A stretch of 64,000 nucleotides of DNA from Sediminicoccus rosea. GTDB taxonomy: Bacteria; Pseudomonadota; Alphaproteobacteria; Acetobacterales; Acetobacteraceae. Positions 1-64,000 of this stretch are shown one piece after another; the first letter of the stretch is position 1, and each line of letters opens with the position of its first letter. The stretch covers positions 4,179,001 through 4,243,000 of the forward strand of contig NZ_CP137852.1 in assembly GCF_033547095.1 (NCBI RefSeq), given 5' to 3'. The translations under genes were made by a program, and so were the position numbers. Under the pieces are notes generated by a model. The model did not search any database, was not told where the DNA came from, and saw nothing but the letters and a program-made list of their open reading frames with translations.

Positions 1-504
1 GTAGTTGTTCAGCGCCTTCATCGCATGCGCGCTGCCGATGGCGCCGGTGCGGATGATCGCTTCGCCCATCGCGCGCAGCACCGGCTCGGCACGGGTGAAA
101 TCCGCATCCGCGCCGCCCACCATGATGGCCAGCGTGCCGGCGCGCGCCTTGGGCACCGAGCCCGAGACCGGCGCATCCAGCATCGCGCAGCCCTTTTCCG
201 CCAGCGCCGCGGCCCAGCGCCGCGTCTCGCCCGGCTCGCTGCTGCCCATGTCGATGAGGAGCGAGCCGGCCTGCAGCGCGGGCAGCAGGCCGGCCATCAC
301 GGCGGCCACGGCCTTGCTATCGGGCAGCATGAGGATGATGAGGCGGCTCGCCCGCGCCAGCGCCGCGGCATCGGCCATGGCGGGCACGCCCTCCAGCGTC
401 ACCCCCGCGGCGTCGAGCGTCGTGAGCGGCACCTGCTTCGCCGCCAGGTTCATCGCCATCGGCCGGCCCATCATGCCAAGCCCGATGAAGCCCACATGTT
501 CCAT
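1..504 (-). CDS. NAD-binding beta-hydroxyacid dehydrogenase, 3' end cut by window edge
   Basis: The visible 168 codons are the N-terminal Rossmann half of a 3-hydroxyisobutyrate dehydrogenase / 6-phosphogluconate-dehydrogenase-type enzyme, which oxidises a beta-hydroxy acid with NAD(P). The protein opens MEHVGFIGLGMMGRPMAMNL, the dinucleotide-binding GxGxxG fingerprint at residues 7-12. Further on come LIILMLPDS, the DAPVSGS substrate-binding segment and a GGAD turn, all in the order expected for the family. The catalytic lysine region lies at or beyond the edge (the last residues are MKALNNY, where the lysine belongs to the family's KxxNN motif). The gene is divergent from the DUF2848 gene with about 70 bp between starts. 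The substrate cannot be told from this fragment. Confidence 0.9.
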   Translation of the reverse strand, partial: MEHVGFIGLGMMGRPMAMNLAAKQVPLTTLDAAGVTLEGVPAMADAAALARASRLIILMLPDSKAVAAVMAGLLPALQAGSLLIDMGSSEPGETRRWAAALAEKGCAMLDAPVSGSVPKARAGTLAIMVGGADADFTRAEPVLRAMGEAIIRTGAIGSAHAMKALNNY

Positions 505-574
505 GCGGCCCCCCTCCCCTTTTCTGTCCGCCCATGTTCCGATGCGGCTTCCCGCTTGTCCAGGACGCCCCCAA

Positions 575-1240
575 ATGCGCATGCTCGATTTCACGCTCGA
601 TGGAAGCCCGATCCGCCTCGGCATCACCGACCTCGTCATCGCCGGCTGGACCGGGCGGGACGCGCACAAGCTGCAGGAGCACATCGACGAGCTGGCCGCG
701 CTCGGCATCGCGCCCCCGGCGACGGTCCCCTGCTACTACCGCGCCGGCCTCGAGACGCTGACCCAGGACGCGGCGGTGGATGTGCTCGGCCATGACAGCA
801 GCGGCGAGGGCGAGTGGATCCTGCTCGAGACGCCGGAGGGCCGCTTCATCGGCTGCGGCTCGGACCACACCGATCGCAAGGTGGAGGCCTATTCCATCCC
901 TGTCTCCAAGCAGATGTGCCCGAAACCCATCAGCGCCGCCCTCTGGCGCTGGGAGGAGGTGGCGCCGCATTGGGACAGCCTCGAGATCCACAGCGAGATC
1001 CGGGAGGGCGGCGCCTGGGTGACCTACCAGCGCGGCCTGGTCGCCGCGATGCGCCACCCGGAGGACCTGCTGGAGAAGGCCCGCGCGCTCGGCGTGCCGA
1101 CCGGCCACGGCCTGCTCATGTTCGGCGGCACGCTGGCGGTGCATGGCGGCATCCGCCCTGCCGCCGATTTCCGCGTGACGCTGCATGACCCGGTGCGCGG
1201 CCGCGGCATCACCCACGGCTACACGACGCGCAGCCTCTGA
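575..1240 (+). CDS. DUF2848 family protein
   Basis: A 221-residue soluble protein recognised as a DUF2848 member from its overall pattern: an N-terminal DFTLDG strand, LQEHIDELAALGIAPP, a VPCYYR segment, GCGSDHTDRKVE and SKQMCPKP. The family is uncharacterised. The GSDHTDR and KQMCPK segments and the fold pattern suggest relation to fumarylacetoacetate-hydrolase-like enzymes, but this is inference. There is no signal peptide or membrane segment. ATG 575 was chosen; a second in-frame ATG two codons on (581) is equally possible. It lies 8 bp ahead of the MscS gene on the same strand and divergent from the dehydrogenase gene, with a short shared promoter region between 505 and 574. Its role is probably catabolic, given the dehydrogenase and hydantoinase nearby. 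Confidence 0.85.
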   Translation: MRMLDFTLDGSPIRLGITDLVIAGWTGRDAHKLQEHIDELAALGIAPPATVPCYYRAGLETLTQDAAVDVLGHDSSGEGEWILLETPEGRFIGCGSDHTDRKVEAYSIPVSKQMCPKPISAALWRWEEVAPHWDSLEIHSEIREGGAWVTYQRGLVAAMRHPEDLLEKARALGVPTGHGLLMFGGTLAVHGGIRPAADFRVTLHDPVRGRGITHGYTTRSL

Positions 1241-1248
1241 GACCCGCC

Positions 1249-3477
1249 ATGCGCCGCCTCGCCACCGTCCTTCTCCTGCTCCTGCTGCCGCTCGCGGCCC
1301 TGGCGAATGGCCCCTGGACCGGCGAATGGATCACCAGCTGGCGTGACGACGGGGACCACCTGATCCTCCGGCAGGAGGGCAGCCGCGTCACCGGCAGCTA
1401 TCCCCTCTATGGCGGGCGGATCGAGGCGGTGGCGGAGGGCCGCACCCTGCAGGGGAGCTGGACCCAGGGGAATGACAGCGGTCGTTTCCTCTTCGTCATG
1501 GACCGTGACGGCGCCAGCTTCACCGGCCGCTATGACGACGGCGAATGGTGGACCGGCTCACGCACCCAGGCGCCGCCGGCCACCACCGGGCTGAACCAGT
1601 CCACCCCGCGCGACGCCTTCCGGCAATTCATCGTCAGCGGCAACCTGGCCCGCGGCGGCCGGTCGGATGCTTGGGCGCTGGCGATCGGCGCCGTGGATTT
1701 CTCGGGGCTGGAGGCCGGGCTGGGGCGGCAGGAGCATCTGCGCCTGGTGCAGGAACTCTTCGCGCTGATCGACCTCACCACCTTCCGCATCAGCGCCATT
1801 CCGCTCGCCACCGATGCGGCCGAGGTGCCCTTCACGCTGCACCAGTCGGGCAGCGGCGCGCGGCTGCACCTCACCCTGGTCCGCGGCGAGGACGGGTTAT
1901 GGCGGCTGCGCATGCCCGATGCCGCCGCGTTGGATGCGGCGCGGCGGCAATTGCTGGTGCTGACCGGCGGCCGCTTCCCACCGGCCGATGCCTGGCGGCA
2001 GATGCGCAACCCGCGCGACACCATGCGCAGCTTCCTGGAGGGCATGGCCGATTGGCAGGGCGAGGGCCGGGCGCTGGCGCTCTCCACGCTCGATCTCTCG
2101 GCGGTGCCCGAGGTGCTGCGCGAGGGCGAGGGCGCGATGACCGCGCAATTCCTCCGCCGCGCGCTGAACCACATCGGCCTGGTCGGGCTGCAATCCATCC
2201 CGAATGACGGCGCGGACCGCGCGCCCTACATCCATTTCAGCCATCCGGCGGGCAGCATCGTCATCGCGCCCGTGAGCCAGGAGGCGAATGCACCCTGGCG
2301 CTTCACCGCGCAGACCGTGCGGGACGCCGCGCGCATCTTCAACGCGGTGGAGAGCCTGCCGCCGCCACTGGCCACACCCCCCGGCCTGATCCCGCACGCG
2401 CGCTTCTTCGTGCTGCGCGACCTGACGAAGGCACATGCGCCGGCGTTGCTGGGGCGGATCGGCCAGACGGAATACTGGCAGATCCTGCTGGGACTTCTGG
2501 TCATGTCGGGGGCCGTGCTGGTGGGCACCATCGGCGCGCGGCTCGCGCGGCGCGGGATGGACGCGGTGGTGGGCGGGGAGGAGAGCGGCGCAAGCTTCAC
2601 CTGGGCGCTGGGCATCGTCATCGGCATCAGCCTCGCCGCCTTCTTTCCGGACCTGATCGGGATGCCGGAGCATTTCCGGCGCTATTCCCTGCCCTTCTTC
2701 GGCATCTGCCTCACCATCGCGGCCAGCGTGGTCGCATGGCGCGTCTTCGGCGCCGCGGGCATCATCCTGGCGCGCATCTCCAGCCGCTCAGCCAGCGCGA
2801 CGGACGACATCCTCTTCACCCTGCTGCTCGCCACCGCGCGGCTCATGGTGGTGGTGGCGGGCTTCCTCAGCGTCGCGCATTTCCTCTCGATCCCGACGGG
2901 CGGGATCATCGCGGGCCTGGGCATCGGCGGCCTCGCCTTCGCCTTCGCCTCGCGCGAGACGCTGTCGAACGTCTTCGGCGCGGGCATCCTCGTCACCGAC
3001 CGCCCCTTCCAGCGCGGCGACTGGATCAGCAGCGGCGAGATCGAGGGCGCGGTGGAGCATGTCGGCATCCGCTCGACCCGCGTGCGCACGGCGCAGGACA
3101 GCGTGATGGTGATCCCGAACGGCAAGCTCTCGGACTCCACCATCAACAACCTCGGCTCACGCCGGCTGCGCCTGCTGAAGACGACGCTGCCGGTGACCGG
3201 CGGGGCGAACCCGCAGGCGCTGGAGAGCTTCATCCAGGCGCTGCGCCAGCGCATCCGCGAGGATGAGATCTTCGTCGCCGAACGCACCGATATCGGCCTC
3301 GCGGCCATCAATGAGGGCGGGATCGGCGTCGAGGTCATCACCTACATGAAGGTGGCCAGCGCCGCGGCCGAGCGCGAGACGCGCCACGAATTCCTGCTCG
3401 ACGTGGTGCATCTGGCGCAGGCCTGCGGGCTGACGCTGGGCCAAGGGATGCTGGCCCCGGAAGGGCCGGTGGCTTAG
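1249..3477 (+). CDS. large MscS-family mechanosensitive channel
   Basis: This 742-residue membrane protein would open under membrane tension to release solutes during hypo-osmotic shock. It starts with a clear signal peptide (residues 1-20, leucine-rich, ending ALANG), followed by about 380 residues of presumed periplasmic domain. Several membrane helices follow at about 405-430, 450-472, 480-508 and 520-548. The pore-lining MscS helix begins near residue 551 and has the characteristic Gly/Ala pattern GIIAGLGIGGLAFAFASRE, followed by the DRPFQRGDWI beta domain. The C-terminal 150 residues match the MscS cytoplasmic vestibule. Length and layout fit the MscK/YnaI-like large group rather than the small 280-residue MscS. 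It follows the DUF2848 gene by 8 bp, so the two may be co-transcribed. Confidence 0.93.
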   Translation: MRRLATVLLLLLLPLAALANGPWTGEWITSWRDDGDHLILRQEGSRVTGSYPLYGGRIEAVAEGRTLQGSWTQGNDSGRFLFVMDRDGASFTGRYDDGEWWTGSRTQAPPATTGLNQSTPRDAFRQFIVSGNLARGGRSDAWALAIGAVDFSGLEAGLGRQEHLRLVQELFALIDLTTFRISAIPLATDAAEVPFTLHQSGSGARLHLTLVRGEDGLWRLRMPDAAALDAARRQLLVLTGGRFPPADAWRQMRNPRDTMRSFLEGMADWQGEGRALALSTLDLSAVPEVLREGEGAMTAQFLRRALNHIGLVGLQSIPNDGADRAPYIHFSHPAGSIVIAPVSQEANAPWRFTAQTVRDAARIFNAVESLPPPLATPPGLIPHARFFVLRDLTKAHAPALLGRIGQTEYWQILLGLLVMSGAVLVGTIGARLARRGMDAVVGGEESGASFTWALGIVIGISLAAFFPDLIGMPEHFRRYSLPFFGICLTIAASVVAWRVFGAAGIILARISSRSASATDDILFTLLLATARLMVVVAGFLSVAHFLSIPTGGIIAGLGIGGLAFAFASRETLSNVFGAGILVTDRPFQRGDWISSGEIEGAVEHVGIRSTRVRTAQDSVMVIPNGKLSDSTINNLGSRRLRLLKTTLPVTGGANPQALESFIQALRQRIREDEIFVAERTDIGLAAINEGGIGVEVITYMKVASAAAERETRHEFLLDVVHLAQACGLTLGQGMLAPEGPVA

Positions 3478-3566
3478 TTTTTGCCCTCAGACGCCGGGCG
3501 CGGCCTCCGGCCGCTTGGCTTCGCCGCGCCACGGTTGCGCCGGTCCAACCGTCTGATTGGGCGGCG

Positions 3567-3594
3567 CCGGCCGCTGTGCGGCCGGACCATTTTG
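3567..3594 (+). terminator. candidate intrinsic terminator after mscS-like gene
   Basis: A perfect 8-bp inverted repeat, CCGGCCGC at 3567-3574 and GCGGCCGG at 3578-3585, with a TGT loop, lies about 90 bp after the MscS stop. It is followed by ACCATTTT. The T run is short (four), so termination is plausible rather than certain. It sits between convergent genes. Confidence 0.45.
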
Positions 3595-3617
3595 TGAGGG
3601 CCGCTCCCGCCCGGCCC

Positions 3618-5045
3618 CTACGCCGCCTTCTCACCCAGGTCCCACCACATGCCGGCAAAGGCCAGCAGCCCCTCGCGCGCCGGCGCGGGCAGCAGGTGCT
3701 CGTCGGGGCCATGCTGCTTGCAGCCATTGTAGCTGTGCGGCACCCAGACCAACGGCACACCCAGATGATCCACGAAGACATCCCCCGGCAGCCCGCCCGA
3801 GGAATTCGGGATCACCTGCACATGCTTGCCGAGCGAGCGCTCCATGCTCTCCCGCGCCCAACGCACCCAGGGGTGGTCGGGTGAGGTGCGGGAGGCGGGC
3901 ATGCGGATGCCGGCATTCTCGATCGCCACGTTCTGGAAGCCGTTGGCATCCAGGTGGCGGCGCAGGCTCTCCGCGAAGGTCGCGGGATCGGTGTCCACCG
4001 TGTAGCGGATCTGGCAATGCGCGCACGCATCGGGCGCCACCGCATTCACCGGCGCATGCGGCTGGCCGCTCGTCATCGCCAGGATGATCAGGCTGTTCCA
4101 GCCATAGATCTTCTCGGCCGCGGTCAGCCCCGGCTCGCCCCAGCCGGCGTCGATCGTCGCGGCCTCGCCACCGCCGCCGACTTCGCAGCCCTGCAGCACA
4201 CCGCGCACCTCGGCCGGCACGCCGTTGCGGGGCAACCAGTCGCGCACCAGGATCTTGCCGTTGCGGTCCATCATGCAGCCCAGCGCATGCGAGAGCATCA
4301 CGGCGGGGTCGGTCGTCAGCCCACCCCAATGGCCGGAATGCACGCCACCATCGCGCAGCTTCACCACCAGGTCGAAATGGAAGGTGCCGCGCGTGCCGGT
4401 CGCGATGGTCGGAATCTCCGGCATCACGCGCGGGCCGTCGCTCGCGATCAGCGCATCGGCCGCCAGCAGCTTCGCGTTCGCGGCGACGAATTCGCGCAGC
4501 CCCTTGCTGCCGCGCTCCTCGGCCATCTCCAGCACCAGCTTCACATTGCCGCCGAGCTTGCCGCCACGGGCCTCCAGCACCGCTTCCAGCGCCATCAGGT
4601 TGATGATGTGCTGGCCCTTGTTGTCCGCCGTGCCGCGCCCGTACCAGAGGCCGTCGCGCTCGGTCACCGTCCAGGGCGTGAGGCCCGGGCTCCATTGCTC
4701 ATCCATGCCGCGCACCGTGTCGCCATGGCCATAGAGCAGCACGGTCGGCCGCGCCGGGTCCTCGATGCGCTCGGCGGTGAGGATAGGGCCGAAGCCCTCC
4801 AGCGGGTTCGGATGAATGGTGACGGTGAAGCCCAGCCGCTCGACCCAGGGGCGGATCGCCTGGTCCAGATACTGGTGCAGCGCGGCGTCAAAGGCGGGGT
4901 CCTGCGCGGTGGAGGGGATGGCAACGAATTCCGTGAGCCGGGCCTTCAGCGCGCCCGTGTCGAACATTTCCGCCGCGCGGGCCAAGGCCCCCGCGCGGGA
5001 GGCCGCAGCGCGTGAGGCGGCGGGGCGGGTCTCAGTCTCGGTCAT
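3618..5045 (-). CDS. M20 family metallopeptidase (dipeptidase-like)
   Basis: A 475-residue cytoplasmic zinc peptidase of the M20 family, long form, expected to hydrolyse dipeptides or N-acyl amino acids. The zinc and catalytic signature is intact: YGHGDTV (H107, D109), GRGTADNKGQ (D141 bridging the metals) and EMAEERGS (catalytic Glu at 176-177). A dimerisation insert of usual size follows, with GTRGTFHFDLVV, and the C-terminal metal-binding His lies in the segment SYNGCKQHGPDEH. No signal peptide is seen. The first 25 residues are Ala/Arg-rich and probably unstructured. It is transcribed toward the MscS gene. The substrate is unknown; a role in amide or cyclic-imide catabolism is suggested only by the hydantoinase gene upstream on the same strand. 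Confidence 0.93.
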   Translation of the reverse strand: MTETETRPAASRAAASRAGALARAAEMFDTGALKARLTEFVAIPSTAQDPAFDAALHQYLDQAIRPWVERLGFTVTIHPNPLEGFGPILTAERIEDPARPTVLLYGHGDTVRGMDEQWSPGLTPWTVTERDGLWYGRGTADNKGQHIINLMALEAVLEARGGKLGGNVKLVLEMAEERGSKGLREFVAANAKLLAADALIASDGPRVMPEIPTIATGTRGTFHFDLVVKLRDGGVHSGHWGGLTTDPAVMLSHALGCMMDRNGKILVRDWLPRNGVPAEVRGVLQGCEVGGGGEAATIDAGWGEPGLTAAEKIYGWNSLIILAMTSGQPHAPVNAVAPDACAHCQIRYTVDTDPATFAESLRRHLDANGFQNVAIENAGIRMPASRTSPDHPWVRWARESMERSLGKHVQVIPNSSGGLPGDVFVDHLGVPLVWVPHSYNGCKQHGPDEHLLPAPAREGLLAFAGMWWDLGEKAA

Positions 5046-5120
5046 TCTGGATCACTCTCGGGGTTCTGGAACAAGCCGGCGCAGCCTGCCCCGGCCCGCG
5101 CCCGCCGTCCACGGGCTGCC

Positions 5121-5174
5121 AGGGCTGAGGGCCCAGGGGCTTAGAGCTTAGGGCTCAGAGCTCTGGGTTCAGGG
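5121..5174. repeat. short degenerate repeat between genes
   Basis: The 123-bp gap between the M20 and AsmA genes ends with several imperfect copies of a GGGCTYAGAG-like motif in both orientations, including GGGCTGAGGG, GGCTTAGAG, GGGCTCAGAG and GGGTTCAGGG. The last copy overlaps the AsmA stop codon region. No gene was seen in the gap. It may be slipped-strand expansion of a simple sequence; no function can be assigned. Confidence 0.4.
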
Positions 5175-7972
5175 CGGGTTCGCCGCCCGCCAGGCGCGCC
5201 AGGGCGCGAGGTCGGCGGCGCGGCGCGGGTTCAGGCTCGGCCCCGTGACCTCCAGCGCCACGGGCGGCGCGCCCTCCGGCACGGGCAGGGCAAGGCGCAG
5301 CGCCACGCGGTCCTCCGGGAGGTCCACCGTGCCGGAGAGGCCGAGGGCAAGGCCCGCCTCGGCCCCCAGCGCTGCCTCGGTGATGGTGAGCCGCCCCTCG
5401 GCCAGGGTGAAGGCGACGCGCCCGCGCTCGATCGGCGTCGCCCCGGATTCCAGCGCAGCGCCGAGCGCGGTGCCGGGGTCGGCCCAGCCGAGTGCCGCGG
5501 CGGCGGCGGGCGCGTCGAAGCCCTGCACCACACCGTCGCGCAGCGTCAGGCTGCCCTCGCCCGCGGCGCTGCGCAGCCAGGCGGCGGGCGTGGCGCCGCC
5601 CGCCTCCAGCCGCAACTCGCCCGAGAGCCGCCCCGCCGCGATGTCGAGCGGCCGGCCGGTGAGAGGCGCGGCGAGCACGATGTCGGTCATGCTGCCTTCC
5701 AGGGCGAGCCGCGGCCCCGCGCGCTCCAGGCGCAGCGCCGCCGCGAGGTTGCCACCCGCAAGGCTTGCGCGCCCGTCTTCCAGCCGCAGCGTGGCGGCAT
5801 CGGCGCGCAGCCGCGCGGATGCCGCCTCCAGCAGCGGCAGCCCGCGCGGCGCCACGCGATCGGCCGTCACGGCGAGGTCAAGATCCAGCCCGGGCCAGGC
5901 GGTGAGGTCCAGGCCGCGCCAATCCGGCAGCGGCAGGCGCTCCAGCGCCAGGCGCCCGGCGATCGCCGGGCGTTCCCCCGCGAGGGTGACCTGCCCGCGC
6001 CCGCGCAGCTCGCCCGCCACCAGCTCGAAGCTCTCGGCGTTCCAGGCGCCCCGTCCATCGGCCAGGCGCCAGCCGAGATTGGCGATGAGCGAGAAGGATC
6101 CCTCGCCGATCCAGTCCGGCGGCGGGATGGCCAGCGCCTGGCTGAGCAGACGCGCCGCACCCGGATGCCGCGCGGTCAGCCGCGCCTGCACCCGGTCCTG
6201 CGGGACATCCACGGTGAGCTGCGCCTCCAGCCGCGCCTCGGCCAGGTCGATCTCCAGGCGCAGCGCCAGCGCATCGAGCGGCCCGGCGCCCGAGAGGCGG
6301 AGGCGCAGTGGCGCGGTGGCGAGGTCGGGCCGCACCACGCCGAGGCGGCCGAGCAGGGGGCCGGCGGGGCCTTCGGCCTCCAGCGTCATCTCGCTGAGAC
6401 GGGCGGCAGAGCCGGTGCCCGAGAGCGTGCCGGCCAGCACCACATCAAGGCCGAGATGACGGCCGGCGAGGCGCCGCAGCAGGATGCGCCCGCCCTCCGT
6501 CGCGCCATCGAACGCGAGCCGCTCCCAGACGTCATCGCGCAGGCGGAGCCGGGCGAAGGAAAGGCGCAGTTGCAGGTCGGCCTCGCCCGCCGCCTCGCGC
6601 AGGGCGGCGGCCAGTTCCGCCTGGGATTGCGGCAGCGCCAGCTCGTCGAATTCCAGGCCGAGGGCGAGGTTGGGCCGTGCCCCGGGACGCCAGACGAAGC
6701 CGCCGCTGACCCGGCTCTGGCCGAGTTGCGCCGCGAGTTCCGTCACCGCGAAGGCGCCGCCCTCCCAGGAGAGGCGCAGGCTGCCGAGTGCCGGGCCCTC
6801 GGGCGGGGCAAGGCGCGGGGCAAGGCCCGCCGCCGCCAGCCATTCCGCCGGGCGGGCCGAGCGCCAGCGCAGGCCGAGCTCCAGCCGCGCGGCACCGCCG
6901 CCGCCGGACAGCTCCAGCGTCGTCTCGCCCGCCATGGCGGCGCTGACGCGGCCAAGCGTGAGATGCTCGTTCTGGAGATTGGCGGTGGCGCGCAGGTCGG
7001 TCATGCGCAGCGGGCCGAATTGCGCCGCCTCGGCCGAGAGGTCGAGCGAGACCGGCACGGCCTGCGCGCCGGCGCCGCGCAGCGCGGCGAGCCAGGGCTC
7101 CAGGTCGAGGCTGGGGGCGGTCAGCGTCAGTTCGAAGCGCGGCTCGGGCACCAGGCGCAGCAGGGCGCCCCCGCGCACGGCATCCGCGCCGAGGGTGAGT
7201 TCGAGCTGGTTCGCCACGATCAGCTCTGCCCCGGCGGCAAGGTTGGCGGTGGCGCGGAAGGCGGCGGCGGGGGCCGGGATCAGCGCGGAGAGATCCGGCC
7301 CCGCCGCCTCCAGCCGGCCGGCGAAGCCGCCCTCGGTCAGCAGCACGCCGCGCGCGCGCAGATTGGCCCCGGCGGCCGAGGCCGTAACGTCGAGCGGCGC
7401 CACGCCGGCATCGCCCGCACGGCCCAGCACGGCCTGGAAGCGCATGGGCCGGCCGCGCCAGGCGAGGCTGCCTTCCGCCGTCAGCGCCTCGCCGATCTCG
7501 CCCGCCATGAGGCGCGCATTCACGCCCTCGACGACCGCGCCGCCGATCTGGATGCGGCTTTCCTCCAGCCGCGCATCCAGCGCCGTCAGCCAGGGTGGCG
7601 GCGTGAGGCCCGGCAGGGAGGTGGGCGGCCAGGGCAGGCGGATATCGGCGCCGACAAGGGCGAGTTCGCGCACCTCCAGCCTGCCCAGCAGCAGCGCCCA
7701 GAGATCCAGCCGGAGGCGCAGGGCGCGGGCCGACATCTGGATCTCATCCGCCGCCTGGCCGATGACGATGCGCGATGCCTCCAGCCGCGGCTGCGGCAGC
7801 AGGACGAGCGCCACCTGGCCTTCGAGCGCGACGGGCCTGCCCAGCCGCTCGGAGGCGATTTCAGCAAGTGCGCCGCGGTGCCGGTCCCAGTCGAGCCACC
7901 GCGGCAGCAACCAGGCCGAAGCGCCGGCCAGCAGGAGCAGGCCGGCGGCGAGCGTGAGGAGAAGAAGCCGCC

Positions 7973-7976
<4 letters not shown>
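5169..7976 (-). CDS. AsmA family envelope protein
   Basis: A 935-residue AsmA-type protein, anchored by one N-terminal membrane helix (residues 3-24) with the bulk in the periplasm. AsmA-like proteins belong to the bridge-forming group implicated in phospholipid and outer-membrane homeostasis. The N-terminal region after the helix has the family hallmark of a short amphipathic stretch followed by [21 protein letters not shown]. The rest is long runs of alternating beta-type sequence rich in Leu, Ala and Arg, ending in the typical C-terminal module (residues about 790-905) with [12 protein letters not shown] and [14 protein letters not shown]. The start codon is GTG at 7976, which overlaps the stop of the upstream hydantoinase gene (GTGA), implying translational coupling with a functionally unrelated enzyme. 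Confidence 0.9.
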
Positions 7977-11587
<3,611 letters not shown>

Positions 11588-11724
11588 GCATGCTCTCCTC
11601 AGGCCTTTCTTCCGTTTGCAGGGGTGGGGCGGGGCGCGCAAGGGGGATTGCGGCCGCTTTCCGGCAATGCCAATGCCAAAAGCCGCGCGGCATGCTATCT
11701 GGCGCAGGCTGGAGAGGGATCGGC

Positions 11725-12486
11725 TTGGGCTTCTGGGGCAAGATCATTGGCGGGGTGACCGGTTTCATGACCGGCGGGCCGATCGGCGGGCTGCTCGGCG
11801 CGCTGGCGGGGCACGCCGCGGATGGCCGCCCGCGCCTCGGCCCCAACGCCGCCAACCTCGCCGCCATGCTCGGCTCGAAGGAGCAGTTGTTCGCCATCTC
11901 GGTGGTGGTGCTCTCGGCCAAGCTCGCCAAGTCCGACGGCCCGGTGGTGCGGGCCGAGATCGACGCCTTCAAGCGGATGTTCCGCATCCCGCCCGAGAAC
12001 ATGCGCGACGTCGCCGCCCTCTTCGACGAGGCGCGGGAGACCGCCGAGGATTTCGAGCCCTTCGCCGACCGCATGGGCGAGGCCTTCGCGCATGACAAGG
12101 CGATGCTCGAGGATGTGCTCGGCGCGCTCTTCACCATTGCCCGCGCCGACGGCCCGCTGACGCGGGGCGAGGTGCGGTTCCTGCAGCGCGTGCAGCTCGG
12201 CTTCAAGCTGGAGGCACGCGAATGGGAGCGCGCGCGGGACGGCCAGGCGCGGCCCGGCGGCGCGGCAGCCCAGGCGCCGGGCATCGACGCCTATGCCGTG
12301 CTCGGCCTGCCGCCCCAGGCGAGCGACGAGGAGGTGCGCGCCACCTGGCGCCGCCTGATGCGCGAGAACCACCCCGACGCGCTGGCCGCCCGCGGCGTGC
12401 CCAAGGAACTGATCGACCGCGCCACCGGCAAGGTGGCCGAAATCAACAGCGCCTGGGACCGCATCAAGCGCGAGCGCAAACTGTAG
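11725..12486 (+). CDS. DjlA-like TerB/DnaJ-domain co-chaperone
   Basis: A roughly 253-residue protein with a short N-terminal Gly-rich hydrophobic segment ([20 protein letters not shown], a probable membrane anchor), a TerB-like helical domain (about 45-150) and a C-terminal J domain carrying the HPD signature at 216-218. This is the order seen in DjlA, a membrane-bound DnaK co-chaperone. The start is a TTG at 11725 with GGAGAGG 7 bases upstream; an ATG at 11692 is in frame but lacks a good ribosome site. The gene ends in codons for DRIKRERKL, and exactly this tail is repeated downstream in the tandem array. A 12-bp perfect inverted repeat spans its stop codon. Confidence 0.85.
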
Positions 12487-12509
12487 GGCCGGGCCGGGCG
12501 GTCCCAGGC
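12451..12509 (+). terminator. 12-bp stem spanning the djlA-like stop codon
   Basis: GCCTGGGACCGC at 12451-12462 is the exact reverse complement of GCGGTCCCAGGC at 12498-12509. The 35-nt loop contains the stop codon. No T run follows, so this is not a standard intrinsic terminator, but it may protect the 3' end or pause transcription. In the later repeat units only 8 bp of the left arm is kept. Confidence 0.4.
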
Positions 12510-12928
12510 ACTGCCAGACCCCGCTTCGCCAGCGAAGCGGTGGGGACCGCATCAAGCGCGAGCGCAAACTGTAGGGCCGGCCCGGGCGGTCCCAGGCACT
12601 GCCAGACCCCGCTTCGCCAGCGAAGCGGTGGGGACCGCATCAAGCGCGAGCGCAAACTGTAGGGCCGGCCCGGGCGGTCCCAGGCACTGCCAGACCCCGC
12701 TTCGCCAGCGAAGCTGGTGGGGACCGCATCAAGCGCGAGCGCAAACTGTAGGGCCGGGCCGGGCGGTCCCAGGCACTGCCAGACCCCGCTTCGCCAGCGA
12801 AGCTGGTGGGGACCGCATCAAGCGCGAGCGCAAACTGTAGGGCCGGGCCGGGCGGTCCCAGGCACTGCCAGACCCCGCTTCGCCAGCGAAGCGGTGGGGA
12901 CCGCATCAAGCGCGAGCGCAAACTGTAG
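12455..12928. repeat. 88-89 bp tandem array seeded by the djlA-like gene tail
   Basis: Five complete units of 88, 88, 89, 89 and 88 bp plus a final 32-bp partial unit. Unit starts (GGGACCGCATCAAGCG) are at 12455, 12543, 12631, 12720, 12809 and 12897. Every unit repeats the last 32 bp of the djlA-like gene including its TAG stop, then a 56-57 bp non-coding spacer. Units differ by a G/C swap in the GGCCGGSCCGGG stretch and by one inserted T before GGTGG. Each spacer has a hairpin GCTTCGC-CA-GCGAAGC and a GCGGTCCC that is the complement of the unit start GGGACCGC. Unit length is not a multiple of three, so the array is not an extension of the protein. The copies are nearly identical, implying recent expansion or conversion. 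Confidence 0.95.
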
Positions 12929-13072
12929 GCCCTCACCCTCCCGGAATGTCCGGGCGCGCCCCTTGCGGATGATTTACGCCCTTCGGTGTTCCCCGGCAGC
13001 CCGCTCATGCTCTAGCCTCTTGCCCCGAGGACACCCCAACGGCCGCCACGAGCCGGAACCGGAGAGCGCGCC
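12929..13072. other. non-coding leader before the monooxygenase gene
   Basis: This 144-bp gap after the tandem array holds a small inverted repeat (CCGGAATGTCCGG near 12954) and the leader of the flavin monooxygenase gene. No gene was seen and no convincing promoter could be picked. GGAACCGGAGAG shortly before ATG 13073 can serve as ribosome site. Confidence 0.5.
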
Positions 13073-14575
13073 ATGCCCGACACCCTGCTCCAGCCCGAGA
13101 CCGACCTCCGCACCGAGCATTTCGACGTGCTCATCGTGGGCGCCGGCATTTCCGGCATCGGCGGCGCCTACCACCTGACGACGCAGCGCCCCGGCACCAG
13201 CTTCGTCGTGCTGGAAAGCCAGCACAGCTTCGGCGGCACCTGGCTCACCCACAAATACCCCGGCATCCGCTCGGACAGTGACCTTTACACCTTCGGCTAC
13301 CGTTTCAAGCCCTGGGTCGGCCCGCCCATCGCGGCGGCCTCGGAGATCCTGCGCTACATGGGCGAGGTGATCGAGGAGAACGGCCTCTCGCCCCATATCC
13401 GCTACAACCACCTGATCCACAGCGCCGCCTGGGACAGCGCGGCCAAGCTCTGGACGCTGCTGGCAACCGATACGGCCACGGGCGAGCGGCGGCGCTTCAC
13501 CACCAACTTCCTCTGGATGTGCCAGGGCTATTACCGCCACGCCGAGGGCTACACGCCCGAATGGCCCGGGATGCAGGACTACAAGGGCCGCATCCTCCAC
13601 CCGCAGACCTGGCCGGAAGACCTGGATTACACGGGCCAGCGCGTGCTGGTCATCGGCTCGGGCGCGACCGCGGCGACCGTGGTGCCAGCCATGGCGGGCA
13701 AGGCGGCGCATGTGACCATGCTGCAGCGCTCCCCCACCTGGTTCCGCATCGGCCGCAACGGCATCGACATCGCCGACCAGCTGCGCGAGCTGAAGGTGGA
13801 CGAGAGCTGGGTGCATGAGATCGTCCGGCGCAAAATCCTCTTCGAGCAGGCGAAATTCACAGCCCGCAGCTTCAGCGAGCCGGACAAGGTGGCGGCCGAG
13901 CTGCTGCACGAGGTGAAGCGCATCGTCGGCCCCGACTACGATGTCGGCACGCATTTCACGCCGCGCTACCGCCCCTGGCACCAGCGCCTGGCCTATGTGC
14001 CGGATGGCGACCTGTTCCAGGCGGTGGCCGACGGCAAGGCCAGCGTCGTCACCGACGAGGTCGAGCGCTTCACCGAAAAGGGCGTGCTGACGAAATCCGG
14101 CCAGGAGCTGGAGGCGGACATCATCGTCACCGCCACCGGCTTCCACCTGAACGTGCTGGGCGACATCGCCTTCACCATCGACGGCAAGCCGCTCGATTTC
14201 CACGAGACGGTGACCTATCGCGGCATGATGTTCACCGGCATGCCCAACCTCGTCTGGGTCTTCGGCTATTTCCGCGCAAGCTGGACGCTGCGCGCCGACC
14301 TTGTCGCCGATTTCGTCTGCCGCCTGCTGGCCGAGATGAAGGAGCGCGGCGCGCGGCAGGTCGAGGTGGCGCTCAGGCCGGAGGACCACAACATGCCGCT
14401 GCTGCCGTGGATCGACCCACAGAACTTCAATCCGGGCTACCTGATGCGCGGCATGCACCTGCTGCCCCGGCGCGGCGACAAGCCGGAATGGCAGCACAAC
14501 CAGGACTACTGGAGCGAGAAGGACCAGTTCCCGGGGATCGACCTGAAGGATTCCGCCTTCGTCTACAGCCGATGA
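13073..14575 (+). CDS. flavin-containing / Baeyer-Villiger-type monooxygenase
   Basis: A 500-residue FAD- and NADPH-dependent monooxygenase that would insert oxygen into a ketone or hydroxylate an organic substrate. It has an N-terminal FAD Rossmann motif GAGISG (23-28), then GGTW and a YPGIRSDSDLY stretch typical of this class. A YKGRILHPQTWP segment at 170-181 fits the FxGxxxHxxxW fingerprint of Baeyer-Villiger and N-hydroxylating monooxygenases (first residue Tyr for Phe). The NADPH motif GSGATA is at 195-200. ATATGF, common to the group, appears as TATGF before the C-terminal third. Its stop overlaps the start of the amidase gene (ATGA), so the two are translated together although their functions look unrelated. 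The substrate is not predictable. Confidence 0.92.
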   Translation: MPDTLLQPETDLRTEHFDVLIVGAGISGIGGAYHLTTQRPGTSFVVLESQHSFGGTWLTHKYPGIRSDSDLYTFGYRFKPWVGPPIAAASEILRYMGEVIEENGLSPHIRYNHLIHSAAWDSAAKLWTLLATDTATGERRRFTTNFLWMCQGYYRHAEGYTPEWPGMQDYKGRILHPQTWPEDLDYTGQRVLVIGSGATAATVVPAMAGKAAHVTMLQRSPTWFRIGRNGIDIADQLRELKVDESWVHEIVRRKILFEQAKFTARSFSEPDKVAAELLHEVKRIVGPDYDVGTHFTPRYRPWHQRLAYVPDGDLFQAVADGKASVVTDEVERFTEKGVLTKSGQELEADIIVTATGFHLNVLGDIAFTIDGKPLDFHETVTYRGMMFTGMPNLVWVFGYFRASWTLRADLVADFVCRLLAEMKERGARQVEVALRPEDHNMPLLPWIDPQNFNPGYLMRGMHLLPRRGDKPEWQHNQDYWSEKDQFPGIDLKDSAFVYSR

Positions 14576-15252
14576 GCCTTCGCATCATCGAGCACCCCTC
14601 GCCCAACCATGAGCCGCGCCCCGAGGGCGCGGTGGTGGACGTGCTGATGCTGCACTACACCGGCATGCAGAGCGGCGCCGCGGCCATCGCGCGTCTCTGC
14701 GAACCGGCAGCGGTCGTCTCCTCCCATTATGTGGTGGAGGAGGATGGGCGGGTGTTCCGCCTGGTGCCGGAGAGGCTGAAGGCGCGCCATGCGGGAGTCT
14801 CGCACTGGCGCGGGCAATCGGCGCTGAACGCGACCTCCATCGGGATCGAGATCGTGAACCCCGGGCATGAATGGGGCTACCGGCACTTCCCCGCGCTCCA
14901 GATGGCCGCGGTCGCGGATCTCTGCCTGGAGATCCTGGCCCGCCACCCCATCCCGCCGCGCAACGTCGTGGGCCACAGCGACGTGGCGCCCGACCGCAAG
15001 CAGGACCCGGGCGAGTTGTTCGACTGGGAGGGGCTCGCGGCCAACGGCATCGGCCTCTGGCCCGCCCAGGACGGCCCTGCGGAGGGCGATCCGCTCGCGC
15101 TGCTGGGCCGCATCGGCTACCGCACCGACCTTCCGCTGCCGGTGCTGCTGACCGCCTTCCAGCGCCATTGGCGGCCCGAACAGGTGAGTGGCGAGGCCGA
15201 TGCCGGCACGCTTGCGCGCCTGCAGGCGGTGGCGGCGCTGGTCGAGGCTTGA
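14572..15252 (+). CDS. AmpD/AmiD-type N-acetylmuramoyl-L-alanine amidase
   Basis: A 226-residue Amidase_2 zinc enzyme that cleaves the amide between MurNAc (or anhydro-MurNAc) and L-alanine. Zinc ligands and catalytic residues fit the AmpD spacing: H28 in MLHYTG, H135 in GHSDVAP, K143 and D145 (offsets 8 and 10 after the His, as in AmpD). The last 60 residues (LLGRIGYRTDLPLPVLLTAFQRHWRP) resemble the peptidoglycan-binding module found in AmiD. No signal peptide or lipobox is visible, so it should act in the cytoplasm on recycled muropeptides, as AmpD does, despite having the AmiD-like tail. Its ATG overlaps the stop of the monooxygenase gene. It lies just upstream of rnpB and the peptidoglycan cluster. 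Confidence 0.9.
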   Translation: MSLRIIEHPSPNHEPRPEGAVVDVLMLHYTGMQSGAAAIARLCEPAAVVSSHYVVEEDGRVFRLVPERLKARHAGVSHWRGQSALNATSIGIEIVNPGHEWGYRHFPALQMAAVADLCLEILARHPIPPRNVVGHSDVAPDRKQDPGELFDWEGLAANGIGLWPAQDGPAEGDPLALLGRIGYRTDLPLPVLLTAFQRHWRPEQVSGEADAGTLARLQAVAALVEA

Positions 15253-15286
15253 CCCGACGCGCCCTTGGGGCGCAACAAGCCCAGGA

Positions 15287-15704
15287 TACCGGATGGCTGG
15301 ACGACCGCTGGCGCCGCGAGAGATCGCGGTGCTGGAGGAAAGTCCGGGCTCCACGGAAATACGGTGCCGGCTAACGACCGGCGGGCGAAAGCCCAGGGAA
15401 AGTGCCACAGAAAACAAACCGCCGGCCCGGCCACAGGCGTGAGCTTGGGGCCCGTCCGGCAAGGGTGAAACGGTGGGGTAAGAGCCCACCGCGCTTCCAG
15501 CAATGGCGGCGGCACGGCAAACCCCACCGGGAGCAAGGCCGAATAGGGAGGGCCGTCACGGCGCTTCGGCGCTGGTGGCAGGGGCATTTCCGCCCCGTCC
15601 TCCGGGTTGGCCGCGCGAAGCCTGCGGCAACGCAGGCTCCAGAGGAATGGTCGTCCATGGCCCTTCGGGGCCAAGACAGAACCCGGCTTACAGGCCATCC
15701 GGTA
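15287..15704 (+). ncRNA. rnpB: RNase P RNA, bacterial type A
   Basis: The catalytic RNA that removes 5' leaders from pre-tRNAs. The conserved 5' core GAGGAAAGTCCGGGCTCC is present near 15334, followed by ACAGAAAACAAACCGCC near 15408, GGTAAGAGCCCACCGC near 15475 and the 3' core AGACAGAACCCGGCTTACA near 15674. The ends were set by helix P1: TACCGGATGGC (15287-15297) pairs perfectly over 11 bp with GCCATCCGGTA (15694-15704). Length about 418 nt is normal for proteobacteria. It lies between the amidase gene and the dcw cluster on the same strand. Confidence 0.97.
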
Positions 15705-15853
15705 TCACCCCGCGGGACTCCGCGCCGCCTGGCGCGCAAGCCCATGCCCGCGCTTCCCGCAGCGTCAGCTTGGCATTGTTGCGCGATTGCCACACCGCCC
15801 CGGCAAACATGGCGCGCCGTTTCGCGGAATCCCGCTTAAATCACCATAACCTG

Positions 15854-15882
15854 TTGCACTCAAAGCTAAAAATGCCGATTTA
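15854..15882 (+). promoter_or_regulatory. candidate dcw promoter
   Basis: TTGCAC at 15854-15859, then 17 nt, then GATTTA at 15877-15882, in the only AT-rich stretch upstream of mraZ. The -35 is good (five of six to TTGACA), the -10 is weak. It overlaps the small palindrome that follows. Confidence 0.3.
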
Positions 15883-15897
15883 TCGCCCTTGGGCGAT
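15882..15897. promoter_or_regulatory. palindrome upstream of mraZ
   Basis: A 16-bp near-continuous palindrome, ATCGCCC-TT-GGGCGAT, at the downstream edge of the candidate promoter. It could be an operator or a short hairpin in the leader. With a T-rich flank (TTTA) it might also act as a weak terminator for transcripts coming from rnpB. Confidence 0.35.
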
Positions 15898-16117
15898 TTA
15901 GTGATATCCCTTGATCACCCATCCGAGACCATCTAAACCCAGATCAGCCCAATACGGATGCCGCAAGCTCGGGGGGGCGAGCGCATCTGGAACAGGGCTG
16001 GTCGGGCGAGCCGACGGGGTTCCGGGGGGGACCTCGTCGGCCGCTGCCCGAGACCTCTGAAGAGCACCCCCCAAACAGGCGACATCAGCTCAGAAACGGG
16101 GGGCATCCAGCGGCACG

Positions 16118-16558
16118 ATGACCCAATTCCGGGGCAAGTTCATCAACGGTCTGGACAAGAAGGGGCGCTGCAGCGTGCCGGCCTCCTTCCGCGCCCGTCT
16201 CGCCGGTGATGGCCTGGTCCTGCGCCGCTCCGTCAGCCCCGATCACTGCTACATCGAAGCCTGGCCCATGGCGCAGTTCGACGCCGCCAGCCGGGACGCC
16301 AACCCGCTGAACCCCCTCTCGCCCGAGCAGAACGCCGAGGACTACGCCTATGTGGTGGACGTGGCCGAGGTCACGCCCGACCCCGAGGGCCGCATCATCC
16401 TCCCGCGCGACCTCATCGAATATGCCGGCCTGTCCGACGGCGTCGCCTTCCTCGGCCGCCTCAACTGGTTCGAGCTGTGGGAGCCGGCCGCCGCAGAACG
16501 CCGCATCGAGGAGGCCCGCCGCGCCCTCGCGGCGCGGGCGGCCGCGTCCGCCGCATGA
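16118..16558 (+). CDS. mraZ: transcriptional regulator MraZ
   Basis: The first gene of the dcw cluster, 146 residues. MraZ forms a ring of AbrB-like units, binds repeats in its own promoter and controls the cluster. Two SpoVT-AbrB swapped-hairpin domains are visible: residues about 3-50 ([18 protein letters not shown]) and about 75-125 ([20 protein letters not shown], then [15 protein letters not shown]). The last 20 residues are Ala/Arg-rich. The stop overlaps the rsmH start (ATGA). Confidence 0.96.
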
Positions 16559-17496
16559 GCCACATCCCCGTCCTCCTCGCCGAAGTGCTCGAGCAGCTGG
16601 CCCCCCAGCCGGGCGAGACGATCCTGGACGGCACCTTCGGCGGTGGCGGCTACAGCCGCGCCATCCTGGAAGCCGCCCCCTGCACCGTCTGGGCCCTGGA
16701 CCGCGATGCCGAGGCGATCGCGCGCGGCGCGGCGCTGGCCGCCGCCCATCCGGGGCGCCTGCACCTCATCGAGGGCCGCTTCGGCGACATGCTGGCCCTG
16801 CTGGCCGCCCGCGGCGTCACGCAGCTGGACGGCGTGGTGCTCGACCTCGGCGTCTCCTCCTTCCAGCTGGACACGCCGGAGCGCGGCTTCTCGTTCCGGT
16901 TCGACGGCCCGCTCGACATGCGGATGGGCCAGACCGGCGCGACCGCGGCCGACCTCGTGAACACCCTGCCCGAGGCGGAGCTGGCGGACCTCATCTGGGA
17001 ATTCGGCGAGGAGCGCCATTCGCGCCGCGTGGCCCGCGCCATCGTCAAGGCGCGGGGCGAGGCGCCCTTCACCACCACGCTGCAGCTGGCCGAGGTGATC
17101 CGACGCGCCGTCCCGCGCGACCCCTCGGGCATTCATGGCGCGACGCGCAGCTTCCAGGCGCTGCGCATCCGCGTGAATGACGAGCTGGGCGAGATCGAGC
17201 GCGCGCTGGAACAGGCCATGCGCCTGCTGGCGCCGGGCGGGCGGCTGGTCATCGTCTCCTTCCATTCGCTGGAGGACCGGTTGGTGAAGCGGGCCTTCCA
17301 GAAGGCCGCGGGCCGCAGCCCCGGCGCCTCGCGCCATGACCCGGCGATGCTGGTGGCGCCACGCGGCCCCGCGCCGTTTACCCTGCTGACACCGCGCTCA
17401 ATTCGCCCGGGTGCTGACGAATGCGCGGCCAATCCGCGCGCCCGCTCCGCCCATCTTCGTGCCCTGCAGCGTTCGCCCGAAAGTCACGCCGCATGA
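16555..17496 (+). CDS. rsmH: 16S rRNA (cytosine-1402-N4)-methyltransferase
   Basis: A 313-residue SAM-dependent enzyme (MraW) that methylates N4 of C1402 in 16S rRNA, fine-tuning decoding. It starts [14 protein letters not shown] with the SAM motif [14 protein letters not shown] and goes on to [38 protein letters not shown] and [14 protein letters not shown], all diagnostic for RsmH. The ATG at 16555 overlaps the mraZ stop; in-frame codons further upstream inside mraZ were not used because homologues begin at the HIPVLL segment. The stop overlaps the ftsL start (ATGA). Confidence 0.97.
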
Positions 17497-18293
17497 TCCA
17501 CCCGCTCACGCTCGTCACCTTCGCCGCCTTCCTGGGCTCGGGCCTCTACGTCTTCCAGACCAAGGAGCAGGTCCGCAAGCTCGACCAGGAGCTGCGGACG
17601 ATCCGCATGGAGACCGAAGCCGAGCGGGCCCGCACGCAGACGCTCTCGGCCGAATGGGCGCGGCTGAACGACCAGGACCGGCTGCGCCAGATGGCGGCGG
17701 CGCATCTGCGCCACATGCAGCCGATGGAGCCTGCGCAGTTCCAGCGCATCGAGGACGCGCAGCGCCGCATGCCGCAGGCCGTCGCCTTCGCGCCCGTCCC
17801 CTCGGGCTTCCAGCGCCGGGCCGATGCGCCCTCCGCCCCCGGCGAGGTGCTGGTCTTCACCCTGGCGAGCCAGCGGCGCGAGGCCGAGACGGCGCTGGCC
17901 CTGGCCGCGCCGCCCGCCCTGCCGCAGCCGCCCGCGCCGGCGCCGGTCGCCGCCGCGCCGGTGGTCCCCCAGCCGCCCGCACCCGTGGTGGCGGCCCCCG
18001 CACCCGCGCCCGCGCCCGCCATGGCCCCCATCCCCGTCGCCATGGCGCAGCCCCCGCGCCCGGCCGAGGCGCCGCGCCCCGCCCCGCGCCCGCGGCCCGA
18101 GGTCGCCGCCCTGCCGCCCATCGCCGGCCCCGCCGCCCCACGCACGCCGGTCGCCCAGGCGCCGGCACCCGCGCGCCCCGCGCCCGTGGCGCCGCCCGTC
18201 CGCACCGCGCTGCATGTGCAGCCCGCCTCAACCGGATCGCTGCTCGGCGTCGGCGCCGGCAGTCTGCCGCCCCCGGTGCCCTTCAACCGATGA
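17493..18293 (+). CDS. ftsL: cell division protein FtsL with long Pro/Ala tail
   Basis: FtsL is a small bitopic divisome protein that pairs with FtsB and FtsQ and activates septal synthesis by FtsW-FtsI. Residues 5-21 form the membrane helix and 24-75 a heptad-rich coiled coil ([20 protein letters not shown]), then a [15 protein letters not shown] stretch. This is where FtsL normally ends, yet here the protein continues to 266 residues with a tail (about 138-245) of repeated proline-alanine-arginine words and almost no hydrophobic residues. The composition indicates a disordered periplasmic extension. Identity rests on position between rsmH and ftsI plus the helix-coil layout, since FtsL sequences diverge strongly. 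ATG 17493 overlaps the rsmH stop. Confidence 0.88.
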
Positions 18294-20248
18294 GCGACCT
18301 TCCCCCCCCCTCCCCCGACTTCATCCCGCACAGCCGGGCCGAGGGCGCACGCCCGGCCGAAAGCGCCTCCCGCGCCGTGGTCCGCGTCACCGGCAGCCAG
18401 GCCACGCACCACCGGCGCATGCCGGGCCGCCTGCTCTTCGCCTCGATCGGCTTCGGCGTGCTCTTCATCGCGATCGGCGTGAAGCTGACGGACGCCACCA
18501 TCATCTCGCCTGCGCCCTCGCGCCTGGCCCAGGCGCCGCGCCTTCCGCCCGCCGAGCCGCCGGTGAGCCGTGCCGCCATCACCGATCGCAATGGCGAGGT
18601 GCTGGCCGTGACGGTGCGCGGCACCGCGCTCTATGCGCGCCCCGCCGAGATCGACAATCCGGCCCGCGTGGCCGACCAGCTGGTGCGCATCCTGCCGCAT
18701 CTGGAGCGCGACCGCGTGCTGGCCCGCATCAGCCCGCCGCGCCAGTTCGCCTACATCGACCGCTTCATCACGCCCCGCCAGCAGCAGGCGATCAACGACC
18801 TCGGCATCCTCGGCCTCTACTTCGAGACGGCCGAGCGCCGCACCTATCCGCGCGGCCGCGACGCCGCGCATGTGCTGGGCGCGGTGGACGTGGATGGCGA
18901 AGGCATCGCGGGCGTCGAGAAATGGTATGACGAACGCCTGCGCGTGACGCGGGATCCGCTCCGCCTCGCCATCGACATCCGCATCCAGCGCGAGCTGCGC
19001 GAGGCGCTGGAATGGTCCATCGAGCGCTTCAACGCGATCGGCGGCTCGGCCATCCTGATGGATGTCCACACGGCGGAAGTGCTGGGCATGGTCAGCCTGC
19101 CCGATTTCGCCGCCGCCAACCTCGCGACCGCGCCGGCCGAGCAGCGCTTCAACCGCGCGGTGACCGGCGTCTATGAACCGGGCTCGACCTTCAAGCTCTT
19201 CACCGCCGCGATGGCGCTGGAGGAAGGCCGCGTGACGATGACGGGCGGCTTCGACGCCTCGCGCCCCATCCGCATCGGCCGGCACGAGATCAACGACTTC
19301 AAGGGCAAGAACCGCTGGCTCTCCCTGCCCGAGATCCTGGCCTATTCCTCGAACCTCGCCAGCGCGCACATGGCGATGGCGGTCGGCCCCACGCGGCACC
19401 GCGAATTCATGGGCCGCATGGGGATGCTGAACCGCACCGGCGTCGAGCTGCCGGAATCGGCAGCGACGCTCGCCCCCTCGCAGCGCAACTGGCGCGACAT
19501 CAACACCATGACCATCGGCTTCGGGCACGGGATTTCCGTGACGCCGCTGCACATCGTCAGCGGCGTCTCGGCGCTGGCCAATGGCGGTACGCTCCGCACG
19601 CCCACCGTCCTCGCCGTGCCGCCGGGCGTGGAGCGCGAGGGCACGCGCGTGATCAGCGAGCGGACCTCGGAGCAGATGCGCCGGCTGATGCGCGTGGCCG
19701 TCACCGACGGCTCGGGCCGGCAGTCGGACAGCCCCGGCTATTTCGTCGGCGGCAAGACCGGCACGGCGCAGAAGACCAATGAGCGCGGGCAGTATCAGGA
19801 GAACCGTCGCATCTCCTCCTTCGTCGGCGCCTTTCCGATGAACGCGCCGCGCTATGCCCTGCATGTGCTGGTGGATGAGCCCAAGCCGCGCGCCGACACG
19901 GGCGGCTATGCGACCGCGGGCGTGGTCGCCGCCCCCACCGCGCGCCGCGTGGTGGAGCGCGTGGCGCCGCTGCTCGGCATGGTGCCCGAGACCGATCGCA
20001 TCGCGCAGATCCAGGCGACGATCGCGCTGCCGCTGAATGGCGGCCGGCCGCGCAGCGGAACCGCCGCCGCCCCCGCGCCCCGCCCCACCCCGGCGGCGCC
20101 CACGCCCGCCATGCTGCCGCGCACCCCCGCGCCGACGCTCGAACAGCCCGCTCCCCCCATCCGCCGCACCGATGCGCGCGACGGCATCGCGATGCCGCGC
20201 CTCGTCCTGGCGCCCATCTCCCCCGAGACAGGCCGTGCGGCGCGATGA
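18290..20248 (+). CDS. ftsI: septal peptidoglycan transpeptidase FtsI (PBP3)
   Basis: A class B penicillin-binding protein, 652 residues, that crosslinks septal peptidoglycan with FtsW. After a cytoplasmic N-terminus of about 45 residues there is one membrane helix (about 46-66), the dimerisation/pedestal domain (ITDRNGEVLAVTV from about 99) and the transpeptidase domain. The three active-site motifs are intact: SxxK as S299-TFK (GSTFKLF), SxN at S353-S-N355 and KTG at 489-491. The C-terminal 55 residues are Pro/Ala-rich and run past the normal end of the domain. ATG 18290 overlaps the ftsL stop; a much longer in-frame reading upstream is not real because it would run through ftsL. Confidence 0.97.
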   Translation: MSDLPPPSPDFIPHSRAEGARPAESASRAVVRVTGSQATHHRRMPGRLLFASIGFGVLFIAIGVKLTDATIISPAPSRLAQAPRLPPAEPPVSRAAITDRNGEVLAVTVRGTALYARPAEIDNPARVADQLVRILPHLERDRVLARISPPRQFAYIDRFITPRQQQAINDLGILGLYFETAERRTYPRGRDAAHVLGAVDVDGEGIAGVEKWYDERLRVTRDPLRLAIDIRIQRELREALEWSIERFNAIGGSAILMDVHTAEVLGMVSLPDFAAANLATAPAEQRFNRAVTGVYEPGSTFKLFTAAMALEEGRVTMTGGFDASRPIRIGRHEINDFKGKNRWLSLPEILAYSSNLASAHMAMAVGPTRHREFMGRMGMLNRTGVELPESAATLAPSQRNWRDINTMTIGFGHGISVTPLHIVSGVSALANGGTLRTPTVLAVPPGVEREGTRVISERTSEQMRRLMRVAVTDGSGRQSDSPGYFVGGKTGTAQKTNERGQYQENRRISSFVGAFPMNAPRYALHVLVDEPKPRADTGGYATAGVVAAPTARRVVERVAPLLGMVPETDRIAQIQATIALPLNGGRPRSGTAAAPAPRPTPAAPTPAMLPRTPAPTLEQPAPPIRRTDARDGIAMPRLVLAPISPETGRAAR

Positions 20249-21692
20249 GCTCCTCGCCCTGTTCCCCGGCCTGAGCGCCGAGGGCCTGACGGACATCCGG
20301 GGTGTCACGGCGGATAGCCGCGCCGTGCAGCCGGGCTGGCTCTTCGCCGCACTCCCTGGCGCGCGGGCGGATGGCACGCGCTTCATCGCCGATGCGGTGG
20401 CCGCCGGCGCCGCCGCGATCCTCGCCCCCGAGGGCACCGCCTGGCCGGAGGGCGCGCCACCTCGCCCGCTGCTCGCCAGCCCCGATCCGCGCCGCGCCCT
20501 GGCGCTCATCGCCGCCGCCTTCCATGGCGCGCAGCCCGAGCGCGTGGTCGCCATCACCGGCACCAACGGCAAGACCAGCACGGCCGATTTCCTGCGCCAG
20601 CTGATGGGAGAGAAGGCCGCCTCGCTCGGCACGCTCGGGCTTGTCGCACCCGGCTTCCCGCCCGGCGAAAGCCTGACCACGCCCGATCCGGTGAAGCTGC
20701 ACGCCACCCTCGCCGCGCTGCACCGCGCCGGCATCAACGATCTGGCCATGGAGGCGAGCTCGCACGGGCTGGACCAGCGCCGGCTGGACGGCGTGCGCCT
20801 CGCCGCCGCCGCCTTCACCAACCTGACGCGCGACCACCTGGATTATCACGGCAGCATGGAGGCCTATCGCGCCGCCAAGCTGCGCCTCTTCGACACGCTG
20901 CTGCCGGCGGGCGCCCCTGCTGTGCTGCACACGGAGATGGATGCCGCGACGCTCGCCGCGCTGCGCGGGATCGTCGCGGCGCGCGGGCTGCGTGGCATCG
21001 AGGTGGGCGAAGCGGGGTGCCACCTGCGGCTCCTCTCGCAGCGCGCCCTGCCCGGTGGGCAGGTGCTGCTGCTGGAGGGCTTCGGCGCGCGCGCCGAGGT
21101 GACGCTCGCCGTGCCCGGCCGCTTCCAGGCGGACAATGCGATGGTGGCGGCGGCCTTGGCCATCGGCCTGGGCCATGCACCGGCCGAGGTGATCACCGGG
21201 CTTGCCCGCCTCGCGCCTGTGCGCGGGCGCATGGAGCTGGCCGCGACGCTGCCGAACGGCGCCGCAGTCTATGTGGATTACGCGCATACGCCCGATGCGC
21301 TGAGCCGGCTGCTGGCCGCGCTGCGCCCGCATCTGGGCGCGGGCGGCAAGCTGCATGTGCTGTTCGGCGCGGGCGGCGACCGTGATCCCGGCAAGCGCCC
21401 GCTGATGGGTGCCGCCGCCGCCGCGGGCGCCGACATGGTCTGGGTGACGGATGACAATCCGCGCAGCGAGGACCCGGCCGCGATCCGCTCCGCCATCCTC
21501 GCCGCCGCGCCCGGCGCGCGCAATGCGGGCGAGCGTGCCGGCGCCATCGCCCGCGCGCTGGATGCGCTCGGTCCCGGCGATGTTCTGGCGGTCGCCGGCA
21601 AGGGGCATGAGAGCGGGCAGACCATCGCCGGCGTCACCACGCCCTTCGACGATGCCGAGGTGGTGCGCCGCCTCGCGGGGGGGCGGGCATGA
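20235..21692 (+). CDS. murE: UDP-MurNAc-L-Ala-D-Glu: meso-diaminopimelate ligase
   Basis: Adds the third residue of the stem peptide using ATP; 485 residues, normal for MurE. The Walker-type loop GTNGKT is at 109-114. The DNPR motif at 407-410 marks the meso-diaminopimelate-specific enzymes rather than lysine-adding ones, which fits a Gram-negative cell wall. The start is GTG at 20235, overlapping the last 14 bases of ftsI; no ATG lies at a position that would keep the N-terminal domain (DELLALFPGL, VTADSRAVQPGWLFAA). The stop overlaps the murF ATG. Confidence 0.95.
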   Translation: MRRDELLALFPGLSAEGLTDIRGVTADSRAVQPGWLFAALPGARADGTRFIADAVAAGAAAILAPEGTAWPEGAPPRPLLASPDPRRALALIAAAFHGAQPERVVAITGTNGKTSTADFLRQLMGEKAASLGTLGLVAPGFPPGESLTTPDPVKLHATLAALHRAGINDLAMEASSHGLDQRRLDGVRLAAAAFTNLTRDHLDYHGSMEAYRAAKLRLFDTLLPAGAPAVLHTEMDAATLAALRGIVAARGLRGIEVGEAGCHLRLLSQRALPGGQVLLLEGFGARAEVTLAVPGRFQADNAMVAAALAIGLGHAPAEVITGLARLAPVRGRMELAATLPNGAAVYVDYAHTPDALSRLLAALRPHLGAGGKLHVLFGAGGDRDPGKRPLMGAAAAAGADMVWVTDDNPRSEDPAAIRSAILAAAPGARNAGERAGAIARALDALGPGDVLAVAGKGHESGQTIAGVTTPFDDAEVVRRLAGGRA

Positions 21693-23074
21693 GCACGCTC
21701 TGGACCGCGGCCGAACTGCGCGAGGCGACCGGCGGCGCCTGCGCCGATGACCTCGCCGTGAGCGGCGTCTCGATCGACACGCGCACCATCGAGCCGGGCG
21801 ACCTCTTCGTCGCGCTGCGCGACGCGCGCGACGGGCATGACTTCGTGGAACAGGCCTTCGCGCGCGGCGCCTCGGCCATGGTGGACCGCGACATGCCAGG
21901 GCGCGTGCTGCGCGTGGCGGACACGCTGGCCGGGCTGACGGCGCTGGGTGCCGCCGGGCGCGCGCGCATGGCGGGCCGCGTCATCGCCGTCACCGGCAGC
22001 GTCGGCAAGACGACGACGAAGGAGATGCTGAAGCGGGCGCTCGGCGCGCTCGGCCCCGCGCATGCCTCCGTCGCCAGCTACAACAACCAGTGGGGCGTGC
22101 CGCTGACGCTGGCCCGCATGCCGCGCGACACCGCCTGGGCCGCCATCGAGATCGGCATGAACCACCGGCATGAGATCGCGCCGCTGTCGCGCCTCACCCG
22201 GCCGCATGTGGTCATCGTCACCGCCATCGGCACCGCGCATATCGGCCATCTGGGCAGCCAGGAGGCGATCGCCGACGAGAAGGCCGAGATCGCCGCCGGA
22301 ATCGAGCCGGGCGGCATCGCGCTTCTGCCGCAGGACAGCCCCTTCTTCGAACGCATGGCCGCCGTGGCGCGCAGCTGCGGCGCGGATGTGGTGGGCTTCG
22401 GCGAAAGCCCCGAGGCCTCGGCCCGGATGCTGAACTGGCGCGGCACGGACGCGGCCAGCGAGGCCGAGTTCGCCCTCTCCGGCCGGCATGTGACGGTGCG
22501 CCTCGAACAGCCGGGCAAGCACATGGCGCTGAACGCGCTGGCCGCACTCGCCGCCATCCAGGCCGCGGGCGGCGACACCGGCCTCGCTGCCGCCGCCCTC
22601 TCGGGCTTCGGCGCGGGTGCCGGGCGCGGCGAGATGCGGCGGATCGCCACCCCCGACGGCGGCACCGCGCTGCTGCTGGATGAGAGCTACAACGCCTCGG
22701 ACAGCGCGATCCGCGCGGCACTCGCGGTGCTGGCGGCGCAGAAGGCCAAGCGGCGCATCGCCGTACTGGGCGACATGCGCGAGCTGGGCGAGTTCGGGCC
22801 AGACCTGCACCGCGCGCTGGCCCCCGATGCGGCCCGCGCGGCCGACCTGGTCTTTGCATGCGGCCCGCTGATGCGGCATTTGTTCGACGCGCTGCCGGCC
22901 GCCGCCCAGGGACTCCATACCGAGGACGCGGCCGGCCTCGCGCCGCTCATCGCGGCGGCGCTGCGCGATGGCGATGCCGTGCTGGTCAAGGGCTCGCTCG
23001 GCATGCGCATGGTCCAGATCATCGGCGCCCTGACGAACGCCAACGTCACCGGCCCCAAGAGGAATGACGAATGA
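21689..23074 (+). CDS. murF: UDP-MurNAc-tripeptide: D-Ala-D-Ala ligase
   Basis: Completes the cytoplasmic pentapeptide by adding D-Ala-D-Ala; 461 residues. N-terminal domain with [29 protein letters not shown] loop [10 protein letters not shown] at 103-112, then [14 protein letters not shown] and the GMNHRHEI segment typical for MurF, and the C-terminal Rossmann domain with [16 protein letters not shown] and [16 protein letters not shown] overlaps on both sides, to murE and mraY. Confidence 0.97.
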
Positions 23075-24159
23075 TTCCGCTGCTGCTCTCTCCGCTCGCG
23101 GATGATTTCATCCTCTTCAACCTCGCGCGCTACCTCACCTTCCGCGCGGGTGCGGCCTGCATGACGGCGCTCTTCGTGGCGCTGGTCTTCGGCAAGAGCG
23201 TGATCGAATGGCTCCGTAGCTTCCAGCGCGGCGGCCAGCCCATCCGCGAGGACGGGCCGGAGAGCCACCTGCTGACCAAGAAGGGCACGCCCACCATGGG
23301 CGGCGTGCTGATCCTGCTCTCCCTCTCGGTCTCGGTGCTGCTCTGGGCCGATCTGCGGAACGGCTTCGTCTGGGCCGTGCTCTTCGTCACGCTGGGCTAT
23401 GGCGCGCTGGGCTTCGTGGATGACTGGCTGAAGGTGACCAAGCGCAACACCAAGGGCGTCTCGGGCCGGGCCAAGCTGGTGGCGCAGGGCGGCATCGCCT
23501 TCATCGCCGCGCTCTGGTTCATGTGGCTGCTGCCGGCGGGCCTGTCGGACAACATGGCCGTTCCCTTCCTGAAGGAGGTGCTGATCCCGCTCAGCATCGC
23601 CTTCCCCTTCGTGGCCGCCTTCGTGATGATGGGCTCCTCCAACGCCGTGAACCTGACCGATGGGCTGGATGGGCTGGCCATCGTGCCGGTGATGATCGCG
23701 GCCGCGGTCTTCGCGCTGATCGCCTATCTCGTCGGCAACCGCATCTTCGCCGATTACCTGCAGCTGCATGGCGTGCCGGGTGCGGGCGAGCTCGCCGTCT
23801 TCTGCTCGGCGCTGATCGGCGCCTCGCTCGGCTTCCTCTGGTTCAACGCGCCGCCGGCCGCGGTGTTCATGGGCGATACGGGCAGCCTGGCACTCGGCGG
23901 TGCGCTCGGCTCCATCGCCGTCGCGACCAAGCATGAGATCGTGCTGGCCATCGTGGGTGGGCTGTTCGTGGTGGAGACGCTCTCCGTCGTCATCCAGGTC
24001 TTCTGGTACAAGCGCACCGGACGGCGCGTCTTCCTCATGGCGCCGCTGCACCACCATTTCGAGAAGAAGGGCTGGGCCGAGGCCACCATCGTGATCCGCT
24101 TCTGGATCATCGCGATGGTGCTGGGGCTGATCGGGCTCTCGACGTTGAAGATCCGATGA
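23071..24159 (+). CDS. mraY: phospho-MurNAc-pentapeptide translocase MraY
   Basis: The integral membrane enzyme that moves phospho-MurNAc-pentapeptide to undecaprenyl phosphate, giving lipid I. 362 residues with about ten membrane helices. The catalytic and substrate motifs are all present: GTPTMGGVL, the Asp pair D117-D118 (FVDDWLK), NLTDGLDGL at 194-202 and the triple histidine H327-H329 before FEKKGW. The start overlaps murF and the end overlaps murD. Confidence 0.98.
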
Positions 24160-25511
24160 CCCCCTTCGCGCAGATGCGTGTCGCCGTCGTGGGGCTCGGC
24201 AAGGCCGGGCTTCCGGCCGCGCGCCGCCTGCGCGACTGGGGTGCGGCCGTGACCTGCTGGGATGACGGCGAGGCCGCGCGGGCCGAGGCCACGGCGCAGG
24301 GCCTGCCTGTGGCGGACCCCGCGCAGGGCTTCGAATTCGACGCGCTGCTGCTCTCGCCCGGCATCCCGCACCTGCTGCCCCGCGTGCATCCGGCCGCGGC
24401 CGCCGCGCGCGCTGCGGGGGCGCCGATCCTGGCCGATGTGGAGTTCCTGTTCCGCGCGGTGCGCGCGGCGGGCAGCAAGGCGCGCTTCGTCGGCATCACC
24501 GGCACCAACGGCAAGAGCACGACGACGGCGCTGCTGGCCCATCTGCTGGCCCGCGCCGGCGTGCCGGTCGAGGTCGGCGGCAATCTCGGCCCGGCGGCGC
24601 TGGACATGCGCATCCTGGGCGATGACGGCGTCTATGTGCTCGAAATGTCCAGCTATATGCTGGAACGAATCGCTGATCTTCGATTCAATGTCGCAGCGAT
24701 GCTCAACCTCTCACCGGATCATCTGGACCGCCATGGCGACATGGCCGGCTACCGCGCCGCCAAGGCGCGAATCTTCGCGCGCCAGTCGCGCGAGGACGTG
24801 GCCGTGCTCGGCCAGGATGACGAGGCGACGGCGGGCCTCGGCGCGCAGCTCGCCGCGCGGCTGGTGCCCATCTCCGGCACCGCGCCACAGACGGGCGGCG
24901 TCTGGGCGGAAGGCCCGCTGCTGCGCGACGATCACGGCACCATCGCCGACCTCGCCGCCTGCCCCACCTTGCCCGGCGCGCATAATGCGCAGAACGCGGC
25001 GGCGGCCAGCGCCATGGCCCTGGCGCTCGGCCTGCCGCGCACGGCGCTGGCGGCCGGCCTTGCCAGCTATCCCGGCCTGCCGCACCGGCAGGAGCTGGTG
25101 GGGCGCATCGGCGCCGTCCGCTTCGTGAATGACAGCAAGGCCACCAATGCCGACAGCGCGGCGCGCGCCCTGTCCTCCTACGACCGCATCCTCTGGATCG
25201 CCGGCGGCACGGGCAAGGAGGGCGGCATCACGCCGCTCGCCGAATATTTCCCGCGCATCGCAGAGGCCTTCCTGATCGGGCGCGACGCGCCGGAATTCGC
25301 GGCCACCCTCGCCGCCCACGGCGTCGCGCACCGCCTGTGCGGCACGCTGGCCGAAGCGGTGCCCGCCGCCGCCGAGGCCGCGCGGCGCGGCGCGGCCGAT
25401 GTCGTGCTCCTCTCGCCCGCCGCCGCCTCCTGGGACCAGTTCACCGGCTTCGACGCGCGCGGCGACGCCTTCCGTACCCTGGTCCGCGCCCTGCCCGGAG
25501 TCGAATTCTGA
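24156..25511 (+). CDS. murD: UDP-MurNAc-L-Ala: D-glutamate ligase
   Basis: Adds D-glutamate to UDP-MurNAc-L-Ala; 451 residues. The N-terminal domain has [17 protein letters not shown], the ATP loop GTNGKS is at 116-121, [14 protein letters not shown] follows, and the C-terminal domain has [12 protein letters not shown] and [13 protein letters not shown], all standard for MurD. The ATG overlaps the mraY stop, and the stop shares a base with the ftsW start (TGATG). Confidence 0.97.
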
Positions 25512-26662
25512 TGGCCGTCTCCCGCACCGACACCTCGACGCTGGGCCGCTGGTGGTGGAGCGTGGACCGCTGGACGCTGGGCGCCCTGCTGGCGCTGATC
25601 GCCATCGGCTACGTCATGATGCTGGCGGCCTCGCCCGCCGTGGCGCAGCGCATCGGCGCCGCCTCCCGCCACATGTTCCTGGAACGGCAGGTCTTCTACT
25701 CGACGCTGGCCGTGATCGTCATGGTCGGCTGCTCGCTGCTCACGCCGCGCTGGGTGCTGCGCTTCGCCATGCTGGGCGCGCTGGGCGCGCTGGCGCTGAC
25801 GGCGCTGACGCTGGTGGCCGGAACCGAGATCAAGGGCGCGCGCCGCTGGCTCTCGCTGCCGGGCATGTCCCTGCAGCCTTCGGAATTCCTCAAGCCCTGC
25901 CTCGCCGTGGTCTGCGCCTGGCTGATGGCGGAGGGCAAGCGCTCGCGCCGCTTCCCGGGGCTGATCCTCGCCTTCATCCTGATCGGCATCGTCGCCGTGC
26001 TGCTCAAGCAGCAGCCCGATATCGGCATGCTCGCCGTCATCGTCGCGGTCTTCCTCGCGCAGGTCTTCGTCTCGGGCATCAACCTGATGTGGGTGGTGGC
26101 CGGCGCTGGCGGCGTGGCCGGCCTCGCCGTGCTGGCCTTCATGCTGCACGGCCATGTCCGCTCGCGCGTGCAGCGCTTCCTCGACCCCGAGGCGGGCGAC
26201 AATTTCCAGATCCGCATGTCGCTGGAGGCCTTCGGCAATGGCGGGCTCTTCGGCCGCGGCCCGGGCGAGGGCCGCGTGAAGGACGCCCTGCCCGACGCCC
26301 ATGCCGACTTCGTCTTCCCCGTGGCGGCCGAGGAATTCGGCCTGATCGCCTGCCTCATCATCCTCGCCATCTTCGCCTTCGTGGTGATCCGCGGCCTGGT
26401 GCGCCTGATGCATGAGCGCGACATCTTCGTGGCGCTGGCGGCCACCGGCCTGCTCGTGCAGTTCGGGCTGCAGGCCTTCATCAACATGGGCTCCTCGCTG
26501 CACCTGATCCCGACCAAGGGGATGACGCTGCCCTTCGTCAGCTATGGCGGCTCCTCCTCCATCGCGCTCGCCATCGGCATGGGATTCCTGCTGGCGCTGA
26601 CGCGCCGGCGCAGCGCAAGGGCGGAGGAGTCCCAGCCCTTCGCCCAGCCCGTGCCGACATGA
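25511..26662 (+). CDS. ftsW: septal peptidoglycan polymerase FtsW
   Basis: A SEDS-family glycosyltransferase that polymerises lipid II at the septum as partner of FtsI. 383 residues with about ten membrane helices. Family motifs include GTEIKGARRWL, LQPSEFLKPCLAV, KQQPDIGML, GEGRVKDALPDAHADFVFPV with the essential acidic loop, and FVSYGGSSSIAL near the C-terminus. The ATG at 25511 shares a base with the murD stop. Confidence 0.97.
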   Translation: MAVSRTDTSTLGRWWWSVDRWTLGALLALIAIGYVMMLAASPAVAQRIGAASRHMFLERQVFYSTLAVIVMVGCSLLTPRWVLRFAMLGALGALALTALTLVAGTEIKGARRWLSLPGMSLQPSEFLKPCLAVVCAWLMAEGKRSRRFPGLILAFILIGIVAVLLKQQPDIGMLAVIVAVFLAQVFVSGINLMWVVAGAGGVAGLAVLAFMLHGHVRSRVQRFLDPEAGDNFQIRMSLEAFGNGGLFGRGPGEGRVKDALPDAHADFVFPVAAEEFGLIACLIILAIFAFVVIRGLVRLMHERDIFVALAATGLLVQFGLQAFINMGSSLHLIPTKGMTLPFVSYGGSSSIALAIGMGFLLALTRRRSARAEESQPFAQPVPT

Positions 26663-27789
26663 GGGGCCCGGCCATGCGCCCCATCGCCATCGCCGCCGGG
26701 GGCACCGGCGGACACCTGTTTCCGGCGGAGGCGCTGGCCGCCGAGCTTTCCGCGCGCGGCGAGCGCATCGTCCTCTTCACCGATGCGCGCTCGGCCGCCT
26801 TTGACAGCCCGGCCTTCGCCAATGCCGAGCGCTTCGTGCTGAAGGGCGAGGGCATCGCCGGCCGCAGCCCGCTGCGCGCGGCGAAGGGCGCGGCGCTGCT
26901 GGCCTCCGGCATGCTGACGGCGCGGCGGCTGCTGAAGCGGCTCGATGCCGCGGCCGTGGTGGGCTTCGGCGGCTATCCGGCGATTCCGCCCGCGCTGGCC
27001 GCCCTCAGCCTCGGCAAGCGGCGTCCGGCCCTGATCCTGCATGAACAGAACGCCGTGCTGGGCCGCGCCAACCGTGCGCTCGCGACGCGCGCCGAGCTTC
27101 TGGCGCTGGCCTATGAGGAGACGGCCCGCGTGCCCGAGGGCGCGCGCACGCGCTGGGTCGGCAATCCAGTGCGCCCCGCGCTCGCCGCGCTGGCCGGCGG
27201 CGGCTATCCGCCGGCGGATGGGCCGCTCAGGCTGCTGGTCACGGGCGGTTCGCTCGGCGCGCGCGTCTTCGCCGACCTCGTGCCCGCCGCCATCGCCGCC
27301 CTGCCCGAGGCGATCCGCGCCCGGCTGCTCATCGCGCAGCAATGCCGCGTCGAGGATCTGGAGCGCGTGCGCGCCGCCTATTCCGAGACGGGCATCCCGG
27401 TGGAGCTTTCGCCGTTCTTCCCGGACATCGCCGGCCGGCTCGCGGGCGCGCATCTGGTGATCGCGCGCGCCGGCGCCTCGACCGTGGCGGAGATCGCCTG
27501 CGCCGGGCGGCCCTCGCTGCTGGTGCCGCTGCCCTCCGCGATCGACAACCACCAGGTGGCCAATGCGCGGGCGCTGGAGGCGGCCGGGGCAGCCCTGGTG
27601 CTGCCCCAGGCGACGACGAATCCGGCGCGGCTGACCCAATTGCTGGCGGAATGGCTGGGCTCGCCCGAGAGGCTTGCCGAAGCGGCCCGGCATGCGGCAT
27701 CCCTCGCGCGCCCCCAGGCGGCGCGGGAGCTGGCGGACCTCGTTCTCGCCCACGCCGCCCGAACCCAAGCCCTCCAGGAATCCCGCTGA
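26659..27789 (+). CDS. murG: UDP-GlcNAc: lipid I N-acetylglucosaminyltransferase MurG
   Basis: A peripheral inner-face GT-B enzyme that converts lipid I to lipid II; 376 residues. The glycine-rich loop [11 protein letters not shown] is at 13-23, [12 protein letters not shown] and [14 protein letters not shown] follow, and the C-terminal UDP-GlcNAc site has GGSLGARVF and [22 protein letters not shown]. The ATG at 26659 overlaps the ftsW stop; a second Met at codon 6 is possible. The stop shares a base with the murC start (TGATG). Confidence 0.97.
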
Positions 27790-29231
27790 TGCGCGCGCTG
27801 CCACTTTCCATCGGGACCATCCACTTCGTGGGCATTGGCGGCATCGGCATGTCGGGCATCGCCGAGGTGCTGCACAACCTCGGCTACGCGGTGCAGGGCA
27901 GCGACATCGCCGAGGGCTATAACGTGACCCGCCTGCGCGAGGCCGGGATTCCGGTGATGGTGGGCCACGCCGCCGAGAACCTGCGCAACGCCCAGGTCGT
28001 CGTCGTCAGCACGGCGGTGAAGAAGGACAATCCCGAGGTCCAGGCCGCGCGGCGCCGCCTGCTGCCGGTGGTGCGCCGCGCCGAGATGCTGGCCGAGCTC
28101 ATGCGCCTGAAATGGGGCATCGCGGTCGGCGGCACGCATGGCAAGACGACGACGACGAGCCTGATCGCCTGCGTGCTGGAGCAGGCGCGGCTCGATCCCA
28201 CCGTCATCAATGGCGGCATCATCAATGCCTACGGCACCAACACCCGCATGGGCACGGGCGAGTGGATGGTGGTCGAGGCCGATGAGTCCGACGGCAGCTT
28301 CCTCCGCCTGCCCAGCACCGTCGCCGTCGTCACCAACATGGATGCCGAGCACCTGGACCATTGGGGCACGGAGGAGGCGATGCGCGAGGGCTACGCGCAG
28401 TTCGTCGGCAACATCCCCTTCTACGGCTTCGCCGTGCTCTGCGCCGACCATCCGGCCGTGCAGGCGATGATCCCCAAGCTCGATCGGCGCCTCGTGACGT
28501 ATGGCTTCTCGCCCCAGGCCGATGTGCGGGCCGAGAAGGTGCTGACCAACCGCATGGGCGCCAGCTTCGAGGTCACGGTGCAGGACCGCGTGACCGGCCG
28601 CGCGCGCACCATGCAGCCCTTCCGCCTGCCCATGCTCGGCCAGCACAATGTGCAGAACGCGCTGGCGGCCATCGCCATCGGCGTCGAGATGGATGTGCCG
28701 GAGGATGTGATCCGCGCGGCACTCGCCGGCTTCAAGGGCGTGAAGCGCCGCTTCACCCGCGTGGGCGAGACGGGCGGCATCACCGTGATCGACGATTACG
28801 GCCACCATCCGGTGGAGATCGCGGCCGTGCTGAAGGCGGCGCGCCAGGCCGGCGCGCGGGATGTCATCGCCGTCGTGCAGCCGCATCGCTATTCGCGCCT
28901 GAACCAGCTCTTCACCGAGTTCTGCACCTGCATGAACGATGCCGGCAGCGTGATCGTGGCCGATGTCTATGCGGCGGGTGAATCGCCGATCGAGGGCGCG
29001 GACAAGGATGCGCTGGTGGATGGGCTGCGCGCGGCCGGCCATCGCAGCGTGGTGCCCCTGCCCGAGCCCGCGAGCCTGGCCGAGATGATCAATGCGATGG
29101 CCAAGCCGGGCGACTACGTGATCTGCCTGGGCGCGGGCACCATCACCAACTGGGCGCATGCGCTGCCGGCACAGCTGGCCGAGCTGCAATCCCAGGCGGG
29201 GGCGCGCGTCTCGCCGCTCAAGCGCGCATGA
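27789..29231 (+). CDS. murC: UDP-N-acetylmuramate: L-alanine ligase
   Basis: Adds the first amino acid of the stem peptide; 480 residues. N-terminal [21 protein letters not shown] loop GTHGKT at 115-120, [24 protein letters not shown], and C-terminal [14 protein letters not shown] and [12 protein letters not shown], all diagnostic of MurC. The ATG shares a base with the murG stop and the stop overlaps the murB start, so the earlier in-frame codons within murG were rejected. Confidence 0.98.
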
Positions 29232-30145
29232 AGCCGATGGCCGCCACCCGCGCCATGCCGGTAATCCGCGGCCGCGTGGAGGCGGCGGCGCCGCTCGCCC
29301 CCTTCACCTGGTTTCGCGTGGGCGGGCCAGCCGAATGGCTCGCGCGCCCGGCGGATGCCGAGGATCTGCTGGCGCTGCTGGCGGCGCTCGACCCGGCGAT
29401 GGAGCTGACGGTGCTGGGGGCCGCCTCCAACCTCATCATCCGCGATGGCGGCGTGCCGGGTGTGGTGCTGCGGCTGCCGGCACGCGGCTTCGGCGGCGTG
29501 ACGGTCGAGGCGGATGGCGTCATCGCGGGCGCGGCCGCGCTGGATGCGACGGTGGCCGAGCATGCGGCGGCGGCCGGCCTCGCGGGGCTGGAGTTCCTCA
29601 GCGGCATTCCGGGCAGCATCGGGGGCGCGATCGCCATGAATGCCGGCGCCTATGGGCGCGAGATCGTGGACGTTCTCGACTGGGCCGAGATCGCGACGCC
29701 AGAGGGCCTCCTGCGCCTCGATGGCGCGGCACTGGCCTTGTCCTATCGCCATGCCTGCCTGCCGCCGCGCGGCGTGGTGACGCGGGCGCGGCTGCGTGCC
29801 GCGCCCGGTGACGCCGCCGCCATCGCCGCCCGCATGGCCGAGATCCGCCAGGCGCGCGAGGCGACGCAGCCCGTGCGCGCCCGCACCGGCGGCAGCACCT
29901 TCCGCAACCCCGAGGGCCACAAGGCCTGGGCCCTGATCGATGCCGCCGGTTGCCGAGGCCTGAGGCGCGGGGCCGCGCAGGTGAGCGAGAAGCACTGCAA
30001 CTTCCTGCTCAACACCGGCGGCGCCACGGCGGCCGAGCTGGAAGGCCTGGGCGAGGAGGTGCGCGCGCGCGTGCTGGCCCATTCGGGCGTGGATCTGCAT
30101 TGGGAAATCAAGCGCATCGGCCAAAGGGGGAAAGCCACGGCATGA
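29228..30145 (+). CDS. murB: UDP-N-acetylenolpyruvoylglucosamine reductase
   Basis: An FAD enzyme that reduces the enolpyruvyl group to lactyl with NADPH, forming UDP-MurNAc; 305 residues. The FAD-binding half has [32 protein letters not shown] and [18 protein letters not shown]. The catalytic Ser region [14 protein letters not shown] and the C-terminal [15 protein letters not shown] fit MurB. The start overlaps murC and the stop overlaps ddl (ATGA). Confidence 0.97.
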
Positions 30146-31095
30146 ACGCGATCACGCCCACGCGGAACGCCGCGCGCACCCATGTCGCCGTGCTCTATGG
30201 CGGGATCTCGGCCGAGCGCGAGGTCAGCCTCTCGACCGGCGCGCAGGTCATCGCGGCGCTGCGCGAGGCCGGCTTCGAGGTCTCGCCCATCGAGGTGACG
30301 CAGGACCTGCCCGCCACCATCGGCGCGCTCGCCGCCGCCCGGCCCGATGCGGTGTTCAACGCGCTGCATGGCCGCTTCGGTGAGGATGGCTGCATCCAGG
30401 GCGTGCTGGACTGGATGGGGCTGCCCTACACGCATTCGGGCGTGCGCGCCTCTTCCGTCGCCATGGACAAGGCGGCGGCCAAGGCGGTGTTCTCGGCGCA
30501 TGGGTTGCCGGTCGCCGCGCATCGCGTCATCTCGCCCGAGGAACTGGCCGAGGCCGACCCGCTGCCGCTGCCCTATGTGGTGAAGCCGGTGGATGAGGGC
30601 AGCAGCGTGGGCGTCACCATCCTGCGCGAGGGCGACAACCGGCGCGAGGAGATCGCGCGCAGCTGGCGCTTCGGCCGCCGCATCATGGCGGAGAGCTTCA
30701 TCCCCGGCCGCGAACTCACCGTCGCCGTGATGGGCGAGGAGGCGCTGGCCGTCACCGAGATCGCAACCGGCAACCAGTTCTACGACTACGAGGCGAAGTA
30801 TGCCGATGGCGGCAGCCAGCACGTGCTGCCGGCGCCCATCCATCCGGAGATCGCGGCCGAGGCGAAGCGCATCGCCGTCGCGGCCCACCGCGCGCTCGGC
30901 TGCCGCGGCGTCTCGCGTTCCGACTTCCGCTATGACGACACGGCGGGCGAGCCGGGGCGGCTCTATCTGCTGGAGGTGAACACGCAGCCGGGCATGACGC
31001 GCACCTCGCTCCTGCCGGAGCAGGCGGCGCATCGCGGCATCGGCTTTCCGGACCTCTGCGCCTGGATGATCGGGGAGGCGCGCCATGGCCCGTAA
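30142..31095 (+). CDS. ddl: D-alanine--D-alanine ligase
   Basis: An ATP-grasp enzyme that joins two D-alanines for MurF; 317 residues. Motifs: [17 protein letters not shown] at the N-terminus, [34 protein letters not shown] for ATP binding, and [14 protein letters not shown] with the metal ligands. The ATG at 30142 overlaps the murB stop. The end overlaps ftsQ by 11 bp, a longer overlap than elsewhere in the cluster. Confidence 0.97.
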
Positions 31096-31966
31096 ACCCG
31101 CCGAACCCACCACGCGCTCGCGCTCGGCGCCGCCACCCAAGCGGCCCTCGGCCACGCGGCTCTGGTTCAAGAAGCGCCGCGCCTGGCTGCGCGGCATCGG
31201 CATGGCGACCCTCGCCGCCGGCACGCTCGGCATCGGCGTGCTCGGCGTTGTCGCGCTCGACCCCATGGCGCGGCTGCGCGACACGACGGCCTGGCTCGCC
31301 GAACTCGGCCGCGGCCCCGGCCTTTCCGTGCAGGAGATCCGCATCGAGGGCCGCGAATTCGCCCCGCGCGAGGCGCTGCTCGCCGCCATCGGCATCACGC
31401 CGGGCGAGGCGATCCTGGATTTCGACCCGAGCGTGGCCAAGCAGCGGCTGGAGCAGATCGCCTGGGTGGAGAGCGCGCATGTGGAGCGCCGCCTGCCCGG
31501 CACCATCCTGATCCGCATCACCGAGCGCCGGGCCTTCGCCGTCTGGCAGCGCGAGGGCCGCTTCTCCGTCATTGACCGCGAGGGGCGCGTGATGGCGACC
31601 GAGCGGCTGGAGGCCTTCGGCCCGCTGCCCCTGGTGGTGGGCCTCGGCGCCGAGCGCGTGGCGGCGCCGATGATCGACCTGCTCCGCAGCGCGCCGGAAA
31701 TCTCCGACCGCGTGCAGGCCATCATCCGCGTCTCCGAGCGGCGCTGGAACCTGCGCCTGCAGAACGGCGCCGACATCATGCTGCCCGAGGGCCATGAGGA
31801 GGCCGCGATCACCCGCCTCGCCGAGCTCCAGGCGCGCGACCGCCTGCTGGACCGCCCGCTGGCCGCGGTGGACATGCGCCTGCCCGACCGCCTCGTCGTC
31901 CGCATGCAGACGCCGGGCCAGCCCGCCACCCCAACGCCAACCCCCGCCCGGAGCCAGCGCGGATGA
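31085..31966 (+). CDS. ftsQ: cell division protein FtsQ
   Basis: A bitopic divisome scaffold that recruits FtsB-FtsL; 293 residues. A basic, proline-rich cytoplasmic N-terminus (1-35), one membrane helix (36-58), a POTRA domain (79-148, with LSVQEIRIEGREFAPREALLAAIG) and the FtsQ beta domain containing WVESAHVERRLPGTILIRITERRAFAVW in the usual order. The last 20 residues are Pro/Thr-rich. It begins inside ddl and its stop overlaps ftsA. Confidence 0.96.
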   Translation: MARKPAEPTTRSRSAPPPKRPSATRLWFKKRRAWLRGIGMATLAAGTLGIGVLGVVALDPMARLRDTTAWLAELGRGPGLSVQEIRIEGREFAPREALLAAIGITPGEAILDFDPSVAKQRLEQIAWVESAHVERRLPGTILIRITERRAFAVWQREGRFSVIDREGRVMATERLEAFGPLPLVVGLGAERVAAPMIDLLRSAPEISDRVQAIIRVSERRWNLRLQNGADIMLPEGHEEAAITRLAELQARDRLLDRPLAAVDMRLPDRLVVRMQTPGQPATPTPTPARSQRG

Positions 31967-33267
31967 ACGAGATCGTTCGCTACCAGCCGCCCCACAGCGA
32001 TGTGCCGACGCGCGGCATCAAGCTCGGCCGCGCGCGCCCCGGCGTCTTCGGGGTGCTGGACATCGGCTCCACCAAGGTGGTCTGCCTGATCGCGCGCATC
32101 GAAAGCGACGGCACGCCGCGGGCGCTGGGCTTCGGCTGGCAGAAATCGCGCGGCGTGAAGGCCGGCTCCATCGTGGACATGGAGGAGGCGGAGCGCAGCA
32201 TCCGCGCCGCCGTCGCCTCGGCCGAGGAAATGGCGGACACGCTGCTCAAGGGCGTCATCGTGAACCTCTCCTGCGGGCAGCCGGAGAGCCGGACGCACAA
32301 CATCCTCTGGCAGGTGGGCGGGCGGGCGGCCACCATGGCGGACCTCAACGGCATCATGACCGAGGGCGTGCGCCGCACCCAGGCCGAGGGGCGCGAGGCG
32401 GTGCACAGCTTCCCGCTCGGCTTCACGGTGGACGCCACGGGCGGCGTGGATGATCCGCGCGGCATGGTCTGCGACACGCTGGGCGCCCGCCTGCACGTGC
32501 TGGATGCGGCGAGCCACGCGCTGTTCAACCTCGGCCAGTGCCTGCACCGCTGCGAACTCGAAGTCGAGGAAATGGTCTCCTCCCCCTTCGCCGCGGGCCT
32601 CGCCACCCTCGTGGATGACGAGCGCGAACTGGGGGCGGTCTGCGTGGACATGGGCGGCGGCACCACCAGCATCGCCGCCTTCGCCGAGGGCCGGCTGATG
32701 CACACGGCACAGCTGCCGGTGGGCGGCTGGCAGGTGACGAACGACCTGGCGCGGGTCCTCTCCACCCCCATCAGCCATGCCGAGCGGCTGAAGACCATGC
32801 ATGGCAGCGTGCTCGAGGCCGCCGAGGATCGCGGCGAGATGCTGCCCGTGCCCATGGTGGGCGAGGATGACGACCAGATCGCCCGCGTCCCGCGCGAGAT
32901 GGTGGTGAAGATCATCCGCCCCCGCCTCGAGGAAAGCTTCGAGCTGCTGCGCGACCGGCTGGAGGGCAGCGGCCTGCCCACCGAGATGCGCCGCCGCATC
33001 GTGCTGACGGGCGGCGCCAGCCAGCTCATCGGCGTGCGGGAACTGGCCGGGCGCGTCCTCGGGCGCGAGGTGACGGTGCGCCTCGGCCGCCCCCGCCTGG
33101 TGCGCGGCCTGCCCGAGACCGCCTCCGGCCCCGGCTTCGCCTCGGCCATCGGCCTGCTGGCCTGGGCGGCAGGCGAGGGCAAGCCGATCCTGGAGCTGGT
33201 GCCGGCCCCGGCCCATGCCCCGGGCCTGCTTCGCCGGGGCCTCGCCTGGCTGCGCGAGCGTTTATGA
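31963..33267 (+). CDS. ftsA: cell division protein FtsA
   Basis: An actin-like ATPase that tethers FtsZ to the membrane and signals divisome activation; 434 residues. The phosphate-1 loop is at 33-37 (DIGST), the SHS2/1C subdomain follows, and VCVDMGGGTTSIAAFAEG forms phosphate 2. IVLTGGASQLIGV is the adenosine motif. The C-terminus (about 421-434, LLRRGLAWLRERL) is the amphipathic membrane-targeting helix. The start overlaps ftsQ. Confidence 0.97.
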   Translation: MNEIVRYQPPHSDVPTRGIKLGRARPGVFGVLDIGSTKVVCLIARIESDGTPRALGFGWQKSRGVKAGSIVDMEEAERSIRAAVASAEEMADTLLKGVIVNLSCGQPESRTHNILWQVGGRAATMADLNGIMTEGVRRTQAEGREAVHSFPLGFTVDATGGVDDPRGMVCDTLGARLHVLDAASHALFNLGQCLHRCELEVEEMVSSPFAAGLATLVDDERELGAVCVDMGGGTTSIAAFAEGRLMHTAQLPVGGWQVTNDLARVLSTPISHAERLKTMHGSVLEAAEDRGEMLPVPMVGEDDDQIARVPREMVVKIIRPRLEESFELLRDRLEGSGLPTEMRRRIVLTGGASQLIGVRELAGRVLGREVTVRLGRPRLVRGLPETASGPGFASAIGLLAWAAGEGKPILELVPAPAHAPGLLRRGLAWLRERL

Positions 33268-33371
33268 AGGATTCCCGAGCGACGGCCTGTGGAAAACGGG
33301 GACAAGTCGGCCTTCTCGGGCAGACACGAATCGAAACCGGTGGTCTAAGCTAGGTTGAGGAGAACCCGCCC
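33268..33371. other. ftsA-ftsZ spacer
   Basis: The only sizeable gap inside the dcw cluster (104 bp). It may carry a separate ftsZ promoter, as in other alphaproteobacteria, but I could not pick a convincing one. A good ribosome site, GAGGAGAA, lies about 10 bases before the ftsZ ATG. No CtrA-type TTAA pair is present. Confidence 0.5.
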
Positions 33372-34928
33372 ATGACATTGAACCTGACGCTGCCGGTGAC
33401 CCAGCACACGGATTTCTCGCCCCGGATCGCCGTCATCGGCGTGGGCGGGGGCGGCACGAATGCCGTCAACAACATGATCCACCTGGGCCTCGACGGCGTC
33501 GAGTTCATCGTGGCCAACACCGACGCCCAGGCGCTGGTGAACAGCCGCGCCGAGCGCCGCGTGCAGCTCGGGCCCCACCTGACGCAGGGCCTGGGCGCCG
33601 GCGCCAAGCCCGAGATCGGCCGCGCCGCCGCCGAGGAAGCGACCGACGAGCTGGCCCGCCACCTCGAGGGCTGCCACATGGTCTTCGTGACCGCCGGCAT
33701 GGGCGGGGGCACGGGCACGGGCGCGGCCCCGGTCATCGCGCGCATGGCGCGCGAGCGCGGCATCCTCACCGTCGGCGTCGTCACCAAGCCCTTCGACTTC
33801 GAGGGCCCGAAGCGCCGCAAGTCGGCCGATGCCGGCCTGGATGAGCTGCAGCAGTTCGTGGACACGCTGATCGTCATCCCGAACCAGAACCTGTTCAAGC
33901 TGGCGAATGACCGCACCACCTTCGCCGAGGCCTTCAAGATGGCCGACAATGTCCTCTACATGGGCGTGCGCGGCGTGACCGACCTGATGGTCAATCCGGG
34001 CCTGGTGAACCTCGACTTCGCCGATATCCGCACCGTCATGGCCGAGATGGGCAAGGCAATGATGGGCACGGGCGAGGCCGAGGGCGAGGGCCGCGCCACC
34101 CAGGCCGCCGATTCCGCCATCAACAATCCGCTGCTGGAGGATACCTCCATGCGCGGCGCCAAGGGCGTGCTGATCAACATCACCGGCGGCCTCGACATGA
34201 CGCTGTTCGAGGTGGACGAGGCGATGGCCCGGATCCGCCGCGAGGTGGATGAGGATGTGAACATCATCTTCGGCTCGGCGATTGACGAGACGATGAATGG
34301 CCGCGTGCGCGTCTCCGTCGTCGCCACCGGCATTGACGTCGCCTCCATGGGCGCCGCGATGAACCCGGGCGGCCCGCGCCTCGCCGTGGTGAACCAGCCC
34401 GCCCCGGCCCCCGCGCCGGCCGCGACGCGCGCCCCCTCGGGCCCGCTCGGCGCCCCCGTGGTGCCGGCGCCGCGCCGCCCCGTTCAGGTGGGCGGTGGTG
34501 CCGGCCTGCTGCGCCAGCCGGCCGCCGCGGCCGGTGCCGCGACCGCCCTCGCCCCCGCCGCCCCGCCGGTGGCGCAGGAGCAGGCCTATATGGAGGAGAT
34601 GCCGCAGCCGGTGGTGGTGCAGCCCGCTACGCCGCAGCCCGTCTCCTACCAGCCGCCCATGCAGCAGCCCTCGCTGCCCGAGGTGGCGCCCGCGCCCCAG
34701 GGGCAGGTGGCTGGCCAGGGTGCCGGCTGGCGCGGCCTGTTCCGCAACGCGACGGGCCTGATGCGCCGCAATGTGGAGGAGGCGCCCGCCGCCGCCGCCC
34801 CGCGCATGGAGCCGGTGGCCAGCCAGCAGCCCAAGCCGCCGCAGCCCATGCGCACCGCCCAGCAGCAGCCGCAGCCGGACGAGATGGGCCTGGACATCCC
34901 GACCTTCCTGCGTCGCCAAAGCAACTAG
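33372..34928 (+). CDS. ftsZ: cell division protein FtsZ
   Basis: The tubulin-like GTPase that forms the Z ring; 518 residues. N-terminal [18 protein letters not shown], the tubulin signature GGGTGTG at 111-117, the synergy-loop region [17 protein letters not shown] and [12 protein letters not shown] context are intact. The globular domain ends near residue 340. A long Pro/Ala/Gln-rich linker (about 340-500) follows, then the conserved C-terminal peptide [10 protein letters not shown] at 507-516 that binds FtsA. The long linker is typical of alphaproteobacteria. It is the last gene of the cluster, followed by a strong terminator. Confidence 0.98.
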
Positions 34929-34952
34929 GCGCGCGCCACAGGTCACGCATGA

Positions 34953-34985
34953 CGCCTCCGGCGGGAGACCGCCGGGGGCGTTTTT
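34953..34985 (+). terminator. intrinsic terminator after ftsZ
   Basis: A 12-bp stem (34953-34964 with 34969-34980, one G-T pair) closes on a GAGA tetraloop and is followed directly by TTTTT at 34981-34985. It lies 25 bp past the ftsZ stop, and marks the end of the dcw cluster just before the convergent nth gene. Confidence 0.93.
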
Positions 34986-34988
34986 CGT

Positions 34989-35714
34989 TCAATCCGGGGC
35001 CTTCACCTTGTCCTTGTAGTTGCAATGCAGGGCCGCCACGCAGCGCCAGCATTCCGGCGCGCGCGCCTTGCAGATGTAGCGTCCGTGCAGGATCAGCCAG
35101 TGATGCGCGTCCCGCAGCAATTCGGGCGGGATGCGCTTCACCAGGCCATCCTCCACCGCGCGCGTGGTCTTGCCCGGCGCAAGGCCGGTGCGGTTGCCCA
35201 GACGGAAGATGTGCGTATCCACCGCCATCGTCGCCTCGCCGAACATCACGTTCAGCACGACATTCGCCGTCTTGCGGCCAACACCGGGCAGCGCCTCCAG
35301 CGCGGCGCGGTCGCGCGGGACCTCGCCGCCATGGCGCTCCACCAGCATGGCCGAGAGCGCGGCCACGTTCTTCGCCTTGGCCTGCCAGAGGCCGATGCGG
35401 CGGATGAGCTGGCCGATCCCCTCGGCCCCAAGCGCCGCCATGGCCGCGGGCGTGGGGGCCGCGGCGAAGAGGCCGGGCGTGACCTTGTTCACCATCGCAT
35501 CCGTGGTCTGCGCGGACATGACCACGGCGACCAGCAGCGAGAAGGCGTCGGTGTAGAGCAGCTCGGTCTCGGGCGCCGGATTGTCCTGGGCGATGGCGCG
35601 GATGAAGAGGCCCGCCTGCTCGCGGGACATGATCCTGGCGCGGCGCGGCTCGGTCGCGGTGCCATGGATGGGCTTGGCGCGGGGTTTTGCAGGGGTTTTC
35701 ACGGGCGAATTCAT
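34989..35714 (-). CDS. nth: endonuclease III
   Basis: A base-excision-repair DNA glycosylase/AP lyase for oxidised pyrimidines; 241 residues. The helix-hairpin-helix LPGVGRKTANVVL contains the catalytic Lys (K148), and the catalytic Asp is D166 in VDTHIFR. The [4Fe-4S] cysteines C215, C222, C225 and C231 keep the C-x6-C-x2-C-x5-C spacing. About 28 extra basic residues precede the family's usual start (near MSREQAGLF); a start at that internal Met is a real alternative. ATG 35714 lies only 16 bp from the divergent DUF2244 ATG, so at least one promoter must lie inside a coding region. Confidence 0.95.
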   Translation of the reverse strand: MNSPVKTPAKPRAKPIHGTATEPRRARIMSREQAGLFIRAIAQDNPAPETELLYTDAFSLLVAVVMSAQTTDAMVNKVTPGLFAAAPTPAAMAALGAEGIGQLIRRIGLWQAKAKNVAALSAMLVERHGGEVPRDRAALEALPGVGRKTANVVLNVMFGEATMAVDTHIFRLGNRTGLAPGKTTRAVEDGLVKRIPPELLRDAHHWLILHGRYICKARAPECWRCVAALHCNYKDKVKAPD

Positions 35715-35730
35715 CCTATCTGATGCAGGG

Positions 35731-36210
35731 ATGCCAGAAACCCCGGTGATTTTCGAGGCCCGCTCCGCCCCCCTGAACAGCATGGGCGAGGCGGGATTCC
35801 GCATCGTGGCCGGCATCCTGCTCGCGGGCTTCACCTTCACCGGCACGGTCTTCACCATCCTCGGCGCCTGGCCGGTGCTGGTCTTCGCCGGGGCCGAGAC
35901 GCTGATGGTGATCGGCATGCTGGCGCTCTACCGCAGCCATGCGCGGCGCAGCGCCGAGATCATCACCCTCGCCGCCGGGCAGCTCACCATCCGCCGGCGC
36001 GAGGGGCGGCGCAGCGAGGAAGCGCGCTTCGACCCTTTCTGGGCGCGGCTGCGCTGGGAGGAGGCGCGGCTCTTCATCGCCCATCGCGGCACCGCGATCG
36101 AGATCGGCCGCTTCCTGACGACGGAAGAGCGCGAGGACCTGGCGCGCAGCCTGGGCGAGACCCTGCGCCGCTACCGCGAGCCGGTCTTCGATAATCCTCA
36201 GCTGCGCTAG
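35731..36210 (+). CDS. DUF2244 family membrane protein
   Basis: A 159-residue protein with two closely spaced membrane helices (about 20-45 and 46-65) and a cytoplasmic C-terminal half rich in Arg and Glu (LTIRRREGRRSEEARFDPFWARLRWEE, then IEIGRFLTTEEREDLARSL). This layout fits DUF2244, found across alphaproteobacteria and of unknown function. It is divergent from nth with 16 bp between start codons, and followed on the same strand by gpmI after about 50 bp. Confidence 0.85.
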   Translation: MPETPVIFEARSAPLNSMGEAGFRIVAGILLAGFTFTGTVFTILGAWPVLVFAGAETLMVIGMLALYRSHARRSAEIITLAAGQLTIRRREGRRSEEARFDPFWARLRWEEARLFIAHRGTAIEIGRFLTTEEREDLARSLGETLRRYREPVFDNPQLR

Positions 36211-36263
36211 CAGCTCCCCGGCCGCGCTAGTCGCCCGCCGCGGGGCGCGGTAAACCGCGAGGC

Positions 36264-37784
36264 ATGACGACCCCTCCGCGCCCCGTGATGCTGGTGATCC
36301 TCGATGGCTGGGGGCACCGCGAGGACCCCGCCGACAATGCCGTGGCCCAGGCGCGGACGCCGCGCTTCGACGCGCTCTGGCAATCCTGCCCGCATGGCTT
36401 CCTGCGCACCTCCGGCCTCGATGTCGGCCTGCCGGACGGCCAGATGGGCAATAGCGAGGTGGGGCACCTGAACATCGGCGCCGGGCGCGTGGTGATGCAG
36501 GACCTGCCGCGGATTGACGCCACCATCACCGATGGCTCGCTCGCGCAGATGCCCGCGCTGCGCGACTTCGTCGCGAAGATGAAGGCGAGCGGCGGCACGG
36601 CGCATCTGGTGGGCCTTGTCTCGCCCGGTGGCGTGCACAGCCACCAGCGGCATGCGGCCGCACTGGCGAGGATCCTGATGGCCGAGGGCGTGCCCGTGGT
36701 GATCCACGCGCTCACCGATGGGCGCGACACGCCGCCCCGCTCGGCCGCCGAGGCGCTGGCCAGCCTGCCGCCCGAGGCGCCGATCGGCACGGTGATCGGC
36801 CGCTACTGGGCGATGGATCGGGACAATCGCTGGGAGCGCGTGCGCAAGGCCTGGGCCGCCATGGTGCTGGCTGAGGGCGAGGCGACGGCGCCCGATGCGC
36901 AAACCGCAGTGGCGCAGGCCCATGCGCAGGACGTGACCGATGAGTTCATCCCCGCCACCGTCCTGCCAGGCTATGCGGGCATGCAGGATGGCGACGGGCT
37001 GCTCAGCTTCAACTTCCGCTCCGATCGCGCGCGCGAGATCCTGACCGCGCTGCTGGACCCGGGCTTCACCGGCTTCGCGCGCGAGCGCAGCCCGCGCTTC
37101 GCGGCCTCGCTCGGCATGGTGGAATACGCGGCCGAGCTGAACCCCTTCATCGCGACGCTCTTCGCGCCGCAATCCATGTCGGACATCCTGGCCGAGGTGG
37201 TGAGTGCGGCCGGCCGCACCCAGCTGCACATGGCCGAGACGGAGAAATATCCACACGTCACCTACTTCCTGAATGGCGGCGAGGAGCGCGCCTATCCCGG
37301 CGAGACGCGGATCATGGTCCCCTCCCCCAAGGTCGCCACCTATGACCTGCAGCCCGAGATGAGCGCGCCCGAACTCACCGAGCGCGCCGTGGCGGCGATC
37401 CGCGAGGGCAAGCAGGACCTCATCGTGCTGAACTTCGCCAATGCCGACATGGTAGGCCACACCGGCAGCCTGGAAGCGGCCACCAAGGCCGTGGAGGCGG
37501 TGGATGCGGGGCTCGGCGCCATCGCCGATGCGGTGCGCGAAGCGGGCGGCGCGCTGCTCGTCACCGCCGATCACGGCAATGCCGAATTGATGCGCGACCC
37601 GGCGACCGGCGGGCCGCACACCGCGCACACCACCAACCCCGTGCCCGCCTTCCTGATGGGCGGCCCGCCCGGCGCGCGGCTGCGCGACGGGCGCCTGGCT
37701 GACCTCGCCCCCACGCTGCTGGCCCTGATGGGCCTGCCGCAACCCGCCGCGATGACCGGCCAGAACCTGATCGAAGGAGCCTGA
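36264..37784 (+). CDS. gpmI: cofactor-independent phosphoglycerate mutase
   Basis: Interconverts 3- and 2-phosphoglycerate in glycolysis/gluconeogenesis with two Mn ions and a phosphoserine; 506 residues. The N-terminus [14 protein letters not shown] supplies metal ligands, and S64 in [15 protein letters not shown] is the catalytic serine. The rest carries [19 protein letters not shown] and the metal site [11 protein letters not shown], with no gaps. It is 2 bp ahead of gshB, so the pair is likely one operon. Confidence 0.97.
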
Positions 37785-37786
37785 AC

Positions 37787-38734
37787 ATGGCCTTGCGCGT
37801 CGCGGTCCAGATGGACCCCATGGAGAGCATCGGCATTGACGGCGACAGCAGCTTCGCCCTGATGCTGGAAGCCCAGGCGCGCGGCCACGCGCTCTGGCAC
37901 TATCACGTGAAGCATCTCTCGATGCAGGCGGGCCGCGTGATCGCCCATGGCCACCCGGTCACGGTGCGGCGCGAAAAGGGCAACCACTTCACCTTCGGCG
38001 CCCCGGTCGAACTCGACCTCGCGAAGGATGTGGACGTGGTGCTGATGCGTCAGGATCCGCCCTTCGACATGGCCTATATCACGGCCACGCATCTGCTGGA
38101 GCACATCCACCCGAAGACGCTGGTGGTGAACGACCCGGCCAGCGTGCGCAACGCGCCGGAAAAGCTCTTCGTGCTGAATTTCCCGGAGCTGATGCCGGAG
38201 ACGCTGGTTTCGTCCGACACGCGGGAGATCAACAAGTTCCGCATGAAGCATGGCGACATCATCGTGAAGCCGCTCTTCGGCAATGGCGGCGCAGGCGTGT
38301 TCCACCTGCAGCCCAATGACCCGAACCTGAACTCGCTGATCGAGATGTTCACCGAACGCTCGCGCGAGCCGCTGATGGTCCAGCAATACCTGCCGGCCGT
38401 GCGCCAGGGCGACAAGCGCATCATCCTGGTGGATGGCGTGGCGATGGGCGGCATCAACCGCGTGCCGGCGGCGGGCGAGGCGCGCAGCAACATGCATGTG
38501 GGCGGCCGCCCCGAACCCACGAAGCTCACGGATCGCGAGAAGGAGATCTGCGCCGTGATCGGGCCGGAACTCAAGAAGCGCGGCCTGATCTTCGTGGGCA
38601 TCGACGTGATCGGCGGCTACCTCACCGAGATCAACGTCACCTCCCCCACCGGCCTGCAGGAGCTGGCGCGCTTCGACGGCATCCATCTGGAGCGCGCCAT
38701 CTGGGATGTGATCGAAGAGAAGCGGCGCGGGTGA
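37787..38734 (+). CDS. gshB: glutathione synthetase
   Basis: An ATP-grasp ligase that adds glycine to gamma-glutamylcysteine; 315 residues, the normal bacterial GshB length. Diagnostic segments: [21 protein letters not shown] at the N-terminus, [34 protein letters not shown] for ATP binding and [23 protein letters not shown] at the C-terminus. It lies between gpmI and the CBS protein on the same strand, with 2- and 1-bp gaps. Confidence 0.97.
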
Positions 38735-38735
38735 G

Positions 38736-40172
38736 ATGACCGGGGCCTCGCCCGCGCTGCGCCTGGCTTTGGGCGTCGCGGCGGCGATGGCCCCGCCGCC
38801 GCCAGCCTTCCCCGCCGAGACCCCGCTCGGCCACGTCATCGAGGGGCTGCGCGCGGCGCGGGATTCGGCCGTGCTCGCGCTCGATGATGCGGGCCGGCCC
38901 ATCGGCATCCTGACCGAGCAGGATATCGCCCGCCGCGTGGCCTTCCGCCTGCCGGAGGAAGCGCCGCTTTCCGCCGCCATCTCCGCACCCCTCATCACCT
39001 GCGCCCCGGATGCAGGCCTCTGGCGCGCCGTGGCGTTGATGCGCGCGCATCGGCTGCGGCATCTGCCGGTGGTGGATGCGGCGGGGCGCTGCATCGGCAT
39101 GCTGCATCGCGCCGATGTGCTGGCCGCCGTCTCGGGCCGGATGCTGCAACACCTCGATGCGCTGGCCGGCGATGACGCGGCGGTGAAGGCCGCCCAGGCC
39201 GGGCTCGCCACCGCGCTGCTGCATGAGGGCATCGAAGCCCCCGCCCTCGTGCGCCTGGTCAGCGAGATCAACCTCGACCTGCATCGCCGCGTCCTGGCGC
39301 GTGCCCTGGCCGAGGGCCCGCCGCCGCCCATCGGCTTCACCCTGCTCGTCATGGGCAGCGCGGGCCGTGGCGAGAGCCTGCTGCGCCCGGACCAGGACAA
39401 TGGCCTGATCCTGGAGCCCTATCCCGACGCCTCGCACGATCAGCTGGATGCCTGGTTCCGCCCGATGACCGAGCGCCTCAATGCCGGCCTCGCCGCGGCG
39501 GGCTTTCCGCTCTGCCCAGGCGGGATCATGGCGCGCAACCCGCTCTGGCGGAAAACGCGAGCGCAGTGGGAGGCGCAATTCGCGCTCTGGGCGCGGCGGC
39601 GCAGCGGCGCCGCGCTGCTCTTCGCCGACATCGCCTTCGATTTTCGCGGCGTGGCGCGGATCGGCGCGGTGGAGGGCGACCCCGCGGCGGCGCTGCGCGC
39701 GGCCATCGCACCCATCCTGGCGGCGCATCCGGCACTGCTCGGCGCGCTCGCCGCGCAGGATCAGCGGCTGCGCGTGGGCCTCACCCTCTGGGGCGGCTTC
39801 GCCGATGACGAGCCGGGGGCGGGCACGCGGACCGACCTCAAGCTGCATGGGCTGATGCCGCTGGTGGCGGCGACGCGGCTTCTGGCCCTGCAGCACGGCG
39901 TGGCGGAGACGGGCACGGCCGAGCGCCTGGCGGCGCTGGCGGAACGCGGCGTGGTAAGCCACGGGCCGGGCTTGCAACGGGCCTTCACCCTGCTGCTGGA
40001 CGCGCTGCTGCGGCAGCAATTGGCCGATCACGCGGCGGGGCAGAGCCCGGGCAATCTGGTGGATACGGCCGCCCTTCCCAAGCCCGTGCGGGCGGAACTG
40101 CGCGAGGCGCTGCGGGAGATCCGGCGCTTTGCAAAGGCTTGCTTCGCGGGGTTCACCGGGGAGCTTTGGTAG
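38736..40172 (+). CDS. CBS-domain DUF294 nucleotidyltransferase-like protein
   Basis: A 478-residue protein with a pair of CBS domains (about 30-140), which bind adenine nucleotides, followed by a GlnD-like nucleotidyltransferase domain. The nucleotidyltransferase signature GSAGRGESLLRPDQDNG begins near residue 206 with both Asp residues present, and the C-terminal helical DUF294 domain ends near 475. It lacks the cyclic-nucleotide domain some members carry. Such proteins are usually encoded beside a DnaQ-like exonuclease and an acetate-type sodium:solute symporter. Here the exonuclease gene is next door (convergent) and a symporter pair lies at about 62 kb. It likely senses energy state and modifies an unknown protein partner. 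Confidence 0.88.
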   Translation: MTGASPALRLALGVAAAMAPPPPAFPAETPLGHVIEGLRAARDSAVLALDDAGRPIGILTEQDIARRVAFRLPEEAPLSAAISAPLITCAPDAGLWRAVALMRAHRLRHLPVVDAAGRCIGMLHRADVLAAVSGRMLQHLDALAGDDAAVKAAQAGLATALLHEGIEAPALVRLVSEINLDLHRRVLARALAEGPPPPIGFTLLVMGSAGRGESLLRPDQDNGLILEPYPDASHDQLDAWFRPMTERLNAGLAAAGFPLCPGGIMARNPLWRKTRAQWEAQFALWARRRSGAALLFADIAFDFRGVARIGAVEGDPAAALRAAIAPILAAHPALLGALAAQDQRLRVGLTLWGGFADDEPGAGTRTDLKLHGLMPLVAATRLLALQHGVAETGTAERLAALAERGVVSHGPGLQRAFTLLLDALLRQQLADHAAGQSPGNLVDTAALPKPVRAELREALREIRRFAKACFAGFTGELW

Positions 40173-40175
40173 AGG

Positions 40176-40212
40176 AAAAAAGGGCCTCCGGCGGCTGGGG
40201 CCGTGGGCCCCG
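40176..40212 (-). terminator. candidate terminator after exonuclease gene
   Basis: Between the convergent CBS and exonuclease genes, GGGGCC (40197-40202) and GGCCCC (40206-40211) form a 6-bp stem around GTG. Read on the minus strand, a GGCCC that can pair with the first arm ends directly at a run of six T (complement of 40176-40181). Probably terminates the exonuclease transcript. Confidence 0.45.
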
Positions 40213-40219
40213 GACCCCT

Positions 40220-40918
40220 TCAGAAATGCGCCGCGGATTCCGCCATCTGGGATTCCATCCGGCTGCGCCGCGCGAGGTCAGCCAGGTCCGCCACGCCGCG
40301 CGCGCCGGCGCGGGCCAGCAGGCGGACCCAGAGCTCCGCCGTCGCGCGCGCATCGCCCAACGCCTCGTGCCGGCCCGTGATGACGATCCCCTCGCGCCCG
40401 CACAGCCCGTCCAGCGAATGATCCCCCTCCTGCGGGTCGAGCCAGCGCGAGACGAGCAGGCTGCACAGGAAGGGGTTGGGCAGGGCCGGCGCGCCGCGAT
40501 GCTCCTCCATGTAGAGCAGGCTGCGGTCGAAGGCGGCGCTGTGCGCGACGAGCACGGCACCCTCGGCGAAGTCGCGGAAGCAGGCGATGGCCTCGGGCGC
40601 GCGGGGGGCGCCGGCCAGCATCTCACGCGTCAGGCCATGATAGCGCGTGGATTCCGGCGGAATGGCGCGGCCGGGTTCCACCAGGGTCTGAAATTCCGCG
40701 ACGGGGGCGGCGTCTTGCAGCCGGACAGCACCGATGGAGAGCAGCACATCGCCGCGGCTGGGCTTCAGGCCGGTCGATTCCAGGTCGAAGACGACATAGG
40801 GCTGCGCGGCGATGGGCCCCGCGGGCCAGGGGGCATGGAAATGCGCGCGGGCCTGGAGGAAGGCCTGGCCATCGGGTGCGAGCGCCCGGCGCAACCAGTC
40901 CCCGATGCGCCGCGCCAT
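40220..40918 (-). CDS. DnaQ-like 3'-5' exonuclease
   Basis: A 232-residue DEDDh exonuclease related to the DNA polymerase III epsilon subunit. Exo I FDLESTG contains D45 and E47, Exo II is LVAHSAAFD, and Exo III is HEALGDA with the His and Asp five apart, so all catalytic residues are present. The first 35 residues are an extra basic helix. It is too diverged and short to be the replicative proofreader and belongs to the group commonly paired with DUF294 proteins. It converges on the CBS/DUF294 gene with 47 bp between stops, and is preceded by the small membrane protein gene. Confidence 0.9.
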   Translation of the reverse strand: MARRIGDWLRRALAPDGQAFLQARAHFHAPWPAGPIAAQPYVVFDLESTGLKPSRGDVLLSIGAVRLQDAAPVAEFQTLVEPGRAIPPESTRYHGLTREMLAGAPRAPEAIACFRDFAEGAVLVAHSAAFDRSLLYMEEHRGAPALPNPFLCSLLVSRWLDPQEGDHSLDGLCGREGIVITGRHEALGDARATAELWVRLLARAGARGVADLADLARRSRMESQMAESAAHF

Positions 40919-40928
40919 GGGCGGGGCC

Positions 40929-41210
40929 TCAGCGGCGCCGGAACACGCCGCGCACGCGCTCGATCTGCCGGTCGCCCCATGCCATGGCCTTCACTTCCCG
41001 CGCCTCGATGCCCGGGATCAGATGCGGCCAGCGGCGGTCGATCACGCCGACGCCACGATGCGCCCAGATATACTGGTCGCGCAGGATGAAGGTGCCGAGG
41101 CCCACGAAGATGAAGCCGGGCAGGATCGGCAGGATCAGCCCAACCGGGCCGAGGCAGAGGCAGCCGATTCCAATGGCCTTGCGGCGGCGTGAGGGGCGAA
41201 GTTCGATCAT
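40929..41210 (-). CDS. small PGPGW-type membrane protein
   Basis: A 93-residue protein with one long hydrophobic hairpin (about residues 12-45: GIGCLCLGPVGLILPILPGFIFVGLG) that matches the pattern of the putative transmembrane PGPGW family. The rest is a basic cytoplasmic tail. ATG 41210 was preferred; a TTG 12 codons upstream has no ribosome site, although the AAGGA before the ATG is unusually close. It lies 10 bp upstream of the exonuclease gene and may share its transcript. Function unknown. Confidence 0.7.
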   Translation of the reverse strand: MIELRPSRRRKAIGIGCLCLGPVGLILPILPGFIFVGLGTFILRDQYIWAHRGVGVIDRRWPHLIPGIEAREVKAMAWGDRQIERVRGVFRRR

Positions 41211-41276
41211 TTCCTTGCACTTGGCATCACGGACCCCGCCAGACAAGCGGAATTACGCGAAGGACAGGTTAACGCC

Positions 41277-42206
41277 TCACCGCGCCGGGTGGATGGGCAC
41301 GAAGACCGGGCGCAGCAGCCAGCGCCGGGCGATGGCGAAATAGCCGGGAAAGACGAAATGCCCGTTATGGGTCAGCAGCTTCTCGCGGTTGCGGCGCCAG
41401 AAGCCCGGGATCTCGAACCAGGGCATGGTCGGGTGCAGGTGGTGCACGATGTGCAGGTTGTTCCAGAGGAAGAGCAGCCCGAAGATCCAGTTGCTCTCGA
41501 CCGAGGCGGTGCGCTCGCCCGGCCGCTCGCCCCAGCGATGCTCGATGAAGGCGCGCAGCAGGCCAAGCGAGATGCCGGGCAGCACCCAGACCAGGTAGTA
41601 GTGCCAGACCGACATGTGCGCGACCTGCGTCACGAACCAGAGCACGCCGGCCAGCCCCACGAAGAAGCCGAGCCAGGCCGGCACGTCCGAGAAGTCGCCC
41701 CGCCGGAGCTTGCCCCCCTCCACCAGCACCAGCTTTCGCAGGCGCAGGATGGGCCCGACGGTGAGGCGCCCCAGCAGCGTCTGGTTGAACAGGAGGACGG
41801 CGCGGAAGGCCGGCGTATAGCCGCTCCAGTCCTCGCGCTTGTGATACTGCGTCTCGGTGTCCTCGCCGGGATAGGTCAGGTAGGTGTTGCGGTGGTGCTT
41901 GCTGTGGCTGCGCTTGTACAGCTCGAAGGGCCACCAGCCGCCGATGGGCGGCCAGACGATGGCGGTGCGCAGCCAGGCGGGCAGGCTGCGCCAGCCATGG
42001 ATCGCCTCATGCTGCAGCGAGAAGTGCCAGGCGAGGATATAGGCGGCCAGCAGCGCCTCGATCGGCCAGGGGACCGATTCGTGGTAGATCAGGAGCGTCG
42101 CCCAGCTGGCATAGATGGCGATGGCCACCGCCCAGGTCGGCAATTCCCAGCGGCGCCAGAAGGCGCGGGTTTCGCCGGCATCAGTCAGGGTCGCGGTCTT
42201 GGCCAT
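41277..42206 (-). CDS. membrane fatty acid desaturase
   Basis: A 309-residue di-iron desaturase/hydroxylase of the membrane FADS superfamily, introducing a double bond or hydroxyl into an acyl chain or related lipid. The three histidine boxes are intact: H66-EAI-H70, H101-SK-H104-H105 and H252-IV-H255-H256. About four hydrophobic spans flank them. ATG 42206 has an AGGAT ribosome site; 29 codons of in-frame sequence further upstream look non-coding and overlap the region of the divergent oxidoreductase gene. It is divergent from that gene, with 77 bp between starts that must hold both promoters. Confidence 0.92.
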   Translation of the reverse strand: MAKTATLTDAGETRAFWRRWELPTWAVAIAIYASWATLLIYHESVPWPIEALLAAYILAWHFSLQHEAIHGWRSLPAWLRTAIVWPPIGGWWPFELYKRSHSKHHRNTYLTYPGEDTETQYHKREDWSGYTPAFRAVLLFNQTLLGRLTVGPILRLRKLVLVEGGKLRRGDFSDVPAWLGFFVGLAGVLWFVTQVAHMSVWHYYLVWVLPGISLGLLRAFIEHRWGERPGERTASVESNWIFGLLFLWNNLHIVHHLHPTMPWFEIPGFWRRNREKLLTHNGHFVFPGYFAIARRWLLRPVFVPIHPAR

Positions 42207-42283
42207 GATGGAAATCCTGCCATATCGCATCGCAGTGCAGCAATCGCGTTGCGCGCCCCACGCTCCCTGCCTAGGCTTTCGCC

Positions 42284-43714
42284 ATGCCCGCACCCCGCAC
42301 CCTCGCCGAACTCGAAGCCGATGTGGCGCGGGATCTCGACCTGACCGGCCACCCCCGCGCGCCCTGGCTTGCGGAAAAGCGGGTAGCGGGCGCGGCGGCG
42401 CTGGATGTCCTCATCATCGGCGGCGGTCAATGCGGCGTGGCGGTGGCGCATGCGCTGAAGCGCGACAAGGTGGACAACATCCTCGTGCTGGACCGCGCCG
42501 GCCAGGGCGAGGAAGGGCCCTGGACCACCTATGGCCGGATGCGCACGCTGCGCAGCCTGAAGGACATGACGGGCCCCGACCTGCGGCTGCCCAGCCTCAC
42601 CTACCAGTCCTGGCACGAGGCGAATTTCGGCACGGATGACTGGGCCGCGATGCGCTTCATCCCCAAGGAGCTCTGGAACGACTACCTGCTCTGGTTCCGC
42701 CGCGTGACCGGCGTGCCGGTGAGGAACGGCGTGGAGGCGGGCCTGATCTCCCCCGCCACGACGGAGGATGGCCTGCCCGCCTTCCGCGTCGAGACCAGCG
42801 CGGGGCCGCTGCATGCGCGCAAGGTGGTGCTGGCCACCGGGCAGGAGGGCATCGGCGGCTGGTGGATGCCGGAGCACATCGCCGCCCTGCCCCGCGCCTT
42901 CCGCGCCCACACCAACGAGGTGATCGATTTCGCCGCGCTCCGCGGCAAGGTGGTGGCCGTGCTGGGCGCCGGCGCCTCCGCCTTCGACAATGCCGCCGTC
43001 GCGCTGGAGCAAGGGGCGGCGGAGGTGCACATCTTCTGCCGCCGCGCGGAACTCATGGTGGTGCAGCCCTATCGCTGGCTCACCTTCGCGGGCTTCCTGC
43101 GCCATATGGGCGAGATGACGGATGAATGGCGCTGGCGCTTCATGTCCCATGTGCTGGGCATGCGCGAGGGCTTCGCGCAGGACCATTATGACCGCGTGAA
43201 GCGCTTCACGAATTTCCGCCTGCACACCGGCGCCGAATGGCAGGCCGCGCGCGTCGAGGGTGGCCGGGTGGTGCTGACCACGCCGCAGGGCGAATTCACC
43301 GCCGATTACTGCATCACCGGCACGGGCGTGCGGATGGATGCCAGCCTGCGCCCCGAGCTCGCCCTCTGCGCCGGCAACATCGCCACCTGGGGGGACCGCT
43401 ACACGCCACCCGCGGCCGAGGCCAATCCGCGCCTCGCCTGCTACCCCTACCTGAACGCCGACAGCGCCTTCGAGGAGAAGCGCCCGGGCGAGACGCCCTG
43501 GATCTCGGGCATCCATCTCTTCGGCATCGGCACGACGATGAGCTTCGGCCCGGCGGGCAGCTCGATCAACGCCATGGCGATCTCGGCGCCGCGGGTCGCG
43601 GCCGGCATCACGCGCAACCTCTTCGCCGAGGACATGCCGCGCCTCTATGCCGAGCTCTGCGCCTATGATGAGAAGCAGGTGCATGTGGACGCGGCCCGCC
43701 TGGCCGCGGAGTAG
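42284..43714 (+). CDS. FAD/NAD(P)-binding oxidoreductase (monooxygenase-like)
   Basis: A 476-residue flavoprotein. The FAD Rossmann motif GGGQCG is at 46-51 and a second nucleotide motif GAGASA at 228-233, as in lysine/ornithine N-monooxygenases and flavin monooxygenases. It keeps GPWTTYGRMRTLRSLKD and VVLATGQEG, typical for the group. There is no signal peptide. Substrate unknown. It is followed closely by the DMT permease gene on the same strand. Confidence 0.88.
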   Translation: MPAPRTLAELEADVARDLDLTGHPRAPWLAEKRVAGAAALDVLIIGGGQCGVAVAHALKRDKVDNILVLDRAGQGEEGPWTTYGRMRTLRSLKDMTGPDLRLPSLTYQSWHEANFGTDDWAAMRFIPKELWNDYLLWFRRVTGVPVRNGVEAGLISPATTEDGLPAFRVETSAGPLHARKVVLATGQEGIGGWWMPEHIAALPRAFRAHTNEVIDFAALRGKVVAVLGAGASAFDNAAVALEQGAAEVHIFCRRAELMVVQPYRWLTFAGFLRHMGEMTDEWRWRFMSHVLGMREGFAQDHYDRVKRFTNFRLHTGAEWQAARVEGGRVVLTTPQGEFTADYCITGTGVRMDASLRPELALCAGNIATWGDRYTPPAAEANPRLACYPYLNADSAFEEKRPGETPWISGIHLFGIGTTMSFGPAGSSINAMAISAPRVAAGITRNLFAEDMPRLYAELCAYDEKQVHVDAARLAAE

Positions 43715-43752
43715 CCGCCCTGGCCCCTGACAACCGCAAAGGCCTGCTGCTG

Positions 43753-44583
43753 ATGGTGGCGGCCATGTTCGTCTTCGGCTGCCAGGACGCGATCTCGCGC
43801 TACCTCGCCGAGGTCTATTCGGTGCTGGGCATCCTGCTCATCCGCTACTGGTTCTTCGCGGGCTTCGTGGTGCTGCGCGCGGTGCGCGCGCCGGGCGGCC
43901 TGCCGCGCGTGATCCAGAGCCGGCGGCCCTACCTGCAATGCCTGCGCGGCGTGATGCTGGTGGTGCAGGTCTGGATGATCGTGAACGCCTTCATGCTGCT
44001 CGGCCTCGTCGAGACGCATGCGATCTTCGCCTGCTACCCGCTGATCATCACCGCACTTGCCGGCCCGGTGCTGGGTGAGCGCGTCTCGCTCATGCGCTGG
44101 CTCACCATCCTGGCGGGCGCGCTCGGCGTGCTGCTGATCCTGCGGCCGGGGCCCGGCATGTTCTCGCCCGCCGCACTGCTGGTGCTGCTGGCGGCGCTGA
44201 ACTTCGCGGCCTATGGGCTGATCACGCGCCTCGTCGCGCGCGATGATCCGCCGGATACGAGCTTCTTCTACACCGGCCTCGCGGGGGCGGCCGCGGTCAC
44301 GCTGCTCACGCCCTGGATCTGGACGCCGATCGCCTTCGCCGATTGGGGCTGGATGGCGCTGCTCTGCGTCTCCGGCACGCTCGGCCACTACTTCCTGATC
44401 CGCGCGCTGGATCTGGCGGAGGCGAGCCGGCTGCAGCCACTCGCCTATCTCCAGCTGGTCTTCGCCGCGGCCCTCGGCGTGCTGGTGTTCGCCGAGCCGC
44501 TGCCCTGGACGACGGTGCTGGGCGGGGCGATGGTCGTCGTCGCGGGCCTCGTGAACCTGCGGCTCACACGGCTGGGGCGTTAG
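43753..44583 (+). CDS. DMT-superfamily permease (EamA domains)
   Basis: A polytopic carrier of about 276 residues with ten predicted helices in two EamA repeats; such proteins export or import small metabolites and amino acids. The first visible ATG is 43753, but the reading frame continues upstream without a stop back to a CTG at 43720 (reading DNRKGLLL before the ATG), which resembles how family members begin. The true start may therefore be a non-ATG codon. It lies 38 bp after the oxidoreductase gene. The stop overlaps that of the convergent TctC gene. Confidence 0.88.
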   Translation: MVAAMFVFGCQDAISRYLAEVYSVLGILLIRYWFFAGFVVLRAVRAPGGLPRVIQSRRPYLQCLRGVMLVVQVWMIVNAFMLLGLVETHAIFACYPLIITALAGPVLGERVSLMRWLTILAGALGVLLILRPGPGMFSPAALLVLLAALNFAAYGLITRLVARDDPPDTSFFYTGLAGAAAVTLLTPWIWTPIAFADWGWMALLCVSGTLGHYFLIRALDLAEASRLQPLAYLQLVFAAALGVLVFAEPLPWTTVLGGAMVVVAGLVNLRLTRLGR

Positions 44584-45602
44584 CCTGGCGTGACGTTGTT
44601 CGCGCGGATCACCTCGCGCCAGCGCGCCACCTCGCGGCCGACCAGCGCGGTCATCATCGCCGGGTCCATGTTCGTGCCCTCGACGCCGAGGCCCGAGAGG
44701 CGCTCCGTCACCTCGGGCATGGCCAGGACGGCGCGCAGCTCGGCGACCCAGCGCACCGCGATGGCGGGGGGCAGGCCGGCGGTGGCGCAGAAGCCGAACC
44801 AGTTCATGCCCACCGCATCGGCGAGGCCAAGCTCGGGGAAGCAGGGCACATCGGGCAGCGCCGCGCTGCGCTCGGGCGAGCTGACGGCCAGGGCGCGCAG
44901 CCGGCCGGCACGGATATGGCCGATGGCGGCACTCAGCGTGTCGAACATCACGGGCACCGTGCCCGCGATCACGTCCACATGCAGCTGGGCCGAGCCGCGA
45001 TAGCCGACCAGCGTGGCATCCATCCCCGCCGCCTTCTGCAGCGCGAGGCCGATGAGGTGCGAGGCGGTGCCGGTGCCGCCATAGCCGAGCGTGAAGGCGC
45101 TGCCCTGGGCGCGCGCCATGGCCAGCAGCGCCCGCGCATCCTGCGCCGGAAAGCTCGGATTCACCGCCAGCACCATGGGCAGCGCGCCCAGCAGGCCGAG
45201 ATGGGTGAAGTCCCGCTGCGCGTCATAGGTGATGTTGGGGAAGAGCGTGGGCGAGGCCGCGTGCGGCGCGAAATTGCTCACCATCACCAGGTATTGGTCG
45301 CCGCGCGCCTGGGCCAGGAGGTTGGCCGCCACGGTGCCGCCGGCGCCCGCGCGATTGTCCACCACCACGGGCTGGCCGAGGCGGGGTGCGACACGCTCGC
45401 CCAGCAGCCGGGCCAGGATGTCGGCCGTGCCGGCCGGCGGGAAGGGCACCACCCAGCGGATGGAACGCTCGGGCCAGGCGGCCTGGGCGCTGGCGCCGCC
45501 GCTGGCCGCCGCAAGCCCGGCCGCCGCCAGCAGGCTGCGGCGCGGCACGCCGCGGGATCGTGCATCTGCCGGATTTGGCGGCAGTGGCAGGTGCTGGCGC
45601 AT
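44580..45602 (-). CDS. TctC/Bug-family periplasmic binding protein
   Basis: A 340-residue solute-binding protein of tripartite tricarboxylate transporters (Bug family). It has a twin-arginine-like or Sec signal (PRRSLLAAAGLAAASGGASAQA, cut in two by the signal cleavage near residue 41) and the family hallmarks WPERSIRWVVPFPPAG, DILARLLG and VVDNRAGAGG. No TctA or TctB membrane gene is in the window, so it is an orphan that may work with a shared transporter. The N-terminal 20 residues before the signal make a shorter start possible. It is divergent from the NtaA-type gene. Confidence 0.93.
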   Translation of the reverse strand: MRQHLPLPPNPADARSRGVPRRSLLAAAGLAAASGGASAQAAWPERSIRWVVPFPPAGTADILARLLGERVAPRLGQPVVVDNRAGAGGTVAANLLAQARGDQYLVMVSNFAPHAASPTLFPNITYDAQRDFTHLGLLGALPMVLAVNPSFPAQDARALLAMARAQGSAFTLGYGGTGTASHLIGLALQKAAGMDATLVGYRGSAQLHVDVIAGTVPVMFDTLSAAIGHIRAGRLRALAVSSPERSAALPDVPCFPELGLADAVGMNWFGFCATAGLPPAIAVRWVAELRAVLAMPEVTERLSGLGVEGTNMDPAMMTALVGREVARWREVIRANNVTPG

Positions 45603-45696
45603 GCGGAATCCCCTGGGATGAGGTGGCTGACATCCAGGATCAGCAAGCCGCGTGCCGCGCTGGTCACCTTCTTGCTAGGCAAGCGGGAAGCACCTC

Positions 45697-47004
45697 ATGA
45701 CGGGAGCGCCCATGCGCCAGATGCACCTCGGCCTCTTCCTGCTCGGCACCGGCAGCCATGTGGCCGGCTGGCGCATGCCGGGCGCCGTCACCAGCTTCCA
45801 GGACATCGCCGCCATCCGCGCCATGGCCGCGCAGGCCGAGCGCGCCTGCTTCGACCTGATCTTCATGGGCGACAACCTCTACGCCGACCCCGACGCCCAC
45901 CCCTCCTACACGCTGCGGCTCGAGCCGCTGACCATGCTGGCCGCACTCGCGATGACGACCACGCATATCGGCCTCGGTGCCACCGTCTCCACCACCTACA
46001 GCGACCCCTGGAGTGTCGCGCGCGCCTTCGCCTCGCTCGATCACATCAGCGGCGGGCGGGCGGCGTGGAATGCCGTCACCACCTCCAGCGCGCTGGCCGG
46101 TGCCAATTTCGGCCGCGTCCACCCGAACCATGCGGAGCGCTATGCGGTGGCGGGCGAGTTCCTGGACGTGGTGATGGGCCTCTGGGATGGCTGGGCGGAT
46201 GGCGCGCTGGTGGCCGACCGCGCGACGGGCCAGTACCTGGACCCCGCCAAGCTGCGCGTGCTGAACCACAATGGCCCGCATTTCCAGGTGAAAGGCCCGC
46301 TGAACATCGGCCGCACGCCCCAGGGAAGGCCGGTGATCCTGCAGGCCGGCGGCTCCGAGCCTGGTCTCGATCTCGCGGCGCGCAGCGCGGATGTGGTGTT
46401 TTCCGTCGTGCAGGATCTGGGCGAGGCGCGGGCGCAATATGCTGCGCTGAAATCCCGCCTGGCGCGGCATGGCCGCCGCCCGGAGGATGTCTCCGTGCTG
46501 CCCGGCGTGATGCCCGTGGTGGGCCGCACCGAGCGCGAGGCGCTGGACAAGCTCGCGGTGCTGCAAGGCTTCATCAACCCGCAGAACGCACGCATGCTGC
46601 TGGCCGAGCGGCTGGGCGTGAATCTCGACGCGCATGAGATGGACGCGCCGCTCAATGCCGTGCCGCTGAAGGAGGGCAGCCACGGCTTCACGCAGTCCCT
46701 GCTGAACAAGGCGCGGCGCGACAACCTGACCCTGCGCGATGTCTACAACCTGCTGGGGGCCGCGCGCGGCCACTGGGTGCTTTGCGGCTCGGCCGAGCAG
46801 GTGGCCGACACCTTGCAGGCCTGGTTCGAGGGCGGGGCCGCGGATGGCTTCAACGTGATGCCCTCGCATTTCCCCGACGGCTTCGAGGATTTCATCGAGC
46901 TCGTCGTGCCCATCCTGCAGGCGCGCGGGCTGTTCCGCACCCGCTATGCCGGGCCCATGCTGCGCGACCAGCTGGGACTCGCGCGGCCGCCCAGCCCCTT
47001 CTAG
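45697..47004 (+). CDS. NtaA/SnaA/DszA-family FMNH2-dependent monooxygenase
   Basis: A luciferase-like TIM-barrel enzyme, 435 residues, that uses reduced FMN and oxygen to attack C-N or C-S bonds, as in nitrilotriacetate or dibenzothiophene-sulfone degradation. Family segments: AQAERACFDLIFMGDNL, IGLGATVSTTYSDPWSVARAFASLDHIS, GRAAWNAVTTS and PVILQAGGSEPGLDLAARSADVVF. A start at ATG 45712 with GGGAG just before it is equally likely. It needs a flavin reductase, which is not in the window. It is convergent with the racemase-like gene (stops overlap by 4 bp). Confidence 0.93.
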   Translation: MTGAPMRQMHLGLFLLGTGSHVAGWRMPGAVTSFQDIAAIRAMAAQAERACFDLIFMGDNLYADPDAHPSYTLRLEPLTMLAALAMTTTHIGLGATVSTTYSDPWSVARAFASLDHISGGRAAWNAVTTSSALAGANFGRVHPNHAERYAVAGEFLDVVMGLWDGWADGALVADRATGQYLDPAKLRVLNHNGPHFQVKGPLNIGRTPQGRPVILQAGGSEPGLDLAARSADVVFSVVQDLGEARAQYAALKSRLARHGRRPEDVSVLPGVMPVVGRTEREALDKLAVLQGFINPQNARMLLAERLGVNLDAHEMDAPLNAVPLKEGSHGFTQSLLNKARRDNLTLRDVYNLLGAARGHWVLCGSAEQVADTLQAWFEGGAADGFNVMPSHFPDGFEDFIELVVPILQARGLFRTRYAGPMLRDQLGLARPPSPF

Positions 47005-47732
47005 CCCTTCAGCATCGCCGCCAGCTCGGGCGAGAGGCCGATGGAATTGCGCCCGCGCGGCGCGGCGAAGCTGCCGGCGGAAGGCTTGGGGAGTTTCAGC
47101 GTGACCAGCATCTCGGCCAGCTTCACGCCGCAGGCCATGCCGTCCAGCAGCGGCACGGCAGCCTCCGCCTGCATCCGCGCCGCATAGCCGGCGAGTGCGG
47201 CACCACCCAGGATCACGCTCTCCGCCCCTTCCGAGACGGCGCGCGCGATGCCGGAAGCGACCTTGCGCTGCACGCCCTCAGGGTCGCGCACGCTTTCCTG
47301 CGGGGTCGCGTCCACGCCCACCAGCGAGGCGAGGCGCCCGGCCAGCCCGTGCTGCGCGATGCGCTCGCGATAGGTGTCCACGCCACCGAAGGTGACCAGG
47401 CCGAAGCGCCCGCCCACCAGGCAGGCGGTGAAGCAGGCGGCCTCGGTCATGCCCACCACCGGGCAGGGCATGAGCTGGCGCGCCGCCTCCAGCGCCGTGT
47501 CATGGCTGACGGCCAGCACCACGCCATCCACCTGGCCCGCATGCTCGGCGAGAAGGGCCAGCAGCGCATGGCCCGCGATGATGTTCTCGGCGCGGCTGCT
47601 GATCACCTCGGGCCCGAAGCGGGGCGTGGCGGCGATGATCTCGGTGCCCGGGCTGGCCGCGGCGCGGGCGGCCTCGGCGCACATCGCCGTGATGGCCTGG
47701 GTGGTGTTGGCATTGGCGATCAGCAGACGCAT
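47001..47732 (-). CDS. Asp/Glu/hydantoin racemase family protein lacking both catalytic cysteines
   Basis: A 243-residue member of the aspartate/glutamate/hydantoin racemase superfamily, recognised from MRLLIANANTTQAITAM, IVGMTEAACFTACLVGGRFGLVTF-like context and HGLAGRLASL. In hydantoin racemases the two acid-base cysteines lie in an IACxGDPG-like loop and an LGCAGM loop. Here the loops read LAVSHDTAL (V75/S76) and LGGAALAG (G177/A178), so neither cysteine is at the expected place. It may be inactive as a racemase or do other chemistry, for example a decarboxylase or isomerase. ATG 47732 is the family-like start. It is divergent from the second M20 gene. Confidence 0.85.
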   Translation of the reverse strand: MRLLIANANTTQAITAMCAEAARAAASPGTEIIAATPRFGPEVISSRAENIIAGHALLALLAEHAGQVDGVVLAVSHDTALEAARQLMPCPVVGMTEAACFTACLVGGRFGLVTFGGVDTYRERIAQHGLAGRLASLVGVDATPQESVRDPEGVQRKVASGIARAVSEGAESVILGGAALAGYAARMQAEAAVPLLDGMACGVKLAEMLVTLKLPKPSAGSFAAPRGRNSIGLSPELAAMLKG

Positions 47733-47794
47733 CCTGTGTTCCCTGTTCCCATTTCGCGCGGCGATCCCGCCATGCGACACGAAAAGAGGACTCC

Positions 47795-48925
47795 ATGGAA
47801 GCCAAGCTCGACCTGCCCTTCGACAATGAAGCGATGCTCGCGGGGCTTCGCACCTGGGTCGAGTGCGAAAGCCCGACGCATGATGCCGCCGCCGTGAACC
47901 GCATGATGGCGCTGGCCGCGCGGCACCTGGCGCTGATGGGTGCGACCGTCGAGACGATTCCCGGCCGCATGGGCTTCGGCGACTGCGTCCGCGCCCGCCT
48001 CCCGCACACGAGCAACGAGCCCGGCATCCTGGTGATGGCGCATCTCGACACGGTGCACCCGGTCGGCACGCTGGCCAATGGCCTGCCCTTCCGCCGCGAG
48101 GGCGACAAGGCCTATGGGCCCGGCATCCAGGACATGAAGGGCGGCACCTATCTCGCGATCGAGGCGATCCGCCAGCTCGCCATCGCCGGCATCGCCACCT
48201 CCAAGCCCGTGACCGTCCTGCTGACGCCCGATGAAGAGGTCGGCAGCCCCTCCACGCGGGACCTGATCGAGGCCGAGGCGGCGCGCCACTCGGTGGTGCT
48301 GGTGCCCGAGCCCGCGCGGCCCGATGGCGGCGTCGTCACCGGCCGCTATGCCATCGCGCGCTTCAACCTGCGCACCACCGGCAAGCCCTCCCATGCCGGC
48401 GCGCGGCTGGGCGAGGGCCGCAGCGCCATTCGCGAGATGTGCAAGCAGGTCATCGCCATCGAGGAGATGACGACCGAGGCCTGCACCTTCTCGGTCGGCG
48501 TCATCCATGCCGGGCAATGGGTGAATTGCGTGGCGACCTATTGCGACGCCGAGGCGCTCTCCATGGCCAAGCGCCAGGAGGATCTGGATGCGGCGGTCGA
48601 GATCATGCTGAACCGCAAGGCCACCGGGAATGACGTGTCGCTCGAGGTCACGCGCGGCGTGACCCGCCCCGTCTGGGAGCCGGATGCCAAGGTGATGGCG
48701 CTGCACGCCAAGGCCGAGGCCATCGCCAAGCGCCTGGGCTTCGCCCTGCCGCACCAATCCTCGGGCGGCGGCTCGGACGGCAATTTCACCGGCGCCATGG
48801 GCATCCCGACGCTGGATGGCCTCGGCATCATCGGCGCCCAGGCGCATACGCTGGAGGAGCATGTGATCGTCAGCAGCATGGCGCCGCGGGCCAAGCTGTT
48901 TGCCGGGCTGCTCCAAAGCGTCTGA
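47795..48925 (+). CDS. M20 family carboxypeptidase (CPG2-like)
   Basis: A 376-residue zinc exopeptidase related to glutamate carboxypeptidase. The metal and catalytic motifs MAHLDTVHPVG, GPGIQDMKGG and TPDEEVGSPS are intact, and GGGSDGNFTG marks the C-terminal catalytic part. There is no signal peptide, so it is cytoplasmic, unlike secreted CPG2. Divergent from the racemase-like gene (62 bp between starts), suggesting joint use in breakdown of an N-acyl or N-carbamoyl amino acid. Confidence 0.93.
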   Translation: MEAKLDLPFDNEAMLAGLRTWVECESPTHDAAAVNRMMALAARHLALMGATVETIPGRMGFGDCVRARLPHTSNEPGILVMAHLDTVHPVGTLANGLPFRREGDKAYGPGIQDMKGGTYLAIEAIRQLAIAGIATSKPVTVLLTPDEEVGSPSTRDLIEAEAARHSVVLVPEPARPDGGVVTGRYAIARFNLRTTGKPSHAGARLGEGRSAIREMCKQVIAIEEMTTEACTFSVGVIHAGQWVNCVATYCDAEALSMAKRQEDLDAAVEIMLNRKATGNDVSLEVTRGVTRPVWEPDAKVMALHAKAEAIAKRLGFALPHQSSGGGSDGNFTGAMGIPTLDGLGIIGAQAHTLEEHVIVSSMAPRAKLFAGLLQSV

Positions 48926-49001
48926 TCGGCAACACCTATCGTGATGATCGTTTCTTCGGTCTCACGCCTATCGAAGTCCTGGCGATAAATCTTCTCTCAC
49001 C

Positions 49002-49022
49002 GGCGGGGGATCACCCCCCGCC
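49002..49022 (+). promoter_or_regulatory. 5'-leader hairpin of small secreted protein gene
   Basis: GGCGGGGG (49002-49009) pairs with CCCCCGCC (49015-49022) around a 5-nt loop. It lies 23 bp ahead of the ATG at 49046, just before the ribosome site GAGAGAAGGA. It may stabilise the leader or end transcription from the M20 gene; there is no T run. The 120-bp gap also has a repeated CCTATCG word. Confidence 0.5.
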
Positions 49023-49045
49023 CCGCAGAGAGAAGGACCACCGCC

Positions 49046-49306
49046 ATGCGCCGCACCGCTTTCGCCGCCGCCCTGCTGATCGCCGGTTTCGCGGGCGCCA
49101 CCTCTGCCTCCGCGCAGGGCATCGCCCCCAATGGCGCGGTGTTCGGTCAGGCCTGGAACCTGCCGCAGGACTTCTCCTCGATGAAGGCCATGGAGACCAA
49201 GCAGGGCTCCGGCTCCACCGCTGACCGCGCGGCCCGCGCCGCCCGCCAGGCGCAGTTCAACCAGAACTTCCCCGGCACGCCGATCCGCCGCACGGCAGCC
49301 CACTGA
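49046..49306 (+). CDS. small secreted protein, paralogue 1
   Basis: An 86-residue protein of unknown function. Residues 1-24 are a clear Sec signal peptide (MRRTAFAAALLIAGFAGATS, cut after SAQA-like ASAQ). The mature part starts GIAPNGAVFGQAWNLPQDF and ends with an Arg/Gln-rich segment RAARAARQAQFNQNFPGTPI. The same start and end patterns occur in the next gene, so the two form a paralogous pair. There are no cysteines. A good ribosome site and leader hairpin precede it. I do not recognise the family. Confidence 0.8.
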   Translation: MRRTAFAAALLIAGFAGATSASAQGIAPNGAVFGQAWNLPQDFSSMKAMETKQGSGSTADRAARAARQAQFNQNFPGTPIRRTAAH

Positions 49307-49404
49307 CCAGGGATCCCATGGGGGGCCCCGGCGGGGGGCGCGGAAACGAGGTGGCGCGGCCCGGCGGCTGCGTTACCCTGCCGCACAGGAGGAGAACCCG
49401 AAGC

Positions 49405-49884
49405 ATGAGACGGACTGCCCTCACCCTCATCCTGCTGCTGGCGCCCCTGGCGGCGCCGCAGGCCCAGGGTGTCGCGCCCAATGGGGTGATCTTCGGCGAT
49501 GGCCGGGACACCAGCCAGGACCTGACCCGCCCGGGAGAGGCGCGGGCGCGGCCCGATCCCACCTCCTCCGAGCGGGCCCGCCGGGCGGAGCGGCAGCGGC
49601 AGATGAACCAGAATTTCCCGGGGACGGGCCGGCCCGTCGCGGCGCCGCCCGCGCCCGCGACGGCACCGCCCACGCCGGTCGTCGCACCGGCGGCCCCCGC
49701 CGCCGCGCCGCGCGCCGCCGCGCCCACGGCCCCCAGCGCGCCGCGCCCGCAGCCCGCGGCCGGGCCCGCCGAACCCCGGGCCGGCACCGCGGCGCCACCG
49801 CCGGGGACGCGGGCGGCCCCGGTCCTGCTCCAGCCCGGTCAGTCCACCGGGGCGGCCAGGGGGGCGACGCCGGCCTCGCGGTAG
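49405..49884 (+). CDS. small secreted protein, paralogue 2, with Pro/Ala tail
   Basis: A 159-residue protein of unknown function. The signal peptide (1-20) begins MRRTALTLILLLAPL, and the mature part starts QGVAPNGVIFGDGRDTSQDL. ERARRAERQRQMNQNFPGT follows, closely matching the neighbour. After that come about 85 residues of Pro/Ala/Thr-rich low-complexity sequence, likely disordered. ATG 49405 has a strong AGGAGGAG ribosome site; in-frame sequence upstream of it looks non-coding. The 3' 46 bp overlap the 3' end of the convergent TAXI gene, so the tail may have grown into it. Confidence 0.78.
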   Translation: MRRTALTLILLLAPLAAPQAQGVAPNGVIFGDGRDTSQDLTRPGEARARPDPTSSERARRAERQRQMNQNFPGTGRPVAAPPAPATAPPTPVVAPAAPAAAPRAAAPTAPSAPRPQPAAGPAEPRAGTAAPPPGTRAAPVLLQPGQSTGAARGATPASR

Positions 49885-50795
49885 AAGCGCAGCGCGCCCG
49901 GGTGGAAGGGCAGCACGCGGTTGTGCACCGCATTCGCGGCCCGAGTCGTCGCCGCCACGGGGCCGATCTCCCGCGCCGGATCGGCCACGGACAGCACCAG
50001 TCGCGTGATGGCATAGGCCGTGGCGTCGCTCAGCGCGCGATTGGCGACGATGAAGTTCCAGGCCGCGAAGCTCTCGATCGGCGCGGTCTGGCCGGGATAG
50101 GTGCCGGGCGGCAGGGTGGTGGGCGCCAGCATGGGCAGGCGCTGCGTGACCCGCGCCGCCACCTCCGCCCCCGGGCCGAAGACCACGCCAGGGGCGCGGG
50201 CGAGTGCCGCCAGGATGGAGGGGATGGGCACGATGGCCCCCTGCCAGAGCGCGTCCATCCGGCCCGCGAGCAGCCCTTCGGTCATCTCGGCCGGGCTGCC
50301 GCTGACGATCTGGATGCGGATGCCCGCCGCCTCCGCCGCCGCCTGCAGGAAGGTCTCGGCCGGGCCGCGCGCGGGGCCGGCACCCACGCGCTTGCCGTCG
50401 AGCTGCGCGAAGCGGGTGAGGCCGCTGGCGGTCAGCGCCGCCACCTGGAAGCTCGTCTCATACATGGGCCAGAGGGCGCGCACGCGCGTGTGGCGCCGGC
50501 CGCCCGCCGCCGGCGTGCCCTGCACCGCATCCCAGGCGGAGCCGAGGAAGGCGGTGCCCAGCGCATTGGCATTGTCCTCCACGGCCGTCAGGTTCTGCAG
50601 CGAGCCGGTGCTGGCCGCCACCGTCGCCGTGATGCCGTGGCGCCCGAGCAGTGCCGCGATGGCCTCACCATAGGTGACGAAGGGGCTGCCCTGCCCCGCC
50701 GTGTGGATCACCAGCGCAGGTGCGGCGGTCTGCGCCGAGGCGCCGCCCGCGATGGCGAAGGCGGCGGGGGAGGCGAGCAGGGAGCGGCGCATCAT
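49839..50795 (-). CDS. TAXI-family TRAP transporter binding protein
   Basis: A 318-residue periplasmic substrate-binding protein of the TAXI (TRAP-associated extracytoplasmic immunogenic) family. It has a signal peptide (1-22, MMRRSLLASPAAFAIAGGAS), then TAGQGSPFVTYGEAIAALL and TGSLQNLTAVEDNANALGTAF, which match the family's ligand pocket region. No TRAP membrane subunits lie nearby, so it is an orphan like the TctC protein. The two Met codons at 50795 and 50792 cannot be told apart. It is divergent from the M81 gene; its end overlaps the secreted-protein gene by 46 bp. Confidence 0.85.
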   Translation of the reverse strand: MMRRSLLASPAAFAIAGGASAQTAAPALVIHTAGQGSPFVTYGEAIAALLGRHGITATVAASTGSLQNLTAVEDNANALGTAFLGSAWDAVQGTPAAGGRRHTRVRALWPMYETSFQVAALTASGLTRFAQLDGKRVGAGPARGPAETFLQAAAEAAGIRIQIVSGSPAEMTEGLLAGRMDALWQGAIVPIPSILAALARAPGVVFGPGAEVAARVTQRLPMLAPTTLPPGTYPGQTAPIESFAAWNFIVANRALSDATAYAITRLVLSVADPAREIGPVAATTRAANAVHNRVLPFHPGALRFYREAGVAPLAAPVD

Positions 50796-50901
50796 CCAGG
50801 TTGATCCTCGGTCGTTTCGGCGCGATGAAAGCACGATCCACCGCCGGCGAACCATCGGGTGGAGATGCATTTTTTCTGACACCCGCAACGCCCAGGACAG
50901 C

Positions 50902-52356
50902 ATGCCCCAGATCGCCGCCGCCCGCCTCTGGTTCGAGGGCAACAGCTTCGCGCCCGAGCCCACGCCGCTTTCGGCCTTCCAGGGCCGCGAATGGCTCTCG
51001 GGGAGCGAGGCGCTCTCGCGCTATGCCGGCACAGCGACCGAGCTCGGCGCGCTGGCCGCCTTCGTGGCCGAGCGGCCGGACTGGCAGCTCGCCATGCTGC
51101 GCTGCGCCGCCGCCCAGCCCGGCGGCCCGATGAGCGACCTCGCCTTCGAAGCCTGGATGAGCGAGGTGGAGGAAGGCCTGGCCCGCAGCGAGTGGGACGG
51201 CGTCTATCTCTCGCTGCACGGCGCCTGCGTGACCGAGAGCGACCCGGAGGCGGACCTCACCATCATCCGCCGCGTGCGCGCGCTGATCGGCCCGCGCGTA
51301 AAGCTGGTGGCGAGCTTCGACTTCCACGGCAATGTCTCGCCGCAGATGGTGGCGCTGCTGGACGGCGCCTCGGTCTATCGGACCTATCCGCATGTGGACA
51401 TGGCCGAGACGGCGCTGCGCGCGCTGCGCCTGCTGGAGCGCGCGCTGCAGGGCCAGCCCAACCATGGCGCGCTGATGAAGCTGCCATTCGTGCTGCACAG
51501 TTTCCACATGCGCGATGCGGAAGGTCCGATGGCCGAGGTCTGGGCCGAGGCGCGGGCCGCCGAGCACGCCCCGATCCTCGACGCCTCGCTCTTCGGCGGC
51601 TTTGCCTGGGGGGACAGCCCGCATGCCGGGCCGTCCGCCATGGTCTGGGCGGAGGAGCATGGCGCGGCGCGCGCGCTGGCCAAGCGCCTGGTGGCTGAGA
51701 TCGAGGCGCGGCGGGCGCGCTTCGCCGTGACGCTCCCCTCGCCCGCGGCGGCGCTGGCCACCGCGCTGGCCGCCCCCCCCGGCCTGGTCGCGCTGCTCGA
51801 CCCCGCCGACAATCCGCTCTCGGGCGGCGTGGCGGACACGCCCGGCCTGCTCCGCGTGCTGATGCAGGCGCGGCCCGAGGTGGAGACGCTGTTCTGTTTC
51901 CTGCATGACCCGGATGGCGTGGCAGCCGCCCGAGCAGCCGGTGTCGGCGGCGCCTTCACGCGTGATCTGGGCGGCCGCACGACGCCGCAATTCGGCCCGC
52001 CCGTGCCCTTTTCGGGCGTGGTGGAGGCGCTGACGCATGGGCGCTTCCTCAACACCGGCCCCATGGAGCATGGCGCGCCGGTGGATCTCGGCCCCACGGC
52101 GATGCTCCGCGCGGGCAAGCTGCGCGTGATCCTGACCAGCCGGAAGGAAGCGGCGGTGGACCCGGCCTTCTTCGCGCTGCATGGCGTGGATCTGGGCGGC
52201 GTGCGCCTGCTGGTGAACAAGGCGAAGAACCACTTCCGCGCCGCCTTCGCGCAGCGCTGCAGCGCCATCGTCGAATGCGACGTGCCGGGGCCGGCGGCGC
52301 TCGACCTCGCCGCCCTGCCCTTCCGGCACGTGCCGGCCGGCTGGCGCAGCGGCTGA
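50902..52356 (+). CDS. M81 family metallopeptidase (MlrC-like)
   Basis: A 484-residue protein related to MlrC, the zinc peptidase that finishes microcystin breakdown; homologues are widespread and probably act on other peptides or D-amino acid products. Typical segments: RLWFEGNSFAPEPTPLSAF at the N-terminus, VYLSLHGACVTE, SFDFHGNVSPQM (near residue 139) and YRTYPHVDMAETA, which supply metal ligands. No signal peptide. It shares a 106-bp divergent promoter region with the TAXI gene, suggesting that the binding protein brings in the peptide or amide it degrades. Confidence 0.9.
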   Translation: MPQIAAARLWFEGNSFAPEPTPLSAFQGREWLSGSEALSRYAGTATELGALAAFVAERPDWQLAMLRCAAAQPGGPMSDLAFEAWMSEVEEGLARSEWDGVYLSLHGACVTESDPEADLTIIRRVRALIGPRVKLVASFDFHGNVSPQMVALLDGASVYRTYPHVDMAETALRALRLLERALQGQPNHGALMKLPFVLHSFHMRDAEGPMAEVWAEARAAEHAPILDASLFGGFAWGDSPHAGPSAMVWAEEHGAARALAKRLVAEIEARRARFAVTLPSPAAALATALAAPPGLVALLDPADNPLSGGVADTPGLLRVLMQARPEVETLFCFLHDPDGVAAARAAGVGGAFTRDLGGRTTPQFGPPVPFSGVVEALTHGRFLNTGPMEHGAPVDLGPTAMLRAGKLRVILTSRKEAAVDPAFFALHGVDLGGVRLLVNKAKNHFRAAFAQRCSAIVECDVPGPAALDLAALPFRHVPAGWRSG

Positions 52357-52362
52357 GGCGGT

Positions 52363-53169
52363 TCAGCCCGCCTGCTCGTCCGTGAAGACCTGGAAGCCCG
52401 CCAGCGTGCAGGCGCCGAAGGTGGTGGCGATCGCGACATCGGTCGCATCGCGCCCGCGCGCCATGAGGATGCGCCCGATGCGCGGCGTGTTGTTGCGCGG
52501 GTCGAAGGCGTGCCAGCGGTCATCGAGATAGACCTCGAACCAGGCGGCGAAATCCATCGGGTCCGGATTGTGCGCCACGCCGATATCGCCGAGGTAGCCC
52601 GTGCAGTAGCGGGCCGGCAGGTTCACGCAGCGGCAGAGGGCGACGGCCAGGTGCGCATAGTCGCGGCAGACGCCCCGCTGCTCGTGGAAGGCCTCGGAGG
52701 CGGAGCGCGTGGCGCTCGCGTGGTGGTAGCCGAAGGTGATCCGCTGGTGCACCCAGTCGCAGATGGCCTGCACGCGGTTCCAGCCGGTGAGGTGGCCGAA
52801 GAGCGACCAGGCGATCTCTCCGAGCTTGTCCGTGTCGCAATAGCGGCTGCCCAGCAGGTAGATCAGTTTGTCGTCCGGCAGTTCCTCGATGGGGCGCTGC
52901 CAGGCGGCGGGGAGCACCGCATCGGGTGCGCCGGAATCACGGAGCGTGAAGCGCGTGCTGATGGTGATGCGCCCCTGGGGCGCGGTGATGCGGGTGCAGG
53001 TGTTGCCGAAGCCGTCCAGGTAGTCGCGATGCGGGACGGGCGGGTCGAAGCGCATCTCGTGCGGGCCCAGCAGGTCGGGCAGGCGCGAGGGATGCGGGCT
53101 GATCATCAGCAGCATCGGGGTGGGCTGGGGGCAGTCGTAGATGATCTGGCAGCCGGCGCTGATCTGCAT
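52363..53169 (-). CDS. transglutaminase-like protein with changed catalytic His site
   Basis: A 268-residue protein of the bacterial transglutaminase-like family. The N-terminal third is a beta domain (TRITAPQGRITISTRF); the core has the catalytic Cys C168 in EQRGVCRDYAHLA. The segment where the catalytic His normally precedes AW reads DFAAWFEVYLDDRWHAFDP, with Ala at 208; the Asp partner D223 is present. Some relatives in this subfamily also lack the His, so this may be a group trait. Function is unknown, possibly a protease or peptide-binding fold. It follows DUF3422 on the same strand after a 61-bp gap in which a hairpin covers its ribosome site. Confidence 0.88.
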   Translation of the reverse strand: MQISAGCQIIYDCPQPTPMLLMISPHPSRLPDLLGPHEMRFDPPVPHRDYLDGFGNTCTRITAPQGRITISTRFTLRDSGAPDAVLPAAWQRPIEELPDDKLIYLLGSRYCDTDKLGEIAWSLFGHLTGWNRVQAICDWVHQRITFGYHHASATRSASEAFHEQRGVCRDYAHLAVALCRCVNLPARYCTGYLGDIGVAHNPDPMDFAAWFEVYLDDRWHAFDPRNNTPRIGRILMARGRDATDVAIATTFGACTLAGFQVFTDEQAG

Positions 53170-53174
53170 GGAAA

Positions 53175-53206
53175 CTCCGTTCAGCGCCCATAAACGCAGA
53201 ACGGAG
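53175..53206 (-). promoter_or_regulatory. hairpin sequestering the ribosome site of the transglutaminase-like gene
   Basis: On the transcript the arms CTCCGTTC and GAACGGAG pair over 8 bp. A T-T mismatch and an inner GCG/CGC 3-bp stem close an 8-nt loop TTTATGGG. The downstream arm contains the Shine-Dalgarno GGAG, which ends 5 nt before ATG 53169. The structure would hide the ribosome site and could act as a translational switch. Confidence 0.6.
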
Positions 53207-53230
53207 CCCCGGTTGCATGGTGATTCTGCG

Positions 53231-54478
53231 TCAGCTCTCGCTTTCCAGGCGCCGCTTGCGGAGGTTCAGCCAGACGAGCGCCGCGATCAGCGGCACCAGG
53301 ACCGCGATGATGGTCTCCACCTTGGTGCCATAGGTCTCCCAGGGGAGCGGCTTCAGCAGGTAGCCCAGCACGGTCAGCAGGTAATAGGTGATGCCGGCGA
53401 CGGAGAGGCCTTCCACGGTCTGTTGCAGGCGGAGCTGGGCGCGGCCGGTGCCGGCCAGGGTGGCGAGCTGCGCCTCGGCCTGCGCCTCCTGCGTCACGGC
53501 CACGCGGGCGCGCAGCAGGTCCACGAGGCGCGCGGTGCGGACCGACAGGGCCGAGATGCGCGCGCCAGTGGCCGAGACGGTCGCCATGGCGGGCTCCATC
53601 CGCCGGTCGAGGAAGCGCGTCAGCGTGGGCAGGCCGACCAGCGGCGTCTCGCCCAGTTCCGAGAGGCGGCGCAGCACGAGGCGGTGATAGGCCGCGCTGG
53701 CCGAGAATCGCTCGGCCGTCGCGGCATTGGCGCGCTCGATCTCGCCGCCGATCTGGGTGAGCTCCTCCAGCGCCTCGCGCTCGGAATCCAGGGTTTCCAG
53801 CGAGGCGAGGCGCTCGGAGAGGCGCGTCAGCTGCTCGGAGGCGGAGGCGAGGCCCGGGCCGATCGCGCGCGCCGCCGGCAGGGCGAGGAGCGCCAGCGCG
53901 CGATAGGTCTCGATCTCCCACAGCGTCTGGGCGAGGCGCCCGGCCACCATGGGCGAGGGATGCTCGGCCACCAGGATATGGGTCGCGCCATCGGCATGCA
54001 GGCGGAAATCGGTGAAGACCATGGCCTCGCCGCCGGCGACCGCCGCGCCCGAGAGGCTGTCGCCCGCGAAGCCGCACAGCTCGGGCGCGGTGTCCACCAG
54101 GGTGATGTGCATGGCGGCGATGGCCTGGCCCGGCAGCGAGGCGAGCCATTCGGGCGGGAGTGCCGCCAGCGCCGGATTCTCGAAGGGCCGTGTGGGGTCC
54201 GCGCCATCGGCCACGAAGTTCCAGCCGGTGAACTCCGTGTGGCGCTCGAAGCGCAGGCGGAAGGCGCCGAAATCGGCCAGGAACCAGGGAGCGCCGGGGG
54301 CGGGCGGCTGCACGCCGTGGCGCGCGCAGAGGGCGGCCAGATGCGCTTCCTCCGCCGCGCGGTCGGGGGCCAGCATGGCGAGCCGCGAAAGCCGGGCCGG
54401 ACCCTGGATCGGGATGGCGGGGCGGGCGTGCAGCTCGCCGACGAGGGATTCGCGGGCGGGGTGGGTGGGGAAATTCAT
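53231..54478 (-). CDS. DUF3422 family membrane-anchored protein
   Basis: A 415-residue protein of the DUF3422 family, function unknown. The soluble N-terminal 340 residues include HPARESLVGELHARP at the start, which is typical, and a helical region (about 195-330). Two membrane helices lie at the C-terminus (about 352-370 and 385-405: ITYYLLTVLGYLLKPL and IIAVLVPLIAALVWLNLRKRR). ATG 54478 fits the family start; 22 upstream in-frame codons were not used. It is upstream of the transglutaminase-like gene and likely co-transcribed. Confidence 0.9.
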   Translation of the reverse strand: MNFPTHPARESLVGELHARPAIPIQGPARLSRLAMLAPDRAAEEAHLAALCARHGVQPPAPGAPWFLADFGAFRLRFERHTEFTGWNFVADGADPTRPFENPALAALPPEWLASLPGQAIAAMHITLVDTAPELCGFAGDSLSGAAVAGGEAMVFTDFRLHADGATHILVAEHPSPMVAGRLAQTLWEIETYRALALLALPAARAIGPGLASASEQLTRLSERLASLETLDSEREALEELTQIGGEIERANAATAERFSASAAYHRLVLRRLSELGETPLVGLPTLTRFLDRRMEPAMATVSATGARISALSVRTARLVDLLRARVAVTQEAQAEAQLATLAGTGRAQLRLQQTVEGLSVAGITYYLLTVLGYLLKPLPWETYGTKVETIIAVLVPLIAALVWLNLRKRRLESES

Positions 54479-54554
54479 GCCAGCTCTACCTAGGGTGTGA
54501 GGGGGCCCGGTGAAACCCTCGTCAGGCCCGGAAACTCGTGCCAATCATGCGGAT

Positions 54555-55031
54555 ATGGAAATCCGGAACATCACCGCGGCCGACATCCCGGCCCTGCTCG
54601 CGCTCAACAATGCCGAGGCGGAGCGGGTGAATGCCCTGACCGAGAGTGCGCTGGCAGGGCTGCTGAACTTCGCCTTCGCCGCGCGCATCACGACCGACGG
54701 CCAGGCCTTCCTGATCGCCTTCGACCACGCGACCCCGCCACAGGGGCCGAACCACGCCTGGTTCACCGCGCGGGAGAGCTACTTCGCCTATATCGACCGC
54801 GTGGTGGTCGCCCCCGGCGCGCGGGGCAAGGGCGTGGCACGCGCCCTCTATGACGACCTCGCGAAGATCGCCAAGGCGGAGATGACCAACCTGCTGGTCT
54901 GCGAGGTGAATCTCGACCCGCCCAATCCCGAGAGCATGGCCTTCCACGAGAAGCTGGGCTTCAAGGCCTGCGGCGAGGCGGTGGATCGGCGCAACGGCAA
55001 GCGCGTGCAATACATGCGCAAGCCGATCTGA
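54555..55031 (+). CDS. GNAT family N-acetyltransferase
   Basis: A 158-residue acetyl-CoA-dependent acetyltransferase. The acetyl-CoA loop is VVVAPGARGKGVARALYDDL, with the V/I-x-x-x-x-R/Q-G-x-G/A pattern, followed by VCEVNLDPPNPESMAFHEKLGF, the usual motif B region. ATG 54555 gives the family-like start MEIRNITAADIPALLALNN. Its substrate is unknown. It is divergent from the DUF3422 gene (76 bp between starts) and convergent with the TetR gene. Confidence 0.9.
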   Translation: MEIRNITAADIPALLALNNAEAERVNALTESALAGLLNFAFAARITTDGQAFLIAFDHATPPQGPNHAWFTARESYFAYIDRVVVAPGARGKGVARALYDDLAKIAKAEMTNLLVCEVNLDPPNPESMAFHEKLGFKACGEAVDRRNGKRVQYMRKPI

Positions 55032-55055
55032 CCCCGATCCTCCGCACGGCACGGA

Positions 55056-55589
55056 TCAGCAGATCAGGCGGTTGATCAGCGCCTCCGGCTCGCCCGCATC
55101 CGGGATGGCGCGGTCGAGCATGAGATGCGCGAGGCCGTGCACCATGCCCCAGCTCCGCAAGGCCGCGTCCAGCTCCCCCGCGCCGGCCTGCAGCGCGCCA
55201 AAGGCGGCCCGGGAGGCGGCGAGCAGGGGCGGATGCGCGCCCGCGCGCGCCAGCAGCGGGCCGAACATCAGCCGGAAGCGGCCCGGCCGGGCGAGGGCGA
55301 ATCGCAGATAGGCGCGGCCACGCGCCACATGGGGCGGAACATCGCCCCGCGCGACGGCGGCGGCCATGGCCGCGCCGAAGGCCTCGAACCCACGCAGCGC
55401 GAGGGCGGCGAGCAGCGCCTCCTTGTCGGCGAAATGGCGATAGGCGGCGGTGGCGGAAACGCCGGCCATCCGCGCCGCTTCGCGCAGGCTGACGGCGCCG
55501 TCGCCGCCCTGGTCGAGCAGCGCATCGGCGGCGTCGAGCAGCGCCGCGCGCAGATCGCCGTGGTGATAGGGCTTGCTGGATGTTGACAT
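55056..55589 (-). CDS. TetR/AcrR family repressor
   Basis: A 177-residue one-domain-ligand regulator. The helix-turn-helix is at 34-53 (SLREAARMAGVSATAAYRHF), preceded by HHGDLRAALLDAADALL. The C-terminal domain looks like the WHG-type ligand domain (RFRLMFGPLLAR, WGMVHGLAHLMLDRAIP). It is divergent from the DUF2306 gene with 53 bp between starts, which hold two copies of a likely operator, so it very probably represses both genes. Confidence 0.92.
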   Translation of the reverse strand: MSTSSKPYHHGDLRAALLDAADALLDQGGDGAVSLREAARMAGVSATAAYRHFADKEALLAALALRGFEAFGAAMAAAVARGDVPPHVARGRAYLRFALARPGRFRLMFGPLLARAGAHPPLLAASRAAFGALQAGAGELDAALRSWGMVHGLAHLMLDRAIPDAGEPEALINRLIC

Positions 55590-55598
55590 CGCTCACAT
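55580..55598. promoter_or_regulatory. candidate TetR operator copy 1
   Basis: ATGTTGACATCGCTCACAT. It overlaps the start codon of the tetR gene (55587-55589). It matches copy 2 at 15 of 19 positions, with identical ends (ATGTTGAC and ACAT). Binding here would block tetR itself. Confidence 0.55.
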
Positions 55599-55605
55599 GG
55601 ACCTT

Positions 55606-55624
55606 ATGTTGACGATGCTAACAT
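55606..55624. promoter_or_regulatory. candidate TetR operator copy 2
   Basis: ATGTTGACGATGCTAACAT, an imperfect palindrome with ATGTT and AACAT arms, 26 bp centre to centre from copy 1 and 19 bp before the DUF2306 ATG. Typical size and place for a TetR-family operator in a divergent control region. Confidence 0.65.
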
Positions 55625-55642
55625 GACAGGGACCCGGACGCC

Positions 55643-55996
55643 ATGCTCGTCATCCATCTCGCTTTCTCGCTGCTGGCGCTCGCCGCCATCCTGGCCATCC
55701 TGCTGCTGCCCAAGGGGCGCGGCGCGCATCGCTGGCTCGGGCGCCTGGCGGCCGCCGCGCTGGCGCTGAGCGCGCTCTCCTCCTTCGGGATCCAGGCGCG
55801 CGGGCATCTCTCCTGGCTGCATGTGCTCTCGGTGGTCACGCTGGTGAACCTGGCCTGGGCGGTCTGGGCGATCCGCCGGGGGCGCGTCGCGGTCCACCGG
55901 CGCGCCATGCTGGCGGGCGCCGGCGGGCTCTTCGTGGCGGGGCTCTTCGCCACCTTCGCGCCCGGCCGCTATCTCTACGGCGTGTTCTTCGGCTGA
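55643..55996 (+). CDS. DUF2306 small membrane protein
   Basis: A 117-residue protein with four membrane helices (about 2-22, 30-48, 57-76 and 88-110) and short basic loops (RRGRVAVHRRAML), matching DUF2306. The family is uncharacterised. The divergent TetR gene and the twin operators mark it as the regulator's probable target. Its last 22 bp overlap the 3' end of the convergent channel gene. Confidence 0.85.
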   Translation: MLVIHLAFSLLALAAILAILLLPKGRGAHRWLGRLAAAALALSALSSFGIQARGHLSWLHVLSVVTLVNLAWAVWAIRRGRVAVHRRAMLAGAGGLFVAGLFATFAPGRYLYGVFFG

Positions 55997-56829
55997 GCGC
56001 GCAGCTCCGCCACCTCGGCCCTGAGGGCACGCACCTCCTGCACCAGGGCGCGCAGATCCGCCCGGTCGGCGCTCTTCGCCGCCGCCTCGGCCGCCGCCTC
56101 GCCCGCGCCGCGGTCGTCACGCAAGGTCTGGATGCTCTCGACGATCACGCCGATGAAGAGGTTGAGCACGACGAAGGTCGAGATCACGATGAAGGGCATG
56201 AAGAAGACCAGCGCCCAGGGCTCGGCCTCCATCGCAGGCTTCACGATGTTCGCCCAGTCATCCAGCGTCATCAGCTGGAACAGGGTGAAGAGGCTGGCGC
56301 CCAGCGTGCCGAACTGCTCCTCCATCTCGGTGCCGAAGAGCTTCGTCGCCATGACGGCGAAGACGTAGAAGAGCAGCGCCATCAGCAGCACGATGCTGCC
56401 CATGCCGGGCAGCGCGCCCAGCATCGCCTCCACCACGTTCCTCAGGCTCGGCACCACCGAGATCAGGCGCAGCACCCGCAGCACGCGCAGCGCGCGCAGC
56501 ACGGCGAGCGGGCCGCTGGCCGGCATCCAGGCGATGGCGACGACGATGAAGTCGAAGATGCCCCAGGGGTCGCGGAAGAAGCGGCCGCGGAAGGCATAGA
56601 TGCGCAAGGCGAGCTCGAGCGTGAAGAGGTAGAGCAGCACGGCATCCACCGCATGCAGCAGGGTGCCGTAGCCCGCCATGATGCTGTCGCTGGTCTCGAG
56701 GCCGAGCGTCACCGCATTCAGCAGGATCAGCCCGATCACCACCCGCTGGAAGATCGGCGCCAGCACCAGCCGCGCCACGCGGGCGCGCAGGTCATCGCCG
56801 GTGTCGAGGGCGGTCAGGGCTTCCTGCAT
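55975..56829 (-). CDS. NaVBac-type voltage-gated cation channel with TLDDWAN filter
   Basis: A 284-residue six-helix channel subunit that forms homotetramers. S1-S3 lie at about 26-103. The S4 voltage sensor has four Arg at every third position (R112, R115, R118, R121). S5 (about 145-165), a pore helix and S6 (about 205-232, ending FIGVIVESIQTL) follow, then a C-terminal coiled coil (258-278) as in NaChBac. The selectivity filter is T188-L-D-D-W-A-N194, where sodium channels of this family have TLESWSM. Two aspartates per subunit resemble the engineered calcium-selective CavAb filter, so the natural ion may be calcium. ATG 56829 was preferred to a start 18 codons upstream, since homologues start near the first helix. 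Confidence 0.92.
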   Translation of the reverse strand: MQEALTALDTGDDLRARVARLVLAPIFQRVVIGLILLNAVTLGLETSDSIMAGYGTLLHAVDAVLLYLFTLELALRIYAFRGRFFRDPWGIFDFIVVAIAWMPASGPLAVLRALRVLRVLRLISVVPSLRNVVEAMLGALPGMGSIVLLMALLFYVFAVMATKLFGTEMEEQFGTLGASLFTLFQLMTLDDWANIVKPAMEAEPWALVFFMPFIVISTFVVLNLFIGVIVESIQTLRDDRGAGEAAAEAAAKSADRADLRALVQEVRALRAEVAELRAQPKNTP

Positions 56830-56908
56830 GTCCGAATCTCCATATTGCGGACATGCAATGGCCGCACAGGCAGCTGGGATCAAGCCCCGCGCGTGCGGTG
56901 ATTCGGGG

Positions 56909-57586
56909 TCAGAAAGGCAGCGCCGGGTAACCGAAGAGCCAGGGATGGCCCACCAGCAGCGCGATCCAGGCCACCAGGCTGATGATCCAGACCAGGCGCG
57001 GGATCTCCGCCGGCACGAACCGGTTCCGCCCGGCCAGGATGGCGCCGAAGGGCAGGATGGAGGTGACGGGTTCGAGGCGCGCCCAGAGCGCCGGCTGCAG
57101 CGCGGCCAGCTTGCGGTCGATCGAGGGCATGCCCACCAGCGAGGTCACCAGGAAGGCGCCGAAGAAGAAGACGCCCGAGAGATTCCCCTTGGCGATCAGG
57201 TGAAGCGCCGCCCATCCGGCGAAGGACCAGAGCATGGGGTGGCGCGTGATGCGCTGGATGCCGCGCGGCCCCGTCTCGTCCAGCTTGCCGCCCACGGCCG
57301 TCGGGTTCGGCGTCGCCACCGAGGCGACGAAAAGCAGCATGATCGGCAGCATGAGCAGCGCCATCAGCCAGCGGTACCAGTCCGGCGCGTCCCAGAGCGG
57401 GATGTAGGGCGCCGCCTGCCAGGCCATGACGAGCAGCGTGATGCTCACCACCGAGATCAGCGAATAGCCGATGCGGAATCCCACCTCGCCCAGGGACTGA
57501 ACGAGGCGCGCGCGGACCGCCGTGCCCGCGATGCCGACATGGACGCCCACCCAGAGGATCGCGGCGGCAAGAAGCAGGACCATCAT
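56909..57586 (-). CDS. NnrU family membrane protein
   Basis: A 225-residue protein with about six membrane helices. It has the NnrU/isoprenylcysteine-methyltransferase-like pattern with TGPRGIQRITRHPMLWSFAGWAALHL. NnrU was linked to nitric oxide reductase expression in some denitrifiers, and relatives (such as in carotenoid pathways) may be isomerases or methyltransferases; the role here is unknown because no denitrification genes are nearby. Two adjacent Met codons (57586 and 57583) can start it. It is between gmd and the channel gene on the same strand. Confidence 0.87.
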   Translation of the reverse strand: MMVLLLAAAILWVGVHVGIAGTAVRARLVQSLGEVGFRIGYSLISVVSITLLVMAWQAAPYIPLWDAPDWYRWLMALLMLPIMLLFVASVATPNPTAVGGKLDETGPRGIQRITRHPMLWSFAGWAALHLIAKGNLSGVFFFGAFLVTSLVGMPSIDRKLAALQPALWARLEPVTSILPFGAILAGRNRFVPAEIPRLVWIISLVAWIALLVGHPWLFGYPALPF

Positions 57587-57635
57587 GCGCCCGAGCATAG
57601 CCGCGCCGATGGGCGGCATGCCACGGGAAATCGCC

Positions 57636-58670
57636 TCAGCCGGCCGAGAGCGCCGCGAGATCCGCCCGCACCATCTCGGCCACCATGGCGGCGAGGCTGG
57701 TGGTGGGGCGCCAGCCCAGCTTCTCGGCCGCCTTGGTGGCGTCGCCGATCAGCAGGTCCACCTCGGCCGGGCGGAAGAAGGCGGGGTCCACGCGGACCAG
57801 CGTGCGGCCTGTGGCGCGGCAGCGGCCCACCTCGTCCACGCCGCTGCCCTCCCAGGCCAGTTCCACGCCCAGCTCGCGGAAGGCGAGGGTCGCGAAGTCG
57901 CGCACGCGATGCGTCTGGCCGGTGGCGAGGACGTAGTCATCGGCCTCGGGCTGCTGGACCATGCGCCACATGCCCTCGACGTAGTCGCGCGCATGGCCCC
58001 AGTCGCGCTGCGCCTCGAGGTTGCCCAGTGCCAGGTCACGCTGGCGGCCGAGATGGATGGCGGCGGCCGCGCGGGTGATCTTGCGGCTGACGAAGCCCTC
58101 GCCGCGGCGCGGGCTCTCATGGTTGAACAGGATGCCGTTGGAGGCGTGCATCCCGTAGCTCTCGCGGTAGTTCACCGTGATCCAGAAGCCGTAGAGCTTG
58201 GCCACGCCATAGGGCGAGCGCGGGTGGAAGGGCGTGAGTTCGTTCTGCGGCACGGCCCTGACCTTGCCGTAGAGCTCGCTGGTCGAGGCCTGGTAGAAGC
58301 GCGTCCGGCGCTCCAGGCCGAGCAGGCGGATCGCCTCCAGCAGGCGCAGCGTGCCGAGGCCGTCGGCATCGGCGGTGTATTCCGGCACCTCGAAGCTCAC
58401 TGCCACGTCGCTCTGGGCGGCGAGGTTGTAGAGCTCGTCCGGCTGGCTGTCCTGGACGACGCGGATGAGGTTGCCGCCATCCGTCAGGTCGCCCTCATGC
58501 AGGATCAGGCGGCCCTCATTCGCGGGCGTGATCAGGTGGGCGATGCGCGCCCGGGCGGCCGTCCCGCCCCGGCGCAGCAGCCCATGGACCGTGTAGCCTT
58601 TCTCGATCAGGAGCTCGGCCAGATAGGAGCCATCCTGTCCGGTGATGCCGGTGATGAGTGCCGAGGGCAT
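57636..58670 (-). CDS. gmd: GDP-mannose 4,6-dehydratase
   Basis: An NADP-dependent SDR enzyme turning GDP-mannose into GDP-4-keto-6-deoxymannose for fucose, rhamnose or perosamine in surface polysaccharides; 344 residues. The Rossmann motif [14 protein letters not shown] is at the N-terminus. [11 protein letters not shown] carries the catalytic Thr/Ser-Glu, and [10 protein letters not shown] the catalytic Yxxx[17 protein letters not shown] and [13 protein letters not shown] complete the family pattern. No GDP-fucose synthase or rhamnose partner is in the window, so the product is unclear. ATG 58670 fits the normal start. Confidence 0.95.
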
Positions 58671-58872
58671 GCGGGGCCTTGTCGCGGTTTGCCGGGCAGC
58701 CATACAGCAAGCCGCGCCGCGCACCAATTCCGGCGCCTTGCCCTTTCCGGGCGCGGGGTCATCTCAGGATGGCCGACGGAAATTTCCATGGGGCCATGCG
58801 CGAAGCGGGCCGGAATATTGCGGTCGCCCGGGGCGCGGAGAGACGCCGCCCCCGACCAAGGACCATCCATCC

Positions 58873-59127
58873 ATGACCGAGCTGCGCCACGCGGACGCGA
58901 AGAACGCCGTGCCCCCTCCCTTCGCCTCCCGCACCGATGGCCGGTGGCCGGCACGCTCCATGATCCGGCAGGGGGTGGCCGGGCTGATCCTGGGGGCAGC
59001 GCTGACCTTCGGCGCGGTGGCCTGGTCCCAGGGGGTGCTGGGCTTCCTCGCGCTGGTCACGGTGCTCGGCAGCCTCGGCTGGATCGGCCTCGGCGTGGTG
59101 CGGCGCGCCGCGGCGCGCCTGCGCTGA
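58873..59127 (+). CDS. small membrane protein, unknown
   Basis: An 84-residue protein with a polar N-terminal 30 residues and two helices (about 34-52 and 55-75: GVAGLILGAALTFGAVAW and GFLALVTVLGSLGWIGLGVV). The start ATG 58873 was chosen from the position of the coding pattern; no strong ribosome site is visible (CCATCCATCC precedes it). I do not recognise a family. It is divergent from gmd across about 200 bp and convergent with the MHS transporter. Confidence 0.6.
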   Translation: MTELRHADAKNAVPPPFASRTDGRWPARSMIRQGVAGLILGAALTFGAVAWSQGVLGFLALVTVLGSLGWIGLGVVRRAAARLR

Positions 59128-59152
59128 GGGGGCCCTGGGACGGGCGGCCATG

Positions 59153-59183
59153 AAAAAGGCGCCGGGGGTTGCCCCCCGGCGCC
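59153..59183 (-). terminator. intrinsic terminator of the MHS transporter gene
   Basis: A GC stem of about 11 bp (GGCGCCGGGGG at 59158-59168 with the complementary arm to 59183) and a 3-4 nt loop; read on the minus strand it is followed at once by TTTTT (complement of AAAAA at 59153-59157). It lies 26 bp past the transporter stop. Confidence 0.9.
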
Positions 59184-59208
59184 GGTCATCCCTGCCCGGG
59201 ATGTGGGA

Positions 59209-60939
59209 TCAGTGCTTGAAGTCCGCGGCGTTGGCCGAGCCGTCCGCGTTCTCCGAGAAGATGTCCCGCTTGTAGGTCTCGGGCACCATGAAGATGCCGA
59301 TGACCACGGTCGCGAGCGCGATGATGATCGGGTACCAGAGGCCGGCATAGACGTCGCCGGTCTGGGCGATGATCGCGAAGGCCGTGGCCGGCATCAGGCC
59401 ACCGAACCAGCCATTGCCGATGTGATAGGGCAGCGACATGGAGGTGTAGCGGATGCGCGTGGGGAAGAGTTCCACCAGCGCCGCCGCGATCGGGCCGTAG
59501 ACCATGGTCACGTAGATCACCAGCAGCGTCAGCATGGCGATCAGCACGGCCGGCTGCTCGCGGAAGACGTCGAAGGGACCGGACATCTTCACGACGGTCG
59601 GGTTGGCGGCCGTCGGGTAGTTCACCGCATTGAGCGCGGCCGTGAGCTGCGCCTGGAATTGCGGGTTGATGCGCGCCTGGCCGTTCTCCACCACGGTGGC
59701 GTTCACCACCGGCTGGTTCGCGACCTGCACGGTCACCGCCTGCTGGCCCGGCGTGTTCTGCACGCGGTAGTTCACCGAGGCACGCGCGAGCGCCGCCTTG
59801 GTCACGTCGCAGGGCTGGGTGAAACGGGCGGTGCCGGTCGGGTTGAACTGGAAGGAGCACCCGTTGGTGTCCGCCGAGACGACGACCGAGATGTTCGCGT
59901 GCGCGGCCGAGAGGGCGGGATTCGCCTCATGGCTGATCAGCTTGAAGATCGGGAAGTAGGTCACGGCGGCGATGAGGCAGCCGCCCAGGATGATCGGCTT
60001 GCGGCCGATCTTGTCGGACAGCCAGCCGAAGAAGACGAAGCCGCCCGAACCCAGCACCAGCGACCAGGCGATCAGCATGTTGGTCGTGAAGCCATCCACC
60101 TTCAGCACGGAGCCGATGAAGAACAGCGCGTAGAACTGGCCGGTGTACCAGACCACGGCCTGGCCCATGACGAGGCCGAGCAGCGCGAAGAGCGCGATCT
60201 TGGCGTTCTTCCACTGGCCGAAGGCCTCGCCCAGCGGCGCCTTGGAGACCTTGCCCTCGTCCTTCATCTTCTGGAAGGCCGGGCTTTCCTGCATCTGCAT
60301 GCGGATCCAGACCGAGATGGCCAGAAGTGCCAGCGAGAGCAGGAAGGGAACGCGCCAGCCCCAATCGGCGAAGGCGGCCTCGCCCAGGACGGAGCGGGTG
60401 CCCAGGATCACCAGCAGCGAGAGGAAGAGGCCCGCCGTCGCCGTGATCTGGATGAAGCTGGTGTAGAAGCCACGGCGCCCGTTGGGCGCGTGCTCGGCCA
60501 CATAGGTCGCGGCACCGCCATACTCGCCGCCCAGCGCCAGGCCCTGGAGCATGCGCAGGATGATGAGGCCGATGGGCGCCAGGATGCCGATCTGGTCCGA
60601 GGTGGGCATGATGCCGACGATGAAGGTCGAGGCACCCATGATCACGATGGTGACGAGGAAGGTGTATTTGCGGCCGACGAGGTCACCCAGGCGGCCGAAG
60701 ACCAGCGCGCCGAAGGGGCGGACGAGGAAGCCGGCCGCGAAGGCGAGCAGCGCGAAGACGTTGCGCGTCGTCTCGTCATACATGGAGAAGAACTTCACGC
60801 CGATGACGGCGGCGAGCGAACCGTAGAGGTAGAAGTCATACCACTCGAAAACGGTGCCGAGGGAGGAGGCCAGGATGACCTTCTTCTCCTCGGGCGTCAT
60901 CGGCTTTGGCGCCGATGCCGCGACTGCTGCTGATGCCAT
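59209..60939 (-). CDS. MHS-family MFS transporter with a 120-residue insert
   Basis: A proton symporter of the metabolite:H+ symporter (MHS) family, related to ProP and shikimate carriers; 576 residues against a usual 430-450. The N-terminal half shows the family hallmark FEWYDFYLYGSLA, FLVRPFGALVFGRLGD and LQGLALGGEYGGAATYVAEHAP. Between the eighth and ninth helices an unusual soluble segment (about 337-457) is rich in Asn, Gln, Val and Thr and contains a Cys pair (NGCSFQFN, TQPCDV). The C-terminal helices then continue normally. ATG 60939 with AAGGG upstream was chosen over a TTG two codons earlier. A strong terminator follows. Confidence 0.93.
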   Translation of the reverse strand: MASAAVAASAPKPMTPEEKKVILASSLGTVFEWYDFYLYGSLAAVIGVKFFSMYDETTRNVFALLAFAAGFLVRPFGALVFGRLGDLVGRKYTFLVTIVIMGASTFIVGIMPTSDQIGILAPIGLIILRMLQGLALGGEYGGAATYVAEHAPNGRRGFYTSFIQITATAGLFLSLLVILGTRSVLGEAAFADWGWRVPFLLSLALLAISVWIRMQMQESPAFQKMKDEGKVSKAPLGEAFGQWKNAKIALFALLGLVMGQAVVWYTGQFYALFFIGSVLKVDGFTTNMLIAWSLVLGSGGFVFFGWLSDKIGRKPIILGGCLIAAVTYFPIFKLISHEANPALSAAHANISVVVSADTNGCSFQFNPTGTARFTQPCDVTKAALARASVNYRVQNTPGQQAVTVQVANQPVVNATVVENGQARINPQFQAQLTAALNAVNYPTAANPTVVKMSGPFDVFREQPAVLIAMLTLLVIYVTMVYGPIAAALVELFPTRIRYTSMSLPYHIGNGWFGGLMPATAFAIIAQTGDVYAGLWYPIIIALATVVIGIFMVPETYKRDIFSENADGSANAADFKH

Positions 60940-61095
60940 TCCCAACCCTTTCTTTTTTCAGACGAAAACGTCCATGCAAACACGGGCTGGCGCCGAGGGG
61001 CGACCAGCGAGGCAGTGCCGGCAAAAAGACAGGATGGTTGTGGCTGAGACCTTGCGCTGGATCAAATTAAGGGTACGTGCGCGAAACGTAATTCA

Positions 61096-61114
61096 TTGCA
61101 TTGCTGCTATGCAA
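61096..61114. promoter_or_regulatory. palindrome upstream of the MHS transporter
   Basis: TTGCAT-TGCTGCT-ATGCAA, a 6-bp perfect inverted repeat in the AT-rich part of the 178-bp gap between two minus-strand genes. It could be an operator for the transporter gene or a weak terminator of the preceding gene. The rest of the gap (60940-61117) has no gene; its AT-rich half is the likely promoter zone. Confidence 0.35.
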
Positions 61115-61117
61115 AAA

Positions 61118-61765
61118 TTAACGCCTATTCAGTAGGTTGTCGGCCGTTTTGACGGCATCGAAACGACGCTCAAGCTCCTGCTGGGTGCTGACGATCTGGA
61201 AGCGCAGCGCGCCCTTGATGGCGAGGCTTTCGCCCTGCCGCTGCTCGGAATGGATGGGCAGCGTGGCAAAGAGCACGGGCTCGGCCAGCAGCTTCTGCCG
61301 GTGCGCCGGCTGGGGCGGCTCCAGCTGGAGGCTGGCCAGATGGTGCGGCAGGCCGTCGCGGGCCGCCTCGGCGCTCGCCGCCTCCTCGGGCGGCGGCGGC
61401 TCGGCCAGGAGGGCGGCCGCGTGCAGCGGGACCAGCGCCGCGGCCAGTGCCGCCTCCTGGCCCGGGGCATGCGGGCGCAGATGCGCCTCCACCAGCGCGG
61501 TGACATCGGTGAGCGCCGAGAAGAAGACCTGCCAGCGGCAATGTGCCAGCGCCGCCTGGAAATCCGGGTCCGCGAAGAGCTGCTTTTCGCTGCGACCCGC
61601 CTTCACGCGGCAATAATCCAGCACCGTCTTCTGGGCGACATAGGCGGCCTGGGCGTGCAGGAAATCGCCCAGCGCCTCGGGCGAGGCCTCAGGGCGGCGG
61701 CGGAAAAAATCGAGAAGGGCCAAGGGCTGCACTCCGGACGGCGGCGGGTATGGCGCGAAAGCCAC
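61118..61765 (-). CDS. conserved-looking hypothetical protein
   Basis: A 215-residue soluble, mostly helical protein that I do not recognise. It begins with a short proline stretch, then FFRRRPEASPEALGDFLHAQAAYVAQKTV, a central Ala/Pro-rich linker (about 105-140) and a C-terminal part ending in a helix TQQELERRFDAVKTADNLL. It has few cysteines and no signal peptide or membrane helix. A shorter start near the FFRRRP segment is possible. It is divergent from the DUF4212-symporter pair (115 bp between starts). Confidence 0.65.
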   Translation of the reverse strand: MAFAPYPPPSGVQPLALLDFFRRRPEASPEALGDFLHAQAAYVAQKTVLDYCRVKAGRSEKQLFADPDFQAALAHCRWQVFFSALTDVTALVEAHLRPHAPGQEAALAAALVPLHAAALLAEPPPPEEAASAEAARDGLPHHLASLQLEPPQPAHRQKLLAEPVLFATLPIHSEQRQGESLAIKGALRFQIVSTQQELERRFDAVKTADNLLNRR

Positions 61766-61780
61766 GCCCTTTCCATGGGA

Positions 61781-61802
61781 TTAAACATTAACCATTCTTA
61801 AC
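61781..61802. promoter_or_regulatory. triple TTAA AT-rich element
   Basis: Three TTAA words at 61781, 61788 and 61798 (the last as TTAAC) in an otherwise GC-rich divergent region. The last two are 6 nt apart, one short of the CtrA consensus TTAA-N7-TTAA. It is probably a promoter core, with CtrA-like control possible but unproven. Confidence 0.3.
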
Positions 61803-61880
61803 TAATCACGCTCAACCGCCTTCGTTAGATGACAAAATGGAGGGCGTGGGTCGGAAACCCGCGCCGGGAGGAGAGCAAGC

Positions 61881-62189
61881 ATGCCCTTAGTCGAATCCGG
61901 TCCCGAGCCGGAATCCGCAACCACCGCGGCCGTGGATCCGGCCACCGCGCAAGCCTACTGGAAGAAGACATCCGCCCTGATGTGGACGGTGCTCGGGATC
62001 TGGTTCGTCGCCGGCTTCGGCGTGCATTTCTTTGCGCAGACCCTGAACCCCATCCACATCTTCGGCTTCCCGCTGGGCTTCTACATGGCCGCGCAGGGCA
62101 GCCTGATCGTCTTCGTCGTCGGCCTCTTCTGGTTCGCCAAGCGCCAGAACGAGATCGACGAGGAGTTCGGCGTGCAGGAGGACGCGTAA
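61881..62189 (+). CDS. DUF4212 symporter small subunit
   Basis: A 102-residue membrane protein with two helices (about 33-52 and 66-87) and the DUF4212 pattern AYWKKTSALMWTVLGIWFVAGF, then GFPLGFYMAAQGSLIVFVV and a final RQNEIDEEFGV. DUF4212 proteins are encoded directly before sodium:solute symporters of the acetate type and probably assist them. GGGAGGAG provides the ribosome site. It lies 1 bp before the symporter start. Confidence 0.93.
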   Translation: MPLVESGPEPESATTAAVDPATAQAYWKKTSALMWTVLGIWFVAGFGVHFFAQTLNPIHIFGFPLGFYMAAQGSLIVFVVGLFWFAKRQNEIDEEFGVQEDA

Positions 62190-62190
62190 G

Positions 62191-64000
62191 ATGGCTGACG
62201 CCACCGGGGCCAAGGACCCCTTCATCGCCAATCTGAACAAGATCTATGTCGGCTACACGGGCGGCTTCGCCTTCTTCGTGGTGCTGCTCGGCATTCTTGA
62301 GCAGATGGGCGTGCCCGATCGCATCATCGGCTACCTCTTCGTCTTCCTGACGATCGGCGTCTACGCCTATATCGGCATCATCAGCCGCACCCAGGTCGCC
62401 TCCGAATACTACGTGGCGGGGCGGCGCGTGCCGGCCATCTACAACGGCATGGCCACCGGCTCCGACTGGATGTCGGCGGCCAGCTTCATCGGCATGGCGG
62501 GCAGCCTCTATGCGCTCGGCTATGGCGGCCTCGCCTTCATCCTGGGCTGGACCGGCGGCTACATGCTCGTCGCCATCCTGCTCGCCCCCTACCTGCGCAA
62601 GTTCGGCCAGTACACCGTGCCGGACTTCCTGGGTGCGCGCTTCGGCGGCAACTGGGCGCGCTCCATCGGCGTCATCGTCCTGATCACCGCCTCCTTCGTC
62701 TACGTCGTGGCGCAGATCGTGGGCGTGGGCATCATCACCCAGCGCTTCCTGGACGTCTCCTTCACGGTCGCGGTCTTCCTGGGCCTGGCCGGCATCCTGG
62801 TCTGCTCCATGCTGGGCGGCATGCGCGCCGTGACCTGGACCCAGGTGGCGCAGTACATCATCCTCATCATCGCCTATCTGATCCCGGCGATCCTGATGTC
62901 GGTGAAGATCTCGGGCGTGCCCATCCCGCAGCTCATGTACGGGCTCGCGCTGGAGCGCATCGAGGTGCTGGAGGCGGGCTTCCGCGCCGCCGGCATGACG
63001 CCCCCGCCGGGTGTCACCGGCTGGCATACGGCACCCTTCATCGGCGCCAATGGCCAGTTCAGCATGAACGCGGCGGTCAACTTCTTCGCGCTGATCTTCT
63101 GCCTCATGGTCGGCACCGCGGCCCTGCCGCACGTGCTGATGCGCTACTTCACCACGCCGTCCGTGCGTGAAGCCCGCGCCTCGGTCGCCTGGTCCCTGTT
63201 CTTCATCTTCCTGCTGTACTTCACGGCGCCGGCCTATGCGGCCTTCGGCAAGCTGGAAATCTACCAGACCGTGATCGGCCAGCCGATCGCGAACCTGCCG
63301 GAGTGGATCAAGAACTGGCAGATCATCTCGCCCTACGGCACGCCCTGGATCAACATCGTGGACGTGAACCGCGACGGCATCGTCCAGTGGGGTGACTTCC
63401 GCATCCATCCGGACGTCGTGGTGCTCGCCACGCCGGAAATCGCGGGCCTGCCCTACGTGATCGCGGGCCTGGTGGCCGCCGGTGGCCTCGCCGCCGCGCT
63501 CTCCACCGCCGACGGCCTGCTGCTGGCACTGGCCAACGCGCTCAGCCACGACGTGTACTACAAGATGATCAACCGCGACGCGCCGACGGCCCGCCGCCTG
63601 GTCATCTCCCGCGTGCTGCTCCTGATCGTGGCGGTGGCCGCGGCCTGGACGGCGGGCTCCATGGGCGCGGACATCCTGTTCCTCGTCGCCTGGGCCTTCT
63701 CCATCGCGGCGGCGGGCCTCTTCGGCGCGCTGGTGATGGGCGTCTGGTATAAGAAGACGACCAATGCCGGCGCCTGCTGGGGCATGGCGGTCGGTTACCT
63801 CGTGACCTTCTTCTACCTGATCTGGTCCGAGTTCTTCGGCCTCAGCTTCATGCAGACCTTCGGCACGAAGGAGGCGATCCTGCGCGCCGCCACCGCGACG
63901 GCCGCCCTGCCCATGGCCTCGGCCGAGCTGAAGGCCTATGCGGCCGGCCTCGTCGCCAATGCCTCGGCGATCCAGGACGGCTCGCTGGCCTGGTTCGGCT
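62191..64000 (+). CDS. sodium:solute symporter (acetate permease type), cut by window edge
   Basis: The first 603 codons of a sodium:solute symporter family protein in the ActP-like / VC_2705 group that takes up acetate or other small carboxylates with sodium. About 12 membrane helices are seen. Family segments: SEYYVAGRRVPAIYNGMATG, SDWMSAASFIGMAGSLYALGYGG, VPDFLGARFGG and GGLAAALSTADGLLLALANALSHD. An extra loop (about 250-300 and again 370-420) is larger than in plain ActP and typical of the DUF4212-linked group. The stop lies beyond 64000. With DUF4212 it forms one operon. Confidence 0.95.
   Translation, partial: MADATGAKDPFIANLNKIYVGYTGGFAFFVVLLGILEQMGVPDRIIGYLFVFLTIGVYAYIGIISRTQVASEYYVAGRRVPAIYNGMATGSDWMSAASFIGMAGSLYALGYGGLAFILGWTGGYMLVAILLAPYLRKFGQYTVPDFLGARFGGNWARSIGVIVLITASFVYVVAQIVGVGIITQRFLDVSFTVAVFLGLAGILVCSMLGGMRAVTWTQVAQYIILIIAYLIPAILMSVKISGVPIPQLMYGLALERIEVLEAGFRAAGMTPPPGVTGWHTAPFIGANGQFSMNAAVNFFALIFCLMVGTAALPHVLMRYFTTPSVREARASVAWSLFFIFLLYFTAPAYAAFGKLEIYQTVIGQPIANLPEWIKNWQIISPYGTPWINIVDVNRDGIVQWGDFRIHPDVVVLATPEIAGLPYVIAGLVAAGGLAAALSTADGLLLALANALSHDVYYKMINRDAPTARRLVISRVLLLIVAVAAAWTAGSMGADILFLVAWAFSIAAAGLFGALVMGVWYKKTTNAGACWGMAVGYLVTFFYLIWSEFFGLSFMQTFGTKEAILRAATATAALPMASAELKAYAAGLVANASAIQDGSLAWFG

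Follow-up and report, generated by a model that had tools for sequence, protein, structure and literature searches.

CavAb, a channel engineered from NavAb, reportedly had its calcium selectivity measured by Tang in 2014, and the work of Yue in 2002 is said to have turned NaChBac from a sodium channel into a barium- and calcium-preferring one through the mutant filter TLDDWADG. The first native prokaryotic Cav, already known, is CavMr of Meiothermus ruber, an AnclNav channel with the filter TLEGWVD and Gly at filter position 4 (PMC7041947). Replacing this Gly with Asp (G4D) abolishes most of its calcium selectivity (PCa/PNa 7.7), and the native acidic filter TLEDWTD of NavPp from Plesiocystis pacifica, likewise on an AnclNav backbone, yields a channel that passes sodium and is blocked by calcium (PCa/PNa 0.308; PMC7041947). 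The same work also reports AnclNav candidates whose filters are more acidic, on a branch apart from the NavAb-like channels (PMC7041947). Conversely, in NavAb, Asp at position 4 is by itself enough for an approximately 100-fold rise in calcium permeability (PMC10120453), and the NaChBac mutant TLDDWADG prefers the divalents barium and calcium (PMC4225499); NsvBa carrying LDDWADG still passes monovalents. A 2023 filter inventory classes the bacterial one-domain channels as lacking an Asp next to the high-field-strength site, and names no native bacterial filter of the DD type, with Asp at positions 3 and 4 (PMC10120453).

The channel described here is encoded by Sediminicoccus rosea within the window, that is, the whole 64,000-nucleotide stretch of DNA analysed. 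Like CavMr, it is a native bacterial voltage-gated channel with a calcium-type filter (PMC7041947), but it combines a NavAb-like backbone with Asp at position 4, a residue that lowers calcium selectivity in CavMr. The same Asp is found in NavPp, which differs in its AnclNav backbone and in having Glu at position 3. Unlike the man-made CavAb (PDB 4ms2, 5klg), which keeps a Gly after the filter, the window channel is natural and lacks this Gly. The engineered NaChBac mutant shares TLDDWA with it, whereas position 7 of the mutant is Asp rather than Asn and a Gly follows (PMC4225499). CatSper1 is likewise a one-domain channel with Asp next to the high-field-strength site (PMC10120453), albeit a eukaryotic sperm channel. 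A literature search, with most subscription papers beyond its reach, returned no paper on a natural channel with a TLDDWAN-, TFDDW- or MDDFGN-like filter, also when directed at channels together with recombination or with Roseomonas or Roseococcus, and neither a native CavAb-like filter in the canonical branch nor a pore with a history unlike the rest of its gene.

Results

The channel gene and its filter

The features of the gene and its surroundings are collected in Table 1. The start codon is the ATG at 56829, in line with the starts of close relatives, and the 3' end overlaps a convergent DUF2306-like gene (55643-55996) by 22 bases (window 55975-55996). The protein shows the attributes of canonical (NavAb-like) BacNavs, namely an Ion_trans subunit with S1-S6, S4 arginines, a P1-filter-P2 arrangement and a C-terminal helix, except that its filter reads TLDDW and not TLESW; the remainder of the protein groups with TLESW relatives. 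It is 46-48% identical to NavAb over about 220 residues, and NavAb/CavAb were the top-ranked bacterial solved chains in a PDB search. T-type calcium channels headed that search by summed repeats, a ranking rejected as a sign of closeness, and an NCBIfam search gave a sole match far below its cut-off. The four S4 arginines named in the original prediction align with those of the NavAb/CavAb chain. For its C-terminal coiled coil, a helix is predicted from residue 206 to 278, and the coiled coil itself is putative. The channel is presumably a homotetramer.

Table 1. Features of the channel locus (positions in the window)
Feature	Position	Strand	Details and basis
BacNav-family voltage-gated channel subunit, NavAb-like	55975..56829	-	284 aa + stop
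Selectivity filter T188-L-D-D-W-A-N194, followed directly by I195 (no Gly as in NavAb/CavAb)	56248..56268	-	alignment with NavAb/CavAb and CavAb-type chains
S4 voltage-sensor helix, residues 109-125 (R112, R115, R118, R121)	56455..56505	-	predicted helix and CavAb S4 alignment
Pore module, residues 161-240 (turret, P1 helix, filter, P2 helix, S6)	56110..56349	-	phylogeny tracks filter type, not genus
C-terminal helix (predicted; putative coiled coil), residues 241-278	55996..56109	-	helix prediction 206-278; DNA phylogeny tracks genus
NnrU family membrane protein, upstream of the channel; conserved neighbour, species marker	56909..57619	-	PF07298, 157.5 bits; adjacency in relatives

The ORF translation and the alignment with NavAb/CavAb both place TLDDWAN at residues 188-194, as predicted; the alignment with CavAb is unambiguous through position 7 and puts no other residues in the filter. 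The span first assigned to it, 56241-56268, ends correctly but starts seven bases too far out. The residues of a CavAb-type filter are present (Asp at 3 and 4, Trp at 5, Asn or Asp at 7), whereas the Gly at position 8 that goes with the NavAb loop length is absent from the window channel and from all 26 DD-type rows, leaving the loop one residue shorter, a point that the original prediction overlooked. Repeat I of T-type calcium channels aligns without this extra residue in the PDB alignment, and the same shorter loop occurs in L025, a channel called AnclNav-like from its TLEGWPD filter alone, which falls outside the window channel's clade in a broad channel tree with weak deep branches. The form TLDDWSD, which the original prediction gave for the conversion of NavAb to CavAb, is that quoted in reviews (PMC10120453, PMC4436565), but the five CavAb-type chains (6ke5, 5klg, 4ms2, 6juh, 6keb) read TLDDWSN; among their PDB titles are 'CavAb(W195Y)' for 5klg and 'Ca2+ selectivity of a voltage-gated calcium channel' for 4ms2. 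Consequently, the native TLDDWAN differs from these chains in one letter, Ala in place of Ser at position 6, and the divalent-preferring NaChBac mutant likewise has Ala there (PMC4225499).

Chance or misalignment as the origin of the filter was rejected, since the motif falls at the same column whether relatives or PDB chains are aligned, and since 18 of 21 genomes of the genus (own included; g1) hold an orthologue, 10 with TLDDWAN and 8 with TLESW[AS]E.

Distribution of filter types

A DNA pattern for FQx[MVI]T[LF]DDW occurred in one of 385 genomes from the window's class, namely its own, compared with 64 of the same 385 for a TLESW-like pattern. Across bacteria, the search that had been proposed for TLDDW filters gave 54 stretches in genome_contigs (84,980 species, each represented by a single genome), 53 of them inside channel ORFs (30 TLDDW and 23 TFDDWS[NGA]G); the other, L070, was a chance match outside channel ORFs. 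The exact pattern misses AMDDFGN and other variants. Among the 30 TLDDW channels, 18 read TLDDWAN and came from records labelled as Acetobacteraceae/Roseomonadaceae genera or as alphaproteobacterial MAGs, and 19 of the 23 TFDDWS[NGA]G channels came from records labelled Microvirga, Methylobacterium, Enterovirga, Rhabdaerophilum or Beijerinckiaceae. The exact letters of the CavAb chains, TLDDWSN, were found in a channel of Thioalkalivibrio sp. HK1 (L048:3811-4590).

The TFDDWS[NGA]G channels (L032, L034, L046, L047, L072 and 18 other loci), mostly from Rhizobiales, constitute a second native DD clade, without the deletion; Phe at position 2 is known in some BacNavs (PMC10349818). The broad channel tree was built from non-duplicate rows of at least 225 aa, the four distant L028 and L142-L144 being removed, and many of its deep branches are weak. 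In it, TFDDW and TLDAWSD rows shared one clade (99) from which the TLDDWAN rows stood apart. DD filters thus probably arose more than once.

Within the family, a channel match (E 1e-20) was obtained in 77 of 397 genomes. The filter tally covers 71 of these (all save G136, G179, G181, G218, G327 and G365) and six further genomes of the genus, 77 in all: TLESW[AS]E 22, TLDDWAN 20, TLESWS[MT] 9, AMDDFGN 7, TLDAWSD 7, TLEGWVE 4, TLEGWPS 2, one each of TLEGWVD, TMEDWTN, TLEGWTS and TMEGWIQ, and four unlike any. The coexistence of DD and TLESW types seen in the window's own genus recurs in g119, g126, g96 and g71. The window channel is 67-75% identical to the sodium-type orthologues of its genus, and proteins from records labelled Roseococcus (L042, L079) and Rubritepida (L065) are identical to members of g1.

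Several further filters were encountered. In genera g119 and g126 (L090, L091, L092, L095, L097, L101, L107), AMDDFGN replaces the filter Thr with Ala, Leu with Met and the conserved Trp with Phe. Genus g4 (L102, L108, L113, L114, L118) carries TLEGWV[DE]; in L102 the seven letters are those of CavMr, TLEGWVD, on a NavAb-like backbone nested in the DD clade of the 67-row tree. Seven genomes of g58 (L135-L141) share TLDAWSDG, and G213, under the same genus code, has TLESWSE and lies close to g126 (99/86), a pattern that suggests transfer of the channel gene. In genus g166, the genomes G586, G756 and G679 each have a pair of TLESW-like motifs separated by 911 nt, which suggests tandem sodium-type channels.

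A shared locus beside nnrU

In the window, as in relatives of both filter types, the channel gene is preceded on its own strand by the gene for NnrU. The gap between the channel and nnrU matches was 56-122 nt in 36 of 40 labelled rows, 163 in L018, 248 in L157 and about 1.25 kb in L039 and L042; in these last two, from Roseococcus-type genomes, nnrU is not adjacent and the distance suggests an inserted stretch. On the other side, DUF2306-like and TetR genes are common to several g1 genomes of both types. Overall, nnrU was present in 45 of 67 distinct channel rows, the other 22 being without it or impossible to judge. No nnrU was found in at least 1.5 kb upstream of L010, L060, L096 and L102, nor in the stretch examined at the loci of g4, g58, g63, g69, g71 and g121; at L008 the sole match is partial and lies 1.3 kb off, and in L093 the distance is 833 nt. 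Separate ancient loci for the DD and TLESW types were rejected for most rows, because both types sit beside nnrU. Links to calcium export or flagella were also sought among the 21 genus genomes (own included), where a PF01699 match (16 of 21) and flagellin (19 of 21) did not explain filter type.

Pore and flanks carry conflicting phylogenies

A channel tree of 67 rows was built from proteins of at least 255 aa and at least 300 bits, identical proteins being taken once. For the comparison with nnrU, rows without this gene and L123b were left out, giving 44, and four rows with other filters were unlabelled, giving 40 (21 DD, 19 ES); the pore trees used residues 148-240 without 188-198. For these 40 rows, the channel protein tree without filter columns still separated DD from ES with one type change, whereas the nnrU protein tree needed 11 and largely recovered the genera. 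By protein segment, the type changes numbered 1 for the pore, 9 for the N-terminus to S3, 9 for the C-terminus and 4 for S4-S5. DNA trees gave type/genus changes of 1/6 for the pore, as against 7/3 for the voltage sensor, 10/2 for the C-terminus and 12/2 for nnrU, and shuffling the type labels on the nnrU DNA tree gave a mean of 13.6 changes with a minimum of 8. In AU tests the pore supported DD as a clade (100/94) and rejected g1 as one (p 0.00024), whereas the flanks and nnrU supported a g1 clade (95/98 and 97/97) and rejected the DD clade (p 0.0011 and 1e-40).

Similarly, the identity of other-genus, same-type pairs minus that of same-genus, other-type pairs was +0.08, +0.16, +0.04 and +0.03 in four segments of residues 161-240, compared with -0.12 to +0.01 across the rest of the channel and nnrU (31 rows). 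At third positions the four segments gave +0.09, +0.07, -0.01 and +0.06, the second containing the filter. The pore island is seen directly in the pair L097 (AMDDFGN) and L098 (TLESWAE). Synonymous sites of the pore are highly similar in some cross-type pairs, this one included (0.87).

A search of the pore for synonymous marks of recent exchange gave no clear footprint. For codons of identical residues, same- versus other-type pairs of different genera gave 0.75 versus 0.73 in P1 and 0.80 versus 0.79 in P2-S6, with no clear type signal. Removing 16 type-diagnostic codons left two type changes in the pore, and using only codons with little type difference gave 5-8 (shuffled minima 8 or 9); such codons at an overlap above 0.75 did not improve on the lowest shuffles. 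At third positions the pore needed three changes against a shuffled minimum of 6, and at fourfold sites nine, as many as in the lowest shuffle. The class definitions themselves contain the contrast at positions 3 and 4 and the Glu at 7 of the ES class. The deletion, Asn194 and Ala199 are common to all 26 DD rows and played no part in defining the class. A possible intermediate is L093 (TMEDWTNG), whose filter combines Asp at 4 with Asn at 7 but lacks the deletion.

Discussion

At one conserved locus, then, the pore differs by filter type, as is evident from the anatomy, the filter alignment, the conservation of the locus in most rows and the conflict between pore and flank trees. The proposal that the channel conducts calcium rather than sodium is a reading of its sequence; the filter alignment with CavAb is tighter than first claimed, and a calcium preference seems probable. 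Upon depolarisation, S4 would move and the pore would open; the carboxylates of D190 and D191, stacked as two rings beneath N194, would most likely coordinate partly hydrated calcium, and a divalent-preferring inward current would most likely result. The letters of the filter alone do not decide selectivity, given that NavPp conducts sodium and is calcium-blocked and that CavMr G4D loses most of its calcium selectivity. With its NavAb-like backbone but shorter loop, the window channel lies between the NavAb and AnclNav precedents, and the missing Gly may change the geometry. A sodium or non-selective channel blocked by extracellular calcium would follow the example of NavPp (PMC7041947) and fit the short loop shared with L025 as well as NsvBa, which is non-selective with TLDSWGS; we consider it unlikely in view of the closeness to NavAb, a backbone on which the position-4 Asp raises calcium permeability, and of a filter that is that of the CavAb chains save one letter. 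It is very improbable indeed that the gene is a decaying or non-expressed relic whose filter drifted: three of 21 genus genomes gave no match, and 55900-57800 showed no promoter-like site in a simple scan limited to some promoter types, but TLDDWAN is identical across all 19 distinct Acetobacteraceae-clade rows of this subtype, the reading frame is undisturbed both in the window and in most relatives, and S4, P1 and S6 residues are conserved.

For the history of the pore, exchange by recombination appears moderately likely, ahead of parallel change. The DD-type pore with its one-residue deletion would probably have arisen once in Acetobacteraceae and have been passed between lineages as a module of ~80 residues by intragenic recombination, taking the place of, or giving way to, the sodium-type TLESW[AS]E pore at the same nnrU-linked locus. 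Our confidence is held down by the possible intermediate and by the part of the class contrast that is there by definition, and the type grouping of the pore could in part be convergence; the deletion, Asn194 and Ala199, which are not class-defining, were weighed more. Under parallel adaptive change, point mutations and a small deletion would have switched the filter within each lineage's own gene; type-specific pore residues would have evolved again and again under the need to match the filter, and the pore tree would be a product of convergence. The lack of a clear type signal at synonymous codons, the fading of the signal in codons without type-specific residues, the placement of type-specific positions mostly around the pore and a possible step in L093 all fit such a course, yet the same deletion, Asn194 and Ala199 would be needed many times (11-12 type changes on the nnrU trees), and the pore signal persists after removal of the diagnostic codons, so that parallel change is rather improbable. 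An ancient tandem duplication beside nnrU into sodium-type and divalent-type copies, followed by differential loss, has a possible trace in G227 (L123:2091-3872), where TMEGWIQ and TLESWAE channels stand in tandem after nnrU with their lowest identity in the P loop (0.43). This is, however, the one nnrU-linked pair among the fetched loci and does not combine DD with TLESW; moreover, voltage sensor and C-terminus are not grouped by type, so that gene conversion of the outer parts must be added, and we judge the duplication distinctly unlikely. Exchange by recombination can be extended, tentatively and with some doubt, to two ancient pore modules, sodium-type and calcium-type, circulating at one locus in one family by intragenic recombination. 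Taken whole, as a native voltage-gated channel of the canonical family with a CavAb-type acidic filter, a calcium preference and an exchanged pore, the explanation stands evenly poised.

A filter designed in the laboratory to study how calcium and sodium are discriminated has a near-identical form in nature. With natural pairs (L097/L098; the window channel and L012), the evolution of selectivity can be tested directly, as can the reason why the position-4 Asp makes the NavAb backbone calcium-selective and that of NavPp calcium-blocked; AMDDFGN, which replaces the filter Thr and the conserved Trp, offers a further test case. If the two-module reading is true, ion selectivity would be exchangeable, with voltage sensor and C-terminal domain remaining tied to the species, and the series TLESWSM, TLESW[AS]E, TLEGWV[DE], TMEDWTN, TLDDWAN and AMDDFGN would record swapping on one scaffold. 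If calcium entry is true, native bacterial voltage-gated calcium entry would not be confined to the AnclNav branch.
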